DNA from: Methanobacteriota archaeon
Lineage (GTDB): Archaea > Halobacteriota > Methanosarcinia > Methanosarcinales > Methanosarcinaceae
Direction: 5' to 3'
DNA: 60,307 bases
Assembly (NCBI GenBank): GCA_016841625.1
Contig: JAENYU010000026.1
Location: forward strand, 1 to 60,307
A program made the position numbers and the translations under genes. The stretch's first letter is position 1. Each line of letters opens with the position of its first letter. This document shows positions 1 to 60,307 of the stretch, piece after piece. The notes below the pieces were generated by a model that worked only from the letters and a program-made list of their open reading frames with translations, had not been told where the DNA came from and ran no database searches.

Positions 1-675
1 TTCGTTCGCGGGAGGGGCTGTTGTAGGTTGCGAAACCTTTGAAAATTCGGGGGAGTGGGAGAGTGATTGGGACTCCCCATGAGATATAACTGTTTTATTA
101 TATTTTGCTGGCGGACTGCTCCCTAACTTCCCCTACTGCCGCCCCCCAAAACCCGAACTCTATCCCCTGACTCTCCGGACTGCCTGAAGTAGAAATCGAT
201 TGAAAGGCAGCTCGGAGTGGAACCGGGGAATTTTAAGTTGTGCCTGGTTTTGTGTTTGGGGAAGTTTCGTTCGCGGGAGGGGCTGTTGTAGGTTGCGAAA
301 CCTTTGAAAATTCGGGGGAGGGGAAGAGCGATTGGGACTCACGCAAGAGGTATAACTTTTTTATTATATTTCGCCGAGGGACTGATCTCTCACTTCCCAA
401 CCTACCGCCCTCTTCAACAACCAGAACCAAAAAACCCAGACTCGTTTTCCTCAAAAATGACGAAATTGCCTTTTCGGTCCTGATCACATAGCAATTTCTA
501 TCCCCTGGCTCTCCGGACTGCCTGAAGTAGAAATCGATTGAAAGGCAGCTCGGAGTGGGACCGGGGAATTTTAAGTTGTGCCTGGTTTTGTGTTTGGAGA
601 AGTTTCGTTTGCGGGAGGGGCCGTGGGTGGAGAGTTCTTTGAGGAATTCGGGGGAGGGGAAGAGTGGGGTCTAGA
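1..675. repeat. Long noncoding direct repeats, about 2.5 copies
   Basis: A block beginning ttcgttcgcgggaggggctg occurs at 1, again at 266 and, more diverged, at about 604. A second block beginning tatcccctgactctccggac occurs at 161 and 499, 338 bases apart, and runs into the first block each time. Together they form roughly two and a half tandem copies of a 265-338 base unit. Short open frames exist across it in both strands, but they are interrupted, overlap one another and have no family resemblance, so I treat the region as noncoding repeat DNA. From 676 to about 880 I see only AT-rich spacer. Confidence 0.8.
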
Positions 676-888
676 AAGTTTGCATTAAATAGGGGATACG
701 TAGATGGTAGATAAGCTTTTTTAGTAAGAAATAAGTGTGATAAATCATAGCTAAGTTATTATAAATATTCACTCCATTCAATATAGATGGTGAAGCTTGG
801 TCGTTTTATGATCGTCGTTTGCCCCTCCACTTTTCAGTTTTCTTTGTCCTCTCATCTTCTGAATGTGATACATCTCGCCAACTCTCTA

Positions 889-900
889 ACATATAAAAAA
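889..900 (+). promoter_or_regulatory. TATA-like box upstream of the HNH gene
   Basis: The run acatataaaaaa sits about 40 bases before the ATG at 936 and is the only good archaeal box A candidate nearby. It would place transcription initiation at about 915-922, giving a short leader. This is inferred from position and base composition only. Confidence 0.4.
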
Positions 901-935
901 ATTTAATAACTTAGAAAGTCCTACTATTAAATTAC

Positions 936-1742
936 ATGTTACTTTTCAAAAATTCAGCTGAAACAATGGAAGGGGTTCTTAAGAATGCAAAACACGCTAC
1001 AAATGGAAAACCGAATGATGTTAAGCCGGGCGATATCATCCTGATAGCTCAAACAAAAAGCACTTTATTGACCGGACAGAAACCAATTCGATGGATAATG
1101 GATTTTGTATCCTGTGAAGAAGATGAAGATAATTTAAGCAACAAAATCTGGGGAAAGCACTGGAGATACATAATTAGCGGAGAAAATGTAAGGCCTGTGG
1201 AGCCTTTCGATATAAATGAAATAAAAATGACTTCCAAAAATTATGGTGCAGCTCAAACTTTTGCTGTGATAGAACCTGAAGATGAAGAAGAAGTATTGAA
1301 TTGGATATCTGAAGGTGTAAAAACTTATCCGCATGATACAGATATCTTCTCAGCCGAGTTTAAGGAAGGAAAAACTCTAGATCACGATGAACTGATAAAA
1401 AGATTAGACCTTAAATACAGAAATACTCCGAAATTTAAAGAAACTATAGTTGAATTGATAGAAAGACCTACTTTGCTATCTAATGCAATTAAAGAAAAAT
1501 ACGGCTACAAATGTATGATATGTGGATATCCGGGATTTTTGAAAAAAGATGGCAAAAAATATGCAGAAGTTCACCATATGATAGAACTGAATAAAAAAGC
1601 ACCAGAAACACTTCAAAGCTGGAATTTATTAGTCGTTTGCCCACTGTGCCATAAAAAATTACATTATTCAGATGTAAAATCAGAGTTTTTAGACCCCGGT
1701 TGGAAAATAATAATCAATGGGGAAGAACACACAATTAAATAA
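936..1742 (+). CDS. HNH endonuclease-domain protein, possibly with EVE/PUA-like N-terminus
   Basis: The 268-residue product ends in a clear zinc-associated HNH nuclease module: Cys193-x2-Cys196, the EVHH motif at 211-214, Asn230, Cys235-x2-Cys238 followed by His239 and His243. This arrangement resembles McrA-type and other HNH nucleases. The N-terminal 125 residues contain a GDIILIAQ strand and later Trp/Tyr-rich segments that recall EVE/ASCH (PUA-fold) base-binding domains, which would suggest a modification-dependent restriction enzyme. That part is a weak resemblance, not a proven match. The gene is AT-rich compared with its downstream neighbours and sits alone between repeat blocks, as expected for an acquired defence gene. 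No methyltransferase or specificity partner is adjacent. The HNH assignment is firm; the N-terminal role is a guess. Confidence 0.8.
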   Translation: MLLFKNSAETMEGVLKNAKHATNGKPNDVKPGDIILIAQTKSTLLTGQKPIRWIMDFVSCEEDEDNLSNKIWGKHWRYIISGENVRPVEPFDINEIKMTSKNYGAAQTFAVIEPEDEEEVLNWISEGVKTYPHDTDIFSAEFKEGKTLDHDELIKRLDLKYRNTPKFKETIVELIERPTLLSNAIKEKYGYKCMICGYPGFLKKDGKKYAEVHHMIELNKKAPETLQSWNLLVVCPLCHKKLHYSDVKSEFLDPGWKIIINGEEHTIK

Positions 1743-1790
1743 GTATAAAGCTCCGAAAATCCTGAATCAATATTCTCCTAAACTCCGCAG

Positions 1791-1927
1791 GCTCCAGAGA
1801 GTCAAAACTGATCGGTACGAAAAATAAGGCAGGGACGGGCGGCGGAAAGACAAAGCAATCAGTGAAAAATGAGGGTCGGGGAGAGAGGGTAGGGCGAGCC
1901 GCCGGACAAATATATAAAAAAAGTTAT
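1791..1927. repeat. 137-bp direct repeat, copy 1
   Basis: The stretch from gctccagagagtcaaaactg to aaaaaaagttat is repeated almost exactly at 2006-2142 in the same orientation, 215 bases downstream, with only a few substitutions. It ends in a TATA-like run (caaatatataaaaa). No coding capacity is evident. The gap between the gene ending at 1742 and the one ending at 2206 is made almost entirely of this pair. Confidence 0.9.
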
Positions 1928-2005
1928 CTTAGTCAGGTTGAGCGAGGAAGCGGGCGGAACGAAACAGCCCCCCAAGAAATCAAGCTCCCAAAAATCACCA
2001 AACAG

Positions 2006-2142
2006 GCTCCAGAGAGTCAAAACTGATCGGTACGAAATAGAAGGCAGGGACGGGCGGCGGAAAGACAAAGCGATCAGTGAAAAATGAGGATCGGGGAGAG
2101 AGGGTAGGGCGAGCCGCCGGGCAAATATATAAAAAGAGTTAT
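2006..2142. repeat. 137-bp direct repeat, copy 2
   Basis: Second copy of the element at 1791-1927. It lies just beyond the 3' end of the zinc-finger antitoxin-like gene. Its tail (gagccgccgggcaaat) resembles the tail of the diverged repeats that flank the MNT/HEPN genes at 25.8 and 27.4 kb, so these may belong to one dispersed family. Confidence 0.85.
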
Positions 2143-2187
2143 AGTCCTCTTGAGGGAGCGCAGCGACCGAAAAGGACGCGGGCTGCC

Positions 2188-2205
2188 GAATCGCAATTCG
2201 GCTGA
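2188..2205. repeat. Inverted repeat at the 3' end of the TA pair
   Basis: The sequence gccgaatcgcaattcggc forms a 7-base perfect stem and abuts the stop codon of the antitoxin-like gene (2206-2208). It is not followed by a T run on the minus strand, so it may be a 3' processing or stability hairpin rather than a classic terminator. Confidence 0.5.
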
Positions 2206-2460
2206 TTAAGCCACAATCTCGTCAAAGCTCAGTTCACCGGCAGCTACGGGGTGCAAAAGCAATTTGGACTCGTGGAATTTTTTCATAACCTTGTCTATTT
2301 TTCTTGACACTTCCGGAGTATAGTATGCTTCTCCGCAGTTTTCGCAGACATAGGCAGACACATCTTTAATAGCTATGAACTGCTCCCCAACTTTTGCCAC
2401 AAACTCGGTTTTACCTTCAACGAGCTTACCTTTACAAAAACTGCACCTGTCAGGTTTCAT
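2206..2460 (-). CDS. YgiT-type zinc-finger protein, predicted antitoxin
   Basis: Starting at the ATG at 2460 gives an 84-residue protein with two CxxC pairs (CSFC near the start and CENC in the middle) followed by EAYYTPEVSRKID. This is the YgiT/MqsA-type zinc-ribbon head found in antitoxins. The start is fixed by its ATGA overlap with the end of the upstream DUF4258 frame, the standard translational coupling of toxin-antitoxin pairs. A longer reading frame begins 11 codons upstream but would run through the partner gene. The family usually neutralises its upstream partner and represses the shared promoter. Here only the zinc-finger head and a short tail are present, with no C-terminal Xre-type HTH domain as in full-length MqsA. 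Confidence 0.75.
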   Translation of the reverse strand: MKPDRCSFCKGKLVEGKTEFVAKVGEQFIAIKDVSAYVCENCGEAYYTPEVSRKIDKVMKKFHESKLLLHPVAAGELSFDEIVA

Positions 2461-2770
2461 TTTTGATCTCTCCTTAATACGTGGTCTATCCATTTATTGT
2501 TTTCCGGGATGTACACTGTAATTATTCTTATATGGTCTTCACATTCAGCTACCACACGTGTAAGGGTCTGCCCTCAGAATACGCAAAAATCAATACAGAA
2601 GGACATGGCTCGTCTTCGGGGTATTCTTCAATAATTTGCCCTTGAAGTATAACGTCCTGTATATTTTCAGTTGAAATATTCCTTTGAAACATGCGGCTCC
2701 TGGCATGGTTTGAAACGATGAAAGCATCTTCTGCAAGAAAATGCTTTAATTTATCATGACTAACACTCAC
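2457..2770 (-). pseudogene. DUF4258-family toxin-like gene with a -1 frameshift
   Basis: The first frame reads VSVSHDKLKHF...FVSNHARSRMFQRNIS...DVILQGQIIEEYPEDEPCPS...EGRPLHV and then hits TAG at 2549-2551. Shifting back one base at the Val codon (about 2552-2560) restores the expected family ending VVAECEDHIRIITVYIP and continues for about 32 codons to TGA at 2457-2459, which overlaps the antitoxin ATG. The DUF4258 pattern (His-Ala/SxxRMxxRxI, then a Val/Ile-rich strand with Tyr-x-Pro) is therefore complete but split by one missing base. The GTG at 2770 is preferred as start because GGAGGGG lies at normal spacing upstream. It could be a true inactivation, a sequencing error or, less likely, programmed frameshifting. 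Confidence 0.75.
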
Positions 2771-2953
2771 TTTCACCCCCTCCTGAAACAAAAAATAAAC
2801 TTATGAAGTATTGGACCTGGTAATTCATTATCTCTCTGTTCATAAATCAAGCTTTTTAAATTTCCAAAAAACCATCAAAATTCAGGGCAGCCTGAATACC
2901 GTATTCAGTCGTTTCTGCAAAGGTATAAACTACCCGGATTCCAATTTACATGC

Positions 2954-5284
2954 ATGTCCAGACAGCTTATGGATTCTACTGCCCGGTTGCTGGATTCGGT
3001 CCCGGGCTTGATTGAAAAGGGGAAATACAAAAAAGCCCTTGAAAATGCGGAAAAGGGGAAGAAGCTTGCGGAAAAGGTTAAGGAACCGGACCTAATTCAC
3101 TGGGCCATGCTGTCCAGGGCGGAGGTCTTTGAGTCTTCCGGCAGGCTGGAGGAAGGGCTGGAGGCTTATGAAGGGGCTTTTGATTATTTTTTTGAGATCT
3201 TTCTGAAGGGGGCAGGGGATGTCCGATACCAGGAACTTATGTATAACTCGGTCGGAAGGATCGGAAAGATTCTGGACGATATGGGCAGTATCCAGCAGAT
3301 ACATCAGACCTGTGAAAGAATAGAAAAGCACTTCGGGCCAATCCTTGCTGCCTATGAAGAGGTGCTTGCAAAAGACCCGGAAAATATCGATTATTTGTCG
3401 AATTACCTGAAGACGCTGGAAAACATCCAGACCTGTTATTCCCTTTCGGAAGAGTTCGAAAAGCAAATTCCCCTGGTCGACAGCATCCTGCAAACGTATG
3501 ATAAGATATTCGAATTCGAAGCTGACGATGCGGAACGTTTCTTCAGGCTTGAGAGCATGGTAGGGCAGTTCGGGGATGCCTGCCGGGTGAACGGAAACTT
3601 TGAAGAGGCAAAGCAGGTTTACGAACAGGTACTGGACATCTACGGAGCTATCCTTGAAAGGGAACCTGAAAACGAGCTTGCCCCCCAGTTCCTTATCCCC
3701 ACCTATGACCATTTAGGAGAGCTCTATGTGGAAATGGGGCATCCTGGCAAGGCTGAAGAAACTTACATACAGGCCCTTAAAGTCATAGAAGGGCAGATCC
3801 AGAAAGAACCTGAAGAGGCCTCCCATTTCCTGAACCGGGGCAAAATCTACCGGGACCTCGGGCTGAACTCCTCCGAAGTTGGAGAACAGGAGGAAGCAGA
3901 CCTCTACTACGAAAAAGCCATCGAGAGCTTCGAAGAACTGCTTGTAATAATGCCTGAAGAACCGGGATACCTGTACGAACTCGCCAGGATCTTCAGGGAG
4001 CTTGCGGAGTTTTTCGATCGCCTTTCGAGCCTGGAAAAGGCAAAAACCTGCTACCTGCATGAAATCGAAGTCTACGAGTCCCTGCTTAAAATCGATCCTG
4101 AAGACATAGATAATGAGCTCAACATCGCCGAAAGTTACAGCCAGATCGCAGAGCTCTATGAAGAAGCTGATGACCTGGAAAGCGCAAAAGAGTACTACGA
4201 TAAGGAAATGGAAGTGTATCAAAAACTGCTTTCCAAATACCCTGAAGAAAGCGAATACGAACACCACATAGTAGAAACCCTCAACTCCCTCGGGGACCTC
4301 TACCTTGAGACGGAAAAACAAACTGCACAGCAGTATTACGAAAAAGCCCTCGAAATAAGTAAAAAGGAGCTGGCGGAAAACCCTGAAGACTTTTTTGCAC
4401 GGAAAAACCTTATCAGATCCCTGGAAAACCTTTCATACCTGTATAAGATACAGGAACAGTATGAAACTGCAATTTCCTTCCAGCAGCGCGTAGTCGACCT
4501 CGAACTGGAGGCAGCAAAGGAAACCCCCAAAAAAAGGACGAACATAAGAAGCCTTGGAAGCGCTTTCAGCGAGCTTGGGCTCCTTTTCGAAAAATTAGGG
4601 GACACGGAAAAAGAAGGAGAGTCCCATTCAAAAGCCATAGAAACCTTTTCAAAGATTCTCCAGGACCCTGAAGAAGAGCCCAAAGCAAAAGACACCCTGC
4701 TTTTCGAAATAAAGACGAAGGGACTAATCTACATGAGTTTCGGAAGTTATGCAAGTGCAAAACCGTACCTGGAATTCCTCCGCAAATACTATGAAGATGC
4801 CTGCAAAGAGGATCCTGCGGACCCTGATAACTTCACGTTTCTCATTAGCGTCCTCTACCATATAGGGACCTTGCACTACAAAACTGAAAACTTCAAGGAA
4901 GCCCTTTTAAGCTTCAATGCCGCACAATCGACCCTGGAAAGCCTGAATAAAATAGTTCCAGAAGGCCGTGACGCACAGCTAAGAGCCGTGAACCTGCACA
5001 TCGGTTCTGGCAAAGCCTACTCTGGCTTAAACGAATACGAAAAATCAGAACATGCCTTTAAAGAAGCCCTGTCCTTGAATGGAAAAACCCTGGAAAAAGA
5101 ACCCAATAACCCTCTTCACCTTGAAAATAAGATTTTTGTGCTAGAACAATATGCAGACATGCTCTTAAAGGCAGGCAGGGGAGAAGAGGCTTCCGTTTAT
5201 GAATCAGAAGCTGAAGAGATAAGGCAAAAACTTGGGGTTGAAGAAGAGGAAGAAGAGGAAGAAGAGGAAGAAAATTGTGATTGA
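2954..5284 (+). CDS. Large tetratricopeptide-repeat (TPR) protein
   Basis: The 776-residue product is almost entirely helical repeats of the TPR type, with recurring A-x-x-x-Y-x-x-A-L/I and P-E-E/N/D turns spaced by roughly 35-45 residues from residue 20 to 755. It ends in a run of ten or more glutamates. TPR arrays are protein-protein interaction scaffolds. No enzymatic domain, signal peptide or membrane segment is visible, so it should be cytoplasmic. The start ATG lacks an obvious ribosome site; a second in-frame ATG five codons later is possible. The neighbours are a divergent TA pair upstream and a methyltransferase downstream, neither of which explains a partner. It is well coded in Methanosarcina-like codons and not decayed. 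Confidence 0.85.
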   Translation: MSRQLMDSTARLLDSVPGLIEKGKYKKALENAEKGKKLAEKVKEPDLIHWAMLSRAEVFESSGRLEEGLEAYEGAFDYFFEIFLKGAGDVRYQELMYNSVGRIGKILDDMGSIQQIHQTCERIEKHFGPILAAYEEVLAKDPENIDYLSNYLKTLENIQTCYSLSEEFEKQIPLVDSILQTYDKIFEFEADDAERFFRLESMVGQFGDACRVNGNFEEAKQVYEQVLDIYGAILEREPENELAPQFLIPTYDHLGELYVEMGHPGKAEETYIQALKVIEGQIQKEPEEASHFLNRGKIYRDLGLNSSEVGEQEEADLYYEKAIESFEELLVIMPEEPGYLYELARIFRELAEFFDRLSSLEKAKTCYLHEIEVYESLLKIDPEDIDNELNIAESYSQIAELYEEADDLESAKEYYDKEMEVYQKLLSKYPEESEYEHHIVETLNSLGDLYLETEKQTAQQYYEKALEISKKELAENPEDFFARKNLIRSLENLSYLYKIQEQYETAISFQQRVVDLELEAAKETPKKRTNIRSLGSAFSELGLLFEKLGDTEKEGESHSKAIETFSKILQDPEEEPKAKDTLLFEIKTKGLIYMSFGSYASAKPYLEFLRKYYEDACKEDPADPDNFTFLISVLYHIGTLHYKTENFKEALLSFNAAQSTLESLNKIVPEGRDAQLRAVNLHIGSGKAYSGLNEYEKSEHAFKEALSLNGKTLEKEPNNPLHLENKIFVLEQYADMLLKAGRGEEASVYESEAEEIRQKLGVEEEEEEEEEEENCD

Positions 5285-5467
5285 TCTATTAAAGCCAGAG
5301 CGGCCTGAATACCTCTTCTAACCGTTTTTGTCCGCATACAGTACTGCTTTTCCAGGAAATCCCTGTAAAGCTCCCGAAAACCACCGGCAATTTCAACCCC
5401 TTAAAAAACTACATCACTGCCGCAGCCTTCAAACTTAAAACCCTTCAGCACAAATATTCCATTGAGA

Positions 5468-6142
5468 ATGAAAAAACCGGATTCCACAAAACCATTCGAT
5501 GCCTTCGACAAATACGCCCGCGAATACGATGCCTGGTACGATAAATATATCCCTGCCTACGAATCCGAGCTCCTCGCCCTTAAACAATTCCTCCCTGCTC
5601 ACCCGGAAAAGCTGCGAGCGCTGGAAATCGGGGTAGGCACTGGCAGGTTCGCCTCTCCCCTCGGAGTCGGATACGGACTTGAACCCTCAAAGGAGATGGC
5701 GCTTTTCGCAAAAATAAGGGGCATAGAGCTAGTCCGGGGCATTGCCGAAGCCCTGCCCTTCAAACCCCGGACCTTCGACCTCATCCTGATCGTAACAGCT
5801 CTCGCCTTTTTCACAGAGCCGGCACAGGGGCTGAGGGAAGCTACAAGAGTCCTGAAACCCGGCGGGCAGCTCATCATCGGGATGCTCGACAGGGAAAGCC
5901 CGCCTGGGCAGTATTATGAGGCGAAACAGAAGGAGAGCCGGTTTTCTTCAAATGCCCATTTTCTTTCGGCAGCTGAGGTTGAGAGGTGGCTGGCAGGACT
6001 CGGGTATGAAAAACTCGAAAGCTGCCAGACGCTTTCTGGAATTCCCGAGGAGCTTGAGGAAGTTGAATTGCCGGAGAGAGGGACGGGAAAAGGAGGGCTT
6101 GCTGTCCTCTCCGCGGGGAAACCGGGAAACCGGACTTTTTAA
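5468..6142 (+). CDS. Class I SAM-dependent methyltransferase
   Basis: The product of 224 residues (ATG at 5468; a TTG two codons upstream is less likely) has motif I LEIGVGTGRF at about 52-61, an acidic post-I strand, the ARPF-like ALPFKPRTFDLILIV segment and LKPGGQLIIGMLD (motifs IV-V) as in the UbiE/Methyltransf_11 group. It should transfer a methyl group from S-adenosylmethionine to a small molecule or protein, but the substrate cannot be read from sequence. It is convergent with the tubulin-like operon, ending 13 bases from that operon's last stop codon, and separated from the TPR gene by 180 bases, so it is probably a single-gene unit. Confidence 0.85.
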   Translation: MKKPDSTKPFDAFDKYAREYDAWYDKYIPAYESELLALKQFLPAHPEKLRALEIGVGTGRFASPLGVGYGLEPSKEMALFAKIRGIELVRGIAEALPFKPRTFDLILIVTALAFFTEPAQGLREATRVLKPGGQLIIGMLDRESPPGQYYEAKQKESRFSSNAHFLSAAEVERWLAGLGYEKLESCQTLSGIPEELEEVELPERGTGKGGLAVLSAGKPGNRTF

Positions 6143-6155
6143 GGGAGTGCAGTGT

Positions 6156-8279
6156 TCATTTTTTAGGGAGTTCCCACGGGGGTAGGGAACCGTAGTCGAC
6201 TTTTTCAGAACTTGTATTTTCAGGGTCATCGGATTCCGGGGCTTTAAGGTCAGATTCATTACTGCTGTTATCGGCGGCAGTCTGATTGGATTCCTCTGCA
6301 GCAGGGTTGACTGGACTCACGGGATCGGCAGAATCTACAGAGCCAGCAGAATCACTAGAATTTGCAGAATCACTAGAATTTGCAGAATCACTAGAATTTG
6401 CAGAATCATTGGAATTTGCAGTATCACTAGAATTTGCAGAATCACTAGAATTTGTAGAATCAGCAGAACCGGCAGGCCCGGTTCCCCCGACGCTTTCTGA
6501 AGCATTTCCGTCCTGCACAATGGATTCGTTTCCCGAGCCGGACATGTTTTCGTCTTCGGGGGTGGCGTTGTCCATTCCGGGGAATTGGGGGCCGTAGTTC
6601 AGGAATGCCAGGGCAATGCCACCGAGGACTGCGAAAGCCAGGAGGATAAGGATAAAGTTGCGGACGTTTTTCATAAGCTTTTTTCTGCGGGTATGGATTT
6701 TTTCATCCCTTGCTTCGGCGTAATTGCTTCCGAGCAAGGAGTCCAGCTTTTCCGCCTGCTTCTCGCTTAGCTCCAGGACAAAATCGTCCCCTGTCCCTGT
6801 TGCACGTTTATCCGTGGTCTTGAAGGCTGAGGCTTTTTGCTCTATCAGGGTTTTGAGGAGCAGTTTGCCGCCCTCCCCCACCGCGGGCAGGGTTGAAAGT
6901 ACCTGCTTTAAAAAGTTTACAGCTTCGTGCGGGCTGAGGGGGTCGAACCCTTTGCGAAGCCCCCAGGCGAATGTTTCCCTTCCTTCGGGGTTTCCGTAAA
7001 AAGAAGCGTCGGCAGTAAGGGCAAGCAGGGAAGGAGAGGGCTTGCCTTTGCGGTAGCCTTCCTCAAGCATCAGGGCAAGTTCGGAAACGAAGGTTTCGTA
7101 AAAGAAGCCGTTTTCCAGGAGGTAGCGCTGGACCTCTTCTTTTTCCCCGATGCTGTTAAGCCCCCGGTACAGCTCCAGCATGAAGGCTTCAAGCCCCTTG
7201 CTCACGGAATCCGTCCCGCTCAGTTTCCTGATCACTTCGGCTGCAAGTTCCTTATTCCGGAACACGAATACCCTGTCAGCCCAGCCCCTGGCAACCAGGG
7301 CATCAGCAAGTGCTTTCAGGGACTCGGGCCTGTCCAGGTAAAGTTCGAAGAGGGTTTCGATTTCTCCCTTTTCCATGAAAATGTCAGTGATTTCGGGCCC
7401 GAACTGCTCGATCATTCCCTTCCTGACTTTCTCAAAGAGCTCCTCCCTGTCCCTGGTATTTTCCCGGAAAGCTCCCTCATATACCGGGTATTCCTGCTGC
7501 TCTGCCATGTGGACAAAAGCCCGGTAGAGAAATTCGTAATATTCCACAGGATAGGAAGTCTCCAGACCCCGCGAAGCCGGGTTGAACCGCAGGTCTCCGT
7601 TTTCAAAGAAAAAGTAAGGGTCAGGCTCCCCGGGCCCGGCTGACAGGTCAAGCTCGGACGGATAAAGGGAAAGGGCAAAACTAAAAGGCAGGTGAAGGGC
7701 AGGCCTCAAACCTGAAACCAGGCTGAAAACCAGCACAAGTCCTTCCTCAAGTTTCGAGGCCCGGATCGAGACCGGCTGGTTTGAGAGAAGGATTCCCGCG
7801 GGATAAGCAAGGGACCCGGCAGGGAATTTTTCCGGGGAAGAAGCAGAATCCGGAGAACCCGGAGAACCCGGAGAACCCGGGAATCCCGGTGAATCCAGAT
7901 CGCCTGCTTTCCACAAACCTATAACGTCATACCGGATTGCCTCCAGCGCTTCGGTCCTTGCCCTGGCCTGCTTATAGAACTTTTTGAGCCAGGTCCCCGC
8001 CCGGTCAAGCTCCTCCTGCGGGATTTTCGAGATAAAGACAACCCTTTCTTCCCTGCCCAGCTTAATTTTAGCCAGGAGGCTGCAGCCGAGAAGGACTGCC
8101 CTGCCCCCGGTCTCAACATATAGGGCAGTTCTTTTAATGTCCAGCTTTTTTGCAAGTTCGGAGTACTCTTTAAAGTCATCATTTCCTGCCAGCAGCTTTC
8201 CGCTTGAGCTGAATACCCCGAAAGCAGAACTAGAGCCAGAACCGGAGCCGGAATCAGAAGCCGAATTTCGCAATTTCAC
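6156..8279 (-). CDS. Single-pass membrane protein with Asn/Ser repeat tail, tubulin-operon member
   Basis: The roughly 707-residue protein has a large N-terminal globular region of no family I recognise, a membrane segment near 540-560 (ILILLAFAVLGGIALAF) and a 145-residue hydrophilic tail rich in Ser, Asn and Asp. The tail carries repeated NSSDSA units with many N-x-S/T sequons, suggesting an extracellular, possibly glycosylated stretch. A second short repeat, Gly-Ser-Pro-Gly-like, lies near residue 135-145 (DNA at about 7849-7890). Topology is inferred as N-terminus inside because lysines precede the membrane segment. The gene overlaps the preceding GTPase gene by about 26 bases. A GTG at 8279 is chosen because GGAGG lies just upstream; TTG at 8282 is an alternative. 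It is last in a four-gene operon and probably ties the tubulin/GTPase machinery to the cell surface. Confidence 0.75.
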   Translation of the reverse strand: MKLRNSASDSGSGSGSSSAFGVFSSSGKLLAGNDDFKEYSELAKKLDIKRTALYVETGGRAVLLGCSLLAKIKLGREERVVFISKIPQEELDRAGTWLKKFYKQARARTEALEAIRYDVIGLWKAGDLDSPGFPGSPGSPGSPDSASSPEKFPAGSLAYPAGILLSNQPVSIRASKLEEGLVLVFSLVSGLRPALHLPFSFALSLYPSELDLSAGPGEPDPYFFFENGDLRFNPASRGLETSYPVEYYEFLYRAFVHMAEQQEYPVYEGAFRENTRDREELFEKVRKGMIEQFGPEITDIFMEKGEIETLFELYLDRPESLKALADALVARGWADRVFVFRNKELAAEVIRKLSGTDSVSKGLEAFMLELYRGLNSIGEKEEVQRYLLENGFFYETFVSELALMLEEGYRKGKPSPSLLALTADASFYGNPEGRETFAWGLRKGFDPLSPHEAVNFLKQVLSTLPAVGEGGKLLLKTLIEQKASAFKTTDKRATGTGDDFVLELSEKQAEKLDSLLGSNYAEARDEKIHTRRKKLMKNVRNFILILLAFAVLGGIALAFLNYGPQFPGMDNATPEDENMSGSGNESIVQDGNASESVGGTGPAGSADSTNSSDSANSSDTANSNDSANSSDSANSSDSANSSDSAGSVDSADPVSPVNPAAEESNQTAADNSSNESDLKAPESDDPENTSSEKVDYGSLPPWELPKK
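6361..6468 (-). repeat. Six in-frame 18-bp tandem repeats in the Asn/Ser tail
   Basis: The plus-strand unit tttgcagaatcactagaa recurs six times with one to four changes at 6361, 6379, 6397, 6415, 6433 and 6451. On the coding strand each unit encodes six residues, mostly Ser-Ser-Asp-Ser-Ala-Asn. Because the unit is a multiple of three, slippage would change tail length without breaking the frame. Confidence 0.9.
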
Positions 8280-9741
8280 CAACCCTCCAGGGGAAAATCT
8301 GGGTAATTCTCTGCTGTTCTTCGATCCGTTTTCCTTTCGAAAGCTGGGGAGAGAGCGTTGCGTCCACGCTGACGGTGTAAAAGTAGACAGGGACTTTCCG
8401 GGCCCTGTGGAGGATTTCCCTGAAGGTATCGGTTTTGCTCAGGAGTCCGTAGATTTCCTCTTCGACCTCCCGGGCTTCCCCCGAATCTTCCGGAATTTCG
8501 GACAGGTCTTTGAACTTATCCATTTTTGTTATAACGAGGGCGTAAGATTTGTCGCTCCCCAGGAGGTCCATTAGCCGGGAATAAAGCCCGAAGAGGCGGG
8601 TTAATTCCATTCTTCCTTCCAGGTGGTAGTCAAGGAGGTAGTCCCCGTCCACAAGGAAAATGATTTTCCCGGCAGTTTCCATTTTTTTGTATATGGAGGC
8701 AAGGATCAGGTCGTGGAATTCGCCCCTGAGTTCCTTTGCATAGTCTTTTTTCAGCTGTTCCATGAAGCTGATAGTCCCGATCCGCCTGTAGATGGTGTTT
8801 ATATTGAAGCGTTCCAGTTTTTCATCAAGATTATTCACCGCCCGGGCATAATTTTCAGGGTCCAGGTCGGCGGTATACTCCCCGCTGTAATCGATGAAAG
8901 AAAACTCTATGGGAATTGCCCCTTTTTTCCCGGACAGCACATACATTGCCATATCCGCACGGCTGGTGCTCTTTGGCATGTTCCCTGTTTCTATTTCCGC
9001 AAGCATGGACTCGATCCTCAGCCTGTCCTCGTTTGCTTTCGAGAGCTTCCCCTCCGTGTCGTAGGAAAGGATGATTTCCCTGTGCGTGCCGCCGTAAAAG
9101 TTCACGAAATGGTTGTACAGGGCAAGGAGGAGGAAGGTCTTTCCCGACCTTGAAGGCCCGTATATGAAGACCTCGGAAATCCGGACGTCCCGGATGAGAT
9201 CTGTCAATTTATACAGGGCAAGCACCACCAGCAGGGCCAGCCCGAGGTCCAGGGGTTTTTCCGTCCCTCTTTCAAGAAAACTCCCCAGCCTTTCCCCTGA
9301 GAACGGGTATATGAGTTCCAGACCCAGGACAAGGATGTAGACGGCCAGGGCAAAAAAAAAGAGCCTGGAACCTGTCCTTGCATAACCCGTAAGCAGATTG
9401 AACCTGTTATTGTGAAGGGCCTGCCAGTCCAAAAGCCCGCCTATCAGGAGGCCCAGAAGCAGCCCGTTTGTCTTCAAGACTCCCTGGTCAAAAGAAAGAA
9501 AATACAGGAAAGGCAAAAAGACCGCAATTAAAAAGAAACCCCCTTTTCTTGACTGTTCGTGGAAAAACATCCCTGAAGCGCTTGCGACTAAAAATGCCGG
9601 AAAGAAACTTAGCAAAAAAGCTCCTGCCCAGGAAAGCTGTGAGAATCCTAATGTCCCTGCAAACCATAAAAAAAGGAAAGATAAAAGCAGGACCAGGCTT
9701 ACTGCCGGAAGTTCATAGAGGAGTTTCAGGCTGCCGTGCAT
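8254..9741 (-). CDS. Polytopic membrane GTPase of the tubulin-like operon
   Basis: The first 180 residues hold about six hydrophobic helices, followed by a cytoplasmic nucleotide-binding domain: Walker A GPSRSGKT at 197-204, a G3-like FIDYSGEY (Asp286, Gly289) and a G4 specificity motif TKMD at 407-410. That set points to a TRAFAC-type GTPase rather than an ATPase. Residues 230-330 contain an insert between G1 and G3. It overlaps both neighbours (tubulin-like gene by 29 bases, membrane protein by about 26), which implies translational coupling. The ATG at 9741 or 9747 are both possible; 9741 is used here. Known membrane-anchored small-GTPase-like proteins control assembly or gating, so regulating polymer assembly at the membrane is a reasonable but unproven role. 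I do not recognise a named family. Confidence 0.75.
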   Translation of the reverse strand: MHGSLKLLYELPAVSLVLLLSFLFLWFAGTLGFSQLSWAGAFLLSFFPAFLVASASGMFFHEQSRKGGFFLIAVFLPFLYFLSFDQGVLKTNGLLLGLLIGGLLDWQALHNNRFNLLTGYARTGSRLFFFALAVYILVLGLELIYPFSGERLGSFLERGTEKPLDLGLALLVVLALYKLTDLIRDVRISEVFIYGPSRSGKTFLLLALYNHFVNFYGGTHREIILSYDTEGKLSKANEDRLRIESMLAEIETGNMPKSTSRADMAMYVLSGKKGAIPIEFSFIDYSGEYTADLDPENYARAVNNLDEKLERFNINTIYRRIGTISFMEQLKKDYAKELRGEFHDLILASIYKKMETAGKIIFLVDGDYLLDYHLEGRMELTRLFGLYSRLMDLLGSDKSYALVITKMDKFKDLSEIPEDSGEAREVEEEIYGLLSKTDTFREILHRARKVPVYFYTVSVDATLSPQLSKGKRIEEQQRITQIFPWRVGEIAKFGF

Positions 9742-12700
9742 CTTCATTTTTCAAAGCCTCTCTCAAGCTTTTTTCTTCATACAGTTCATTGATCCTTGCT
9801 CCGACGTTTACCCCTTTCTTTTCCAGGTTTGCCAGTTCCCCTGCTTCCTTCAGGTCAAGCAGGGCTTTTCGGGTTATGTATTTTCCTTCATGGAGTTTGA
9901 GCACATGGTGAAGCAGGTTATCCTTCTTATTTTCATACACCTCCCAGAAGCCTCCCCCCGCAGTCAGGGGCGAGATATTGTCCAGGAAACCCGTAGCTGA
10001 AAAGAAGGTCAGGGCAATGTCCCAGGGTTTTGTGTGGTTGTGGGTGACAAGCTTGGCATCATTGCTTTTGCTCAGGGCAAGGATCCCGTTTATTTCTTCT
10101 TTTATCCCGTCGGCTATGGGTTCGCTTGCAATCCGGCTTGAAATGTAGGAGGACCGCGAAGAAACCACCAGGGCGGCTTTACCGAAATTCCAGCGTTCGG
10201 TGGTGCTGATAGGAATCATCAGGTTATGGATCCCGAGTTTGTAACTTTCGATCAGGTTTTTGTAAGTAACCTGGATTTCCCCGATGAGCTTGTCAAGTTC
10301 GCGCTTCCCGCTCTCGTCCCAGTCAAGGTCCCTCATATCGGAACCCTCGTCGATCAGGGAGAGAATTTTGGGGTTGATGTCCCCGAACTTTGTCATGTAA
10401 AGGCTGCTCCGGGTCTTGCTCCCCGAAGGCTTGATATCGCTGAGCTTTGTGAAATGCTCGTAAAACTTATCGTATTCCCTGGAAAGGTCCCTTCTGTAAG
10501 CGAGCGTCTCCTCGGTAAGAACCTCGATTTTCCCGAGGAAAACGGAAAGGGCACTCTTAGCCTCGAGGCTTTCTTCAAGCTCTCTAAACACCGTCTCAAT
10601 CCGCTTCAGTTTTCCTGCATAGTCTTCCTTTTGCAGGTAGTAGTGGGTCAGGACTTCTCTCAGGAGACTTCTCAATTTCGGCCTGTCCCCCGACTTAAAC
10701 GCCCGGTCGATTTCCTCAATATCGGCATCTTTCCTGTTCAGGTCGAAAAAGAGGGAGTTCATGATCTCGTTTTTAAGTTCCTCGGACTTTTTGTTCTGGC
10801 TTTCACTCAGGAAATTTTCGGGAACGTAGAGTTCGAAAGGAGGGTTTACCTGGACATAGTCCCTTCCCGAGCTCTTGATATAATCTTCCATGCTCCGTTT
10901 CTGGGCTTCAAACCTCCTGAGAAGCTTCTTTTTATTCCCCTTTACGACCCCGACCAGCTTATCCTTAAAGCTCCCCTTTTCGATCCGCTTGATCCTGTAA
11001 TCGTAATAGTAGTAGAGGGAAATCGATTCCACGAGTTTGGAAAGGACCTGGAGGTCTATGTCAAGCTCGTGGGACATGGCGTTAATTTCTCTCTGGAGTT
11101 CCGGGACCCCGGTCAGGTTCAGCCAGCTCTCCTTATCCGTGCTTTTGAAGTTTCCTGCCTCGAAATTGTTGATGAATATGTCAATTTCCGATTTCAGCTG
11201 CTCCTCATGTTCCCGGACGTTATCCAGTTTCTTCCTCTGGATAAAGTACTGGTCGATGTCCCGGTCGTTATCACTTAAGGCTTTATCGACGTCCTTTTCC
11301 ACCCGGGAATGCACCTGTTCCAGGTAGTCCTTTTCAACCTGCTTGCTTTCGATTTCAGCTTTTGTTACCAGGCTATCTTCCTTGAGCGTCTTGGATTTTG
11401 CGTTGAGCCGGTCAACAGAGGCCACGAGTTCCTGTTTGCCTTTCAGGACATTTATGAGCACGGCTCTGGCAGTTTCCTCCTCAATGCCCGCAACCCTCTT
11501 GAAGAGACTTGCCGTGTCTTCTATGCCCTGCAGGGTCTCGGGGATCAGGCGAAAGAGCTTCTTGTCATTTTCATCTTTTAGTTCGTCTTCCTTTACGCTG
11601 CTTGTGAAAGTTTTTGCCCTGGAGATGAAGTCCAGCAGGTCGTCATAGCTGCTTATGTTTTCAATCCCGGCGTCTGCCGAGATGTTGTTGCGTATGAAAA
11701 ACTCGACAGCTCCCGGGGTCTGGTAGTTAAGGAGCTTTCCGATTTCGTTTTTCCAGACTTTCTCGGCGTTTGTGTATTCCTTCTTAATAAACTCGGAATC
11801 CGTCCGGGTAGGGGGCATTTCCCTGAACATCTCGGAGCTGTCCAGCAGGGCTTTTACCGCCCTGTTGATCTCTTTCCTTGCCCCTGCGATTTTTTCAAGT
11901 TCCAGGATGATTTCCTCATACTGTTTTTTCAGGGTTTTCAGCTCTTCTACAGGGTACTGGATTACATGGGCATCTGCAAAAATAAACGAGGAATACAGGC
12001 GTTTTGAGTCGCTGAGGTTTATGTCCCCTTTTTCAAGATGGAAGAAATTCGTAAGGATGTGTGGGAACATGGAATCAAACTCGTGCACTTCCACCCTGGC
12101 CTCTTCTCCCTTTTTATATCCCGTCGGCCCGAGGGAGCTGAGTACCACATAGTTGAAGAGCCTCTCGTTAATGTTCAGGTATTCAAGCTCTGTAAGAGCA
12201 ATTGCGGCGTTTAGCTGCTCCATTTCCCCTTCTTTTGTCGTGGGAATTACCGCAAAGAGCCAGATCTGGGTAGCCTCCCCCCGCAGAGCCCGGATATACC
12301 GCGCAAGGTCGATGAACATCCCTGCCCCGGTCCCTCCTCCGAGCCCGACAATAATTGCCGTTGTCCCGGTACTCGGGAAGGTCGGAAAGCCGCTTGCCTG
12401 CCCCTGGCTCAGGACCTTATAGAAGATCGCCTTTGAAATCGCCCTTCGTCTATGCACTCCCCCTCCGAAATCGTCAATCAAAAAAGGGTCGATTGTCCTG
12501 AGTTCCTCAAAACTCAGCCCCCCTTCCCCGGGGTCGTTCAGCCACCAGGTGCTTACGGCAGGGTCCGATTTCCTTTCCTTGATCTTGGCTGCCACATCCT
12601 GGCTTGCCAGGTCCGAGACCTGGTTTATGTTTGCCAGGGAAGGGAGGTAATAGTAATTGTATTCGATATTCCCCCTGGCTCCCATTTCCTGGATCCCTGC

Positions 12701-12919
12701 CCGATACTCGCTTCTTTGCAGCTCGTCTTCCACTTTCTCGTTGGCATCCGTATCCATGGTATAGATCCTGAGCCTTTTTCCTGAAGCAAGGTAATTGCCA
12801 AGGATCCATTCGTGCCTGCAGATCTCCCCGCAAAGGCGTTTTCCACAGCCTCCGATCCCAACAATTGTAAGGTCCGTAGGAAGCTGCAGTGTAGAATAGT
12901 TACTTTCCCTTCCGTTCAT
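9713..12919 (-). CDS. Large tubulin/FtsZ-like GTPase with coiled-coil C-terminus
   Basis: At 1068 residues this is over twice FtsZ or tubulin. The N-terminal 330 residues form the GTPase: TIVGIGGCGKRL at 18-29 (the GGxG loop), MDTDAN at 55-60, and the tubulin signature GGGTGAG at 194-200 followed by the FIDLARYIR helix. Residues about 330-830 are charged and heptad-like (long Glu/Lys/Leu stretches), consistent with coiled coil. A second folded part follows to the end. The pattern fits the Tubulin_2 type of prokaryotic tubulin-like proteins rather than FtsZ or CetZ, which are about 350-400 residues. The start ATG overlaps the stop of the upstream membrane protein gene as ATGA, after a gaggagga ribosome site. 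Its partners are two membrane proteins and a membrane GTPase. Confidence 0.85.
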   Translation of the reverse strand: MNGRESNYSTLQLPTDLTIVGIGGCGKRLCGEICRHEWILGNYLASGKRLRIYTMDTDANEKVEDELQRSEYRAGIQEMGARGNIEYNYYYLPSLANINQVSDLASQDVAAKIKERKSDPAVSTWWLNDPGEGGLSFEELRTIDPFLIDDFGGGVHRRRAISKAIFYKVLSQGQASGFPTFPSTGTTAIIVGLGGGTGAGMFIDLARYIRALRGEATQIWLFAVIPTTKEGEMEQLNAAIALTELEYLNINERLFNYVVLSSLGPTGYKKGEEARVEVHEFDSMFPHILTNFFHLEKGDINLSDSKRLYSSFIFADAHVIQYPVEELKTLKKQYEEIILELEKIAGARKEINRAVKALLDSSEMFREMPPTRTDSEFIKKEYTNAEKVWKNEIGKLLNYQTPGAVEFFIRNNISADAGIENISSYDDLLDFISRAKTFTSSVKEDELKDENDKKLFRLIPETLQGIEDTASLFKRVAGIEEETARAVLINVLKGKQELVASVDRLNAKSKTLKEDSLVTKAEIESKQVEKDYLEQVHSRVEKDVDKALSDNDRDIDQYFIQRKKLDNVREHEEQLKSEIDIFINNFEAGNFKSTDKESWLNLTGVPELQREINAMSHELDIDLQVLSKLVESISLYYYYDYRIKRIEKGSFKDKLVGVVKGNKKKLLRRFEAQKRSMEDYIKSSGRDYVQVNPPFELYVPENFLSESQNKKSEELKNEIMNSLFFDLNRKDADIEEIDRAFKSGDRPKLRSLLREVLTHYYLQKEDYAGKLKRIETVFRELEESLEAKSALSVFLGKIEVLTEETLAYRRDLSREYDKFYEHFTKLSDIKPSGSKTRSSLYMTKFGDINPKILSLIDEGSDMRDLDWDESGKRELDKLIGEIQVTYKNLIESYKLGIHNLMIPISTTERWNFGKAALVVSSRSSYISSRIASEPIADGIKEEINGILALSKSNDAKLVTHNHTKPWDIALTFFSATGFLDNISPLTAGGGFWEVYENKKDNLLHHVLKLHEGKYITRKALLDLKEAGELANLEKKGVNVGARINELYEEKSLREALKNEDARQPETPL

Positions 12920-13644
12920 TCCTCCTCCTCCTCGGACCCGCCGAACCTGATCCCCAGGACAAAGCCCACAGCCAGAAGGGCAATCCCTCCGAGTACATAG
13001 CCCCAGATAAAGGAACTTCCCTCTTCCTCAAGCAGGTGGTCCGCTATTTCATTTGCCTCGGTGACAAGCCCCTTATCGAACATGTCCTGCAGGTATACGC
13101 TGAAAAAAGAGTCGTCCACACGCGTCATTTTCCCCTTGAACTCGTCGATCTCGGAAACCGTAATCGAAAACGTGCGGGTGTCGCTCTCTCCCAGGGGGTT
13201 TCCGTCCTCATCGGTCAACCTGATCCTGTAGTAAGCATACCCTGTCAGTTTGGGGTCGTATTTTATCAGGGTAAGTTCGTCGCATTGTTTGACCTCCCTT
13301 ATTTCCGGGACCTGCCCATTCAGCAGGACAACAATTTTGTCCCGCTTATCTTCAACAGGAAGCACAAAGTGGCTCTCATTGCTTTTAAGGTCCAGGCCCG
13401 TAAAATTATATATCGCCCGCCCGTCATATTTTACCAGGTCCGTATCAAAAGAGATAAAATCCGCAGCAGCGGGAATATTACTAATCGTAAGGGCGATGCT
13501 TATCACCTGCTTTTCCTCAGCCTCTCCAGGCAGCTCCCCTTCCACCCCGATCTGGGTTGCCGATGCAGGTCCCGAAATCGTGCACAGAAGAATAAACAGG
13601 AAAGCTAACACAGTCACGCAAATGGCTTTATGCCCCAGTCCCAT
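12916..13644 (-). CDS. Secreted, C-terminally membrane-anchored protein, first gene of the tubulin-like operon
   Basis: The 242-residue product begins with a signal peptide (basic start, hydrophobic core from about 8 to 25, then SASATQ-like cleavage region) and ends with a membrane helix (ILGGIALLAVGFVLGI-like, about 212-232) plus a short acidic cytoplasmic tail EEEEE. The middle is beta-strand-rich and would lie outside the cell. It contains ITLTISNIP-type immunoglobulin-like strands, but no family was recognised. It starts the operon, and its TGA shares bases with the next ATG. It probably acts as the external sensor or anchor for the cytoplasmic tubulin-like protein. Confidence 0.7.
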   Translation of the reverse strand: MGLGHKAICVTVLAFLFILLCTISGPASATQIGVEGELPGEAEEKQVISIALTISNIPAAADFISFDTDLVKYDGRAIYNFTGLDLKSNESHFVLPVEDKRDKIVVLLNGQVPEIREVKQCDELTLIKYDPKLTGYAYYRIRLTDEDGNPLGESDTRTFSITVSEIDEFKGKMTRVDDSFFSVYLQDMFDKGLVTEANEIADHLLEEEGSSFIWGYVLGGIALLAVGFVLGIRFGGSEEEEE

Positions 13645-14006
13645 ATTTGACGCCCCCCATCAAAATGCTCCCGACCTGAATTTAATGACCTAATATCAAA
13701 ATGACCTTTAATCGAGCTTAATATTCCCATATCAAAATGGCCTATAACATGAACTTAATATCCAGACCTGAATGCCCTTCAATTGAAAATATCCCCCTGC
13801 CAGAACGGTCTTCAACTTAACTTAATATTCCTATTCAAATTCTTCATGTATCAATAAATAACTATTTTTTAAATTAGTTTATAATGATAGAATGATAAAA
13901 ATTTATACATATTATTTAAGAACAAATTATAAAAATTTCCAAATATTGTTTAGCCTTGTACGAGTAAAAAGATTATTTAACATTCTAAATTTGAAGCAAC
14001 TTGAAA

Positions 14007-14054
14007 GTCCTGTATCCGGTCCTGTATCCGGTCCTGTATCTGGTCTCATATCCA
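14007..14054. repeat. Four 12-bp tandem repeats
   Basis: The unit gtcctgtatccg occurs at 14,007, 14,019 and, with one change, 14,031; a more diverged fourth copy follows at 14,043. No coding frame uses it convincingly. Confidence 0.85.
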
Positions 14055-14133
14055 GACGAAGCAACCGTACTCCAGGTAATAACTTATTCCCACAAACCTT
14101 TTTTGATCTGCTCTTCAGGTACCGGCACTCTCA

Positions 14134-14158
14134 CCGGTCAGCTTGCTGACCGGCTTTT
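14134..14158 (+). terminator. Perfect 9-bp hairpin followed by T run
   Basis: The sequence ccggtcagcttgctgaccgg (14,134-14,153) is a perfect stem of nine pairs and is followed by cttttt. It has the form of an intrinsic terminator on the plus strand, although no plus-strand gene precedes it. A relative of the same element occurs at 25,664. Confidence 0.6.
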
Positions 14159-14395
14159 TCCAAAAATTCGAAGTGAAAAATGGGAATTGAAAAATGAATT
14201 CAAACACAACACTATTTGGAATTTAAAATATCAATCACAGAAAGGGAATCTGAACACCAAAAAGAACATCCTGCTGACTGTAAAAGTCATCCGGATGCCC
14301 AAAAAGAATATTGAGATGACTGTAAAGGTTATTTGATAAACCAAAAAAATAACGAAATGACTTTAAAAGTTACCTGAATGCCCATTGTCCTCTTT

Positions 14396-14692
14396 TCACG
14401 GCCATTTTGCCTGAATCTCTTTCAGCCGCGCTTTTCCGAGTTCAACTATCTTCATTAATTCAAGGTACTCTTCTTCGGAAAGCTCACTGCCTGTAAGGAC
14501 TTTTCGGACCGAACTGCCGTCCGAATATAGTAAAACCCGGTCCCAGGCAGTAAAATGCAGCCCGCTCAGGTACTCGCAGGGAAGTTCCCATTTGGGCTTT
14601 ATGTTCTCGAAAGCTTCAAAACGGTAAAGAGTTTCTCCGTTTTTCAGGACCGGGATGAATTTCAGAAGTACATTGTCCTTAACAGCATCCAT
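14396..14692 (-). CDS. Small conserved-looking protein of unknown function
   Basis: The 98-residue product is soluble, with a beta-rich front (LLKFIPVLKNGETLYRFEAF) and a helical end (SEEEYLELMKIVELGKARLKEIQ). I recognise no family. It lies 108 bases downstream of fwdD on the same strand, so it could be co-transcribed with fwdGBD, but the gap is larger than within that operon. Codon use matches the neighbouring genes, which supports it being real. Confidence 0.6.
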   Translation of the reverse strand: MDAVKDNVLLKFIPVLKNGETLYRFEAFENIKPKWELPCEYLSGLHFTAWDRVLLYSDGSSVRKVLTGSELSEEEYLELMKIVELGKARLKEIQAKWP

Positions 14693-14800
14693 AGTTTCAG
14701 CTCAGGCTTCGTTTTTCAGGAGGGAAGGAAGGTAGATACGAGAAAATAAAAAACAGGGGACGTTTTTTGGGCCCGTAAGGACCCTTTAAGGAATCAAATG

Positions 14801-15199
14801 TTAAAGCTCAAGGTCCGTTATCTTTGCTCCTTTGGCGGTGGTGACCGTGGCTTCGATGTCCTTGAACTTCGGGACACCAGAACCTCCGGTTTCGTCCGAA
14901 ACGAGCATGTTGGACCAGGGGCTGTTTGGCATGTAGGCGATGCCCTTGTGGGAGGTCTCGTAGCCGGATTCTTCGACTCTGGCCACGATTTTCCCGAAAG
15001 AATTTTTCACGATAACCGTGTCGCCTTTCTTTACACTCAGCTGATTGAGGTCTGCAGAGTCCATTTTTATTACGGCGGAAGTATTTTTGTAGTCTTCCCC
15101 GAAACGGTCCTCGATCATTGCCTTGTTCTGGAAGATGTCCCTGTAGGTTACGATTTTCACCTTAATTTCAGGGGCTGCCAGGAAAGATCCGAAATCCAT
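14801..15199 (-). CDS. fwdD: Formylmethanofuran dehydrogenase subunit D
   Basis: The 132-residue protein matches the molybdopterin dinucleotide-binding fold of FwdD/FmdD: NKAMIEDRFGEDY, then SADLNQLSVKKGDTVIVKN and the GIAYMPNSPWSNM segment that contacts the pterin cofactor. FwdD works with FwdB to bind the tungsto- or molybdopterin of formylmethanofuran dehydrogenase, the first enzyme of CO2 reduction (last of methyl oxidation) in methanogens. Its ATG overlaps the fwdB stop codon (TGATG), so it is translationally coupled. The family identity is clear; the choice between Fwd (tungsten) and Fmd (molybdenum) names is not determinable from sequence alone. Confidence 0.9.
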   Translation of the reverse strand: MDFGSFLAAPEIKVKIVTYRDIFQNKAMIEDRFGEDYKNTSAVIKMDSADLNQLSVKKGDTVIVKNSFGKIVARVEESGYETSHKGIAYMPNSPWSNMLVSDETGGSGVPKFKDIEATVTTAKGAKITDLEL

Positions 15200-16449
15200 C
15201 AGAGCGCCTCCGTGAGCTTTGTAAGAATTTCCTCATCCGAGGGACGTTTAGTCTCAATTATCGGGTTGAAACTTACCTCGACCCCGTCCATCCGGGTCGC
15301 AGTACCCCCACACTCGACCCCGCTAATCGCGTTGCCGAAATAGACCTTTGCCTTCTTTGAGGTCAGGGTCTCGCAGGGGTCTATTGAGATTATGGGGATA
15401 TCGAGCAGGTTTTTCGCAATTGACCTGGGCAGGCTTGCCAGGGGGTCGGACCCGATGATAAGGGCTGCGTCCACTGTTTTAGCTTTCAGGGCTTCCACGG
15501 TTGAGTATTCGGGACCGTGCTTTGCCTCCCCGTTTTCGAACTTCACGCTGTTCACGTAACCGGTCTCGGCAAAGAGGTTCTGGTTAAAGCCCCGCATGTT
15601 GTAGTGCCCGACCATGGGGATGAGGTGGAACTCTCCTTTCGCCTTTTCGTTCAGGACTTCCACGAGCCGGATTATCGGGTCGAGGTTTTCCAGGGAATAA
15701 AGGAGCCCGAGGCCCATGAAGATTGTCCCGAACTTCGCGCCTTTCAGGATGTTTGCAAGTTCCAGGAGCTTTTTTGGCGGGTAACCGTAGGAAGTTTTGG
15801 GAAGTTTTCCGGAAACCCCGTCAATCAGGGCGTTTATGAACTCGGCATCGCCTCCGGGCGGGATCTGGAAGAAGTAGTTCCCGCAGATCTTTGCGGTATG
15901 GGACTTCCTGATATCAATTGCAATGGCGGTACGCTCTTCTTCCCAGCCTCTCTGTTTCTGTTCCCCACGGGGGAAGTAGGAAAACTTCGAAAGGTGACGT
16001 GGGTGGGAGTCTGAGGGGTCTGCACCCCAGAAGACCATTACATCGCCTTTGTGCCGCACATCGTCAAGGGTGCAGGTCTTGAACTTCTCCTGGAGCAGGG
16101 CTTCGACCACCGGGCCCAGGCAGAAGGAAGAGGTGTCGTCCAGGGTCGCATTGAGCTTTTTTGCAAGTTCGATGGCTTTTTTCTGGGCTTCGTTCGTGGA
16201 AGTCCCGAGCCCGAAGATGAGGGGATTCTTTGCATTTTTCAGGATTTCCGCAGCCTTTTCGATTGCAGCGGGTTCGTCTACGGGTTTGCCGTCCACCAGG
16301 AAAGAGGCTTCCCTGCTCCCTTCCTTCATATGGGCAACCCCTACCCTGCAGGCGGTGTAAACCTTGTTTACTATTTCCTTCTCAAGCTCAACCTCGATAT
16401 CGTCACAGAGCAGCCCGCAGCCGGTACATATATTATGGTTCCCTTCCAT
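15199..16449 (-). CDS. fwdB: Formylmethanofuran dehydrogenase subunit B
   Basis: This is the catalytic metallopterin subunit. The ATG at 16,449 follows a GAGGTG ribosome site and gives 416 residues, slightly shorter than typical FwdB. It has the N-terminal 4Fe-4S motif Cys-x2-Cys-x3-Cys (CTGCGLLC, residues 8-16) with a further Cys at about 34, and SSFCLGP near 110, whose cysteine is the likely metal ligand. The position reads Cys, not selenocysteine (no in-frame TGA). The middle and C-terminus carry the DMSO-reductase-like pterin contacts (FWGADPSDSHPRH; GSDPLASLP). It sits between fwdG-like and fwdD genes. Subunits A and C are absent here, so the enzyme must borrow them from another operon. 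Confidence 0.9.
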   Translation of the reverse strand: MEGNHNICTGCGLLCDDIEVELEKEIVNKVYTACRVGVAHMKEGSREASFLVDGKPVDEPAAIEKAAEILKNAKNPLIFGLGTSTNEAQKKAIELAKKLNATLDDTSSFCLGPVVEALLQEKFKTCTLDDVRHKGDVMVFWGADPSDSHPRHLSKFSYFPRGEQKQRGWEEERTAIAIDIRKSHTAKICGNYFFQIPPGGDAEFINALIDGVSGKLPKTSYGYPPKKLLELANILKGAKFGTIFMGLGLLYSLENLDPIIRLVEVLNEKAKGEFHLIPMVGHYNMRGFNQNLFAETGYVNSVKFENGEAKHGPEYSTVEALKAKTVDAALIIGSDPLASLPRSIAKNLLDIPIISIDPCETLTSKKAKVYFGNAISGVECGGTATRMDGVEVSFNPIIETKRPSDEEILTKLTEAL

Positions 16450-16459
16450 CAGCTTCACC

Positions 16460-16924
16460 TCACACAAACTCGATTGCCTCTACCGGGCAGGTCACGATAC
16501 AGCCGTTGCAAAGGATCTTGTTCTTCCCGAAGCGGCGGCATTCTTCGACGTTCTGGGCTTTCACGATCCCGTCCTCGATGATCAGGATAAGTTTCTCGAC
16601 TTTCTGAGGAGCCTTTCCCGAACCGGCTCCATAAGGGTCGTTTGCCACGTTTACAGGACAGGCAACGACACAATTTCCACATCCAAAACAGAGTTCCTCG
16701 TGCACGATCAGGCCGGTTTCGGTCGCACCTTCGGTTGTGGAGAACATACCGCTGATCTTTTCATAACTCTCCTTATACTTAGGGTCATTCTTCAGAGGAG
16801 GGCAGTCATCCGGCATGAACTCGCGGGCCATGAGACCAGCTGCAAAAGCCATACAGGAAGTTTTCCCGCACTCCTTGCAGTTGGTCTTTGGAAGCAATTG
16901 ATAGAGTTCCATTGTACTTGTCAT
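16460..16924 (-). CDS. fwdG: Iron-sulfur protein of the fwd operon (FwdG-like)
   Basis: The 154-residue protein has an N-terminal Fes-type four-cysteine cluster domain (KTNCKECGKTSCMAFA) as in CODH/ACS gamma-type and related electron-transfer proteins. It is followed by two 4Fe-4S ferredoxin motifs: CFGCGNCVVACP and CNGCIVTCP, the latter a reduced motif supplemented by a preceding cysteine in NVEECRRFG. It should pass electrons between the metallopterin subunit and a ferredoxin. The ATG at 16,924 follows GGGTGA at normal spacing. It ends ten bases before the fwdB start. The symbol is given by position and cluster content; the N-terminal Fes domain is not usual for FwdG, so treat it as provisional. 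Confidence 0.7.
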   Translation of the reverse strand: MTSTMELYQLLPKTNCKECGKTSCMAFAAGLMAREFMPDDCPPLKNDPKYKESYEKISGMFSTTEGATETGLIVHEELCFGCGNCVVACPVNVANDPYGAGSGKAPQKVEKLILIIEDGIVKAQNVEECRRFGKNKILCNGCIVTCPVEAIEFV

Positions 16925-17364
16925 TTTCACGTCACCCTTGAGTCAAATTTAATCAAAATTCAAGTTCCATTGAGTAAAATACCCCTAAAAACAAATCAAA
17001 TAGTATTTAATTAGGGAATACGCTGTAATCCACCTTAAATCATTGCTTTTTAATTTGCAGCGTTAAATTTGGTTTGCAGCGTTAACAGCCCATTTTTAAC
17101 GACCCACTTAAAACTTTTCAGGCCTGTTTTTGAAACCCCAAAGTCTTTAAAAACTAATTAAAGCTGCTTCTTTCAAGTCCATGGTCTTTAGAAGCGAAAT
17201 GTATTTAAGCAAGCTATTATCCGCCATCTTCCCCTAGGGGTGCTTGTCCATAAGGAACTTTTCTGGAAAGATCAGGGGAAATTGCAGCTTAATTTGCTTT
17301 ATTAATTGATTCCATTAATTGATTCCATTAATTGTTTTATTCACCGGAATATTCACCGGTATTT
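16925..17364. other. Spacer between fwdG and the FTR gene
   Basis: AT-rich, no convincing gene. It contains near-identical phrases ttaatttgcagcgttaaatttgg and gtttgcagcgttaac at 17,050-17,090, and attaattgattcc repeated three times at 17,300-17,340. The promoter of the minus-strand fwdGBD operon is expected at about 16,960-17,020, where AT-rich runs occur. Confidence 0.45.
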
Positions 17365-17646
17365 TTAATTGACTTTAAAGAAGAGTTCACAGTGGCAGCT
17401 GCCGTCCCCTTCAATTTCCTCTTTATGGTAGATGCAGGGACAGATTATTTTCTTGTCTTCCTCCTCATTCCCGGTTACTATCCTGCAGGGACAGTAACGT
17501 TTCCCGAACTTCTCAAGCCTTGCAGCAAGCCCGTCAAGCACGTAATCAAGCCCCTCTTTATCGGGATTGAGCTGGTAGCCTGCTTTGTCGGCGTACTTTT
17601 CCGTCCATTGGTACATTTTATTTTTTAAATCTTCATGTTCACTCAT
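17365..17646 (-). CDS. Ferredoxin:thioredoxin reductase catalytic-subunit protein
   Basis: The 93-residue protein has the three signature pairs of the FTR catalytic (beta) chain: CPC (in RYCPCRIVTG), CPC (in IICPCIYHK) and CHC (in GSCHCELF). These bind a 4Fe-4S cluster next to an active-site disulfide that reduces thioredoxin-like proteins with ferredoxin electrons. Length fits the family. No variable chain, thioredoxin or glutaredoxin is adjacent, as is common for archaeal stand-alone FTR homologues, which can accept other disulfide partners. A 12-bp tandem repeat lies upstream at 17,743. Confidence 0.9.
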   Translation of the reverse strand: MSEHEDLKNKMYQWTEKYADKAGYQLNPDKEGLDYVLDGLAARLEKFGKRYCPCRIVTGNEEEDKKIICPCIYHKEEIEGDGSCHCELFFKVN

Positions 17647-17742
17647 GTGAAATCCCTTTTTTTTTGGATTAGAAATAATCTTGATAAGGTGACTGTCAGT
17701 TTTAATACAGCATCACTTGCTTAAACTGGCAGTTCTGAAATG

Positions 17743-17838
17743 ACATCAGTTAATGCATCAGTTAATGTATCAGTTAATACATCCGATAATACATCAGATA
17801 ATACATCCGATAATACATCAGATAATATATCACTAATT
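17743..17838. repeat. Eight 12-bp tandem repeats
   Basis: The unit is acatcagttaat or acatccgataat, alternating in related versions from 17,743 to 17,838 (for example acatcagataat at 17,791 and 17,815). The last copy is degenerate. No protein-coding frame needs it. It lies about 100 bases upstream of the FTR gene start, where slippage could affect promoter spacing. Confidence 0.9.
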
Positions 17839-18640
17839 AATATATCATCAGTTGCTTATATAATCATTCATAAAAATAAATAATTACCCTTAATAAATTG
17901 CCTGATAAACTGTGAATTCCGATCGGGCAGTGATTGGCTGACTGACTCTTAATTGACTGCTGATTATCTGCCAACTGGATCTTAAACCCACTGACCGATG
18001 CTAATTATCTAGCAATCAGATCTCAACCCATAAGATCGATTACGAATTATATCTCAACCTATAAATCAGTTGGGAGATATCCCTATCAGAAGGTAGAGCG
18101 TGTAATGTCTGGCAGATTCCCGTACATGAGAAACCCGGGTGTTGGATGCTCCTGCGGCAAAGAAATATACATAAACCATAATATATAAATAATATGTTAT
18201 ATAAATATCTGTTTAAACACAAGCTCCCAAAAATCCCGGTAAGAGCCTTTGAAAAGCGGCTGCGTGAAAGCATCCGGGAAAATGGGGCTTCAAACATCCT
18301 GCCGATTTTTTGCCAGAAACCCGTATTTTTTTATAATCCACAACAGGCGAGATAGCCTATAGATTTCAAGCAGTTAAAAACCCCTTATGAAATAAAGGTT
18401 TTGATTTTGTACAAAATGATTATATTTTTATCCGGTTCGGGGAAAAATTATAAAAAGAACCAGAAACCCGGGAAGCCGCAGAAAAAGCCGGTATTTTTGG
18501 ATTTGAGGGAAAATCCTCCCTTAAATGGACTTTTTTCTGTAAAGACGAGACAAAAATTTGCAGAGATTAAGGCTGCGAACAGGCTTATAATTGGCCTAAA
18601 ATTATAACTTCCAAATTATAACTTGTAGATTATAACTTCC

Positions 18641-18652
18641 AATTTATATAGG
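18641..18652 (+). promoter_or_regulatory. TATA-like box of the hdrA operon
   Basis: The run aatttatatagg lies 70-80 bases upstream of the hdrA ATG and is preceded by three attataactt repeats. It would give a leader of about 45 bases ending in the GGAG ribosome site at 18,709-18,712. Confidence 0.45.
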
Positions 18653-18720
18653 AACATAAATCAAAAGTTATATCAGATCCAAATCCCAAACATTAGTCAT
18701 AGATATAAGGAGTTATCAAG

Positions 18721-21075
18721 ATGCGAATCGGAGTATATGTTTGCCACTGTGGACTGAACATTGCGGGCGTAATAGACGTCGCTGCACTGCAGGAGATGGC
18801 ATGCAAACTGGATGATGTGGTGCTTGCCCGGGAAGTACAGTTTTTGTGTTCCGATTCCGGGCAGGAAGGCATCATCAAGGATATCAGGGAACAGAAGCTC
18901 GAAAGAGTCGTGATAGCCGCATGTTCCCCCCGCCTTCATGAAAAGACGTTCAGGGGCGTGGTGGAAAAGGCAGGCCTGAACCCCTACCTGATGGAGATGG
19001 TAAACATCAGGGAACAGTGTTCCTGGGTGCACGCCGACGACCCCCAGATGGCAACCCAGAAAGCCTTCGACCTGATCAGGATGGGCGTTGCAAAAGCTAA
19101 GTTCCTCAGAGAACTGAGCGCAAGCCACTCGGAAGCAAGCAAAAATGTCCTCATCGTAGGGGGCGGGGTTGCGGGGATAGAAGCCGCCCTGAACCTGGCC
19201 GAAACCGGCTTTCCCGTGACCATGGTGGAAAGGGAATCCACAATCGGGGGAAAGATGGCCCTTATGAACGAGGTCTTTCCCACGAACGACTGTTCCATCT
19301 GTGTGCTTGCCCCCAAGATGACGGAAGTCCAGAACCACCCCAACATCAAGCTCTACACCTATTCCGAAGTCACCGACATCTCGGGGTCTGTTGGAAAGTT
19401 CCACGTAAAGGTCACCAAAAAACCCAGGTTCGTCCTGGAGGACAGGTGCAAGGGCTGTGTTGACCTCTGTTCTGAGGTCTGCCCCGTGGAGATCGAAAAC
19501 CCCATGAACTACGGGGTCGGAAAGTCCCGGGCAATCTACATGCCAATCCCCCAGTCCGTCCCCCAGGTAGTGCTGATAGACCCGGAAAAGTGCGTGGGCT
19601 GTGGGCTCTGCCAGCAGGCCTGCCCTGCCGAAGCGGTTGACTATGAGCAGAAAGCCGAGGAAATCGAGTTCGAGGCGGGAGCCGTCATAGTCTCGACCGG
19701 GTACCAGCTCTTCGATGCAAGAAGGAAACCGGAATTGGGTTTTGGGAAATACCCGGACGTTATCACCAACATGCAGCTCGAGCGGATGCTCAACTCCGCA
19801 GGCCCAACCGGAGGCAGGGTCCTCAAACCCTCCGACGGGGAACCCCCGAAGAGTGTCGCGTTTATCCAGTGCGTCGGGTCGAGGGACAAGACGGTAGGGA
19901 ACGAATACTGCTCACGGGTCTGCTGTATGGCAGCCCTCAAAAACTCCCAGATGATAAAGGAGCGCTACCCGGACACGGACGTTACCATCCACTACATCGA
20001 CATCCGGGCAGCCGGAGAGATGTACGAGGAATACTATACAAGGACCCAGGGTATGGGCGTGGACTTCATCCGCGGGAAAGTCGCAGAAATCCAGAAAGCC
20101 GAAGATGGAAGGCTTTCCATCCGCTACGAAAACACCCTGGAATGCCGGACTGAAGAAGACGTCCATGACATGGTTGTGCTCTCCACGGGCTACGAGCCCA
20201 CAAAAGCCGCTGAAGGAATTGGAAGGATGCTAAACCTTGCAAGGCGGCCGGACCGCTTCTTTGCCCCTGCCCACCCGAAAATGCGCCCCGTGGACGCTCC
20301 CGTTAGCGGGGTTTTCCTGGCAGGCTGCGCCTCGGGCCCCAAGGAAATCCAGGTCTCGATTGCCCAGGGGGGTGCCTGCGCTTCCAAAGTAATGCAGCTC
20401 CTCGGAAAGGGCGAGCTCGAAGCCGACCCCATGGGAGCCCACGTCGACCCCGAAAAGTGTATCGGGTGCAGGACCTGTGTGGAAGTCTGCAAGTTCGGGA
20501 AGATCAGCATCGAGGACAAGAAAGCCGTTGTTGACGAAGTCTCCTGTTATGGCTGCGGGGACTGCAGTGCAGCCTGTCCTGCCGGTGCCATCCAGATGCG
20601 GAACTTCGAAAACGAGCAGCTCCTGGCCCAGGTCCGGGAAGCGACTGCCCACAAGTCCCAGAGCCCCTTTGTAGTGGCTTTCCTCTGCAACTGGTGCAGC
20701 TACGCCTGTGCGGACCTGACCGGAATGTCGCGGCTGCGCTACCCCACAAACATCAGGGTCATCAGGACCATGTGTTCGGCAAGGGTTAACCCCGAGTTCG
20801 TGCTCGAAGCCCTGAAAGGAGGGGCTGACGGGGTGCTTGTTGCAGGCTGCCGGATGGACGAGTGCCACTACATTTACGGGAACTACGATGAAAAGAAGCG
20901 CCTTGACGTCCTGAAAGACGTGATCGGGGAAATAGGGCTTGACCCGAAAAGGCTCAGGACCCTCTGGATCTCGGCTGCGGAAGGAGAAAGGTTCTCGAAT
21001 ACCATTAACGAGTTTGTAAAGGAGCTCGAAGAAATAGGCCCCATCGGGACCGAACTGCAGGAGGGGGTACAGTGA
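18721..21075 (+). CDS. hdrA2: Heterodisulfide reductase subunit A fused to MvhD domain
   Basis: The 784-residue protein has the HdrA architecture: an N-terminal GVYVCHCG domain, FAD-binding GGGVAGIEAALNLAETG from 147, the NDCSICVLAPKM region, two 4Fe-4S sites near 240-300 (CKGCVDLCSEVCP, CVGCGLCQQACP) and two more near 580-630 (CIGCRTCVEVCK, CYGCGDCSAACP). It then continues into an MvhD/FrhD-type 2Fe-2S domain (FLCNWCSYACAD, CSARVNPEF, GCRMDECHY). The fused form corresponds to the electron-bifurcating HdrA2 of Methanosarcina, which works with HdrB2C2 to couple heterodisulfide, F420 and ferredoxin. HdrB and HdrC genes are not in this window. GGAG precedes the ATG at good spacing. The following polyferredoxin starts within its stop codon region. 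Confidence 0.92.
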   Translation: MRIGVYVCHCGLNIAGVIDVAALQEMACKLDDVVLAREVQFLCSDSGQEGIIKDIREQKLERVVIAACSPRLHEKTFRGVVEKAGLNPYLMEMVNIREQCSWVHADDPQMATQKAFDLIRMGVAKAKFLRELSASHSEASKNVLIVGGGVAGIEAALNLAETGFPVTMVERESTIGGKMALMNEVFPTNDCSICVLAPKMTEVQNHPNIKLYTYSEVTDISGSVGKFHVKVTKKPRFVLEDRCKGCVDLCSEVCPVEIENPMNYGVGKSRAIYMPIPQSVPQVVLIDPEKCVGCGLCQQACPAEAVDYEQKAEEIEFEAGAVIVSTGYQLFDARRKPELGFGKYPDVITNMQLERMLNSAGPTGGRVLKPSDGEPPKSVAFIQCVGSRDKTVGNEYCSRVCCMAALKNSQMIKERYPDTDVTIHYIDIRAAGEMYEEYYTRTQGMGVDFIRGKVAEIQKAEDGRLSIRYENTLECRTEEDVHDMVVLSTGYEPTKAAEGIGRMLNLARRPDRFFAPAHPKMRPVDAPVSGVFLAGCASGPKEIQVSIAQGGACASKVMQLLGKGELEADPMGAHVDPEKCIGCRTCVEVCKFGKISIEDKKAVVDEVSCYGCGDCSAACPAGAIQMRNFENEQLLAQVREATAHKSQSPFVVAFLCNWCSYACADLTGMSRLRYPTNIRVIRTMCSARVNPEFVLEALKGGADGVLVAGCRMDECHYIYGNYDEKKRLDVLKDVIGEIGLDPKRLRTLWISAAEGERFSNTINEFVKELEEIGPIGTELQEGVQ

Positions 21076-22532
21076 GCGAGGAATATCCCGAACAGAACCC
21101 TGAACAGGAACCGGAACAAGAAACGGAACAGAACCCTGAACAGGAACCGGAACAGGAAACTCCGGGGAGCGAAGGTTGCTGCTGCGGAGCCGGAGGAACT
21201 GAGGGTGGAGCTGGCGAAGGCGGGGAAGAAGGCCAGGAAAAGATCACAGTCACCACGACCATGGACCTGCAGGGTTCCCATTTCCTCTACACCCAGGCCA
21301 CGGAAAAGTCCATCAAGACCCTGGACTACGACTACAAACGCTGTAACGGCTGCGGGATCTGCGTGGAGATCTGTCCCACGAAAGCCCTGGAGCCGGGGCC
21401 CATCCACGAGATCGCAACCGGGCTTGATGCCCCACCCGTGATGATGGACCTTGACAAGTGCACCTTTTGCCGGATGTGCTCAAACCTCTGCCCTGTGCAT
21501 GCCATCACCCTCGAAGCTGTGGGGGAGGTCCCGGACGAGAGCCAGTACCCGAAATACGACACTTACGTGGAGATTAACGAAAAGTGCCTGCCCTGTGCCC
21601 TTTGTGAGGGAGCCTGTCCCCAGGAAGCAATCGAAGTCGAGTTCACCTTCCCGAAAAAGGAAGAGATCGCCCCCTTAAAAGAGGGCGCTGAAGGGGAAAT
21701 CGAAATCGACATGGAAAAGTGCAACTACTGCGGGATCTGCGCCCGTTTCTGTGACGCCTTCATCCTGCTTGAGCGCGAGCCAACCCCGGATAACCTGGTG
21801 CCCTTCGAGCAGCTCCTGGTAGACGAAGACCAGTGCGACTACTGTGTGCTCTGCCAGGACATTTGCCCCGAAGAAGCTATCAAGGTCAAAGGGGAGCGCC
21901 CCTGTGAAGCCCCGAAAGTGGAAGGAAACGTCAAAGTGGACGACGAGAAATGCACGGAATGCGGCCGCTGCCAGGCGGTCTGTCCCTATGAGGCCGTAGA
22001 CCTGCAAAAGCCCATGGAAGGGGAACTCAGCCTCATTGAATCCAACCTGAAAGACTGCGACCCCCAGGGCTGCCGCGGCTGTTTCAACGTCTGCCCCTCG
22101 GACCTCTGGTACGTCCCCTCAGACCCCGAAGACCCCCGGAAGATCGCTTTTGTCGAGGACTTCTGTACCTATTGCGGGGCCTGCGTAAAAGCCTGCCACC
22201 TGGATGCCATCAAGGTCGAGCGGACCGATGTCCACCACACCGAAATCCCCGAAACCCCCTGGGCTGCCCAGTGGAGAGATGCCATAGAGTCCCTGAAAAC
22301 GGGAGTAAGGAGCGGAGTGGACAAAGCCGTCTTCCGGGAAACCGAGACCCTCAAAGCCCAGAAGTTCCTGGGAATCGAAGCCCCGGAAGTCGATGAAGAA
22401 AGGCTTGCAGCCGTCCAGGCAAAGATCGACGCGCTCATGCCCGCCCTCAAGAATGCGAAGGTCAGGAAACTCTGGGAAAAGGATACTACGGAAAACGTCC
22501 TTATTGCAGTGAAAAAGAAGATGGAAGTTTGA
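21072..22532 (+). CDS. Eight-cluster polyferredoxin partnered with HdrA2
   Basis: This 486-residue protein starts at GTG overlapping the hdrA2 stop (GTGA). The first 55 residues are a low-complexity Pro-Glu-Gln repeat (EQEPEQETEQNPEQEPEQ) and a Cys/Gly patch. From residue 90 to about 385 there are seven full CxxCxxCxxxC motifs (CNGCGICVEIC, CTFCRMCSNLC, CLPCALCEGAC, CNYCGICARFC, CDYCVLCQDIC, CTECGRCQAVC, CTYCGACVKAC) and one variant with an extra residue (CDPQGCRGCFNVC), so about eight 4Fe-4S clusters. It should carry electrons to or from HdrA2. The operon ends with a T run at about 22,549. Confidence 0.9.
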   Translation: MSEEYPEQNPEQEPEQETEQNPEQEPEQETPGSEGCCCGAGGTEGGAGEGGEEGQEKITVTTTMDLQGSHFLYTQATEKSIKTLDYDYKRCNGCGICVEICPTKALEPGPIHEIATGLDAPPVMMDLDKCTFCRMCSNLCPVHAITLEAVGEVPDESQYPKYDTYVEINEKCLPCALCEGACPQEAIEVEFTFPKKEEIAPLKEGAEGEIEIDMEKCNYCGICARFCDAFILLEREPTPDNLVPFEQLLVDEDQCDYCVLCQDICPEEAIKVKGERPCEAPKVEGNVKVDDEKCTECGRCQAVCPYEAVDLQKPMEGELSLIESNLKDCDPQGCRGCFNVCPSDLWYVPSDPEDPRKIAFVEDFCTYCGACVKACHLDAIKVERTDVHHTEIPETPWAAQWRDAIESLKTGVRSGVDKAVFRETETLKAQKFLGIEAPEVDEERLAAVQAKIDALMPALKNAKVRKLWEKDTTENVLIAVKKKMEV

Positions 22533-22548
22533 TCCGCATCAAACTTCT

Positions 22549-22562
22549 CGATATTTTTTTTT
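22549..22562 (+). terminator. T-run terminator of the hdrA2 operon
   Basis: After the polyferredoxin stop at 22,532 the plus strand runs cgatatttttttttaa. Oligo-T is a sufficient termination signal for archaeal RNA polymerase. It overlaps the end of the convergent histidine kinase gene. Confidence 0.55.
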
Positions 22563-24237
22563 AAGCTCCCTTTTCCCCGGTTGCTTTACTTCCGAACCCT
22601 ATTCTGAACTCTGTTCCCCCGTTTGTCCTGAGTTCGATTTCTCCGTCGATCTGTTCCACGAGGGTTTTTACGAGCTGGAGGCCAAGGGTATCGGGGTTTT
22701 CAAAGTCGATGTTTTTCGGGAAACCCGAGCCGTTGTCTGAAACGATCAGCACGCACCTGAGATTTTCGCGGCATGAGCTGTTTTTCAGATCCTCCTCTGC
22801 TCCAATGCTACCTTTTCCAATGCTTCCCCCGCTTATACTGCTGTTCTCACTCCCACTTCCGCTCCCACTCTCACCCCCACTGCTGTTCTCACCTGCATTC
22901 CCACTGCTGCTCCCACTTCTGATGGCAGTGTTTTCCACGCTGTAGAGCTGGATTCGAATCTCCCCTTCCCCTCCGGGAAAGGCGTATTTCAGGGAATTTG
23001 AGACAAGTTCGTTGACGATTATCCCCAGGGGGATTGCGGCGTCCATAAAGAGGTGAATCCGGGCTTCGGCTTCCACAAGCAGCTGGATTTTACTGCTCCC
23101 TACTTTATAGGACTCAAAGAGGTCGGTGGTCAGTTTCCGGAGGTATGCTGAAAAATCAAGGCTCTCAACGTCCTTTGACCTGTAAAGCTCCTCGTGGATA
23201 AGGGCCATTGAAATTACCCGGTTCTGGCTTTCCCGGAAGGCTTCTATGACCTTTTCGTCCTTGAAAAAATCAGCCTGGAGGTCGAGAAGTGAGGAGATCA
23301 CCTGGAGGTTGTTCTTGATCCGGTGGTGGATCTCTTTCTTGCTGATTTCCTCGGCCCTCCTGATGGCTTCTTCTGAAAGCTTTCTTTCCGTAACGTCTTT
23401 TACCATCCCAAGGACCCGGCAGACGCAACCAGACTCGTTTTTTAAGCAGATCCCGGTGCCTTCCACATGAAAATAGCTCCCGTCTTTCCGCCTTACCCTG
23501 AATTCCCCGTGGTACTTTTCCCCGGTTTGCCTGCACCTGGCGTAGGCTTCCAAAACTATTTTCAGGTCTTCAGGGTGGATATGCTCCGCAAAGGTGTGCA
23601 GGTCAAATTTCCGGAACTCTTCTGCGGAGTAGCCCATAAGCTCCTCAATAGCTCCTGCCCACTCAACAGTTTTTGTTTTTACGTCATAGTCAAGGATGAA
23701 CTGTCCGGTCTGTTCCGCAACATACCGGTATTTTTCCTCGCTTTTCCTCAGTTCTTCTTCTGTCCGCTTCTGCTCCGTGATGTCAAAGCCGCAGATGCTT
23801 ACACGTCCCTTTTCCGGAGAAGGGTGGAACACAAGCAAAAATACCCTCTCCCCGGATCTGATCTCAAACTCTTCTTTACTACCCCTCGATATCGAAATTC
23901 TCGCGACATGTTTAATTTCGGGAGGCAGCTTGTCTCCTACCCGGAGTTTCCACTCCCCCAGGAGGGAATCTCCCGCCCTGTTCGCATAGAGAATCCTTCC
24001 GTCATTTCCCGCCAGGAACACGAGATTCTGGCTTGTTGCGAGGAATTCCTTCATCCAGTTATCGTTATTTTCCCCCTCTCCAGGCTGTTTATTATCTTTA
24101 ATAGCACTCACATCCGGAATTTCCTGTGCATTTATTCTCTTCGTTTCCTGAAAATTCGATCGGGTCGGAAATTTTGAAGAAGATAAGCCTTCCTTCCCCT
24201 CTTCGCAAGTTCCTTCTCCTCTCTCCCAGTCCCCCAT
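22561..24237 (-). CDS. PAS-domain sensor histidine kinase, HisKA_2 type
   Basis: The 558-residue protein lacks membrane segments. It has a first PAS-like region near 60-160 (FLATSQNLVFLAGNDGRILYANRAG), a clear PAS/PAC unit at about 165-285 (EKYRYVAEQTGQFILDYD... MVKDVTERK), a HisKA_2 phosphoacceptor EIHHRIKNNLQVISSLLDL near 302-320, and a HATPase_c domain with the N-box NELVSNSLKYAF and DNGSGFPKNI. An unusual Ser/Gly/Asn-rich insert of about 55 residues lies in the ATPase lid, encoded by short repeats at 22,790-22,925. No receiver gene is adjacent. The first 50 residues are poorly conserved, so the start is uncertain. It is a cytoplasmic sensor of unknown signal. Confidence 0.85.
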   Translation of the reverse strand: MGDWERGEGTCEEGKEGLSSSKFPTRSNFQETKRINAQEIPDVSAIKDNKQPGEGENNDNWMKEFLATSQNLVFLAGNDGRILYANRAGDSLLGEWKLRVGDKLPPEIKHVARISISRGSKEEFEIRSGERVFLLVFHPSPEKGRVSICGFDITEQKRTEEELRKSEEKYRYVAEQTGQFILDYDVKTKTVEWAGAIEELMGYSAEEFRKFDLHTFAEHIHPEDLKIVLEAYARCRQTGEKYHGEFRVRRKDGSYFHVEGTGICLKNESGCVCRVLGMVKDVTERKLSEEAIRRAEEISKKEIHHRIKNNLQVISSLLDLQADFFKDEKVIEAFRESQNRVISMALIHEELYRSKDVESLDFSAYLRKLTTDLFESYKVGSSKIQLLVEAEARIHLFMDAAIPLGIIVNELVSNSLKYAFPGGEGEIRIQLYSVENTAIRSGSSSGNAGENSSGGESGSGSGSENSSISGGSIGKGSIGAEEDLKNSSCRENLRCVLIVSDNGSGFPKNIDFENPDTLGLQLVKTLVEQIDGEIELRTNGGTEFRIGFGSKATGEKGA

Positions 24238-24283
24238 TCCTTAACTTCCACACACCCTCAGCTCTTCACCTTCACCTTCACTT

Positions 24284-24742
24284 TCATTTCCCTGCGGACC
24301 CTTTCCCCCTTACAACCATCACCGGAACCTTGCAGTGCATGACCACATGCCCTGCTACGCTGCCCAGTAAAATCCGGTTCAACCCCGTCCTCCCGAGGGT
24401 TCCCATAACAACAACATCCATCCCGTTCTCTTCGGCAAAATCGATCAGTTCGGGAGCCGGATGCCCTTCAAGCAGGGAAGGTTCTACCGGGACCCCTGCT
24501 TCCGCACAGGCATCACATATGTATTGAAGGGCTTCCTTTCCCTCTTTTTTCAGGGACTCGTACATCGATTCCCAGCCAAAATCAACCGCCATCGAAGAAA
24601 AATAGTCAGTTGACACGACGTACACAGCATACACAACTCCCCCACCAAGGCGGGCCAGTTCAAGCCCGTAAGAAACGGCATTTTTCGAACACTCCGAGCC
24701 GTCCGTAGTGATCATAACTTTCCTAAAAATAGAACTCTTCAT
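24284..24742 (-). CDS. Universal stress protein (UspA family)
   Basis: Starting at ATG 24,742, after a ggggga ribosome-site-like stretch, the protein has 152 residues: KVMITTDGSECSKNAVSYGLELA at the front, and the ATP-binding GTLGRTGLNRILLGSVAGHVVMH (G-x2-G-x9-G-S pattern) near the end, followed by CKVPVMVVRGKG. This is a single-domain nucleotide-binding Usp. Its exact role cannot be read. It lies downstream of nothing on its strand and is followed by the histidine kinase in the same direction, 47 bases away, so the two could be co-transcribed. Confidence 0.92.
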   Translation of the reverse strand: MKSSIFRKVMITTDGSECSKNAVSYGLELARLGGGVVYAVYVVSTDYFSSMAVDFGWESMYESLKKEGKEALQYICDACAEAGVPVEPSLLEGHPAPELIDFAEENGMDVVVMGTLGRTGLNRILLGSVAGHVVMHCKVPVMVVRGKGSAGK

Positions 24743-24886
24743 TAAGTTCCCCCAATAACTATTCGCCTGCAATAAATATAATAGCATCGAATTTTTGAGA
24801 AGTGTAGCTTACAGGCTGTCCTGACAAAAAGGTCATTCCAATATAGCAGGTCACCTCGAAAGGTCATCTCGATACACGAAACTGTT

Positions 24887-24909
24887 TTTATTTTATGCCG
24901 CGTTATATA
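24887..24909 (+). promoter_or_regulatory. TATA-like boxes before the DUF2284 gene
   Basis: Two AT-rich boxes precede the ATG at 24,914: tttttatttta around 24,887 and gttatataa around 24,902. The first is at the distance expected for a leaderless transcript starting at the ATG. No ribosome site is visible, which agrees with leaderless expression. Confidence 0.35.
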
Positions 24910-24913
24910 AGCC

Positions 24914-25570
24914 ATGATGATTAATGCTGATAACTACCGACTCCTTGAAGAAAAAGCAAAAACCCTGGGTGCAAAAACCGTCAGGCTGATCCCCGCAGAA
25001 ACCATCGTGGTCGAGGACAGGACCATCTTAAAGTGCATCTTCGGCTGCAACGGTTACGGAAGCCGGGTCTGTCCCCCCTATATCCCAACTGTGAGCGAGT
25101 TCAAGAAAATGCTTGCCGACTACGACTGGGCTCTCCTCATTGAGTGGAAGTCCGAAAACGTCTTTACCCGGGAAGTCAGCGAGAACTTCATCAAGTTCAG
25201 CGTCGAACCCCCCGAAAACGAAGAAACAAAACGCCAGTTTTTTGAAAATTTAAAAACCGTAATGAAAGACCGCAAAGAAACAATCCAGCCCGGTGTCCTC
25301 GAAATCGAAAAACTCGCCTGGACCCTCGGCTACAACACCGCCCTTGCTACCTTCCCCGGCATGTGCACCTGGTGTGCTACCAGCGACTATTCGGACGTAA
25401 AGTGCGCAGGCGCATCCGGTCCCTGCCACCAGCCCACCCTCCGCAGACCCTGCCTTATGGGGCTCGGGGTAAGAATGGACAAGACCCTTGAAAAACTGGG
25501 GACACAGCTCCAGAAGTTTCCGATGGATGATACGGCTCCGGTGCCGTATACGCTGGTTTTACTGGATTGA
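24914..25570 (+). CDS. DUF2284 predicted metal-binding protein
   Basis: The 218-residue protein has conserved cysteines arranged as in DUF2284 proteins: CIFGCNGYGSRVCPPYIP at about 36-53, then CTWCATSDYSDVKCAGASGPCHQPTLRRPC at about 152-181. This spacing suggests an iron-sulfur or zinc site. The family is common in methanogens and clostridia, sometimes near corrinoid or redox enzymes, but has no proven function that I can state. The start is one of two tandem ATG codons. It stands alone between the UspA gene and a long spacer with repeats. Confidence 0.85.
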   Translation: MMINADNYRLLEEKAKTLGAKTVRLIPAETIVVEDRTILKCIFGCNGYGSRVCPPYIPTVSEFKKMLADYDWALLIEWKSENVFTREVSENFIKFSVEPPENEETKRQFFENLKTVMKDRKETIQPGVLEIEKLAWTLGYNTALATFPGMCTWCATSDYSDVKCAGASGPCHQPTLRRPCLMGLGVRMDKTLEKLGTQLQKFPMDDTAPVPYTLVLLD

Positions 25571-25663
25571 AAGGGTGAGAGCCCGAATCCAGAATTTCTT
25601 TTTTTGCTTCTGAAATAAAGACAGCCGGGGTTCTATTGGTTTTCAGTAGACGGGGCTCTCATT

Positions 25664-25686
25664 GGTCAGCTTGCCGACCGGCTTTT
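25664..25686 (+). terminator. Hairpin plus T run, relative of the element at 14,134
   Basis: The sequence ggtcagcttgccgacc forms a seven-pair stem with one G-U pair and is followed by ggcttttcc. The preceding bases (gacggggctctcatt) also resemble those before the 14,134 hairpin. It lies 93 bases after the DUF2284 stop codon and could terminate that gene. Confidence 0.55.
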
Positions 25687-25789
25687 CCTTGAAAATAAAA
25701 ATGAATTTGATGCATCTTTTATACCAGATCATCGTGGAAGAACTTATAAAATTTAAACAGTCTGTCACCATATAACAGGCTATGGCAAC

Positions 25790-25955
25790 ATATAGAAAAC
25801 AAGTTTTGAAAACCGGCGATTAATTCTTCTTATGCTCTCGTTTCTTACTCATGGCAGTCAAAATGGGCAGGCCTCGCTGACGCTCGGGATAAAAACGACG
25901 GGAATACGGTAATAACGTTGCTCCGGCTCTAAGTACGCCTGAAAAATCCGCCGCC
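25790..25955. repeat. Diverged long repeat flanking MNT/HEPN, copy A
   Basis: About 165 bases here align in the same orientation with 27,382-27,553. Shared phrases in the same order include gaaaa(c/t)cggcg, ggc(a)gtc, gcctcgctg(a/g)cgctcgg, aacgacggga, aataac(g/a)ttgctccggct and ctgaaaaatc(c/t)(g/a)ccgcc. It looks like an old duplicated element or insertion remnant. Confidence 0.75.
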
Positions 25956-26282
25956 AAACGATCAAATCTGGATTTAGAAGTTCAGCACCCCAAAGGTATA
26001 AGGTAGGATGCCAGGCACACAAAAATTACTCCGACCGCCGGAACTAAAACAAAAGGGGGAGAGTAAAAACGGATTGACCTGGAGTAAAAGACGGACGATT
26101 TCAGGGTGGATTCGGGGTAATAGGTGGCTGTAGCTTGTCATATTCCTACTTTTAGAACTAAGGTTGCATCGGCTAAGTGAATGCAACTGCCTCCCGCTAC
26201 ATAAAAAATATAAAAAACAAGTTTTGAAAACACGGTCCACTTGAGCGAACGAAGTGGGCGAAAACTATCTTCTCTTTCATGA

Positions 26283-26705
26283 TCACTTTTTCAGGATACC
26301 TTCAGTTGCATTGAAAAGTTCTTCAGCGAATTTTATGGAAAACTCAGCCTCTTCATAAGTGACAAACGTTCCACCATACTGGACATTATGGCGTGAAATC
26401 CGCATTTTATCAAAAGTATTGAGAAGCTTCTTGAGATTTTCATCTTTCTGATAGAGGTGTTTAAGAGCAACAACGAGGCAGAAATGGCTTCTTTCAACAT
26501 AACCTTTCGCAAAAAGTAAAGCCCTTCCACTGTGAAATACACTATTGTACGCGGCAAGTTGTGCCATCTCATACTCTTCGATCTCAAGGTTCTTTTGAGC
26601 GGAACGTATAAATCGTTCTGCAGTTTCAAGTGATATCGTAACCCGCTCACTGGCTCGGGATTCCTTTCTTATAAGCCTGTCAGCTTTACAATCCTCCCAA
26701 GTCAT
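26283..26705 (-). CDS. HEPN-domain protein, predicted toxin of an MNT/HEPN pair
   Basis: From the ATG at 26,705 the protein has 140 residues: a four-helix HEPN fold with NLEIEEYEMAQLAAYNSVFHSGRALLFAKGY (typical UPF0332 C-terminal HEPN helix) and RISRHNVQYGG near the end, the place where HEPN toxins carry the R-x4-6-H motif. Here the motif is altered (R-x3-H), so nuclease activity is uncertain. The start overlaps the stop of the upstream nucleotidyltransferase gene as ATGA, which fixes it and shows coupling. In such pairs the MNT partner usually neutralises HEPN, in known cases by modifying it. Confidence 0.8.
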   Translation of the reverse strand: MTWEDCKADRLIRKESRASERVTISLETAERFIRSAQKNLEIEEYEMAQLAAYNSVFHSGRALLFAKGYVERSHFCLVVALKHLYQKDENLKKLLNTFDKMRISRHNVQYGGTFVTYEEAEFSIKFAEELFNATEGILKK

Positions 26706-27247
26706 AGCTCCGCACCCGCAAAAAGAATGTGATCTCGAAGTACGCTTAGCACAAATGGGTCCCCCTTTTCCTTTCTTTTCTCCCACTCGTAATAAGGGAT
26801 AATTGTTACCTGTAGCTCATGCCCGACCTTCGTCTCGATGTCCGGGGCATAATCATATTCTACATCCTGTTCGGTTCCTATAATCAGGACATCAATATCA
26901 CTCTGTTCATCAAAATTTCCGGAGGCGACGCTTCCATACACCGCAAGGGATATGCATCCGGGTGCCAGATTATCAAGACCCACTTCCCATAATTTCAGAA
27001 CCATATAGGCTCTTTTCAGTACTCTTGCCGCTACGCTGGAGTTATTGAGGCTGAACATATGCGCGGTTCCGATCTTTTTCATGTCCACAAGATTTTCTCT
27101 TGCAAACAGGTCCATGAACCTTTTGACGCTCCCGGTTGAGACCTCAAGTTCGCGGGCAAGCTCATTGATATTCAGTGAGGTAGTAGGATGGGTTAGAAAC
27201 CACCCCAGGATTTTGTTCCCGACAAATTTGTTGAATTCAGAGATCAT
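26702..27247 (-). CDS. HTH plus MNT-type nucleotidyltransferase, predicted antitoxin
   Basis: The 181-residue protein has an N-terminal winged helix (SLNINELARELEVSTGSVKRFMDLFARENLVD, residues about 24-56) and a minimal nucleotidyltransferase core with GSVASGNFDEQSDIDVLII at about 106-124, which supplies the G-S-x-x-x-G and D-x-D motifs. It ends in a variable C-terminus with TKVGHELQVTIIPY. HTH-MNT fusions can bind the promoter themselves, and two 20-bp repeats overlap the start codon, so autoregulation is likely. Confidence 0.85.
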   Translation of the reverse strand: MISEFNKFVGNKILGWFLTHPTTSLNINELARELEVSTGSVKRFMDLFARENLVDMKKIGTAHMFSLNNSSVAARVLKRAYMVLKLWEVGLDNLAPGCISLAVYGSVASGNFDEQSDIDVLIIGTEQDVEYDYAPDIETKVGHELQVTIIPYYEWEKRKEKGDPFVLSVLRDHILFAGAEL

Positions 27248-27284
27248 TCAATGTATTAAATGATCATTCAATGTATTAAATGAT
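27241..27284 (-). promoter_or_regulatory. Tandem 20-bp repeats overlapping the MNT start, likely operator
   Basis: The plus strand reads gatcattcaatgtattaaat twice in a row, followed by a partial third (gattc). The junction makes the palindrome aaatgatcattc. The MNT start codon lies inside the copy nearest the gene. A direct repeat at this position is what an HTH antitoxin would be expected to bind; the ttaatacatt part may also serve as the core promoter. Confidence 0.6.
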
Positions 27285-27381
27285 TCTGCAGGTATTGTGG
27301 TTTTTCAAGTGAATAAGCATGTATTTTGTTTGGAAAACTAAAGTATTCAGGGAAGTACACGCAGCTGCCCGCCGACCGACA

Positions 27382-27553
27382 AAATATAAAAGATAGGTCA
27401 TGAAAATCGGCGGTTGATTCTGCTAATATTTCTTTTTCCTACAAATAGCAGTCGAAAGGGGAAGGCCTCGCTGGCGCTCGGAAAAATAACGACGGGATAT
27501 GCTAATAACATTGCTCCGGCTTTAAGCCCCCTGAAAAATCTACCGCCGGACAA
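27382..27553. repeat. Diverged long repeat flanking MNT/HEPN, copy B
   Basis: Partner of the block at 25,790-25,955, same orientation, about 1.6 kb away, so the MNT/HEPN pair sits between direct repeats. Its end, ctaccgccggacaaatt, also resembles the ends of the 137-bp repeats at 1.9 and 2.1 kb. The rest of the 27,248-27,797 gap is simple spacer with a terminator. Confidence 0.75.
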
Positions 27554-27671
27554 ATTAAACCGTGCTCGAACGATAAATCGTATCAGGCAAAAGTAAACAG
27601 TATCCAAACGGAGTAAGTCGCATTCAAGGATACTCAGGTTGATTTCGGGATGTCAAAAAGATTTGGAATTT

Positions 27672-27709
27672 AATCAAAAAAAAGAAGAGAGTTCTAAAAT
27701 AGAGAACTC
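27672..27709 (-). terminator. Hairpin and oligo-T terminator of the ferritin-like gene
   Basis: On the minus strand the stem gagttct-(loop)-agaactc at 27,689-27,709 is followed by tcttcttttttttg. It lies about 90 bases after the stop codon of the small ferritin-like gene, in the right orientation. Confidence 0.7.
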
Positions 27710-27797
27710 CCCTTAAAAAATGATCTTTTAAAGGTTGAGGATTCAGGTCTCAGACCCGAAATCAGGCTTTGTGTTAGAACTCAGGCCTCAGGAGGCT

Positions 27798-28082
27798 TTA
27801 TTTGGAGAGTTCTTCTTCCACCTCTTCGGCTCCGGCTTCCAGTTCCAGCCCCTGCTGCGGGTCAAACCTGAGTAAGAGGGTCTGGAACTCCCCCACGTGT
27901 GTCTTTTCTTCCTTTGCAATGTCCAGAAGAATGGCCCTGATGTCCTCGTTTTTGGTCAGGTCGGCCATCTGTTCATAAAGGCTCACAGCATCGAGCTCGG
28001 CGATGATACCGGCTCTGAGGATCTGTTTGTCAATGTCTTCTTCTGGCACTTTTTCAAGATCGATTGGAATCCTGGATAACAT
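27798..28082 (-). CDS. Small ferritin-like protein of the encapsulated-ferritin type
   Basis: From ATG 28,082 (AGGGG ribosome site eight bases upstream) the product has 94 residues and only two long helices, half of a normal four-helix ferritin. The first helix carries ELDAVSLYEQMADL (Glu and Tyr) and the second IAKEEKTHVGEFQTLL with the ExxH metal motif. This is the layout of encapsulin-associated ferritin-like proteins (EncFtn), which oxidise and store iron as decamers, and the order E-L-D/E-A-V-x-x-Y is the same as in that group. A C-terminal tail of about 25 acidic residues could be a targeting or spacing segment. No encapsulin shell gene is in the window. A related reading is a small rubrerythrin-like or bacterioferritin-like protein. 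Confidence 0.75.
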   Translation of the reverse strand: MLSRIPIDLEKVPEEDIDKQILRAGIIAELDAVSLYEQMADLTKNEDIRAILLDIAKEEKTHVGEFQTLLLRFDPQQGLELEAGAEEVEEELSK

Positions 28083-28170
28083 ATTATTCACCCCTTACAC
28101 TATCATATGTGAGACTTAAATCATAAAGATTTTTGTTCCGGTTCATGAATTATCCCACATTGGTAATTAT

Positions 28171-29346
28171 TTAAACAACTGCCTGTCCGGTCCCCTCATA
28201 ACTGATCCGGTAGATCGCATTGTTTTTATCGTCTGAGACCAGCAGCGCCCCGTCCGGCATGACCAGGACGTCCACGGGTCTTCCCCAGGCCGAAAAGCCC
28301 TTTAGCCAGCCTTCCGCAAAGACCTCGTAACTGACGGGTGTCCCGTTCTCCAGCCTGACCAGGGTCACCCTGTACCCGATTGGAATCTTCCGGTTCCAGG
28401 AGCCGTGCTCGGCAATGAAGGTCTGGTTCCTGTACTCTTCGGGAAACATCGTGCCCGTGTAAAAGGTCATTCCAAGAGCCGCCACGTGGGGGCCGAGCTT
28501 GACTTCAGGGGGCGTGAACTCTTCGCAGGCCCGCAGTCCCCCTAAATCTGGGTCGGGGATGTCGCCTCCGTGGCAGAAAGGAAATCCGAAATGCAGCCCC
28601 TGTTCAGGTGCCCTGTTCAGCTCGTCCGGGGGCAGGTCGTCTCCGAGCCAGTCGCGCCCGTTGTCCGTAAACCAGAGTTCCCCGGTCTCCGGGTGCCAGG
28701 CAAAACCCACGCTGTTCCTGATCCCCCTGGCAAAGATTTCGAGTCCGCTCCCGTTCGCTTCCATCCGCATTATCGTGGCGTAACGCTCGTCTTCTTCCTC
28801 TTTATCACAGACGTTGCAGGGCGCCCCCACAGGCACGTAGAGTTTCCCGTCAGGCCCGAACTTTATATACTTCCAGCCGTGGGACTGGTCAGAGGGAAAA
28901 CTGTCATTTACCACCACGGGCTCAGGCGGGTCTTCCAGCCTGCTTTCGATATCATCATAGCGGATCACCCGGGAAACCTCTGCCACATAGAGCGAACCGT
29001 TCCGGAAGGCTACCCCGTTTGGCATGTTCATCCCTTCGGCTATCACGATCAACTCATCGGCCCGGTTGTCCCGGTCCCGGTCCGGAAGCGCATAGACATT
29101 CCCGGCATTCCGGGTCCCGACAAAGAGCGTGCCGTTCGGGCTGAGCGTCATTGACCGGGCATTTTCCACGTTTTCGGCATAGTAGTCAATAGAAAATCCC
29201 GGCGGAAGCTCGATGCAGTCAAGCCCCGACTCCCCCTCAGTACATTCTTTTGCCTGCATGTTTTGAATAATGGCGTACACTGCAAAAATAAGGACGAAGA
29301 AGCCAATGACCCTGATAATCCCCATAAATACCTGTCTTCTAGCCAT
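28171..29346 (-). CDS. Membrane-anchored sorbosone/glucose dehydrogenase-like beta-propeller
   Basis: The 391-residue protein starts with a membrane helix or signal anchor (GIIRVIGFFVLIFAVYAII, about 9-27) and then has repeated propeller motifs such as LSPNGTLFVGTRNAGNVYAL, GVAFRNGSLYVAEVSRVIRYD, GWKYIKFGPDGKLYVPVGAPCN, SVGFAWHPETGELWFTDNGRDWLGDD, and VMPDGALLVSDDKNNAIYRISY. The pattern matches the PQQ-type glucose/sorbosone dehydrogenase fold. The DNGRDWLGDDLPPDELN motif is well preserved. It should face the outside of the cell. Methanogens do not make PQQ as far as I know, so the cofactor and substrate are unclear. It follows the ATP10-like gene by 68 bases, probably one operon. Confidence 0.88.
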   Translation of the reverse strand: MARRQVFMGIIRVIGFFVLIFAVYAIIQNMQAKECTEGESGLDCIELPPGFSIDYYAENVENARSMTLSPNGTLFVGTRNAGNVYALPDRDRDNRADELIVIAEGMNMPNGVAFRNGSLYVAEVSRVIRYDDIESRLEDPPEPVVVNDSFPSDQSHGWKYIKFGPDGKLYVPVGAPCNVCDKEEEDERYATIMRMEANGSGLEIFARGIRNSVGFAWHPETGELWFTDNGRDWLGDDLPPDELNRAPEQGLHFGFPFCHGGDIPDPDLGGLRACEEFTPPEVKLGPHVAALGMTFYTGTMFPEEYRNQTFIAEHGSWNRKIPIGYRVTLVRLENGTPVSYEVFAEGWLKGFSAWGRPVDVLVMPDGALLVSDDKNNAIYRISYEGTGQAVV

Positions 29347-29414
29347 AAATCCCCCTGCTGTACCTCAACTTTCTCAGCTTTCTCATCTCAGTCTGTTTCT
29401 CCTCCGGGGCTGCT

Positions 29415-29981
29415 TCAGCCCAGGAGACCCCTTGCGGTCTCGATCAGCTCTTTTTCGTCTTCGGGCGTGGCGTACCCCTGCCCTCTCCAGCGGATAATCC
29501 CCTTCCGGTCCAGCAAGAAAACGTAAGCTGACCCGGTATCTTCCATCTCGAGGGCTTCCTGGTAGTCCGAATAGTCCCCGTAGAACGTGATTACGTTGTC
29601 ATGCTTTTCCGTGGGGATCCCTCCCCTCATCCCGGAATCGATCATCCAGGAAAGCACTTTCCAGCCCTGGCTGATCATCGGAAGCTCGTAGACCGCAAAA
29701 CGTTTGTCACCTCCGAACTCCCGCTCGAAAGGCATGATCCAGGAGTCAATCTGCTCCTGGGCATTACGCACAAAGGCGATACTGACGAGCGCAATTTTCC
29801 CTTCGGCACGGTCAGGCAACGTAAGGAGATTGCCTGCAAGGGACTTTGACGTGGCTTCGGGAAACCTTGTGCCGACGACTTTCTTTGAAGCTTGCTTCAT
29901 ATTTGCAGCCAGCCGTTTGACAGAGTTATCAACCGCATGGCTTCCTTCCCTGAAGACTTTACGTTCCTGATTTTCCTGCAT
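29415..29981 (-). CDS. ATP10-/thioredoxin-fold-like protein
   Basis: The 188-residue protein has FPEATSKSLAGNLLTLPDRAEGKIALVSIAFVRNAQEQIDSWIMPFE, matching the start of the ATP10/peroxiredoxin-like thioredoxin fold, and GSAYVFLLDRKGIIRWRGQGYATPEDEKELIE at the end. No CxxC is present at the usual place, so a redox-active disulfide is unlikely. No signal peptide is visible. It is the first gene of a likely two-gene operon with the sorbosone dehydrogenase-like protein. ATP10 homologues are best known for membrane-complex assembly in mitochondria; the archaeal function is unknown. Confidence 0.7.
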   Translation of the reverse strand: MQENQERKVFREGSHAVDNSVKRLAANMKQASKKVVGTRFPEATSKSLAGNLLTLPDRAEGKIALVSIAFVRNAQEQIDSWIMPFEREFGGDKRFAVYELPMISQGWKVLSWMIDSGMRGGIPTEKHDNVITFYGDYSDYQEALEMEDTGSAYVFLLDRKGIIRWRGQGYATPEDEKELIETARGLLG

Positions 29982-30335
29982 ACTTATAATGAAGTTCCCC
30001 CCACTTCATGAATAAAGGCTTTGAAATCATCTGCCAGTTTACTTTTAATTATCCTGATTTTTCTAATTATTTATTCCGTTTTCTAATTATTATTTTCTAA
30101 TATTGCAATTATCTCAATTTTTCCAGCTATTTTAATTATATATTATCCTGCTTTGTAGAAATGCTTTTTTCGGAAAAAAGAATATCCCGGTCTTTCCGGA
30201 CCTCCCGGGAAAAATTCCGCTTAACTTATTTTCTCCCCCCAATTCCTCATTTTCATTCCTTAAATTTCAAGCAGGTTAATACTTTCACCCCGCATGCTCA
30301 AGCCTTTTTAAGCGGCAGCTTTTATCTATCGCATA
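29982..30335. other. Divergent spacer before DNA polymerase IV gene
   Basis: Very AT-rich with repeated ttctaattatt and ttatcctg phrases at 30,040-30,160. A box-like gcctttttaagcgg at about 30,301 and cttttatc at about 30,316 precede the dinB ATG by 20-35 bases, consistent with a short or absent leader. No gene seen. Confidence 0.45.
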
Positions 30336-31442
30336 ATGCCTGCCCCCAAGCTGAAAAAGAGCGACCAGAAAAAGCTGATTACTTTCCATGTGGACATGGA
30401 CAGCTTCTTTGCCTCCGTGGAGGTCAGGGAGAAGCCCGAGCTGAAAGGGCTGCCCGTGGTCGTGGGTTCCGACCCGAAAGGGGGGACAGGGAGGGGGGTT
30501 GTGAGCACCTGTTCCTACGAGGCGCGAGAGTACGGAATCCATTCAGCCATGCCGATTTCAAAGGCGTATAAACTCTGTCCCGAAGCGGTCTTTTTGCCCG
30601 TCAACATGAAGCTCTATGCAGGGGTCTCGGCTGAGCTAATGGAAATCCTCAGGGGTTTTTCGGAAAAGTTCCAGCAGGTCAGCGTTGACGAGGCATACCT
30701 GATACCGGGTCCCGAGGTCAGGGAGTTTGAGGAAGCTGCGCTTTATGCCCTCCGGATCAAGGACGAGATCCGGAAACAGGTAGGGATTACCTGTTCCGTG
30801 GGAGTGGGTCCAAACAAACTCCTTGCAAAGATTGCCTCGGGCTTCCAGAAACCGGACGGGATGACCGTGGTCCGCCCCGAGGACGTCCGGGGATTTCTTT
30901 TTCCCATGCAGGTCTCGAAAATCCCGGGCATAGGGGAAAAAACCACGGAAGCCCTGAAGGGGATGGGAATCTCCACAGTGGAAGAGCTTTCAAACTGCGA
31001 GGTCCAGCTCCTGAAGGAGAAATTCGGGAAAATGGGGCTCCGGATGAAGCAGATGTCAAACGGGCTCGATTTTGGGGAGGTGCGGGAAAAAGGGAGCGTA
31101 AAGTCCATTAGCAGGCACGGGACCTTTGAGGAAGATACCGGCGACCCGGTAAAGCTCCTCGGTTCCCTGGACTCTCTTGCCGAAGCCGTGCACGGTTCCC
31201 TGCTCAGCAATAATTTCCTCTACAGGACCGTGAACCTGACTGTCCGCTTCGAGGACTTTTCAACGTATACCCGTTCGAAAACCGTCCCGGTCTGGACTTC
31301 AGACATCTTCGTGATAAAAAGGCTGGTCCGCCAGCTCCTTTCCGAATTCCTGGGCAGCAGGAAGTTCCGGCTGGTGGGAGTCGGGGTCTCGAAGCTCAGG
31401 GAAAGGGATGAGAGGCAGACCCTGATAACGGACTTCATGTAA
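30336..31442 (+). CDS. dinB: DNA polymerase IV (Y-family)
   Basis: The 368-residue protein has all Y-family signatures: FHVDMDSFFASVE at 17-29 (first catalytic Asp), the SYEAREYGIHSAMP finger region, SVDEAYL near 115-121 (catalytic Asp-Glu), VGPNKLLAKIASGFQKPDG, and a helix-hairpin-helix IPGIGEKTTEALKGMGI near 195. The little-finger region to the end looks complete. It synthesises DNA across lesions. No PCNA-binding QxxhxxFF motif stands out at the very end (the tail reads TLITDFM). It is followed in the same direction by a NERD protein and a UPF0282 hydrolase, separated by 212 and 122 bases. Confidence 0.95.
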   Translation: MPAPKLKKSDQKKLITFHVDMDSFFASVEVREKPELKGLPVVVGSDPKGGTGRGVVSTCSYEAREYGIHSAMPISKAYKLCPEAVFLPVNMKLYAGVSAELMEILRGFSEKFQQVSVDEAYLIPGPEVREFEEAALYALRIKDEIRKQVGITCSVGVGPNKLLAKIASGFQKPDGMTVVRPEDVRGFLFPMQVSKIPGIGEKTTEALKGMGISTVEELSNCEVQLLKEKFGKMGLRMKQMSNGLDFGEVREKGSVKSISRHGTFEEDTGDPVKLLGSLDSLAEAVHGSLLSNNFLYRTVNLTVRFEDFSTYTRSKTVPVWTSDIFVIKRLVRQLLSEFLGSRKFRLVGVGVSKLRERDERQTLITDFM

Positions 31443-31487
31443 AGCCCGTGAGAAGCCTGCAAAAACCTGCCGGAATCTCAGGGGTTT

Positions 31488-31600
31488 TCGGGCTTTTTAG
31501 CTTTTCAGCTCTTCAGCCTTTCAAACTTACATTTCATTCGGGCTTTTTAGCTTTTCAGCTCTTCAGCCTTTCAAGCTCACTATTCAGCCTTTCAAGCTCA
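31488..31600. repeat. 50-bp direct repeat downstream of dinB
   Basis: The phrase tcgggctttttagcttttcagctcttcagcctttcaa occurs at 31,488 and again at 31,538, and the end attcagcctttcaagctcac is copied once more at 31,580. It lies in the gap between dinB and the NERD gene. Confidence 0.85.
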
Positions 31601-31654
31601 CAGGGTATTCAGACTTAATATTTTTCACAAAACGAAAAAAAGAGGATTTGTATC

Positions 31655-32731
31655 GTGATCGAATACGGTGTTTCAGGTGCGGAAAAAGAACTTCTGAGGG
31701 GCGTCAGGTCTAACGGGATTCCGGTGGAGTGTTTCCAGGACATTTCCGGGGAGCGGCAGAGACTTGAGTCCGAATATTCCGAAAAGGCAGGGCTGGCCGA
31801 AGAAGAAATCCGGAAGGAAATCGAGGAGCTGGACGCAAAAATAGGAGAGTTGAGGCAGGTCATCGAAAAAGAATCGTCCCGCATCTCGGAAATAAACAGG
31901 CTGGCACTTGTAAAACTGGAAGCTGAATTAAAAGAAGCTGAAAATGTGCGCCCGGTTCCGGGAAAGCTGATATCCTATCTCCTGGCCCGGGTGAAAAGCT
32001 ACCTGAAAGGCAGGCGCCATGCCCGGTTGAAGGCCAGTTCCCGGAAAGAGGCGGACAGGCTGCTCAGGAACGAGTACGCCGCCCTGAAGGAAGTGAAAGA
32101 CCGCTGCGAGTACCTGAAAAACAACAGCGCTTCGGAAATCGAAAGAAAGCTCTTTCCCCTTGTAAGGCAGCTTGAAGCCCTTAAACAAATAATGGTATCG
32201 AGCGATTACTGGGGAGCCGAGGGGGAACTGCACGTTATTGAAAAGCTTCGCACCCTCCCTGACGAATACTATCTCTTCAACGATCTCCGGCTGGAGCTTG
32301 AGGAGTACATAACTTTCGAAAGCAAAAAACTGAAATCTGCCCAGGTCGACCACCTGCTTGTGGGACCTTCCGGGGTCTACGTAATCGAAACGAAAAACTG
32401 GAGCCCTGCCTATGTGAAAAAAGTCTTCAGGGAAAACTCCTTCACCCCGTATGACCAGGTCAGGAGAAGTAGCTATCTGGTGTACAGGTATCTGAACGGC
32501 TTGAAATACGGAAGCCGCATCCAGAGAGGCTATTTCAAATTTGCCAGCAAGGAGATGAAGGTACAGGCGGTAATCGCCATAGCAGGTTCGAAAATCCCCC
32601 TGGAAAAAAGCCCTGTCCAGGTGCTGTTTGCGGACAGCCTGAGTTCCCATGTCCTGAGCCGGGAAGTGACCCTCTCAAAAGGAGATGTCAAAAAAATTGT
32701 AAAGCAAATGGAACATCTATTCCCGAAGTGA
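31655..32731 (+). CDS. NERD-domain (nuclease-related) protein with coiled coil
   Basis: The start is GTG at 31,655, after AGAGG. Residues about 30-185 are long charged helices (coiled coil), then the NERD domain: SSDYWGAEGELHVIEKLRTLPDEYYLFNDL, QVDHLLVGPSGVYVIETKNW (the D-x-E/ExK-like core of this nuclease superfamily) and the tail with AVIAIAGSKIPLEKSPVQVLFADSL. NERD domains resemble restriction-endonuclease folds and are linked to DNA or RNA processing. The placement after dinB makes a repair role tempting, but it is only context. Confidence 0.88.
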   Translation: MIEYGVSGAEKELLRGVRSNGIPVECFQDISGERQRLESEYSEKAGLAEEEIRKEIEELDAKIGELRQVIEKESSRISEINRLALVKLEAELKEAENVRPVPGKLISYLLARVKSYLKGRRHARLKASSRKEADRLLRNEYAALKEVKDRCEYLKNNSASEIERKLFPLVRQLEALKQIMVSSDYWGAEGELHVIEKLRTLPDEYYLFNDLRLELEEYITFESKKLKSAQVDHLLVGPSGVYVIETKNWSPAYVKKVFRENSFTPYDQVRRSSYLVYRYLNGLKYGSRIQRGYFKFASKEMKVQAVIAIAGSKIPLEKSPVQVLFADSLSSHVLSREVTLSKGDVKKIVKQMEHLFPK

Positions 32732-32853
32732 ACTCCCCCTCTAATTTTTCCATTTGTTTCTGTCAGGCTGTCCTTCTTTAGGGGAAAATCCGGGTAAAAA
32801 TTCTTTTCCTTTTGTCCGAAAAAGGGTTCTGGATTCAAGTGTTAGTATAGTAT

Positions 32854-33777
32854 ATGCAAATTGAGATCCTTGGAAGCGAATCTTTCGGAGCGAGATCTCT
32901 TGCCTGCGTGGTTAAGACGGGAAATCGGGTGATAGTCATTGATCCCGGAGTTGCCCTGGCCCGCCTCCGCTTTTCTCTATCCCCCCATCCCCTGGAGGTT
33001 GCTGCGGCTGCCCGGATAAGGGAGAGAATACTTTCCGCACTTTCCGGGGCCACGGACGTGGTGATCAGCCACTACCATGGGGACCACATGCCCATGAGAG
33101 CCGAAGACCCCTACCAGCTGCCGGTTGAAGCTCTCCCTCCTCTTGAAGGGGTCCGGTTCTGGTGCAAGGGGCCGGAAAACATTTCCCGGCTCTCAGCCCG
33201 GAGAAGAAAAGAACTTTCCGGCTTCCTTGGCTTTTCCCTTCCGAATTCCGAAGAAGAAACCTGCGGTTGCGTTTCTTTTTCCCGGCCTGTCCCCCACGGT
33301 GCGCGGGGTAAGGGTTTCGGGGATGTGCTGATGACCTGTATCCGGGAAGGGGATGAGGTCTTTGTCCACTGTTCGGATATCCAGCTCCTGGACAGGGAAG
33401 CAGTCCTCACCGTACTTGCCTGGAAACCCACGACAGTCCTGGCCTCGGGGCCTCCCGTCTACCTTTCCCACCGCGTCCCGGAAGCCGAAACTGAAGCCTT
33501 TGAAAACGGCCTCCTCCTCGCTAGCAATGTTGATACGCTTATCCTTGACCACCACCTGCTCAGGTCTTTTTCAGGATACCGCTGGTTAAAGGAACTGGGC
33601 GAAGCTGCAGGAAACAAAAGTGGGGTGCTCTGCGCTGCGGAATTTATGGGGAAAAAACCTGATCTGCTGGAAGCCCGGAGAAAAGCCCTTTACAATGAAC
33701 TTCCCGTGCCCGCGGGCTGGCATGAAGCTTATGCAAAAGGGGAGGCAGGGTTTGAAGAGTACTCAGAAAGGCTTTGA
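32854..33777 (+). CDS. UPF0282 metallo-beta-lactamase-fold hydrolase
   Basis: The 307-residue protein begins MQIEILGSESFGARSLACVV and carries the metal-binding motif SHYHGDHMP (His73, His75, Asp77, His78), with more ligands in VHCSDIQLLD and ILDHHLL later on. This matches the UPF0282 branch of the metallo-beta-lactamase superfamily, conserved in archaea, whose substrate is unknown. A TATA-like agtatagtata immediately precedes the ATG. It appears intact and ordinary in codon use. Confidence 0.9.
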   Translation: MQIEILGSESFGARSLACVVKTGNRVIVIDPGVALARLRFSLSPHPLEVAAAARIRERILSALSGATDVVISHYHGDHMPMRAEDPYQLPVEALPPLEGVRFWCKGPENISRLSARRRKELSGFLGFSLPNSEEETCGCVSFSRPVPHGARGKGFGDVLMTCIREGDEVFVHCSDIQLLDREAVLTVLAWKPTTVLASGPPVYLSHRVPEAETEAFENGLLLASNVDTLILDHHLLRSFSGYRWLKELGEAAGNKSGVLCAAEFMGKKPDLLEARRKALYNELPVPAGWHEAYAKGEAGFEEYSERL

Positions 33778-33823
33778 GTAATTCCTGAGTTTTAACTTCA
33801 AGCCCTGTACGGTTTATTCATGC

Positions 33824-34645
33824 TTAGACAGCTCCCTGTTCCGGCTGTTCTTCATTGTTTTCAATCTTTTCTATTCGGGTTGACAGTTTCTGGAAGTGGT
33901 CAATGTATTCTTCACCCCATAAGCGGGCCCCGGGCTCGAAACTCATCAAGTATTTCCGGTCAAAGACCGCTACTTTGGGGAAGAGAGCCATTGCCATGAA
34001 ATTGTCCGCTACCACGAGCGAGGGAACCTTATCATTTTCCTTAAAGGTAAAAAGCTCGGCATTTTCAAGGCCAAGTAATCCTTCCGTTTCCGCCCTGTAA
34101 TCTTCAACCCACCTTCTCATGATCGGTTCGGGAATGAGGAGGGAGACTCTGACTCCTTTTTGTGCCAGGTCGAGGTAATGAGAAGGAAAAAGGGGATGGA
34201 AGTAGGAAAGAAGTCCCCTTATCACCTTTGCCTTTTTCATGTTTTCGACTAACGAGGGGATCATCTCAAACATGCGGTCAATCTCGGGCTCAGTCGTGGT
34301 ACATTCCCCAAGTTCGTTGATCCGGCGCAGGAGCTCGGGGGGAATTGCGTTCATATCCCTGTTAGCCCAGTATTCCACGTTTTCTTCCAGCAGGTCAAGG
34401 GTGTCCAGCAGAGGTTTCATTTTTTCGACAACGATTCTTCCGATGCCGGTAAGTGCGTAGAGGTCCTTTTCCTGGGTAATCAGGTGCTGTTCCTTGAGTT
34501 TCTTTAGCTGGGGCTGGATTGAAGTGGCGTTGGCTTTGAGGATTTCCCTCATAGTTTCGATGTTCTTTGGGCCTTCCATTAGAAGAAGGAGTATAGTCTT
34601 TCGTTTTTCGGAAAGGAAGAGCAGATCGACAAGTGGGTTTACCAT
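33824..34645 (-). CDS. FilR1/DUF1724 winged-helix transcriptional regulator
   Basis: The 273-residue protein has an N-terminal winged helix (LLFLSEKRKTILLLLMEGPKNIETMREIL...ATSIQPQLKKLKEQHLI, about 5-55) and a C-terminal FilR1 (DUF1724) ligand-binding region including SYFHPLFPSHYLDLAQKGVRVSLLIPEPIM and PSLVVADNFMAMALFP. Members include the Msr regulators of methyltransferase genes in Methanosarcina. Two relatives lie at 42.4 and 49.5 kb in this window but are closer to each other than to this one. No methyltransferase gene is adjacent, so its target is unknown. A long AT-rich spacer precedes it. Confidence 0.9.
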   Translation of the reverse strand: MVNPLVDLLFLSEKRKTILLLLMEGPKNIETMREILKANATSIQPQLKKLKEQHLITQEKDLYALTGIGRIVVEKMKPLLDTLDLLEENVEYWANRDMNAIPPELLRRINELGECTTTEPEIDRMFEMIPSLVENMKKAKVIRGLLSYFHPLFPSHYLDLAQKGVRVSLLIPEPIMRRWVEDYRAETEGLLGLENAELFTFKENDKVPSLVVADNFMAMALFPKVAVFDRKYLMSFEPGARLWGEEYIDHFQKLSTRIEKIENNEEQPEQGAV

Positions 34646-34997
34646 AAGCTTGCACCGTGGGAGTGGGTAATGGGATATTTTTGTGAGCGGCAGTGTGGTG
34701 AATGACAGTGTATATTCATTAATCGGGGGTTGGTGGCTAAGTGCATGTGGTTTATTAGTTCACATTGGCCGGTGCACATTAACTAAGTGTATTTAATTAA
34801 TAGTCGATAATATATAATAAGTTACAGATCAATCTATAATATATTCATACTACTATTATATATGTAGTTTGTTTCTGACATTCGAGTATCCTTACGCAGT
34901 TTTTCCCTTCTGGAAAATCTGTACTCAGGAACTCTATTTCAAAATGCATATATTAAGATAGTACATTGCGTATTATATATTATACAAAATAATTCTT
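34646..34997. other. AT-rich divergent spacer
   Basis: Between the FilR1 gene and the HExxH protein. It contains several TATA-like runs (gataatatataat, attatatatg, cgtattatatat) and cacat-ttaa-type phrases, suiting two divergent promoters, but none can be assigned firmly. No gene. Confidence 0.45.
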
Positions 34998-35939
34998 GTG
35001 CACATTTGCGGAGGGTCTGGTTTAGCTTCCACTCGTTTACCCGTTTCTTTGGTCTCAGGGGAAATAACAAACCCGCAGAGCCCCACTGAGGAAGAGAAAG
35101 AACTTTTCCTTGCGATTGCCGAACGCCTGATCAAAGCCTCAACCAGGAAACTGCTTCCCCACCCAATTAATGATGTGGTCAAAAGCCTTTCAAGAGAGCC
35201 TTTCCGAAAAGAAATCGGCTGTGCGTTTTTCCAGGATAAGAAAGTGGAGAGGGTCATTATCCGGGTAAGGACCCTGCTGATCGGGTGGGACGAAGCCCAG
35301 GCAAAAAAACTGGGAGAAGGGAGTCTTGGAGCTTATTCGTGGAACGACTGTGAAATCCGGATCAAAATGGGAATAAAAACCCTGAAATTTACAAATTACC
35401 TGATGCTAAACCCCCTGAATTTGAAGGAGAAAGAGCAGGATGAATTCGGGAAAATCGAAAATGAAGGCCTGCTCTACCATGAACTGCTGCACGGCCAGCT
35501 CCTGATTGATGCCATGCAAAAAAGTCCCAGCTGGCAGAAAAAGGTATGTATGCATGATTTTGATTTTGCCCCCGTGGATAAGGACCACAGGTTAATTCAT
35601 GACCTCCAGTCGGAGTTCATTAAAAATGCAGCAGTTGAGAAAGGGTACAGGCTTACGATAAAAAAAGTAGACGTGGAAGAGGAAGGCGGGGACGAGTTCG
35701 AATTTGTGCTGGGGGAAGCCTCCGAATTCATAGACAAAGGAGACATCACCCTCATGTACTACGTCCCCCCGGGCTGCGGCATAAGTAACATGGAGTTCGA
35801 GGTTCCGAAAGACAGTGAGGGAAACATCAAAACCAGCGGTCTCATGAAGATAAAGGGAAAAATAACCGATAAAACCAGGGAGAGACAATGTTACTACTGG
35901 ATCCTTCATTCCAGGGAGCATAAAAAAAGAAGTCCATAA
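34998..35939 (+). CDS. Unknown protein with HExxH motif, possible zinc metalloprotease
   Basis: The 313-residue protein carries YHELLHGQLLIDAM with a perfect HExxH at 161-165, preceded by a hydrophobic residue pattern as in zincin helices. A downstream metal ligand would be expected in MHDFDFAPVDKDHRLIHDLQ. No known family is recognised, and the C-terminal 110 residues (strand-rich, ending in KKRSP) look like a separate domain. No signal peptide: the first residues are hydrophilic. The start is uncertain because GTG 34,998 has no ribosome site and a GGAGGG occurs just inside the frame. It is placed next to a regulator and convergent with a PAS protein; no functional link is visible. Confidence 0.65.
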   Translation: MHICGGSGLASTRLPVSLVSGEITNPQSPTEEEKELFLAIAERLIKASTRKLLPHPINDVVKSLSREPFRKEIGCAFFQDKKVERVIIRVRTLLIGWDEAQAKKLGEGSLGAYSWNDCEIRIKMGIKTLKFTNYLMLNPLNLKEKEQDEFGKIENEGLLYHELLHGQLLIDAMQKSPSWQKKVCMHDFDFAPVDKDHRLIHDLQSEFIKNAAVEKGYRLTIKKVDVEEEGGDEFEFVLGEASEFIDKGDITLMYYVPPGCGISNMEFEVPKDSEGNIKTSGLMKIKGKITDKTRERQCYYWILHSREHKKRSP

Positions 35940-36487
35940 AGGTCCTGAACGTTTCCAGAGTTTTGGCCTGAATAAACTTTATCTCACCTGAATACAGGTT
36001 CTGCAGGATACAGTCGTTGAATATAGTATTCACAACCATACCCTGCAAACTTTGGGGTCTGCAGCTATTTCCGGATTCGATCGTGCCGGGTTTCATTTCA
36101 GTCTCCCAACATTTCCTGTTTCCGGTTTACACGTTCGTCATTCATTCGGAGTACGAGATCTCCCATACCCATACATACTCCTCCCCCCTATAAGGGAAAT
36201 ATGGAGCAACGTAGATACAGTTTAAATTATATCTACAAGTTCAGTATGTATATTCTAACGTATAAATAGTTAATTGTTAAGGAAGTGTCAAACCTGATCA
36301 GCAGTATCAACAATTAACATAATGTCACACTGAACCCCCATATTCCTGAATGACATAATGTTTCCCTGCTGTGATCAGTAATGGTAAAAAGGATAATTAT
36401 AGAGCTAAAAATGTCAGAATCCAGTACTTTTCATCCCCCATTCGGCAGGTAAATGTATAAAGGACTTTTGGCACCTCAAGGTTTCTT
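35940..36487. other. Spacer between HExxH gene and PAS protein
   Basis: AT-rich with imperfect inverted pieces (cctgatcagcagtat against gctgtgatcagtaat) and repeated cataatgt at 36,318 and 36,353. No gene found. Confidence 0.4.
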
Positions 36488-37363
36488 TCAGGCTTTTTCA
36501 TATTTTTCAGTGACGTCTTCGATTATGCCCTGGAAATGGGTTACGATTCCTTCTTCATTTCGCTGGATAAAGGTTGTTTCTTCCACCCAGCGCACTTCCC
36601 CGGACTTTGTGAGGATGCGGTATTCGCGGTTGAAAACCTTGCCGCCTTCCCTGCAGTTCTCGTCAAGTTCGAGTTCCACCTGGAGCAGGTCATCGGGGTG
36701 GACGATCTTTCCGTAGAGGACCCTGCCGGAGATGAAGTCTTCGGGAGGATACCCGAATCGCCGGATATTTTCGGACACGTAGAGCGTGGGCCAGTACTTT
36801 TCGGCTTTCCACAGGAACACGGTCATGGGGCTGTTGTTGATCACGGTCTCCAGGGCTTTTTCCCTGTCTAAAAGGGCTTTTTGCTTTTCCATGAGGGCTT
36901 TCTGGCTTTCCAGGGCGTCTCTCAGAGCCCTTTCTTTTTCAATTTCTTCCGTAATGTCCCGGACTATCCCCTGAAAGTGGGTTACTTCTCCCAGCTCATC
37001 TCGCTGAATAAAGGTCTTTTCTTCCACCCAGTGCACTTCTCCCCTGCCGGTGAGCACCCTGTACCGCTGGATAAACTTATCCTTTCCCAGTGCACAGCAC
37101 CTGTTGAGTTCCGACCTGACTTTTTCAAGGTCCTCGGAATGCACGATACCGGAATACATGATCCTGCCAGTCAGGAAATCCTCTGAGCTGTACCCCAGCA
37201 GGCTGACATTTTCCGAGACGTATTCGGCAGGCCAATTTTCTTCCGCTGCCCACAGGAAAACCATCACAGGGCTGTTGTTGATAATGGTTTCCAGGGTTTT
37301 CTGCCTTTCCAGTGCCTCCCCCAGAGCCTCTTCGTTACTTTCAGCTAAATAATTGAATCCCAT
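36488..37363 (-). CDS. Tandem PAS/PAC protein without kinase domain
   Basis: The 291-residue product consists of two PAS/PAC units (about 20-140 and 170-290), each with INNSPV/MTVFLW, YVSEN, the conserved Trp-x-E after the heme-pocket-like region (EVHWVEEKTFIQRD; EVRWVEETTFIQRN) and THFQGIVRD/IEDVTE. A coiled-coil linker of about 30 residues rich in KALLEREKAL lies between. There is no HisKA, HATPase, GGDEF or receiver part. The PAS sequence is close to that in the big kinase at 43.3 kb (NNSPVIAFLW...WVDERTFIQRD). It is likely a stand-alone sensor or a remnant of a kinase that lost its output. Confidence 0.85.
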   Translation of the reverse strand: MGFNYLAESNEEALGEALERQKTLETIINNSPVMVFLWAAEENWPAEYVSENVSLLGYSSEDFLTGRIMYSGIVHSEDLEKVRSELNRCCALGKDKFIQRYRVLTGRGEVHWVEEKTFIQRDELGEVTHFQGIVRDITEEIEKERALRDALESQKALMEKQKALLDREKALETVINNSPMTVFLWKAEKYWPTLYVSENIRRFGYPPEDFISGRVLYGKIVHPDDLLQVELELDENCREGGKVFNREYRILTKSGEVRWVEETTFIQRNEEGIVTHFQGIIEDVTEKYEKA

Positions 37364-37489
37364 TGTAAATCCTCACTCTCCAGAACCCCTTTCGGTAGTT
37401 CCGGGCAATTCTCCCCTGAAAACTTCCAGGTAAATATAATATATCTTGAATATAAGATATGTTTCAATACCTTATAAAACGCTGTCCTT

Positions 37490-37672
37490 ATGCACGGAGC
37501 CCGGGGAAAAAGCGGGCTCCCGGATAACATGCTCCCTGAAAAGAAGGCAGGATGCCTCTGCCGGGGATGTGAACTTTATAAGAAGTTCCGGTTTGAAGGC
37601 CAGTATTTCTGCAGGTACGAACGAGCAGTCGGGGATCTCTCCAACTCCGTTCTCTTTTTACCCCGGTTCTAA
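37490..37672 (+). CDS. Small Cys-rich protein candidate
   Basis: A 60-codon frame contains CLCRGCELYKKFRFEGQYFC, a C-x-C-x2-C-x12-C pattern suggesting a small zinc or iron-sulfur site. A ttataaaac box lies about 20 bases before the ATG, so a leaderless transcript is plausible. Codon use looks like Methanosarcina coding DNA in the Cys-rich part but not in the last 15 codons. No family is recognised with certainty. Confidence 0.4.
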   Translation: MHGARGKSGLPDNMLPEKKAGCLCRGCELYKKFRFEGQYFCRYERAVGDLSNSVLFLPRF

Positions 37673-37724
37673 ATTTCCTGAGGCTTCAGGATATCACTGC
37701 CTGCATTCTGAAAACCCCATAAAA

Positions 37725-37885
37725 GTTTCTTGAATAACTATAAAGGTTATGTGGATGACTAAAACCGTTTCTTGAATAACTATAAAGGTTGTGTGGGTAA
37801 CTAAAAAAGTTTCTTGAATAACTATAAAGGTTATGTGAGTAACTAAAGAAGTTCCTTGAAAGCCAATAAAAGTTAGCTGGGTGAC
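37725..37885. repeat. 42-bp tandem repeat, nearly four copies
   Basis: Copies begin with gtt(t/c)cttgaa at 37,725, 37,767, 37,809 and 37,851, each followed by ataactataaaggtt(a/g)tgtg. The unit is exactly 42 bases. The frames carry frequent stops, so it is not coding. It lies between the PAS region and the permease gene, downstream of both. The remaining sequence to 38,015 is spacer. Confidence 0.9.
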
Positions 37886-38015
37886 CGGAGAGGAAACAAG
37901 AAGTAAGAAGATAGAAATGAAAAATAAGAAATAAAAAAATCAGAAACCCGAGGATTCACCCGTTCTTCTAACGGCTGTGATCTCCAGGCATTTTCTGATA
38001 CATTATTTTTTTGGG

Positions 38016-39461
38016 TTACATTATGGATTCGCTTGATACCGCTATTTCCCTCTCCACCGGCTTTGCATTCTCGTTCTGGGAGTAGAACCAGAGCGGCAGG
38101 TAAAGGGCCAGCACCACGAACCCGACGATAGTTGAGGTCCATCCCACTTCAAGGCTGTTCAGGAAGATCACACCGACCAGACAGAGGGGGAGGTTGAAGA
38201 ACCCGAAGAAGAAGGCAACGTATTCCCACTTTTTCGGGGCTTTGAAGGGCCTCTCGAGTGTTGCGAACTCCGGGCTCCGTTTTGCCTTCACGTAGGCAAA
38301 GAGGCTGATCCCGTTTGCGAAGACGTATCCGATGGAGGACGCCGCCAGGATGGCAGCAGGGGTTCCCAGGGTAATAAGGCCCAGGTTGAAGATGGCAATC
38401 ACGATCATGGCGTTGACCGGGGTCCCATGGGGGTTCATTTTACCAAAGAACTTCGGCAGGTTTCCTTCATCGGACAGGGAGTACATAGCCCTTGAAGCTC
38501 CAAGGAAGGCGGTCTGGATGATCAGGACCATTGCTGCAATCAGCATGAGGATGGCAATGGAAGCTCCTATGGGTCCGAGGGTCATCTGGGCAACCGGAAG
38601 CATCGGGGAGAAGGGCTCGGCAAGGATACCTTCAATTCCGAGGGTACCCGTACATGCGGCCTGGACCAGGATGAAGGTCGCAAGGCAGATCGCCCCGCAG
38701 ATGAAGAGGGCTTTGGGGACATCGGACTTCGGATTCTTGTATTCCGGCCCGTAGATGGCTGCGGTTTCCCAGGCGCAGGCACTCCACTGGGCCATGGCAA
38801 AGAGTCCTAGAAGGATCAGGACGTGTTCAAGGTCCCAGGACCATTCGGGAGGCAGCCAGGCCCCGGTGATGTTGCTCATCTCGAAATGTCCGGTTACGAA
38901 AGGTGCAAGGGTGATAATGATAAGGGGGGCAAGGGAGAGCACTGCAAGGATGTATCCGAGGGTTGCTCCACCGGCAAGTCCGCGATAATTGACTATAATA
39001 AGGAAGAGGAATACAGTCGCACCGGATGCGAGATAGAGCGCCAGGTCCGGCACCCCGGCAAAGGCAGGGACAAGGCCTTTAAGGTAACTTCCGATCAGGA
39101 TTGCAAAGATCGCCAGCACCGGGTTCCAGGCAAACCAGTAACTCCAGGCACTGAAACCTCCAAGAAATTTACTCCGGTCATAACGTTTGTTTGCATCCCT
39201 TGTTTTGAACACACTCTGGGCATACCCGGGCAGCCCGGAGGCTTTCGGGAACATTGTTGCCAGTTCTCCGTAGGCAAAGTTCTGCATGAAACCCTGGAAA
39301 ACGGAAAGACCCCAAACAATAATTGCAAATGCCCAGACATAACTTGCGAAATAACCTATGGACGGCAGGATCAGCACAGGGACCCCAAGAGCAATTGCAA
39401 GCCCCTGTTTCCAGTCTATTGTTCTTTGAAGCCCTCCGGCTTCGTTGCTTTCTTCACTCAT
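38016..39461 (-). CDS. APC-family permease next to mtbB, probable methylamine transporter
   Basis: The product has about 12 hydrophobic helices and the amino acid/polyamine/organocation (APC) signature near the front: GLAIALGVPVLILPSIGYFASYVWAFAIIVWGLSVFQG and a FAYGELATMFPKASGLPGYA segment. Position next to mtbB/mtbC and a length of about 481 residues fit the methylamine permeases (MtbP-like) that accompany methyltransferase genes in Methanosarcina. The ATG at 39,461 is preferred over GTG four codons earlier. It lies 267 bases downstream of mtbB, separated by a hairpin, so it may be weakly co-transcribed or independent. Substrate identity is by context only. Confidence 0.85.
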   Translation of the reverse strand: MSEESNEAGGLQRTIDWKQGLAIALGVPVLILPSIGYFASYVWAFAIIVWGLSVFQGFMQNFAYGELATMFPKASGLPGYAQSVFKTRDANKRYDRSKFLGGFSAWSYWFAWNPVLAIFAILIGSYLKGLVPAFAGVPDLALYLASGATVFLFLIIVNYRGLAGGATLGYILAVLSLAPLIIITLAPFVTGHFEMSNITGAWLPPEWSWDLEHVLILLGLFAMAQWSACAWETAAIYGPEYKNPKSDVPKALFICGAICLATFILVQAACTGTLGIEGILAEPFSPMLPVAQMTLGPIGASIAILMLIAAMVLIIQTAFLGASRAMYSLSDEGNLPKFFGKMNPHGTPVNAMIVIAIFNLGLITLGTPAAILAASSIGYVFANGISLFAYVKAKRSPEFATLERPFKAPKKWEYVAFFFGFFNLPLCLVGVIFLNSLEVGWTSTIVGFVVLALYLPLWFYSQNENAKPVEREIAVSSESIM

Positions 39462-39634
39462 AGTTCGGCACACACTCCATATTTTTTTGGATAGGACGAC
39501 GATTAGCTCAGCTCTTTGACATTAATAATCAGGCTGCGTAATGTTTTTGAGGAGAAAGCAGGACGTCTTGTCCGTAAAGAGGCCAGAATTCTTTCCAGGG
39601 AAAAGGCCTCCTGAAAAAAAGCTATCTCCACTCC

Positions 39635-39652
39635 CCGGCAGGATACTGCCGG
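39635..39652 (-). terminator. Hairpin after mtbB
   Basis: The sequence ccggcaggatactgccgg is a perfect seven-pair stem with a GATA loop. Read on the minus strand, it is followed 12 bases later by agctttttttcagg. It lies about 75 bases beyond the mtbB stop codon and could end or process the mtbCB transcript. Confidence 0.6.
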
Positions 39653-39727
39653 TTCACAGTGAAGGAACCAGGGACAAAGACGCTGTTTTCTCTTTTCTTC
39701 GTCAGGTTTTAGTCAAATCTTTTCGGC

Positions 39728-41131
39728 TTATGCGATCTGTTTCCTGAAGAGGTCGCAGGAATTGATCTTGACGTCGAGAAGTTTCTCGATGTTCATCTTT
39801 GCTGCAATGCCTTTGGCTGCGCCTGCAACGGAGGTGATTACTCCGATGTCGAGTTCTTCGCGGATTTCACGCATGACGTGTTCGTCCGAGAGGTCCATGG
39901 TGTCGACGCCGACTTTCTTTGCGACGTATTCCTTGGCTTCGCCGATTCTCATGTTCTTTGAGAATTCCATCCTTGCAACGAGGTCGCCTGCTGCCCTGAT
40001 CCCGGTCATCCCGGAAGCCATGATGTGTGCGATCGGCATACCCAGCGGGTCGCCGACCCCTATCTATATGCCGTCTACGCCGGCAATCTCGACCATTGCC
40101 TTGCTTGCCCTGGTCACGGCGTCGATGGGTGGAGTTTCGAGCATCGGGATTCCGCCGACCCCCATTCCCATGTCCACGTGACAGGGCAGGGTGGAAACTT
40201 CCACAGCGGCTTTTATGAAGGTTACCGCACGAGCAAGGTTCCAGGCCGAGGTCTTGCTGGTATTGGTGTTGACAACAGGCCCGAAGACATTAGCTCCGGC
40301 TTTTGCCACAAGAGGGGCCTGCTGGTGCGGCCAGAGCCCTGCAAGGCCCACTCCGTCATATTCGAGTTCCCCATGCATCCCGAGCACGAGTTCCCCTGCC
40401 ATCCCTACTTCGATGTACATGTCAGGGAACTGGGTCCTGAGGGCTTCCACTGCATGCAGGGTCCCGTAAAAATCTCCGTCGCCGGCGGCAGCGGTTGTGT
40501 CGAAGTTGACCCCATCAGTCCCGCTTGCAAAGAGGCGCTGCATGATCCATACCATATCCCTGGTCATGTGTTCGGCAGCGTGTTCCATGGACTCCCGGGC
40601 TTCCTGGATCTTGAATGCCTTCATGAGGTCGCCGGGGTTTTCGAAAGGCCCGTCAGGAGTATAATAAAGGCCCATGTTCGGCATTGCCCCGTAAAAGAGG
40701 GGGATGATCATGTTCTGCTGGCAGACTTCCATTGCCTGGCACTCATTTGCGATCACGGGCTTAACCGGCTTGAAACTGTAGTCGATGTGCCCGAGTTCCA
40801 TGGTGTCAGCGCCAAAAGCCCTCTCGTGCATCATGCAGCCGACCAAACGGCTGGAGGGAATCCCCACACCACTGTTACCCTGGTCCCCATCAATCCTGAG
40901 GGTCCCGATGTCGTGGGTAACAGGAACTTCCATACCCTGTTCCACACTTACGGCTTTACCCGGCATCATCAGGATTTCTGCAAGCTTGTCGATTTCGTCC
41001 CCGGAAAGGGTAGAGATTTCACCAAGGTCTGCGGCATCAGCTGTTCCCGCCTCGATCTCCTCGATGATCTTTTCTTTTGTCAGGAAGACTCTCTTGCCGT
41101 CTCCCATCCTCAAAGCATATTCTGTAGCCAT
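39728..41131 (-). CDS. mtbB: Dimethylamine:corrinoid methyltransferase with in-frame amber (pyrrolysine)
   Basis: Read through the TAG at 40,064-40,066 the frame gives 467 residues, the usual length of MtbB, and the sequence on both sides ([11 protein letters not shown], amber, then [21 protein letters not shown]) is uninterrupted family sequence. The amber codon is residue 356, the place of pyrrolysine in MtbB. The enzyme transfers a methyl group from dimethylamine to the corrinoid protein MtbC. It lies 21 bases after mtbC in the same operon. A conventional gene caller would split it into a 355-residue protein and a 103-residue fragment. Pyrrolysine genes (pylTSBCD) are not in this window and are required elsewhere. 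Confidence 0.95.
40064..40066 (-). other. In-frame UAG decoded as pyrrolysine
   Basis: The minus-strand codon is TAG inside GTA GAC GGC ATA TAG ATA GGG GTC. The downstream 111 codons continue in frame to TAA at 39,728-39,730 with full family conservation. Confidence 0.93.
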
Positions 41132-41152
41132 TTTTAGCCTCCGGAAACGGGA

Positions 41153-41797
41153 TTAAAGGAGAAGCTCCTTAGCTTTGGCAACTGCTTCACTTGCATTTTC
41201 AGCGTAGCAGTCCGCACCGATCTTTTCGGCCCAGGCCTGGGTGGCGGGGGCGCCTCCGACCATTACCTTTACGTTTTCCCTCATGCCTTCTTCTTTCAGG
41301 AGCGCGATGATTTCTTTTTGGCCCGGCAGGGTGGTGGTCATCAGGGCAGAAAGCCCGATCATGTTTGCTTTGACTTCCTTTGCCTTTTCAATGAAGTTCC
41401 TGAGAGGAACGTCCCGGCCGATGTCGTGCACTTCAAAGCCTGCGGACTGGAGCATGGTAGAAACAATAGACTTCCCGATGTCGTGTACGTCCCCCTCCAC
41501 GGTCCCGTTCACGATGACCCCGAGCTTTTTGCTTTCACTGCCTTCCGGAAGGTCGGCTTCAAGGACTGCAACCCCTGCACCCATTGCATCTGCAGCCATC
41601 ATCACATGGGGCAGGAATAGTTTTCCCCTCTCGAAAAGAACCCCGACCTCATTCATACCGGCTGCAAGTCCTTTCTCAATGATTTCTGCGGGTTCCATTA
41701 CCTCTTTTGCCTTTTCTACGGCAGCGAGTACTGCGTCTTTCTTACAGGAAATAATCGCGTCCGAAAGTTCCTGAATTAATTCTTCTTTGCTTGCCAT
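41153..41797 (-). CDS. mtbC: Dimethylamine corrinoid protein
   Basis: From ATG 41,797 (GGAGG at about eight bases upstream) the protein has 214 residues. It has an N-terminal helical cap (residues 1-85) and a B12-binding Rossmann domain with the corrinoid-ligand motif GDVHDIGKS (His105 is the base-on ligand), then GRDVPLRNFI, GLSALMTTTL and MVGGAPATQ. These are the complete features of methylamine corrinoid proteins (MtbC/MttC/MtmC); partnership with the adjacent mtbB makes MtbC the right name. It passes methyl groups from MtbB to the coenzyme M methylase MtbA, which is not in this window. It is first in the operon. Confidence 0.95.
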   Translation of the reverse strand: MASKEELIQELSDAIISCKKDAVLAAVEKAKEVMEPAEIIEKGLAAGMNEVGVLFERGKLFLPHVMMAADAMGAGVAVLEADLPEGSESKKLGVIVNGTVEGDVHDIGKSIVSTMLQSAGFEVHDIGRDVPLRNFIEKAKEVKANMIGLSALMTTTLPGQKEIIALLKEEGMRENVKVMVGGAPATQAWAEKIGADCYAENASEAVAKAKELLL

Positions 41798-42115
41798 TTT
41801 TAAAACCTCCATTCATAAGGAAACCGGCTTTGCTTCTGATGGGAAAAGGGTTGATTCCTCGTTGTCTGCTATTTTCAACCTTTGTTGTGCGTCAGGAAAC
41901 AGTCCGGCTTTCTGTAAGTGCAGGGGTAATCCGGAAATCTGAATAACCCTGATTGCTTCACTTTTATATTATCAAAAATATTTAGCCTAGCCCATGTCGT
42001 TTTTTCCAGGACCCCTGTCCAGAGAAGGAGGGGAAGGTATCGGCAGAGAATAGAAGAATCCGGAAGGGAAATGTGCCGGGCCGCTTCAGGGGGATAAAGG
42101 CGTTAATCCGGCCTT

Positions 42116-42183
42116 ATGCGCAGGAGCTTGGCCTGGCGCATGAGTTTGGCCATGCGCAATAGCTTGGCCATGCGCAAGAGATT
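42116..42183. promoter_or_regulatory. 18-bp repeat array, candidate regulator-binding sites
   Basis: Four consecutive units start at 42,116, 42,134, 42,152 and 42,170: atgcgcaggagcttggcc, tggcgcatgagtttggcc, atgcgcaatagcttggcc and a truncated atgcgcaagagatt. The third and fourth meet a TATA-like agtatatatgg. The regular 18-base period and position between mtbC and a FilR1 regulator gene make it a candidate operator. Confidence 0.65.
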
Positions 42184-42333
42184 AGTATATATGGAATTGA
42201 TTTGCTTATTATAAGATAATTATAATAATCTTTACAGGGCGCAGAGAAGTACCTCTTCTCCCTTACCTTCATCCTTTTACCCAGATTCCGCTTTACTGCC
42301 GGTCCGTGGCCGTAATCTCAATAAAAAGCACAA

Positions 42334-42345
42334 TATTTTTATAAA
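42334..42345 (+). promoter_or_regulatory. TATA-like box of the regulator gene
   Basis: The run atttttataaat lies about 25-30 bases before the ATG at 42,370, which would make the transcript leaderless or nearly so. A matching tttataaataaa precedes the paralogue at 49,499. Confidence 0.5.
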
Positions 42346-42369
42346 TAGTAAGTATAAAATCTGATAGAA

Positions 42370-43155
42370 ATGAGCTCCTCGTTATGCGATACTCTCTGGC
42401 TTTCTGAAAAAAGGAAAAACCTGCTCCTTCTGTTAATGGAGGGGCCAAGGGATATGGGACAGATCAAAAAGTCCCTGAACGTGACCTCCAAAGCCATGAC
42501 ACCCCAGATTAAGATCCTGATGAAAGATGAACTGGTGGTCCAGGAAGAGGAATCTTACGAGCTTTCGGAGATCGGCAGGCTTATAGTCGGGAACATGCTC
42601 CCCCTCCTGAGTACCCTGGAGCTTATCGAGGATAACCGGGGATACTGGGCGGGCAGGGACCTGAGCATCCTTCCGGAAAACCTTTTCCCGAGACTTGGGG
42701 AACTCGGGGAATGCATGCTCATCGAACCCGACCTGAACCACATGTTCGACCTTCCCAGGGAGTTTACGGAAAACCTGAAAAAAGCCGGGAAAATCCTGAC
42801 CCTGGTTTCCTACTACCACCCCCTCTACGCTTCCCTGTACTCGGAACTTGCTTCCACAGGTGTCGAAATGTCGATAATGCTTACCGAACCTGTGCTTGAC
42901 CGGATGAAAAACGAGTGTAAGGGCGAGTTTGAGAGCATCATCAATGCGGAAAATACGCAGCTGGAAGTCTGCAGCGAAAAGCCGGGGCTGCCCACCCTTG
43001 CCGTTACGGACCGCTTCATGTACCTCTGCCTCTTCGATAAGCAGGGGAAATACGACCACCGTAAAATCATGAGCTTTGATGCAAGTGCCCTGGAATGGGG
43101 AAGGGAAATGTTCATGCATTACCGGAAAGAAACCCGGAAAGTGTCCGAGGCCTGA
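42370..43155 (+). CDS. FilR1/DUF1724 regulator, likely controller of mtbCB
   Basis: This 261-residue protein starts MSSSLCDTLWLSEKRKNLLLLLMEGPRDMGQIKKSL (winged helix, 5-50) and has NVTSKAMTPQIKILM as the recognition helix, then a FilR1 domain with LSYYHPLY-type segment (TLVSYYHPLYASLYSELASTGVEMSIML) and LAVTDRFMYLCLFDKQGKYDH. It belongs with the Msr regulators that control methyltransferase operons in Methanosarcina. Its divergent placement next to mtbC suggests it regulates mtbCB, perhaps through the 18-bp array. It is followed by a histidine kinase and a receiver in the same direction. A close paralogue exists at 49,499. Confidence 0.88.
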   Translation: MSSSLCDTLWLSEKRKNLLLLLMEGPRDMGQIKKSLNVTSKAMTPQIKILMKDELVVQEEESYELSEIGRLIVGNMLPLLSTLELIEDNRGYWAGRDLSILPENLFPRLGELGECMLIEPDLNHMFDLPREFTENLKKAGKILTLVSYYHPLYASLYSELASTGVEMSIMLTEPVLDRMKNECKGEFESIINAENTQLEVCSEKPGLPTLAVTDRFMYLCLFDKQGKYDHRKIMSFDASALEWGREMFMHYRKETRKVSEA

Positions 43156-43193
43156 GACTGCGGATTTTTTCCGGATGAACTAAGGAACAGGCC

Positions 43194-43281
43194 CTAGTGT
43201 CGCGTCAACGGCAAAATGTCGCATAAAATCGGTTACAACTATTCAGAGTTGGCCAATCCTTGATGATTGACGCGACACTAG
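43194..43281. mobile_element. 88-bp MITE-like element with 15-bp perfect inverted ends
   Basis: The ends ctagtgtcgcgtcaa (43,194-43,208) and ttgacgcgacactag (43,267-43,281) are exact reverse complements, and the interior has no gene. The ends resemble terminal repeats of insertion sequences. The flanking bases give no clear target duplication. It lies directly upstream of the histidine kinase start, and its insertion appears to separate regulator from kinase. Confidence 0.7.
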
Positions 43282-43337
43282 TTTTCTTCTTCTCTTCCTT
43301 CTTCACGGCAGGCAAAAAACACAGGATGGAACCCATA

Positions 43338-45869
43338 ATGAGATTCAAGGAAGTCCCACTGAAAACCAAACTGATCCTTTACATCGTACTTGGGGTTCTG
43401 CTGGTGCTGGCAACTTCCATGGGGGTTATCATCTCCACGGTTACGTCCCAGGAAGAAAAGCTGGCATACCAGCAGTCGGTGGAAATGGCCGCTAATTATG
43501 CGAACCAGTTCGATGCGGACATGAAAGCCAACTTTGCCATAGCAAAGACGCTTTCCAACACCCTGGACAGCTACGAGGCTGCGGATAGGGAAGAAGTCCT
43601 GAGCATCCTGAAAAACCTGCTTATCGAAAACCCCCTCCTTCTAGGGACATACGTAGCTTACGAACCCAACTCCTTTGACGGGAAAGACGCTGAGTTCGTA
43701 AATGCTACAGGCCACGATTCCACAGGCAGGTTCGTTCCTTACTGGAACAAAATGAACGGGCCCATTGTCCTGGACCCGCTGCTCCACTACGACAGCTCGG
43801 ACTATTACCAGCTTCCGAAGGAAAGGAAAGGGGATTTGCTTACGGAGCCCTATTACTACGAAGGCGTATTCATGGTGAGTTACGTTTCCCCGATCTTTAA
43901 AGACGGGGGGTTTGTCGGGATAGGGGGGGTGGACGTGTCTCTGGAATACGTGGACGAAGTGGTCAGCGAGGTACGAGCTTTTGATACAGGCTACGCTTTC
44001 ATGGTGAGCAACACGGGGACATTCCTTTCCCATCCTACCCGGAAGGAATGGATAGGGGAAAAGAGTCTCCATGACTTTGAGGGAGAGGAACTGAAGAAAG
44101 CCAGTGAGGACATTAAAAAAGGATTTGGGGGGCACCTGGAAACCACTGACCCGACTACTGGAAAAACCGTGGTAATGTTCTACGAACCTGTAGAAACAGG
44201 CAACTCCGCATTCGTCCTGGTCATCCCCAAAGAAGAAATGCTGGCAGGAGTGACAGACCTCCGGAACAGGCTGCTCATAATCTCGGCTGTCTCGATCATG
44301 TTCATGGCTGCCCTTGCCTGGATGATCGCCCGTTCCATAACAAGACCGATTGATGAAATTGTTGAAGGGTTCAGCTGCATCGCTGAGGATGCGGTAAAAG
44401 GAAAACTCGATAGCAGGGCGGACACCAACGTGGAAGTTGACTTCCGGGAAATCCCCAGGGGCCTGAATAAGATCCTTGACGCGGTGATCCTTCCTATCCG
44501 CGAAACAATGAGGGTGACCAACGCCCTGTCAAAAGGGGAGCTGAAAGAAAGGGTTCATGTGGACGTCGAAGGAGAGTTCAGGGAACTCGGGGATACCCTT
44601 GACAAGTTCTCGGAAACCCTCAACGCGATAATCGATGACTCTAATGCAGTCCTTACCGCCTTCCAGAATAACGATTTCAAACATCCGATCAGGATCCATG
44701 GGCAGGGAGACTTTAAGCTCCTGACTGACGGGATCGAAGAAGCCCGCCGCTCCCTGGGCAGGGCCACGGCTGAACGCATGGAAGCCGAAAAAGCTCTGCT
44801 GGCTTATGCAATGGAGCTTGAGCAGTCCAATAAGCTTAAAGAAGATATGGAAAGGGTCGTCAACAACAGCCCCGTGATCGCCTTCCTCTGGAAATATAAA
44901 GATAAATGGCCCGCAGAGTTCGTTTCAAAAAACGTCACCCTGCTGGGCTACAGTCCCGAAGATTTCACCTCACAGCGTGTCCTCTATGGGGATATTGTCC
45001 ACCCTGAGGACCTTGACACAATGCGAAATGAACTCTCCAGAAACGTGGAGTCCGGCTGTGACGTCTATAATTCGGAATACCGGATCTTCACTAAATCCGG
45101 GGAACTTCGCTGGGTTGATGAAAGGACCTTTATCCAGAGAGACCTGAAAGGTGAGATCCACCTGCAGGGAGTCATTCTGGATATTACGGAACACAGGAAG
45201 GCTGAAGATTCCCTGCTCCTGATTGAAGAAGTCCGGAAAAAGGAAATCCACCACCGGATCAAGAACAACCTGCAGGTCATCTCAACCCTGCTCTACCTGG
45301 AATCTGGGAACTTCGAGGACGAGAAAGTAATCGGGGCTTTCAAGGACAGCCAGCACCGGGTCAAGTCCATGGCTCTTGTCCATGAAAAGCTCTACCAGTC
45401 CGAAGATATGGTAAGTGTGGATTTCTCGGATTATATCCAGAACCTTACCGATTACCTCTTCCATTCCTATTCCGTAAAAAACAGAAATGTCAGTCTGAAA
45501 CTCGATGTGGACAGGATCTTCCTCGGGATGGACACGGCAATCCCCCTTGGAATCATCATCAACGAGCTGGTCTCTAATTCCCTGAAACACGCTTTTGCGG
45601 AAAGGGACAGCGGAGAGATCAGCATCAGCCTGAAAAGGGATGAAAACGGGAGGGTTGAAAATCCTGACGAGTACTTTTTGCTTGACGTCAGGGACAACGG
45701 AGTGGGCTTCCCTGAAGACCTGGATTTCAGGGATACGGATTCCCTTGGCCTTCAACTGGTCGTTACCCTCGTTGACCAGATTGAGGGCAGCATAGAGCTT
45801 GACAGGAGCAGGGGAGGGACCGGATTCTGCATCCGGTTCAAGGAGCTGAAGTACAGGACAAAATTATAA
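43338..45869 (+). CDS. Membrane sensor histidine kinase: dCache, HAMP, PAS, HisKA_2
   Basis: The start at 43,338 (MRFKEVPLKTK) is used because the decayed copy at 50,376 begins at the same point; a longer frame would start in the MITE. The 843-residue protein has a membrane helix at 12-33, an extracellular dCache domain at about 45-300 (YDSSDYYQLP, GFVGIGGVDVSLEYV, GYAFMVSNTGTFLSHP), a second helix at 311-331, a HAMP region, a linker, one PAS/PAC unit at 505-620, HisKA_2 EIHHRIKNNLQVISTLLYLE from 636 (phospho-His 638 or 639) and HATPase_c with NELVSNSLKHAF and DNGVGFPEDL. It should sense an external small molecule and pass phosphate to the receiver gene 11 bases downstream. Confidence 0.9.
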   Translation: MRFKEVPLKTKLILYIVLGVLLVLATSMGVIISTVTSQEEKLAYQQSVEMAANYANQFDADMKANFAIAKTLSNTLDSYEAADREEVLSILKNLLIENPLLLGTYVAYEPNSFDGKDAEFVNATGHDSTGRFVPYWNKMNGPIVLDPLLHYDSSDYYQLPKERKGDLLTEPYYYEGVFMVSYVSPIFKDGGFVGIGGVDVSLEYVDEVVSEVRAFDTGYAFMVSNTGTFLSHPTRKEWIGEKSLHDFEGEELKKASEDIKKGFGGHLETTDPTTGKTVVMFYEPVETGNSAFVLVIPKEEMLAGVTDLRNRLLIISAVSIMFMAALAWMIARSITRPIDEIVEGFSCIAEDAVKGKLDSRADTNVEVDFREIPRGLNKILDAVILPIRETMRVTNALSKGELKERVHVDVEGEFRELGDTLDKFSETLNAIIDDSNAVLTAFQNNDFKHPIRIHGQGDFKLLTDGIEEARRSLGRATAERMEAEKALLAYAMELEQSNKLKEDMERVVNNSPVIAFLWKYKDKWPAEFVSKNVTLLGYSPEDFTSQRVLYGDIVHPEDLDTMRNELSRNVESGCDVYNSEYRIFTKSGELRWVDERTFIQRDLKGEIHLQGVILDITEHRKAEDSLLLIEEVRKKEIHHRIKNNLQVISTLLYLESGNFEDEKVIGAFKDSQHRVKSMALVHEKLYQSEDMVSVDFSDYIQNLTDYLFHSYSVKNRNVSLKLDVDRIFLGMDTAIPLGIIINELVSNSLKHAFAERDSGEISISLKRDENGRVENPDEYFLLDVRDNGVGFPEDLDFRDTDSLGLQLVVTLVDQIEGSIELDRSRGGTGFCIRFKELKYRTKL

Positions 45870-45880
45870 AGGAGTTTAAA

Positions 45881-46276
45881 ATGGCCGACGGAAGGATTCT
45901 TGTTGTTGAGGACGAGCATATAGTTGCCATGGGAATTAAGAAAATGCTGAAGAGCCTGGGCTACCAGGTAACAGGGATAGCCTCCACCGGAGAGGATGCT
46001 ATCAACAAGGCAGAAAGCACCTTTCCTGACCTTGTGCTCATGGATATCATGCTGAAAGGGGACCTTGATGGGATTGAAGCTGCCGGGGAAATCATAAAAC
46101 GTTTCGACCTTCCCGTGGTCTATCTCTCCGCATATTCCGACAGCAAGCTTCTTGATCGGGCAAAACAGACAGGACCCTCTGGCTATATCGTCAAACCCTT
46201 TGAGGAAAAAGACCTGCACAGCAGCATAGAAATGGCCCTGCAAAAGCACGCGGTGGAAACAAAGAATCAGGAGTGA
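45881..46276 (+). CDS. Single-domain response regulator (receiver), copy 1
   Basis: The 131-residue protein is a bare CheY-like receiver: ILVVEDEHIVAMGI (acidic pair at 11-12), phosphoacceptor Asp55 in LVLMDIMLKG, Ser83 in YLSAYS and Lys105 in IVKPFEE. There is no output domain, so it must act by protein contact or as a phosphorelay shuttle. GGAG precedes the ATG at good distance, and the spacing to the kinase (11 bases) implies one operon. Confidence 0.95.
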   Translation: MADGRILVVEDEHIVAMGIKKMLKSLGYQVTGIASTGEDAINKAESTFPDLVLMDIMLKGDLDGIEAAGEIIKRFDLPVVYLSAYSDSKLLDRAKQTGPSGYIVKPFEEKDLHSSIEMALQKHAVETKNQE

Positions 46277-46640
46277 ACTCCAGATTCTCCGTTAAAGGTA
46301 GAAAGATTTTCCGTTAAAGGTAGAAAAGGTGTGTGGGCTGAACGACCTCCCGGTGAACATTGGGGCTTTCTGGCTGTCAAACGTAAAATTAAGCCCTGAA
46401 TCAAAAAAGAAATTGAGTGAAATCTGCGGGGATATTGTCTTTCAATCCTTTCAATTAAAACTTCTTTCTCAAACCTGCATTACATGCGGTTTTTCCGTTT
46501 AAAGGGGTTGCTTGAATCGAATACAGTTCCCCTTTCTTGAGAACTGGGGTTTCCTCTCGTGTGGGTCTTTTAGTTTTGAAGGGATTTCTAAACTTTCACA
46601 GGCTCTGTTTTTCCTTATATCCCGGCAGATTTCTGATTCA

Positions 46641-46830
46641 TTGGTGAGCTCCCAACTCATATCCCATTCTTTTACTATTGATGTTTTTTTGCTGGTGAGT
46701 TCCCAACGTATATCCTGTTCGCTTTTGGCTGCCGTTTTTCTGTTGATGAGTTCCCGGCTCATCAATTCATATCACATTTGTTCTTATGCTGCCGGATTTT
46801 CCATTGATGAGTCCCAACTCATATCCCGGC
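46641..46830. repeat. About 50-bp repeat with hairpin core, four copies
   Basis: Variants of tgag(t/c)tcccaactcatatcc occur at about 46,645, 46,696, 46,745 and 46,807. Each core has self-complementary halves (for example gatgag...ctcatc and atgag...ctcat), so each copy can form a small stem-loop. The segments between share tttttgctg(g) phrases. Frames across it are not protein-like. Confidence 0.75.
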
Positions 46831-47588
46831 ATTGAGGTCCTTCTTCCGGATGTCCGAATTTCCGCTATACACCCTTCGTTTCCTCTTCTCAGCTACTTCA
46901 GAAGGGTGCGGATCTGCTCCATTATTTTATTCCCGCTTATTTAATTTCTTGAACCTCTGATCATGTCCAGGTTGAAACCGACGTTGACCGGAGAACGGCC
47001 AACGGGTTTCACTGTTCCCTGACTTATTAGTATATATTATTGCTAATATAAAGCCCAAACTCTAAGGTTTCGTCAAGAGTCCCGGGGTTTGGAAAGGGTT
47101 CGGGGACTTTGCCTGTCTCCCGAGAGTTTTTCATTACGTGGAAAATTATAATGGCTTTAAAGGCAGTTTTCATCAGACATGAAAGTAGATACCTGACATG
47201 CCGGGAGCCAAAGCTGTAGAATTGTCATATCCCGGAACAGCAAATACCAGGAATCAGAAAGCCCGCAAAAAGGAGACGAATTCAAAATAGGAAAGAATTG
47301 TTGGAGGTACCTGAGGGCTGTGGCATAAAATCCCACCGCCACAACCTTCAGGTTATTTGTAATGCATTTGCTGGGGTTCAAAAGAGAGGCATGAAAAACC
47401 GCCTTCAATTATGGTTTGGCGCAGTTCATTCTTATCTCTTATTTTCTCAGGCTATCCCGCAAGAACCGAACCGCATTCCCACATGCAGGCCGACAACTCC
47501 CGTTCTTCCTGAGCTGCTTTTTCTCTTCTTTTTGAGGATGCAATTTTTTTGACTTTTCGTCTTTTGGACCGTTTTTCGTGCCATTTAG

Positions 47589-47662
47589 TTGTTTAAACCG
47601 TTTAAACCGTTTTTTGTGCCATTACTTGTTTAAACCGTTTAAACCGTTTTTTGTGCCATTTT
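47589..47662. repeat. 37-bp tandem repeat with gtttaaac palindromes
   Basis: Two copies (47,589 and 47,626) of ttgtttaaaccgtttaaacc followed by gttttttgtgccatt. A partial related copy (ggaccgtttttcgtgccattta) lies just before. Each contains gtttaaac and aaaccgttt, which are palindromic or nearly so. Confidence 0.85.
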
Positions 47663-48077
47663 CTTAAATATCTAATTCAATGTGCCGGGATTTCTCCTGG
47701 CAATTTGTTTGTGCTGGACAGGTATTCCTTCCAGTTCCTGACCAATTGTATGCCCTGTATATTATATAGCCCAAACCATGAGGCTCTTTCCGAACTTTTG
47801 GGTTAAAGTACGGTTGATTGGGGAATGAATAGGGGATAGGCAAATGCCAGGACGGAAGGATTTTTTAGTGTCTTTAAAATTTTCAACGCTATCCATGAAA
47901 CGCTTTGATCTTGAATTAGAGCCTTTATCTTAGCAGGCGGGAAGACTCCTTCCTCGGAGGCCTTAGGCCGACAGGTGGGAGATGGGAGCCGTCAACTTCC
48001 CGACACTACAATAAAATAACTCATTGAAAATTATAAAAGAATTTCCTTATCTCATTTTAAAACAATTAAGGAATGTC

Positions 48078-49256
48078 ATGAAAATGGGGAACGTATTCCG
48101 GATCTACCCGGATGATGAACAAAAAACACTTATCGAAAAGCATATCGGTAGCTGTCGATTCATATATAATCGCTTCCTCCACATCAAAAAGGTTTTCTAC
48201 GACAAATTCAGGATCAACATTTCCCTGAGTCAACTTGACAAGTACCTTCCCATGTTCAAGGAAATCTACCCCTGGCTCAAAGAGGTCAATTCTCAGTCTC
48301 TTCAAGAAGCAAGAAGAAACTTGCATGATTCTTTCTCCCGGTTTTTCAAAGGACAGAACGGCTTTCCTCAACGGAAAACAAAGAAGGACAATAACAAGTC
48401 TTTCCAGATTCCGCAGAGGTACAGGCTCAACCTGACCACTTCGCAGGTGTTTCTTCCGGGAATCGGCTGGATGAAAATCAAGATGCACCGGGACCTGTTC
48501 AGTCCGGAGTTTTTTGAGAACATGATCAAGACTACCGAAGTTAACGGGGAGGTCATTGTCGAAAAGGACCTTAATGCTGAGTTCCTGAGAACGGCAACCG
48601 TGAAAAGGACCCCTACAGGAAAGTACTACATTTCCATCCTGACAGAAGACAGGGAAAAGTACCCGGAAATACAGGAATACTCAGAGGATAGCACAGTCGG
48701 GGTTGACCTCGGGATCAAGGACTTTGCGATCCTTTCCACCGGGGAAAAGATAGAGAACCCTACGTTCCTGAAAAAGTCTTTGAAACGCCTGAAAACTCTC
48801 CAGAGGAGGGTCAGCAGGAAACAGAAAGGGTCCAGTAACCGAAGAAAAGCCGTAAAACAGCTTGCTAAACTTCATGAGAAAATCTCCAACCAGAGACACG
48901 ATTTCCAGCATAAGGAGTCAAACACTCTTTTGAGCGACAACCAAGCCCATGCCATTGCAGTGGAATCGTTAAACATTAAGGGGATGAAGAAAAACCATAA
49001 ACTTGCTCAGGCTATCAGTGATTCGGCATGGGGAAGCTTTGTTTCGAAACTGGAATATAAGGCTAAAAGGCTCGGCAAAACCGTTATTAGGATCGGGATG
49101 TGGGAGCCTTCCACAAAAACCTGTAACGTTTGCGGATACCACAACAAGGACATAACTCTGGCTGTCCGGGAGTGGGAATGCCCTGCCTGTGGAACGTTCC
49201 ATGACAGGGACATTAACGCCGCTATCAACATCAAAAAGTTTGCACTGGCAACTTGA
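48078..49256 (+). CDS. tnpB: TnpB RNA-guided nuclease of an IS200/IS605-type element
   Basis: From ATG 48,078 the protein has 392 residues: an N-terminal HTH_OrfB region (RIYPDDEQKTLIEKHIGSCRFIYN), then RuvC motifs with GVDLGIKDFAIL (Asp210), AVESLNIKGM (Glu296) and the zinc ribbon CNVC...CPAC (349, 352, 368, 371) ending in DRDINAAINI (Asp378). All catalytic residues are present, so it may be active. A longer frame starts 18 codons upstream without a ribosome site. TnpB uses RNA from the element's right end to cut DNA at the donor site and so maintain the element. It is inserted between the two copies of the regulator/kinase/receiver module. Confidence 0.92.
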   Translation: MKMGNVFRIYPDDEQKTLIEKHIGSCRFIYNRFLHIKKVFYDKFRINISLSQLDKYLPMFKEIYPWLKEVNSQSLQEARRNLHDSFSRFFKGQNGFPQRKTKKDNNKSFQIPQRYRLNLTTSQVFLPGIGWMKIKMHRDLFSPEFFENMIKTTEVNGEVIVEKDLNAEFLRTATVKRTPTGKYYISILTEDREKYPEIQEYSEDSTVGVDLGIKDFAILSTGEKIENPTFLKKSLKRLKTLQRRVSRKQKGSSNRRKAVKQLAKLHEKISNQRHDFQHKESNTLLSDNQAHAIAVESLNIKGMKKNHKLAQAISDSAWGSFVSKLEYKAKRLGKTVIRIGMWEPSTKTCNVCGYHNKDITLAVREWECPACGTFHDRDINAAINIKKFALAT

Positions 49257-49372
49257 TTCAAAATCACCCGTGGGACACGGGGAAGAGCCTGTGGATTCGT
49301 GGAGGTTGCTCCGGGAAATGAAGCAGGAAGCCCCTTCCTCGGCTCCGAAGGAGACAGGGAGGGGTAGTTCAC
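49257..49372 (+). ncRNA. Putative guide (omega/re) RNA region at the TnpB right end
   Basis: The stretch from the tnpB stop through gggtagttcac contains stem-forming pieces (ccttcctcggctccgaaggag) and abuts the element end, as in TnpB guide RNAs whose variable guide is the flanking chromosome from about 49,373. Inferred from element type and position only. Confidence 0.45.
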
Positions 49373-49460
49373 TTCTGCTTGCCTTTTGCCTTTTCAGGAT
49401 TGCCTTTTACCCTTTACAATTTTTTTTCTGCCCAAATTTTATTCTTCAGTTTGAACACAA

Positions 49461-49472
49461 TTTATAAATAAA
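49461..49472 (+). promoter_or_regulatory. TATA-like box of the second regulator
   Basis: The run tttataaataaa lies about 28-38 bases before ATG 49,499 and matches the box before the paralogue (ttttataaat at 42,336). This suggests the promoter was duplicated with the gene and is functional or only lightly changed. Confidence 0.45.
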
Positions 49473-49498
49473 ATAACTCTTATGAAATGTCTTTTATA

Positions 49499-50287
49499 AT
49501 GAGTTCATCCCTGAGTGATACTATCTGGCTTTCTGAAAAAAGGAAAAACCTCCTCCTGCTGCTGATGGAAGGGCCCCGGGACATCGAGCAAATAAAAGCT
49601 TCTCTTAATGTGACTTCGAAAGCGATGATGCCTCAGATTAAAATCCTTAAAAAGCAGGAGTTGGTTTTGCAGGCCGAAGACTTCTACGAGCTGTCGGAGA
49701 TCGGGAAACTGGTAGTTGGAAACATGCTCCCTCTCCTCAACACCTTTGAAGTCCTTGAGGATAACAAGGGGTACTGGGCAAGCCGGAACATGAGCGCCAT
49801 ACCCGGAGACCTGTTTATGCGCCTTGGAGAACTCGGGGAATGCATGGTGATAGAGCCCGACCTGAACCACATGTTCGACCTCCCCAGGGAATTTACGGAA
49901 AACCTTGCAAAGTCAAGGTGCATCATGAGTTCTCTTTCTTATTATCACCCCCTTTACCCTTCCCTTTATTCAAAACTTGCAGAGAGTGACGTGGAAGTGG
50001 AAATCGTGCTAACTGAGGCGGTATTCGAGATAATGAAAACCGAGTCTCCTGCCGAACTCGGGGTACTGCTGAATTCCGGGAATACGGTAGTGAAAGTCTT
50101 TCGTGAAGAAAGCCTCAAGCTTCCCACAATTGCTGTCACCGACCGTTTTATGTATCTCTGCCTTTTCGACAAACAGGGAAAATACGACCATATGAAGGTA
50201 ATGAGCTTCGATGCAAGTGCACTTCACTGGGGCAGGGAGCTTTTTACGCATTACAGTAAGTTGTGCCGGGAAGCAACCGGAGTTTAA
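49499..50287 (+). CDS. FilR1/DUF1724 regulator, second copy
   Basis: A 262-residue paralogue of the 42,370 protein, nearly collinear: MSSSLSDTIWLSEKRKNLLLLLMEGPRDIEQIKASLNVTSKAMMPQIKILK at the front and a FilR1 domain with SYYHPLYPSLYSKLAESDVEVEIVL and IAVTDRFMYLCLFDKQGKYDH. The start is taken to match the paralogue rather than the ATG four codons earlier. It is followed by the remnant of the histidine kinase. It looks intact, so it may still act while its kinase has been lost. Confidence 0.88.
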   Translation: MSSSLSDTIWLSEKRKNLLLLLMEGPRDIEQIKASLNVTSKAMMPQIKILKKQELVLQAEDFYELSEIGKLVVGNMLPLLNTFEVLEDNKGYWASRNMSAIPGDLFMRLGELGECMVIEPDLNHMFDLPREFTENLAKSRCIMSSLSYYHPLYPSLYSKLAESDVEVEIVLTEAVFEIMKTESPAELGVLLNSGNTVVKVFREESLKLPTIAVTDRFMYLCLFDKQGKYDHMKVMSFDASALHWGRELFTHYSKLCREATGV

Positions 50288-50375
50288 CCGTTAGCAGGCT
50301 GTTAAAGCCGTGAAACGGCAGTGGTTTTTCGTCGTTCAGCCTTCCTGAACAGCAACTGGCGGGAGTTTAGTAAAA

Positions 50376-51059
50376 ATGAGGTTCAAAGACGTCCCCTTAA
50401 AAGCAAAGCTGGTAATCTTTATTGTCGTGGGGGTTTCTCAACCCTGCTCTACCTGGAATCCGGGAATTTCCTGGACGAAAAAGCAATAGGGGCTTTCAGG
50501 GACAGCCAGCACAGGGTCAAGTCCATGCCCTTGTCCACGAAAAGCTTTACCAGTCTGAGGACATGGCAAGTGTGGATTTCTCGGATTATATACAGAACCT
50601 TACCGATTACCTCTTCCATTCCTATTCCGTGGGAGTCGGAAACGTCAGCTTGAAGCTCGACGTGGACAAAATCTTCCTGGGGATGGACACTGCAATCCCC
50701 CTGGGAATAATCATCAACGAACTGGTTTCAAATTCCCTGAAACACGCTTTTGCGGGAAGGGATAGCGGAGAGATCAGCATCAGCCTCAAAAAGGATGGAA
50801 GCAGTACTTTAGATGGAGCACCCGGCACCCCGGGCAAGCAGGAAGCAGGAGAACCCGCCAAGAGGTTTTTGCTTGTTGTCAGGGACAATGGCGTTGGCTT
50901 CCCTGAAGACCTGGATTTCAGGGATACGGATTCCCTTGGCCTTCAACTGGCGTTACCCTCGTTGACCAGATCGAAGGCAGTGTCGAGCTTGACACGAGCA
51001 GGGGAGGAACCGAATTCAGGATCCGGTTCAGGGAGTTAAAATACAGGATCAATGTATAA
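50376..51059 (+). pseudogene. Decayed copy of the dCache-PAS histidine kinase
   Basis: The first 20 codons (MRFKDVPLKAKLVIFIVVGV) match the start of the intact kinase at 43,338. The sequence then jumps directly to the codons for STLLYLESGNF at the HisKA_2 domain, losing about 628 codons, and the fusion point is out of frame. Two further one-base deletions are visible against the intact copy: at the ATGGCTCTTGTCC site (here ATGCCCTTGTCC) and at CTGGTCGTTACC (here CTGGCGTTACC). Homology ends at AGG ATC AAT GTA TAA at 51,059, parallel to the intact stop. A 205-codon internal frame (50,422-51,039) preserves some of the ATPase but cannot be a working kinase. Confidence 0.92.
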
Positions 51060-51071
51060 AGGGAGTTTAAA

Positions 51072-51485
51072 ATGGCAGAAGGAAGGATTCTTGTTGTTGA
51101 AGATGAGCACATAGTTGCCATGGGCATTAAGAAGATGCTGAAGAGTCTTGGGTACCAGGTAACAGGGATAGCCTCCTCCGGAGAAGACGCTATAAGCAAA
51201 GCCGAAAGCACCTTTCCTGACCTTGTCCTCATGGATATCATGCTGAAAGGGGACATTGACGGGATCGAAGCCGCCCGGGAAATTATAAGCCGTTTCGACC
51301 TTCCCGTGGTCTACCTCTCCGCATACTCCGACAGCAAAATCCTGGAACGGGCAAAGCAGACAGGGCCTTTCGGCTATATCGTTAAGCCTTTTGAGGAAAG
51401 AGACCTGCACAGCAGCATAGAAATGGCGCTCCACAGGCAGGCGGTAGAAAAAGTGAAAGGAGGGGAAAAACCTGACAGCTCTTGA
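51072..51485 (+). CDS. Single-domain response regulator, copy 2
   Basis: This 137-residue receiver is nearly identical in core to the one at 45,881: ILVVEDEHIVAMGIKKML, phospho-Asp in LVLMDIMLKGDIDG, YLSAYS and IVKPFEERDL, differing mainly at the C-terminus (AVEKVKGGEKPDSS). It follows the kinase remnant by 12 bases with the same GGAG-like ribosome site. Since its own kinase is broken, it can only be phosphorylated by another kinase, presumably the intact one at 43.3 kb. Confidence 0.95.
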   Translation: MAEGRILVVEDEHIVAMGIKKMLKSLGYQVTGIASSGEDAISKAESTFPDLVLMDIMLKGDIDGIEAAREIISRFDLPVVYLSAYSDSKILERAKQTGPFGYIVKPFEERDLHSSIEMALHRQAVEKVKGGEKPDSS

Positions 51486-52041
51486 GCTCAGGATTTAAGC
51501 TCCCTTACCCCCAACCTTTCTTTCTAATCCTCTTCAATTATCTTTTTTCGTACTTTCTTTGAGGTCGGAACACATCAGACCGGATTTGAGGCGTAAATAC
51601 CGGGAAAAGGGGTAAATTGATGCCTTTAAAAAATATAAAGGGCTCAAAATATCCAAAGGCTCCGGAAAAGGCATATTCCATGGGCCTGGAACATATCCCT
51701 TTTCAAATCTCTTCTCCGCCGAAAGAGCACTACAAAGCAGGTTATATAGATCCATTTCTATAAAAACAACCTGTAAGAAACAATCCAACCACCAGTTTTT
51801 GAAATCCAGAAAGATTCAATCCTTTCTGAAGTTTTACTTCTCCATCTTTCACGAGGGTATGGTCTCTTCTCTAGGCTCCGGCGAAAAAGGCCCTTATGGA
51901 GTGGTTTTTGAAAAAAAAGCTCCCGCCCCTCATACGATGAGCTTCCGGGAACCGGGACGAAGAGAACATGGTGTATGATTCGAGCAGGGAAACCGGGTTT
52001 AACATTTTAGCAAGAGGGAGTACAAGTAAAGGTGTAAATGA
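51486..52041. other. Spacer between receiver copies 2 and 3
   Basis: No gene found; one short minus-strand frame (51,534-51,788) has no family resemblance. A ttttacttctcc...tctagg region and aggtgtaaatga ribosome-site-like stretch precede the third receiver. Confidence 0.45.
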
Positions 52042-52497
52042 ATGAATGGAAAAAAGATTCTTGTCGTTGAGGATGAACACATAGTTGCAATGGGAATCAA
52101 GAGAATGCTAAAGAGCCTGGGGCATCAGGTTACAGGCATAGCTTCCACGGGGGAAGACGCAGTCCGAAAAGCTGAGAACACTTTTCCTGACCTGGTGCTG
52201 ATGGACATCATGCTAAAGGGCAAGCTCGAAGGCCTGGACGCTGCAGAAGAGATCAAAACCAGGTTCGACACCCCTGTGATATACATTACCGCTTGCTCTG
52301 ATAAAAAGATCCGGGAACAGGCAGAAAAAACGGGAGCATTCGGCTATATAACCAAACCTTTTGATGAAAATGACCTGGCTGATAGTATCGAAACAGCTTT
52401 AAAAAACCACGAGGTTGTGAGAAAAAGCAGTGAAGGGGAGATACTTCATGAAGTAATAATCTCTTTGCCTGTAGAAATAATTCATGGGGAGCAATAG
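52042..52497 (+). CDS. Single-domain response regulator, copy 3
   Basis: A 151-residue relative of the two other receivers, more diverged: ILVVEDEHIVAMGIKRMLKSLGHQVTG, phospho-Asp in LVLMDIMLKGKLEG, YITACS (Thr in place of Ser) and ITKPFDENDL. The C-terminal 25 residues are unrelated (KSSEGEILHEVIISLPVEII). Start ATG 52,042 has GGTG about ten bases upstream. There is no kinase or regulator next to it, so it is either an older copy of the module or an orphan partner of the same kinase. Confidence 0.92.
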   Translation: MNGKKILVVEDEHIVAMGIKRMLKSLGHQVTGIASTGEDAVRKAENTFPDLVLMDIMLKGKLEGLDAAEEIKTRFDTPVIYITACSDKKIREQAEKTGAFGYITKPFDENDLADSIETALKNHEVVRKSSEGEILHEVIISLPVEIIHGEQ

Positions 52498-52957
52498 TTT
52501 TCACTGGGTGGTATTCCAGGCAAGCATAAAAACGCTTAAAAGGCGTTCCAGGACTGGAATTCCCCTCCCTCTTTTACGTTATCCTTTTCACTTCTTCTTC
52601 TTCTTCTTCTTCGCCCCTTTTACTCCTGGTTTTAGTTTCCATTTAGGATGTGAAATTAATATCTTCTTTATAAGTGCTCCTCGACAATGCTGTTTGCGTA
52701 CAGTTAAGATTTATTGTGTCCTTATACTTCTCCAACATTTCATCTCATTGTTCGTGATTCAGCAAAACATCTTTAATGACCATTTGATAAATTTATAGTA
52801 ATTCATGTAAAAAATTACGCTTTAAATTAAATTGATTTATTTATAATTTCAACCATAATTTATTTAGCTATAAATTCAATCATTTGTCCTGAAGCAGTTC
52901 AAAAATTGAGTGTCAGGCTTTTGAAGATAAAATCCTTAATTTGATCCCGGTACAATC
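52498..52957. other. AT-rich spacer with CTT triplet run
   Basis: Contains cttcttcttcttcttcttcttc at about 52,591, otherwise AT-rich. No convincing gene. The DnaJ-like gene begins at 52,958. Confidence 0.45.
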
Positions 52958-53551
52958 ATGGTCGAAAACGATTACTACAGGGTCCTGGGGGTTCCGGAAA
53001 ATGCCTCCGCTGAAGAAATAAAAACCGCCTACCACGGACTTGCCTTTAAATACCATCCTGATAGGAACAGCAGTGCGTATGCTGAAGAGCAGATGAAGAG
53101 GATTAACCAGGCGCATGATATTCTTTCGGACCCTGATAAACGGGTCGAATATGACCGGGAGAGGAGATTCGGGCCCGGTTTTTCGACCCTGGGCAGAAAC
53201 CCGGGACCCCGTGGATATACCTGGAGAAAAGAGTATACCTGGTCATGGGAAAAGCAAAGCGGAACAAGCAGGACTTCAGGCAGAAAAGAATGGGGTAGTT
53301 ATTCGAGAGGGCCTGGCAGCAGGACTTCGGCAACCGGTCGTGAAAAAGCCCCTGGCTGGCAGTCCCGGGGAAGCAGTTCGAACCCGGGGTTTCTGGACGT
53401 GATCCTCCGCATTCTTGGCGCCCTGGCCGCCATCTGGATACTTCTCCTCCGGCCGATGTTGATCCTTTTCCTTTTGATTATAATCGCACTTCTTCTTGCT
53501 TTCTGGATCCTGATAATTGAAATACTCCGGCTTGTACGAAGCAAAATGTGA
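52958..53551 (+). CDS. DnaJ-domain membrane protein
   Basis: The 197-residue protein starts with a J-domain: DYYRVLGVPENASAEEIKTAYHGLAFKYHPDRNSS with HPD at 33-35, and RINQAHDILSDPDKRVEYDRER. A Ser/Gly/Arg-rich linker follows (about 75-140), then two hydrophobic stretches (LDVILRILGALAAIWILLLRPMLILFLLIIIALLLAFWILIIEILRLV), so it is C-terminally membrane anchored with the J-domain inside. It has neither the zinc domain nor the C-terminal substrate-binding parts of true DnaJ. It would recruit Hsp70 to the membrane; its partner is not in the window. Confidence 0.88.
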   Translation: MVENDYYRVLGVPENASAEEIKTAYHGLAFKYHPDRNSSAYAEEQMKRINQAHDILSDPDKRVEYDRERRFGPGFSTLGRNPGPRGYTWRKEYTWSWEKQSGTSRTSGRKEWGSYSRGPGSRTSATGREKAPGWQSRGSSSNPGFLDVILRILGALAAIWILLLRPMLILFLLIIIALLLAFWILIIEILRLVRSKM

Positions 53552-53612
53552 AATTAGAAGCTGGGCAGGAAAATAGGTTCTTTAAACAACATTTTAAAGA
53601 ACCATGGATAAA

Positions 53613-55124
53613 TCAGGACTTAAGTTCCCGTTCCAGCGTTTCAGCCACGGTTTTCAGGACCTTGATCCTTGAATAGTACTTGTCATTGGCTTCCACGACA
53701 ATCCAGGGGGCATAGCTCGTGCTGGTTTTCTGGAGTATCTCTTCTGCAGCGTCTACGTAATCTACCCACCTTTCCCGGTTCCGCCAGTCTTCAGGGGTGA
53801 TTTTCCACTGTTTCCTGGGATCTGCCTTTCGGCTTTCGAAGCGTTCGAGCTGTGTATCCCGGTCGATCTGGAGCCAGAACTTGAGGACAATTGTACCCGA
53901 ATTTGTCAGGATTTCCTCGAACTCGTTGATTTCCCGGTAAGCCCGCTTCCATTCATCGTCGCTACAGAGTCCCTCTATACGTTCCACCAGGACTCTCCCG
54001 TACCAGCTCCGGTCGTAGATGGTCATGTGCCCGGCTTTTGGCATTCCCTCTAAAAAGCGCCAGAGGTAGTGGTGGGCTTTTTCGATGTCGTTTGGAGCCC
54101 CTACCGGGAGGACCCTGTAAAGCCTCGGGTTCAGTTCCTGGACCAGGCGGTGGATATCCCCCCCCTTGCCTGCTGCATCCATGCCTTCAAAGACGATTAC
54201 CAGAGAACGCTTTTGCCTGAAAAGTTCGTACTGGAGTTCGCGGAGTTTGTTCTGGCACTGTTTTTTGGATTCTTTATACTCATCAAACGGAAGCGTTTTT
54301 GAAAGATCTACCTTTTCCAGCAAGGAACCATTAAGATCGAGGAATTTGGAGGTGCTGACGTCCAGGTATTTGATAGTCTGCTGCCCGGGAGTTCTGGTAA
54401 CCTTTTCTATATGTCCCCTGACCACCTGGATCACAGTGCTGATGATCTTGAGGGTTGCAAATTTCCTGTCATTTGCCTCCACAATTGTCCAGGGAGAATG
54501 GGGAAAGTCGGTCATTTCCAGGACCTTTTCCACCACAGGCAAATACTTGCCGTATTCGTGAATGAAGTCAAGTTCCCCCCCGCCGACACCCTCATATTCG
54601 TCCAGGATCAGGGGGATGTTGTCCTTGCGGATTTTCTTGAAGCGTTCCTTCTGTTCCTTCTCGCTAATATGGAGGAAAAACTTGAGGATGAGGCAACCGT
54701 CCACGGCCAGCTGGCGTTCGAAATAATTGATTTCCTTCAGGCATTTTTCCAGGGCTTCTTCGGACCCTTCTTTTCCGAACTTTTCGATAATTGCCCGGCT
54801 GTACCAGCTCCTGTCAAAGATTGCAATTTTGCCCTCTACCGGAATCTTGGTCCAGAAACGCCAGAGAAAAGGTTTCATGGCTTCCTCATAACAGGGCCTT
54901 GCCATTGTGTGGAAGTCGTAACCTCTGGGGTCCAGGGGCAGGATGAAACTGTTAATGTCCTCTGCCATCCCTGAGGAATGCCAGCCCTCAAAAACAAGAA
55001 TAATCGGGATCTTCAGCTCCCAGGCATGTCGCTGGAGCTCTCCGAGTTCTTCTTCCAGGGATTTTATGTTCTCCTTATACTCTCCGTTTTTCACGCTCAT
55101 TGACAGGTCGATATTTTCAAGCAT
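53613..55124 (-). CDS. Two-domain PPK2-family polyphosphate phosphotransferase
   Basis: The protein of about 503 residues has two fused PPK2 domains. The N-terminal one has an altered P-loop (VFEGWHSSGMAED, 45-57) followed by FDRSWYSRAIIEKF, and the C-terminal one a canonical VFEGMDAAGKGGD (312-324) and YDRSWYGRVLVERI, with lid sequences ESRKADPRKQWKITPEDWRNRERWVDY. This layout is that of polyphosphate:AMP phosphotransferases (class II PPK2), in which the second domain is catalytic. It converts AMP (or ADP) to a higher phosphorylated nucleotide at the expense of polyphosphate. ATG 55,124 is preferred to GTG four codons upstream. It is convergent with the DnaJ-like gene. Confidence 0.92.
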   Translation of the reverse strand: MLENIDLSMSVKNGEYKENIKSLEEELGELQRHAWELKIPIILVFEGWHSSGMAEDINSFILPLDPRGYDFHTMARPCYEEAMKPFLWRFWTKIPVEGKIAIFDRSWYSRAIIEKFGKEGSEEALEKCLKEINYFERQLAVDGCLILKFFLHISEKEQKERFKKIRKDNIPLILDEYEGVGGGELDFIHEYGKYLPVVEKVLEMTDFPHSPWTIVEANDRKFATLKIISTVIQVVRGHIEKVTRTPGQQTIKYLDVSTSKFLDLNGSLLEKVDLSKTLPFDEYKESKKQCQNKLRELQYELFRQKRSLVIVFEGMDAAGKGGDIHRLVQELNPRLYRVLPVGAPNDIEKAHHYLWRFLEGMPKAGHMTIYDRSWYGRVLVERIEGLCSDDEWKRAYREINEFEEILTNSGTIVLKFWLQIDRDTQLERFESRKADPRKQWKITPEDWRNRERWVDYVDAAEEILQKTSTSYAPWIVVEANDKYYSRIKVLKTVAETLERELKS

Positions 55125-57243
55125 ACCAGGTCTCACAGGAAACTCTATGTAAAAATAAATTCTATATTGGGAAGTGCATTGCTGTGCGTTTTAATGAGTG
55201 AACTTAATTGGAATAGGGCATTCGCCCTTAAATAAATGCTGATTGTACCTCAGAATCAAAAAATATTCTGAGTAAATATTCTGGTAATTAAATAGCACTG
55301 TCCGGGTAACCCCAGGTTAGGTGGTTAAGTTATGATAATGGCAGTTAAATATTTCTAAATTAAATTGTTTTGGATCTAATATATATTATAATTTAAATAT
55401 CTATTAATAACACTTTGATGTTCGTTGGAACTTTTATATATATATATATAAAAAAAATTATTGAAAATACATATTTTTATTGAAACTTCGAGTTTTCTAT
55501 TTTGTACCACAAAGTGTTAATTAAATGGCAAGTTTAATTGTAAAAAATCAAAAATTATTAAATTTGGCTAATATGCGTTTCTAGTACTTTTCAATTTACA
55601 TAGTCTAGCATTTTTGGAGTGAAAAATAGTTTATAAATATAGTCATATTTAATCTATGCAGATATGGGAAAGTATGCGTTTATGAGGAGTCAGTTGTATT
55701 AATTTTTTAAGACTTTACGATTAATCGAAAGACAGTCATTATATATAAAATAATATATCTATATCTGTTATTTGGCACCATGGTCACAAACAAATTATAC
55801 AAAATTGTTGTTCTATTGTATGCTTCTTAATATCTACATTTTACTATAATAATTAGGCATTTATCTAATATTACATACTATGTCAAATGTTATTTATAGT
55901 ATATTATTTTAAACAACTAATCTAATATATAATCTAATTAGGTTACGCCAAACGTATGTTGTCAAAAATATCTAATATTATATACTTTTTGAAATTCTAT
56001 CTATTTTTTAAAACAATATTTGCATAATCAATTACATATACTTTTTTATACACACATAGGAATCATTTACCACCCAGTTACTTCAAAAGGGGTAAAAAAT
56101 TATAAACACTTAAGAACATATTTTTTTTAAAATGTAGTTTAATGTTACTTCAAAATATATTATGTGTACAGGAGGATCTAATTTGAAGTTAGTGTAATTG
56201 TTTCAAAATATATAATAAAAGTTATTTAAAAAAATGATTTAAATTAGGCTATGTGTATATAATATTTTATAACACTGCGAAGCTAGACTATTTTGTATAA
56301 CTAAGCACGGATACATATAGGCAAAAATGCAAAAAAACGCAACAAATTTAGACAAACAATGTGATCAATCAGAAATATGGTCATAGATCTGAAAATTCTT
56401 CAATTTCCTCCATTACTATATACCATATGAATGGGATTGCTGATATCCATGAATATACTGTTTCTGAACTAAAATCCTGTTGCATGGTGGGTATATCGGT
56501 AGGAAAGGGCATATTCCCATATGATATAGAATAATCGACTAAACAAAAACATAGCCAGTTTGAGGCCTGAAAAACTGTCCCCATATGATATATGAATGAT
56601 CGTAATGCTGTCAGGCATAAGGAGTCATTATGGCAGGCAAAAATGTGCTAATTACCCCTGGTTATTATTAGATGTCATATTTATTACAAAAATTGATTTT
56701 TGTTCACAAGCCCCGGGGAATAAAAAAATAAGTCTCGAAGGGGATAGATGTGGAAGTAAATTAATTTTAATTTTCAGGGAACTTAGTCTTTTCATTGGTA
56801 AACCTGGCATTTAAACTGAATTAAATATGCCTATTTTTATATAGGCATTTTCAGCTCACCACTGCTACACTCTCTGACTCAAAAAACGTTAAGAACACAT
56901 AGGCACTATTTGAAAACCTTCTACACTATTTTTTAGACCGACGGGCTAAAATAAATAATATTTATATCATTATAGTTTTAAGTTGCGATTTATCATCAAA
57001 AAATATCTAAATTCAAATCACAAAATATTTTAATGAATTTTAAAATTCTACTTGAAAAATATTAATTGAAATATTCCTTATTTATTCTTTCTTTTTTAAA
57101 AAAGGAGTAGTGGGAAATGATGTTCTACTCATGTAACTATATATTATTACCTGAAATTTAGTGACCATCGCCCGGGTTTAAGGACGATATTTTGCAAGGC
57201 CCCTGCAAAAAAACCGTAACTATTAAATGATCGAGGTAACAAA
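55125..57243. other. 2.1-kb AT-rich region without recognisable genes
   Basis: Base composition drops sharply, with frequent tatatata (for example 55,436-55,450). Frames longer than 60 codons are scarce and show no family likeness. Some phrases repeat: cccatatgatata at 56,516 and 56,580, and ttaaaaaatgatttaa-like stretches. At 56,630 an AAGGAG precedes a 13-codon frame (MAGKNVLITPGYY). The region could be a decayed insertion, a chromatin-bound or structural region, or simple neutral spacer. Confidence 0.6.
56827..56852. terminator. Small hairpin with T run in the AT-rich region
   Basis: atgcctatttttatataggcat pairs seven bases and is followed by ttttcag; it could end a plus-strand transcript from the preceding short frames. 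Confidence 0.4.
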
Positions 57244-57708
57244 TTATAATTCGAGCTCAAGTTCAAAAATTTCTTCGAACTGTTTATACTTTTTACGAGC
57301 ACGGTACAGGTACTGACGAATCGGATTCTTTTCCCCTGCTCTTGCAAAGAGTGCTTCTATTTCCCCTTTTGAGAATACCGCCTCAAGTTTCTTTAGCGGT
57401 ATCGCTTCAAGTCCTTCCATGTCCCTGACCACCGGATTGCTTATAGGAATTGGGATGGGCAGCAGGGAGATGGGCGCTTCATCTACCCAGTTCCATCCCG
57501 GGTCATATATATTCGCATAAAATGCCCCGCATGTCGTACACCTTGTTGCAACCACGATTTCCCCTCCGGAAACATGATAGCTAATGCTGACCATTACGGA
57601 GTCGCAGTGCGTGCAGGTACCGATCTCGTTTTCTTCAAGACTGTATGCGGGCATCCGGGTTTCACCCATGTAAAGAACGTTATCCTGGAGGTCATACCTG
57701 TAATCCAT
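57244..57708 (-). CDS. Zinc-ribbon protein of unknown function
   Basis: From ATG 57,708 (GGTG about eight bases upstream) the 154-residue protein has a zinc ribbon: CTHC at about 31-34 and CTTC at about 56-59, with strand residues between (VMVSISYHVSGGEIVVATR), then a Pro/Ile-rich bridge (LLPIPIPISNPVV) and a helical, charged C-terminus (RQYLYRARKKYKQFEEIFEL). I do not recognise the family. Codon use is normal although the surroundings are AT-rich. Confidence 0.75.
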   Translation of the reverse strand: MDYRYDLQDNVLYMGETRMPAYSLEENEIGTCTHCDSVMVSISYHVSGGEIVVATRCTTCGAFYANIYDPGWNWVDEAPISLLPIPIPISNPVVRDMEGLEAIPLKKLEAVFSKGEIEALFARAGEKNPIRQYLYRARKKYKQFEEIFELELEL

Positions 57709-58325
57709 TATTATCACACCTTAATGCGGCCTGGAAATTAGGGAGGTCTCTACGTAAGCCAGTTTCCCCATACATTTCTGTCTAAGGTAACGAAACTATT
57801 AAAATTAATCCCCCCAGGATCGAAAATACGTAAAAGCACTCACATTTCAATTTTGAAATTTGCGGAAGGTAGAAAAAGATGACATGAATAAGACCTAAAT
57901 GAAATCAATACCGGCAACCAAAAAGGACGACATCTATATATAGGATCACTTCGAAACATATTAAGTAAGGATGTAAATATATATTCCAAGTGTTCAAATT
58001 TTGAAAGGCATTTCAAGCCTGATTTAGGGCTTTTGCACCATCTAATAGCTTTTACAAAAAGTGTGTGAAAGATAAAAATATAGAAGTATGATTACTTTGT
58101 AGGCAAGTCCCCTTAAATATAGTAAATACATTAGTAGGGCGTAAAAAACAATATATCGGGGAAGGACATATATATGTATTAAGATAGACAGCATCAGTGG
58201 TAAAAATATAATTATATGAGATGCAAAAAAATTTATAACCATTCCTATCATAACGAATTAATTTACAAACCTATATATAGAGTTAAAACTGACATAGTTT
58301 ACTGTATCAGTAGAGGTGGTAATAC
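57709..58325. other. Divergent spacer before the DUF2551-like gene
   Basis: AT-rich. A short minus-strand hydrophobic frame (58,042-58,251) is unlikely to be real. The only assignable element is the TATA-like ctatatatag at 58,271. Confidence 0.45.
58271..58280 (+). promoter_or_regulatory. TATA-like box of the DUF2551-like gene
   Basis: The run ctatatatag lies about 50 bases before the ATG at 58,326, leaving room for a leader of about 25-30 bases that ends in agaggtgg, a ribosome site. Confidence 0.55.
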
Positions 58326-58658
58326 ATGGGATCCATCCGTTCCAAAATCAAAGCTCGAGTAGAAAAATTTATTGAAGTAGATTCCACCGGCTATCGAAGA
58401 GCAATTTTATGCATCTTTATAAAAGTCAAGAAAGCAACCATTGACGAGCTGCATGAGATGCTTGAAAAAAAATACAATGTTTCAAGGAATACGGTTGCAT
58501 CCATGGTGGGATATATTCATTCAAAGTTAGGGATATTGAGGTCTCACAAGGAGTCCTATAAGACCCCAATAGTATACACTCTTCGTGAAGAGTACCTGGA
58601 TCTGCTTATGAAAATCATAAATACGCCATCTAAGCATTCAGGTGATGCAGCTTCATAA
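58326..58658 (+). CDS. DUF2551-like winged-helix protein
   Basis: The 110-residue protein has STGYRRAILCIFIKVKKATIDELHEMLEKKYNVSRNTVASMVGYIHSKLGILRSHKESYKTPIVYTLREEYLDLLMKI, which matches the archaeal DUF2551 pattern as I know it and has a winged-helix layout (three helices and a wing). It probably binds DNA or RNA. It is preceded by a good box and ribosome site and followed by another small wHTH-like gene in the same direction, 62 bases on. Confidence 0.75.
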   Translation: MGSIRSKIKARVEKFIEVDSTGYRRAILCIFIKVKKATIDELHEMLEKKYNVSRNTVASMVGYIHSKLGILRSHKESYKTPIVYTLREEYLDLLMKIINTPSKHSGDAAS

Positions 58659-58720
58659 AAATTACTGCCAAATTTCAGATTGCCGCATAAATGATTTTAT
58701 TCTTATTTTGCTGATAGACT

Positions 58721-59122
58721 ATGTCACTTGTTAAAAACGCCCCAAGGACAGCGACTACCATTATCGCCCGCTCGGACGCAAACGCCCGCATAAGTAAAAC
58801 AAGGGATCCTTACGGTACCCTTATGCAGCGCGTTTTCCAGGAGGATGCCACTGCCCAGAGGGGCCGGAAGTTCTTAACCATAATAGAGGAAAGGCAGGCG
58901 GCAGGCAATCCGCTCCGGACCGAAGAATGGGAAACAATGCTTGATGAACTTCAGGTAGGGCGTGCCTCTTTTTATGCAATGCGCAACAAGCTACTGGGAG
59001 CCGGGCTCATCTCCATAAGTAATGGGGAGTACAGGCTCTCAGGCCAGTTTTCCAGTGACCTGATTGACATGGCCCGCTGGTGGTGGACTGCCGTCCTGGG
59101 TCAGAAGGAAGAAAACCTTTGA
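58721..59122 (+). CDS. Small HTH-like protein of unknown function
   Basis: The 133-residue product has a basic, disordered start ([25 protein letters not shown]) and a likely helix-turn-helix or winged helix in its second half ([42 protein letters not shown]), ending in a Trp-rich helix ([11 protein letters not shown]). No family is recognised. No ribosome site is clear. It sits between the DUF2551-like gene and tRNA-Gln. Confidence 0.65.
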
Positions 59123-59155
59123 AGTAAGCTGTAAAATTTCTAAATGTGAGCCGAA

Positions 59156-59167
59156 AGTTATATATAC
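59156..59167 (+). promoter_or_regulatory. Promoter of tRNA-Gln
   Basis: ccgaaagttatatatac is a strong archaeal promoter: a purine-rich BRE followed by a TATA box, 66-77 bases before the tRNA. The transcript would have a leader of about 45 bases, to be removed by RNase P. Confidence 0.7.
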
Positions 59168-59232
59168 AGATTTGTCCTTTAGAAGATACGCTCAGGGGCG
59201 CCCGAAAGCGTGCCCGAAAGAGAAATCATAGA

Positions 59233-59305
59233 AGCCCGGTAGTGTAGTGGTCAATCATGCGGGACTCTGACTCCCGCAACCTCGGTTCGAATCCGTGCCG
59301 GGCTA
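59233..59305 (+). tRNA. tRNA-Gln (CTG anticodon)
   Basis: A 73-base cloverleaf: acceptor agcccgg pairs with ccgggct, then discriminator A. The anticodon arm is cgggactctgactcccg with loop ctctgac and anticodon ctg. The T arm ctcggttcgaatccgtg pairs with one U-U mismatch. No CCA is encoded. The strong promoter upstream supports function. Confidence 0.93.
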
Positions 59306-59449
59306 TCTCAAACTCGTAAAGATTCTTACGAATGTTTCGTGGGATCTCCCTACCTTTTTTTCCTGAATATTAGCTGTTTAGCTTAGATGTTCAGTATTTC
59401 GGCACCTTATTCAAGACAGATATCCTGACAGATGCCTCAAGATTTCCAC

Positions 59450-59916
59450 AGCCGGAGTATCTCTGTACGAGGCTTCCTGACACTTCATTTTAGAGGCTCT
59501 TTACGGAATTATGTCTGTAAGTATTGTTCTCTATGTGTGTTGAAAAATGCATGTAATGATAGTGAAAAAAGGACAATATCAAGAGATCCAGGAGAGTGCC
59601 TAATGGAGTACAGAGGGCTAAGCTGAATACAGAAGAAGGAACGGAACAGTATCAGAAAAGAATGTGTACTGTAGAGCTTGTATTTGTTTAGATGAAAGAA
59701 GATAGAGGATTCAAAGGATTTCTTTTGAGGGGGAAAAAGAAGGCAAAAATTGAGTTTCTTGTGATGTGTACTGTACACAACATAAAGAAGATAGCAGATC
59801 TCATAAAGAGAGAAGGGAAAAACCTGAAAGAAATTCTAAAAATGATGGCAGAAAGAGGGAATGAGTATGGGAATAGATGGGAAATTGTAGCAGGAAAAAC
59901 AAGTAAGCTCTGTTGA
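59450..59916 (+). pseudogene. IS1182-type transposase C-terminal remnant
   Basis: Pieces of three reading segments line up with the end of an IS1182-type transposase: NYVCKYCSLCVLKNACNDSEKRTISRDPG (frame starting near 59,507) corresponds to the zinc-like CxxC plus ISRDP part. After a shift at about 59,605-59,611 the next frame reads RAKLNTEEGTEQYQKRMCTVELVFV. An amber TAG at 59,689-59,691 stands where the family has Gln, and after it comes MKEDRGFKGFLLRGKKKAKIEFLVMCTVHNIKKIADLIK. It therefore has at least one frameshift and one stop and lacks the N-terminus. Confidence 0.75.
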
Positions 59917-60199
59917 TCACTGAAAACTGATCTCTTTTTGAATGAAGCAAAAAGAAAATTGAATTGGGATATTACCCAATTGTAGAATTCAAAGTGATTT
60001 TGAGACAGCTTGCTAAAATACATTTTCTCAAATAATTCCTCCACAGATAATTAATTGGATGTTCACCCGGGTGTAAAAAACAAAGCAAATCTGTATGGCA
60101 TTAAGGCAAAAAAGTCGATTTTTGTGCCAGTTTTTTCTTCAATTCAGAACCTATTTGAAAAGTCGACAAGTACGTTTTGTAAAAGTTGCAATAAACTTT

Positions 60200-60224
60200 A
60201 TTCCGTGTCAAAAAGACACGGAAT
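60200..60224. terminator. Hairpin between transposase remnant and the last gene
   Basis: attccgtgtcaaaaagacacggaat is a perfect ten-pair stem with a five-base loop, placed 29 bases beyond the stop codon of the minus-strand gene at the window's end. It is suited to terminate that gene. Confidence 0.6.
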
Positions 60225-60252
60225 ATTAATTTTCAAATTGCGTTTCGATTAT

Positions 60253-60307
60253 TTATTTGGGTGGCCAGTTCTTTTCCATCCAGCCGGGGATGCGGCCGGA
60301 GTCCATT
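60253..60307 (-). CDS. C-terminal end of an unidentified gene (partial)
   Basis: The minus-strand frame entering at the window edge reads MDSGRIPGWMEKNWPPK and stops at TAA (60,253-60,255). It is followed downstream by the hairpin at 60,200, typical of a real gene end. Eighteen codons are too few to identify the family, and the real gene extends beyond the window. Confidence 0.55.
   Translation of the reverse strand, partial: MDSGRIPGWMEKNWPPK

What the first reader, a model, noticed from the sequence alone, without database searches (positions are those of the whole stretch)
6156..13644. Four-gene operon coupling a giant tubulin-like protein with a membrane GTPase and two surface-facing membrane proteins
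Seen: four overlapping minus-strand genes whose products have a tubulin signature (GGGTGAG, residues 194-200 of 1068), a polytopic membrane domain joined to a GTPase with G1, G3-like and TKMD motifs, a signal-peptide protein with C-terminal anchor, and a single-pass protein with an Asn/Ser-rich outer tail. Known: tubulin-like proteins of this large kind (Tubulin_2 type) are poorly characterised in prokaryotes, and to my knowledge have been discussed in GTPase-centred systems of uncertain role. Inference: a membrane-linked cytoskeletal assembly in which two GTPases control each other, possibly for cell-surface organisation, vesicle or gas-handling functions, or a conflict system.
Basis: partly seen in the sequence, partly recalled or inferred. 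Interest (0 to 1): 0.82.

Follow-up and report, generated by a model that had tools for sequence, protein, structure and literature searches.

The report
Archaeal membrane-linked giant tubulin operon
A methane-making archaeon carries four overlapping genes, kept together in many related archaea, for a very large tubulin-like protein, a GTP switch sitting in the membrane and two surface-facing partner proteins; this is a distinct archaeal form of a known but functionally untested family of tubulin systems.

Summary
Window 6156-13644 (minus strand) holds four overlapping genes: SP242, a signal-peptide protein with a C-terminal anchor; TUB1068, the giant tubulin; GTP497, a membrane GTPase; and GAP708, with one membrane span and a glycosylatable tail. 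The tubulin is not usually alone: 46 of 52 strong tubulin places in 393 genomes of the phylum have the GTPase directly downstream, and 33 of 52 loci examined keep all four genes in order. The tubulin belongs to the FtsZl1/Tubulin_2 family, already described for archaea with membrane GTPases (Makarova & Koonin 2010). The GTPase is a distant DO-GTPase relative, from the GTPase-tubulin systems of Kaur et al. 2020. New here: these archaeal operons lack that system's GAP1 protein. In its place is an unrelated-looking protein that AlphaFold models as an alpha/beta domain (longin/DENN-like match, moderate only), an alpha-solenoid, one membrane helix and a tail with 14 N-glycosylation sequons. I read the locus as a membrane-spanning, GTP-switched tubulin scaffold linked to the cell surface. 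Its biological role (membrane remodelling, envelope stress or conflict) is undetermined. Verdict: a real, conserved system; new variant of a known kind.

The parts
12916..13644 (-). SP242: signal-peptide-like N-terminus, beta-sandwich ectodomain (about residues 33-162), three helices, C-terminal membrane anchor, short acidic cytosolic end
   Evidence: ORF; conserved family A4; AlphaFold mean pLDDT 71, nine or so strands then helices; beta-sandwich matches up to Z 7.6; no Pfam hit
9713..12919 (-). TUB1068: giant tubulin/FtsZ-like protein of the FtsZl1 (Pfam Tubulin_2) family
   Evidence: PF13809 45.2 bits, E 1e-11; GGGTGAG; alignment A1 with invariant T1/T4 loop residues
8254..9747 (-). GTP497: about five N-terminal membrane segments joined to a P-loop GTPase related to DO-GTPases
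   Evidence: GPSRSGKT, DYSGE, TKMD; PF19993 DO-GTPase2 E 3e-4, below cut-off; hhalign to archaeal/actinobacterial DO-GTPases prob 88%, E 3.5e-6
6156..8282 (-). GAP708 (GAPx): cytosolic alpha/beta domain (about 20-235), alpha-solenoid (about 246-490), one membrane helix (543-561), extracellular tail with 14 N-glycosylation sequons
   Evidence: AlphaFold mean pLDDT 75.6, most of 20-560 above 85; family A8; no Pfam family in 27 members except tail domains

Best explanation
The four genes encode one membrane-spanning machine, an archaeal variant of the FtsZl1/DO-GTPase tubulin systems. TUB1068 is cytoplasmic and probably assembles with GTP into a polymer or ordered scaffold. GTP497 is a membrane-embedded switch GTPase that recruits or releases it. 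GAP708, encoded directly downstream and coupled in evolution to the GTPase, takes the place that GAP1 holds in bacterial systems: its cytosolic alpha/beta + solenoid part most likely regulates the GTPase, and its glycosylatable tail and membrane helix connect it to the cell surface. SP242 is an ectodomain with a membrane anchor and a short acidic cytosolic end that couples the complex to the S-layer side. The likely outcome is GTP-switched assembly of a scaffold under the membrane in response to, or acting on, the envelope. SHOWN: gene order, family membership of tubulin and relatedness of the GTPase, predicted topology, co-conservation, absence of a recognisable GAP1. INFERRED: physical complex, polymerisation, regulation by GAP708, envelope role.
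For: Overlapping genes in one strand order. 46 of 52 tubulin places have the GTPase next downstream; 33 of 52 tubulin loci keep SP-TUB-GTP-GAPx in order. Distance matrices of the four families correlate at r 0.89-0.98 over 28-35 loci (species relatedness not removed). Tubulin_2 above cut-off. DO-GTPase relation. G381 has GTPase and GAPx adjacent with no tubulin match in its genome, which points to a GTPase-GAPx pair. GAP708 and SP242 both have surface-exposed parts; relatives add extracellular PEGA, PKD-like or CarboxypepD-type domains as extra genes or tails. Three ordinary tubulin/FtsZ genes elsewhere in the genome make a core division role unlikely.
Against: No biochemical data. The FtsZl1 family lacks a confidently recognisable T6-H7/T7 region, so filament formation is doubtful (PMC2875224; my profile comparison also aligned only to about residue 245-250 of the tubulin). 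Seven loci lack SP242, six lack GAPx and one tubulin has neither GTPase nor these, so the outer parts are not obligatory. Conserved synteny alone does not show a complex.
Confidence: 0.55

Rival explanations
1. It is a biological-conflict (anti-virus/dormancy) system: the GTPase is the threshold switch, GAP708/SP242 sense a surface event and the tubulin is the multimerising effector, as proposed for GAP1-N2/tubulin systems.
For: DO-GTPase relation; Kaur et al. place tubulins, HSP70, GrpE and vWA with DO-GTPases (PMC7159879); two haloarchaeal plasmid relatives lie beside HSP70 and vWA genes, one also beside GrpE; patchy presence, 12 of 31 genomes of one genus.
Against: GAP1 absent; the window operon sits between core-type genes whose synteny is kept in the genus; no effector enzyme or toxin-like gene in the operon; no PADLOC match beyond weak scores.
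Confidence: 0.25
2. It is a membrane-remodelling or vesicle-budding machine (the original Makarova-Koonin proposal), with the tubulin bending the membrane through GTP497/SP242 anchors.
For: All partners of the tubulin are membrane proteins; the archaeal GTPases are membrane-associated in PMC2875224; GAP708's alpha/beta domain resembles eukaryotic DENN trafficking regulators at moderate score.
Against: No direct evidence for vesicles or curvature; DENN similarity lacks sequence support.
Confidence: 0.35
3. A DNA or plasmid positioning system, like TubZ.
For: Best PDB profile hit is TubZ, E 1e-5; some relatives lie on plasmids.
Against: No DNA-binding partner (TubR-like) in the operon; partners are surface membrane proteins; this copy is flanked by chromosomal core-type genes.
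Confidence: 0.04

Closest known systems
FtsZl1 / Pfam Tubulin_2 (PF13809) operons, Makarova & Koonin 2010 (PMC2875224)
   Same: Same tubulin family, size, GGGTG signature, and an associated divergent GTPase with TxKD, membrane-associated in archaea; a Methanosarcina acetivorans sequence is in their alignment.
   Different: No vWA, OmpA or protein kinase gene in this operon; the 242-aa and 708-aa partners have no named domain (they may be among that paper's unlabelled families; its supplements could not be read).
GAP1-N2-type DO-GTPase systems with tubulin, Kaur et al. 2020 (PMC7159879)
   Same: DO-GTPase-like protein with membrane helices, a tubulin-domain protein, a downstream protein with a C-terminal membrane helix, and beta-sandwich ectodomains.
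   Different: No GAP1 or zinc ribbon; the tubulin theme was reported as restricted to Firmicutes and Actinobacteria; here the GAP1 position holds an unrelated-looking protein (hhalign prob 0.6-0.9%).
DENN modules (longin + DENN + d-DENN; Rab GEFs), PMC3521125
   Same: AlphaFold model of GAP708 (residues 11-328 at most) aligns to DENND1A, DENND1B and DENND10 (Z 6.6-7.0); a helical region follows.
   Different: No sequence match; scores in the range that can be coincidental; DENN proper is described from eukaryotes in that paper.

Membership tests
FtsZl1 / Tubulin_2 | PF13809 match above curated cut-off | tested here: met
   45.2 bits against 27, residues 189-254
FtsZl1 / Tubulin_2 | GGGTG(S/T)G-type loop in an N-terminal domain of a protein of about 1000 aa | tested here: met
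   GGGTGAG 194-200 of 1068; G194-G198 and G200 invariant in A1; GGGSGSG in three of the wider set
FtsZl1 / Tubulin_2 | Present beside conventional FtsZ/tubulin genes in the genome | tested here: met
   three PF00091 genes elsewhere in G000
FtsZl1 / Tubulin_2 | Linked GTPase with TxKD | tested here: met
   TKMD at 407; directly downstream in 46 of 52
FtsZl1 / Tubulin_2 | Linked vWA gene (majority of described operons; frequent, not defining of the protein family) | tested here: not met
   none in the operon or the flanking genes scanned; vWA occurs near haloarchaeal relatives
FtsZl1 / Tubulin_2 | GTP-dependent polymerisation | not testable with these tools
   needs protein
GAP1-N2 DO-GTPase systems | DO-GTPase with Glu in Walker B | tested here: inconclusive
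   DYSGE present; PF19993 20.8 bits, below cut-off 27; hhalign prob 88%, E 3.5e-6
GAP1-N2 DO-GTPase systems | GAP1 protein | tested here: not met
   no PF20013 in G000; GAPx against GAP1 profiles prob 0.6-0.9% (the GAP1 profile rests on four sequences)
GAP1-N2 DO-GTPase systems | FNIII-repeat component | tested here: inconclusive
   SP242 is a beta-sandwich by model, fold matches mixed (cohesin, YcnI, Ig, FNIII-type) at Z up to 7.6; no Pfam FNIII
DENN module | longin + DENN alpha/beta + helical d-DENN fold | tested here: inconclusive
   6ekk_A Z 7.0, 8p0v_M Z 6.7, 3tw8_C Z 6.6 over residues 11-328; Foldseek prob 0.94 but E 0.04
DENN module | sequence-profile similarity to DENN families | tested here: not met
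   no DENN family among those listed in the Pfam scan of 27 members at E up to 10; none in the PDB profile search at E up to 10

The most novel reading that the evidence does not exclude
GAP708 is a prokaryotic DENN-like regulator (longin plus DENN-type alpha/beta domain) of a membrane switch GTPase that controls a giant tubulin polymer, i.e. an archaeal GTPase-regulator-tubulin device that resembles, and may predate, eukaryotic trafficking GEF modules.
Probability: 0.18. Interest if true: 0.85.

Novelty: new variant of a known kind. Interest (0 to 1): 0.5.

Why it matters
The FtsZl1/Tubulin_2 family has been known since 2010, and I found no experimental study of its function in the papers I could search. 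This locus gives a minimal four-gene version that is conserved across methanogens and, from genome size and the control hit, is very probably present in Methanosarcina acetivorans, which is genetically tractable. The role of the largest tubulin-like proteins can therefore be tested by deletion and tagging. The replacement of GAP1 by a different solenoid protein also identifies the likely GTPase regulator.

Tried and rejected
GAP708 as a divergent GAP1: rejected by profile comparison and by absence of GAP1-N2 in the genome. Defence-family identity: only weak PADLOC scores, partly in the low-complexity tail. Recovering the T7 catalytic loop of the tubulin: profile alignment to archaeal CetZ-like proteins stopped at about residue 245-250; a GDINLSD stretch after the GTPase domain looks T7-like by eye in the methanogen clade but is not established. 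Search for close relatives in the genome-contig collection with the GTPase found only two same-genus contigs; phages: none. GAP1 in plasmids by protein search: none, though two Rhodococcus plasmids were reached through the GTPase. Sigma-70 and terminator scans were no better than shuffles and do not suit archaea. Listed Pfam matches to GAPx members outside the PKD/Ig-type tail domains were all weak and inconsistent. Longin and Roadblock structures were not among the rows listed for GAP708, which excludes nothing.

Full report
What is there. The window is contig C18 of a 3.76-Mb archaeal genome. Two same-genus contigs found by search are titled Methanosarcinaceae/Euryarchaeota. On the minus strand four overlapping genes run SP242 (13644-12916), TUB1068 (12919-9713), GTP497 (9747-8254), GAP708 (8282-6156), with overlaps of 4, 35 and 29 nt.

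Identity of the parts. TUB1068 matches Pfam Tubulin_2 at 45.2 bits (cut-off 27) over the GGGTGAG region and is otherwise without known domains. GTP497 has about five membrane segments and G1/G3/G4 motifs; its best Pfam family is DO-GTPase2 at E 3e-4, below cut-off, and a profile of 13 relatives matches a profile of true DO-GTPases with probability 88%, E 3.5e-6. The invariant residues over very divergent relatives are mostly those of the GTP site: G197, P198, G202, K203, D286, Y287, G289, T407, K408, D410. SP242 and GAP708 have no Pfam match of note.

Predicted structures. SP242 (mean pLDDT 71) is a beta-sandwich between a signal peptide and three helices plus a membrane helix; matches are mixed beta-sandwiches up to Z 7.6, so no specific family is claimed. 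GAP708 (mean pLDDT 75.6; most of 20-560 above 85) has an alpha/beta part with strand-strand-helix-three strands-helix at its start, then an alpha-solenoid, a single long helix that spans the membrane, and a disordered tail. In the second-look alignment most rows cover the solenoid (importin, TOG and similar repeats); the rows that cover the alpha/beta part are three DENN-type structures, DENND1A (Z 7.0), DENND10 (6.7) and DENND1B (6.6). The tool warns that Z below 8 may be a common arrangement, Foldseek's own E-value is 0.04, and no sequence profile supports DENN. I treat it as a lead only.

Conservation. With a tubulin profile and a GTPase profile over 393 genomes of the phylum, 46 of 52 tubulin places at E below about 1e-36 have the GTPase directly downstream on the same strand, mostly within 220 nt. 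In 52 tubulin loci read gene by gene, 33 have SP, tubulin, GTPase and GAPx in this order; 7 lack a recognisable SP (Methanohalobium plasmid and haloarchaeal types); 6 lack GAPx; one is cut by a contig end; 4 have tubulin and GTPase only; one tubulin is alone (my count). One genome (G381) has GTPase plus GAPx and no tubulin match. Pairwise distances of the families correlate strongly (r 0.89-0.98), as expected for genes inherited together, although this test does not remove shared species history. The system is accessory: 12 of 31 genomes in one genus have it. A genome whose main contig has 5,751,492 bases (G412) carries the full operon (L053); from my own knowledge that size, together with the Tubulin_2 control hit in M. 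acetivorans, identifies M. acetivorans.

Context. In the genus of the window the operon lies between a methyltransferase gene and genes with molybdopterin-binding and Fe-S domains, and these neighbours are conserved. That is unlike a mobile defence island. By contrast, distant relatives sit on plasmids of Methanohalobium evestigatum, Halorubrum, Haloplanus and a Natrialbaceae archaeon, in two cases beside HSP70 and vWA genes, once with GrpE. Another lineage adds a fifth gene for a PEGA-repeat surface protein. The cytosolic core is conserved and the outward parts vary.

Known background. Makarova & Koonin (PMC2875224) described FtsZl1 proteins in bacteria and archaea, with vWA proteins and a divergent GTPase that is membrane-associated in archaea, and proposed membrane remodelling; they stressed that T6-H7 elements could not be identified. 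Kaur et al. (PMC7159879) described DO-GTPases with GAP1, tubulins, HSP70 and FNIII proteins as conflict systems near the membrane and gave the tubulin theme as restricted to Firmicutes and Actinobacteria. The present operon joins these two descriptions: it has the archaeal FtsZl1 and a DO-GTPase-like switch, but no GAP1. True DO-GTPase/GAP1-N2 systems with HSP70 do exist in two other genomes of the phylum (L048, L087) and differ in gene content.

Mechanism. Best supported: GTP497 is a membrane switch, GAP708 its cytosolic regulator with a surface tail, SP242 the outer anchor, and TUB1068 the assembling part. The family assignments, topology predictions, order and co-conservation are shown; complex formation, polymerisation and regulation are inferred. 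Whether the output is membrane remodelling, envelope stress response or conflict cannot be decided from sequence. The confidences given to the best explanation and to its rivals overlap, because the first states the machine and the rivals state its purpose.

Verdict. A real and conserved system, known in outline since 2010 and again since 2020; this archaeal GAP1-less four-gene form is a new variant of a known kind.

Noticed in passing
L028 (G001:C14), 9302-12589 and 7017-8768: A second giant tubulin (1095 aa) in a same-genus genome without the GTPase, preceded by a caspase plus FGE-sulfatase protein and followed by a DUF2971 protein, a conflict-like neighbourhood.
   Followed up: partly
L067 (G381:C2): GTPase and GAPx homologues adjacent without any tubulin match in the genome; upstream gene has about 12 membrane segments.
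   Followed up: partly
L048 (G037) and L087 (G291): Archaeal DO-GTPase/GAP1-N2 systems with cysteine-rich N-termini on the GTPase and HSP70 genes alongside.
   Followed up: partly
family f10 genomes (e.g. G237:C139, G105:C1): A separate group of about 900-aa proteins that match only the GGGTG region of the tubulin profile, about one per genome.
   Followed up: no
L014/L040 (G054): A 433-aa Tubulin_2-like protein in a run of membrane-protein genes, unlike the giant form.
   Followed up: no
L044 6750-7676 (plasmid of Methanohalobium evestigatum): In place of SP242 the gene before the tubulin encodes an archaellin/type IV pilin-like protein, and the GAPx homologue is annotated as a PGF-pre-PGF domain protein.
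   Followed up: no
L079 11212-13146, L062 11431-12963: Fifth gene after GAPx: signal-peptide protein with PEGA repeats.
   Followed up: partly
L053 9530-11995 (probably M. acetivorans): GAPx of 821 aa with an apparent repeat of its N-terminal domain; the tubulin has GGGSGSG instead of GGGTGSG.
   Followed up: no
window 2954-5284: TPR protein of 776 aa with an acidic Glu-rich end; no strong homologue in the same-genus loci read.
   Followed up: no
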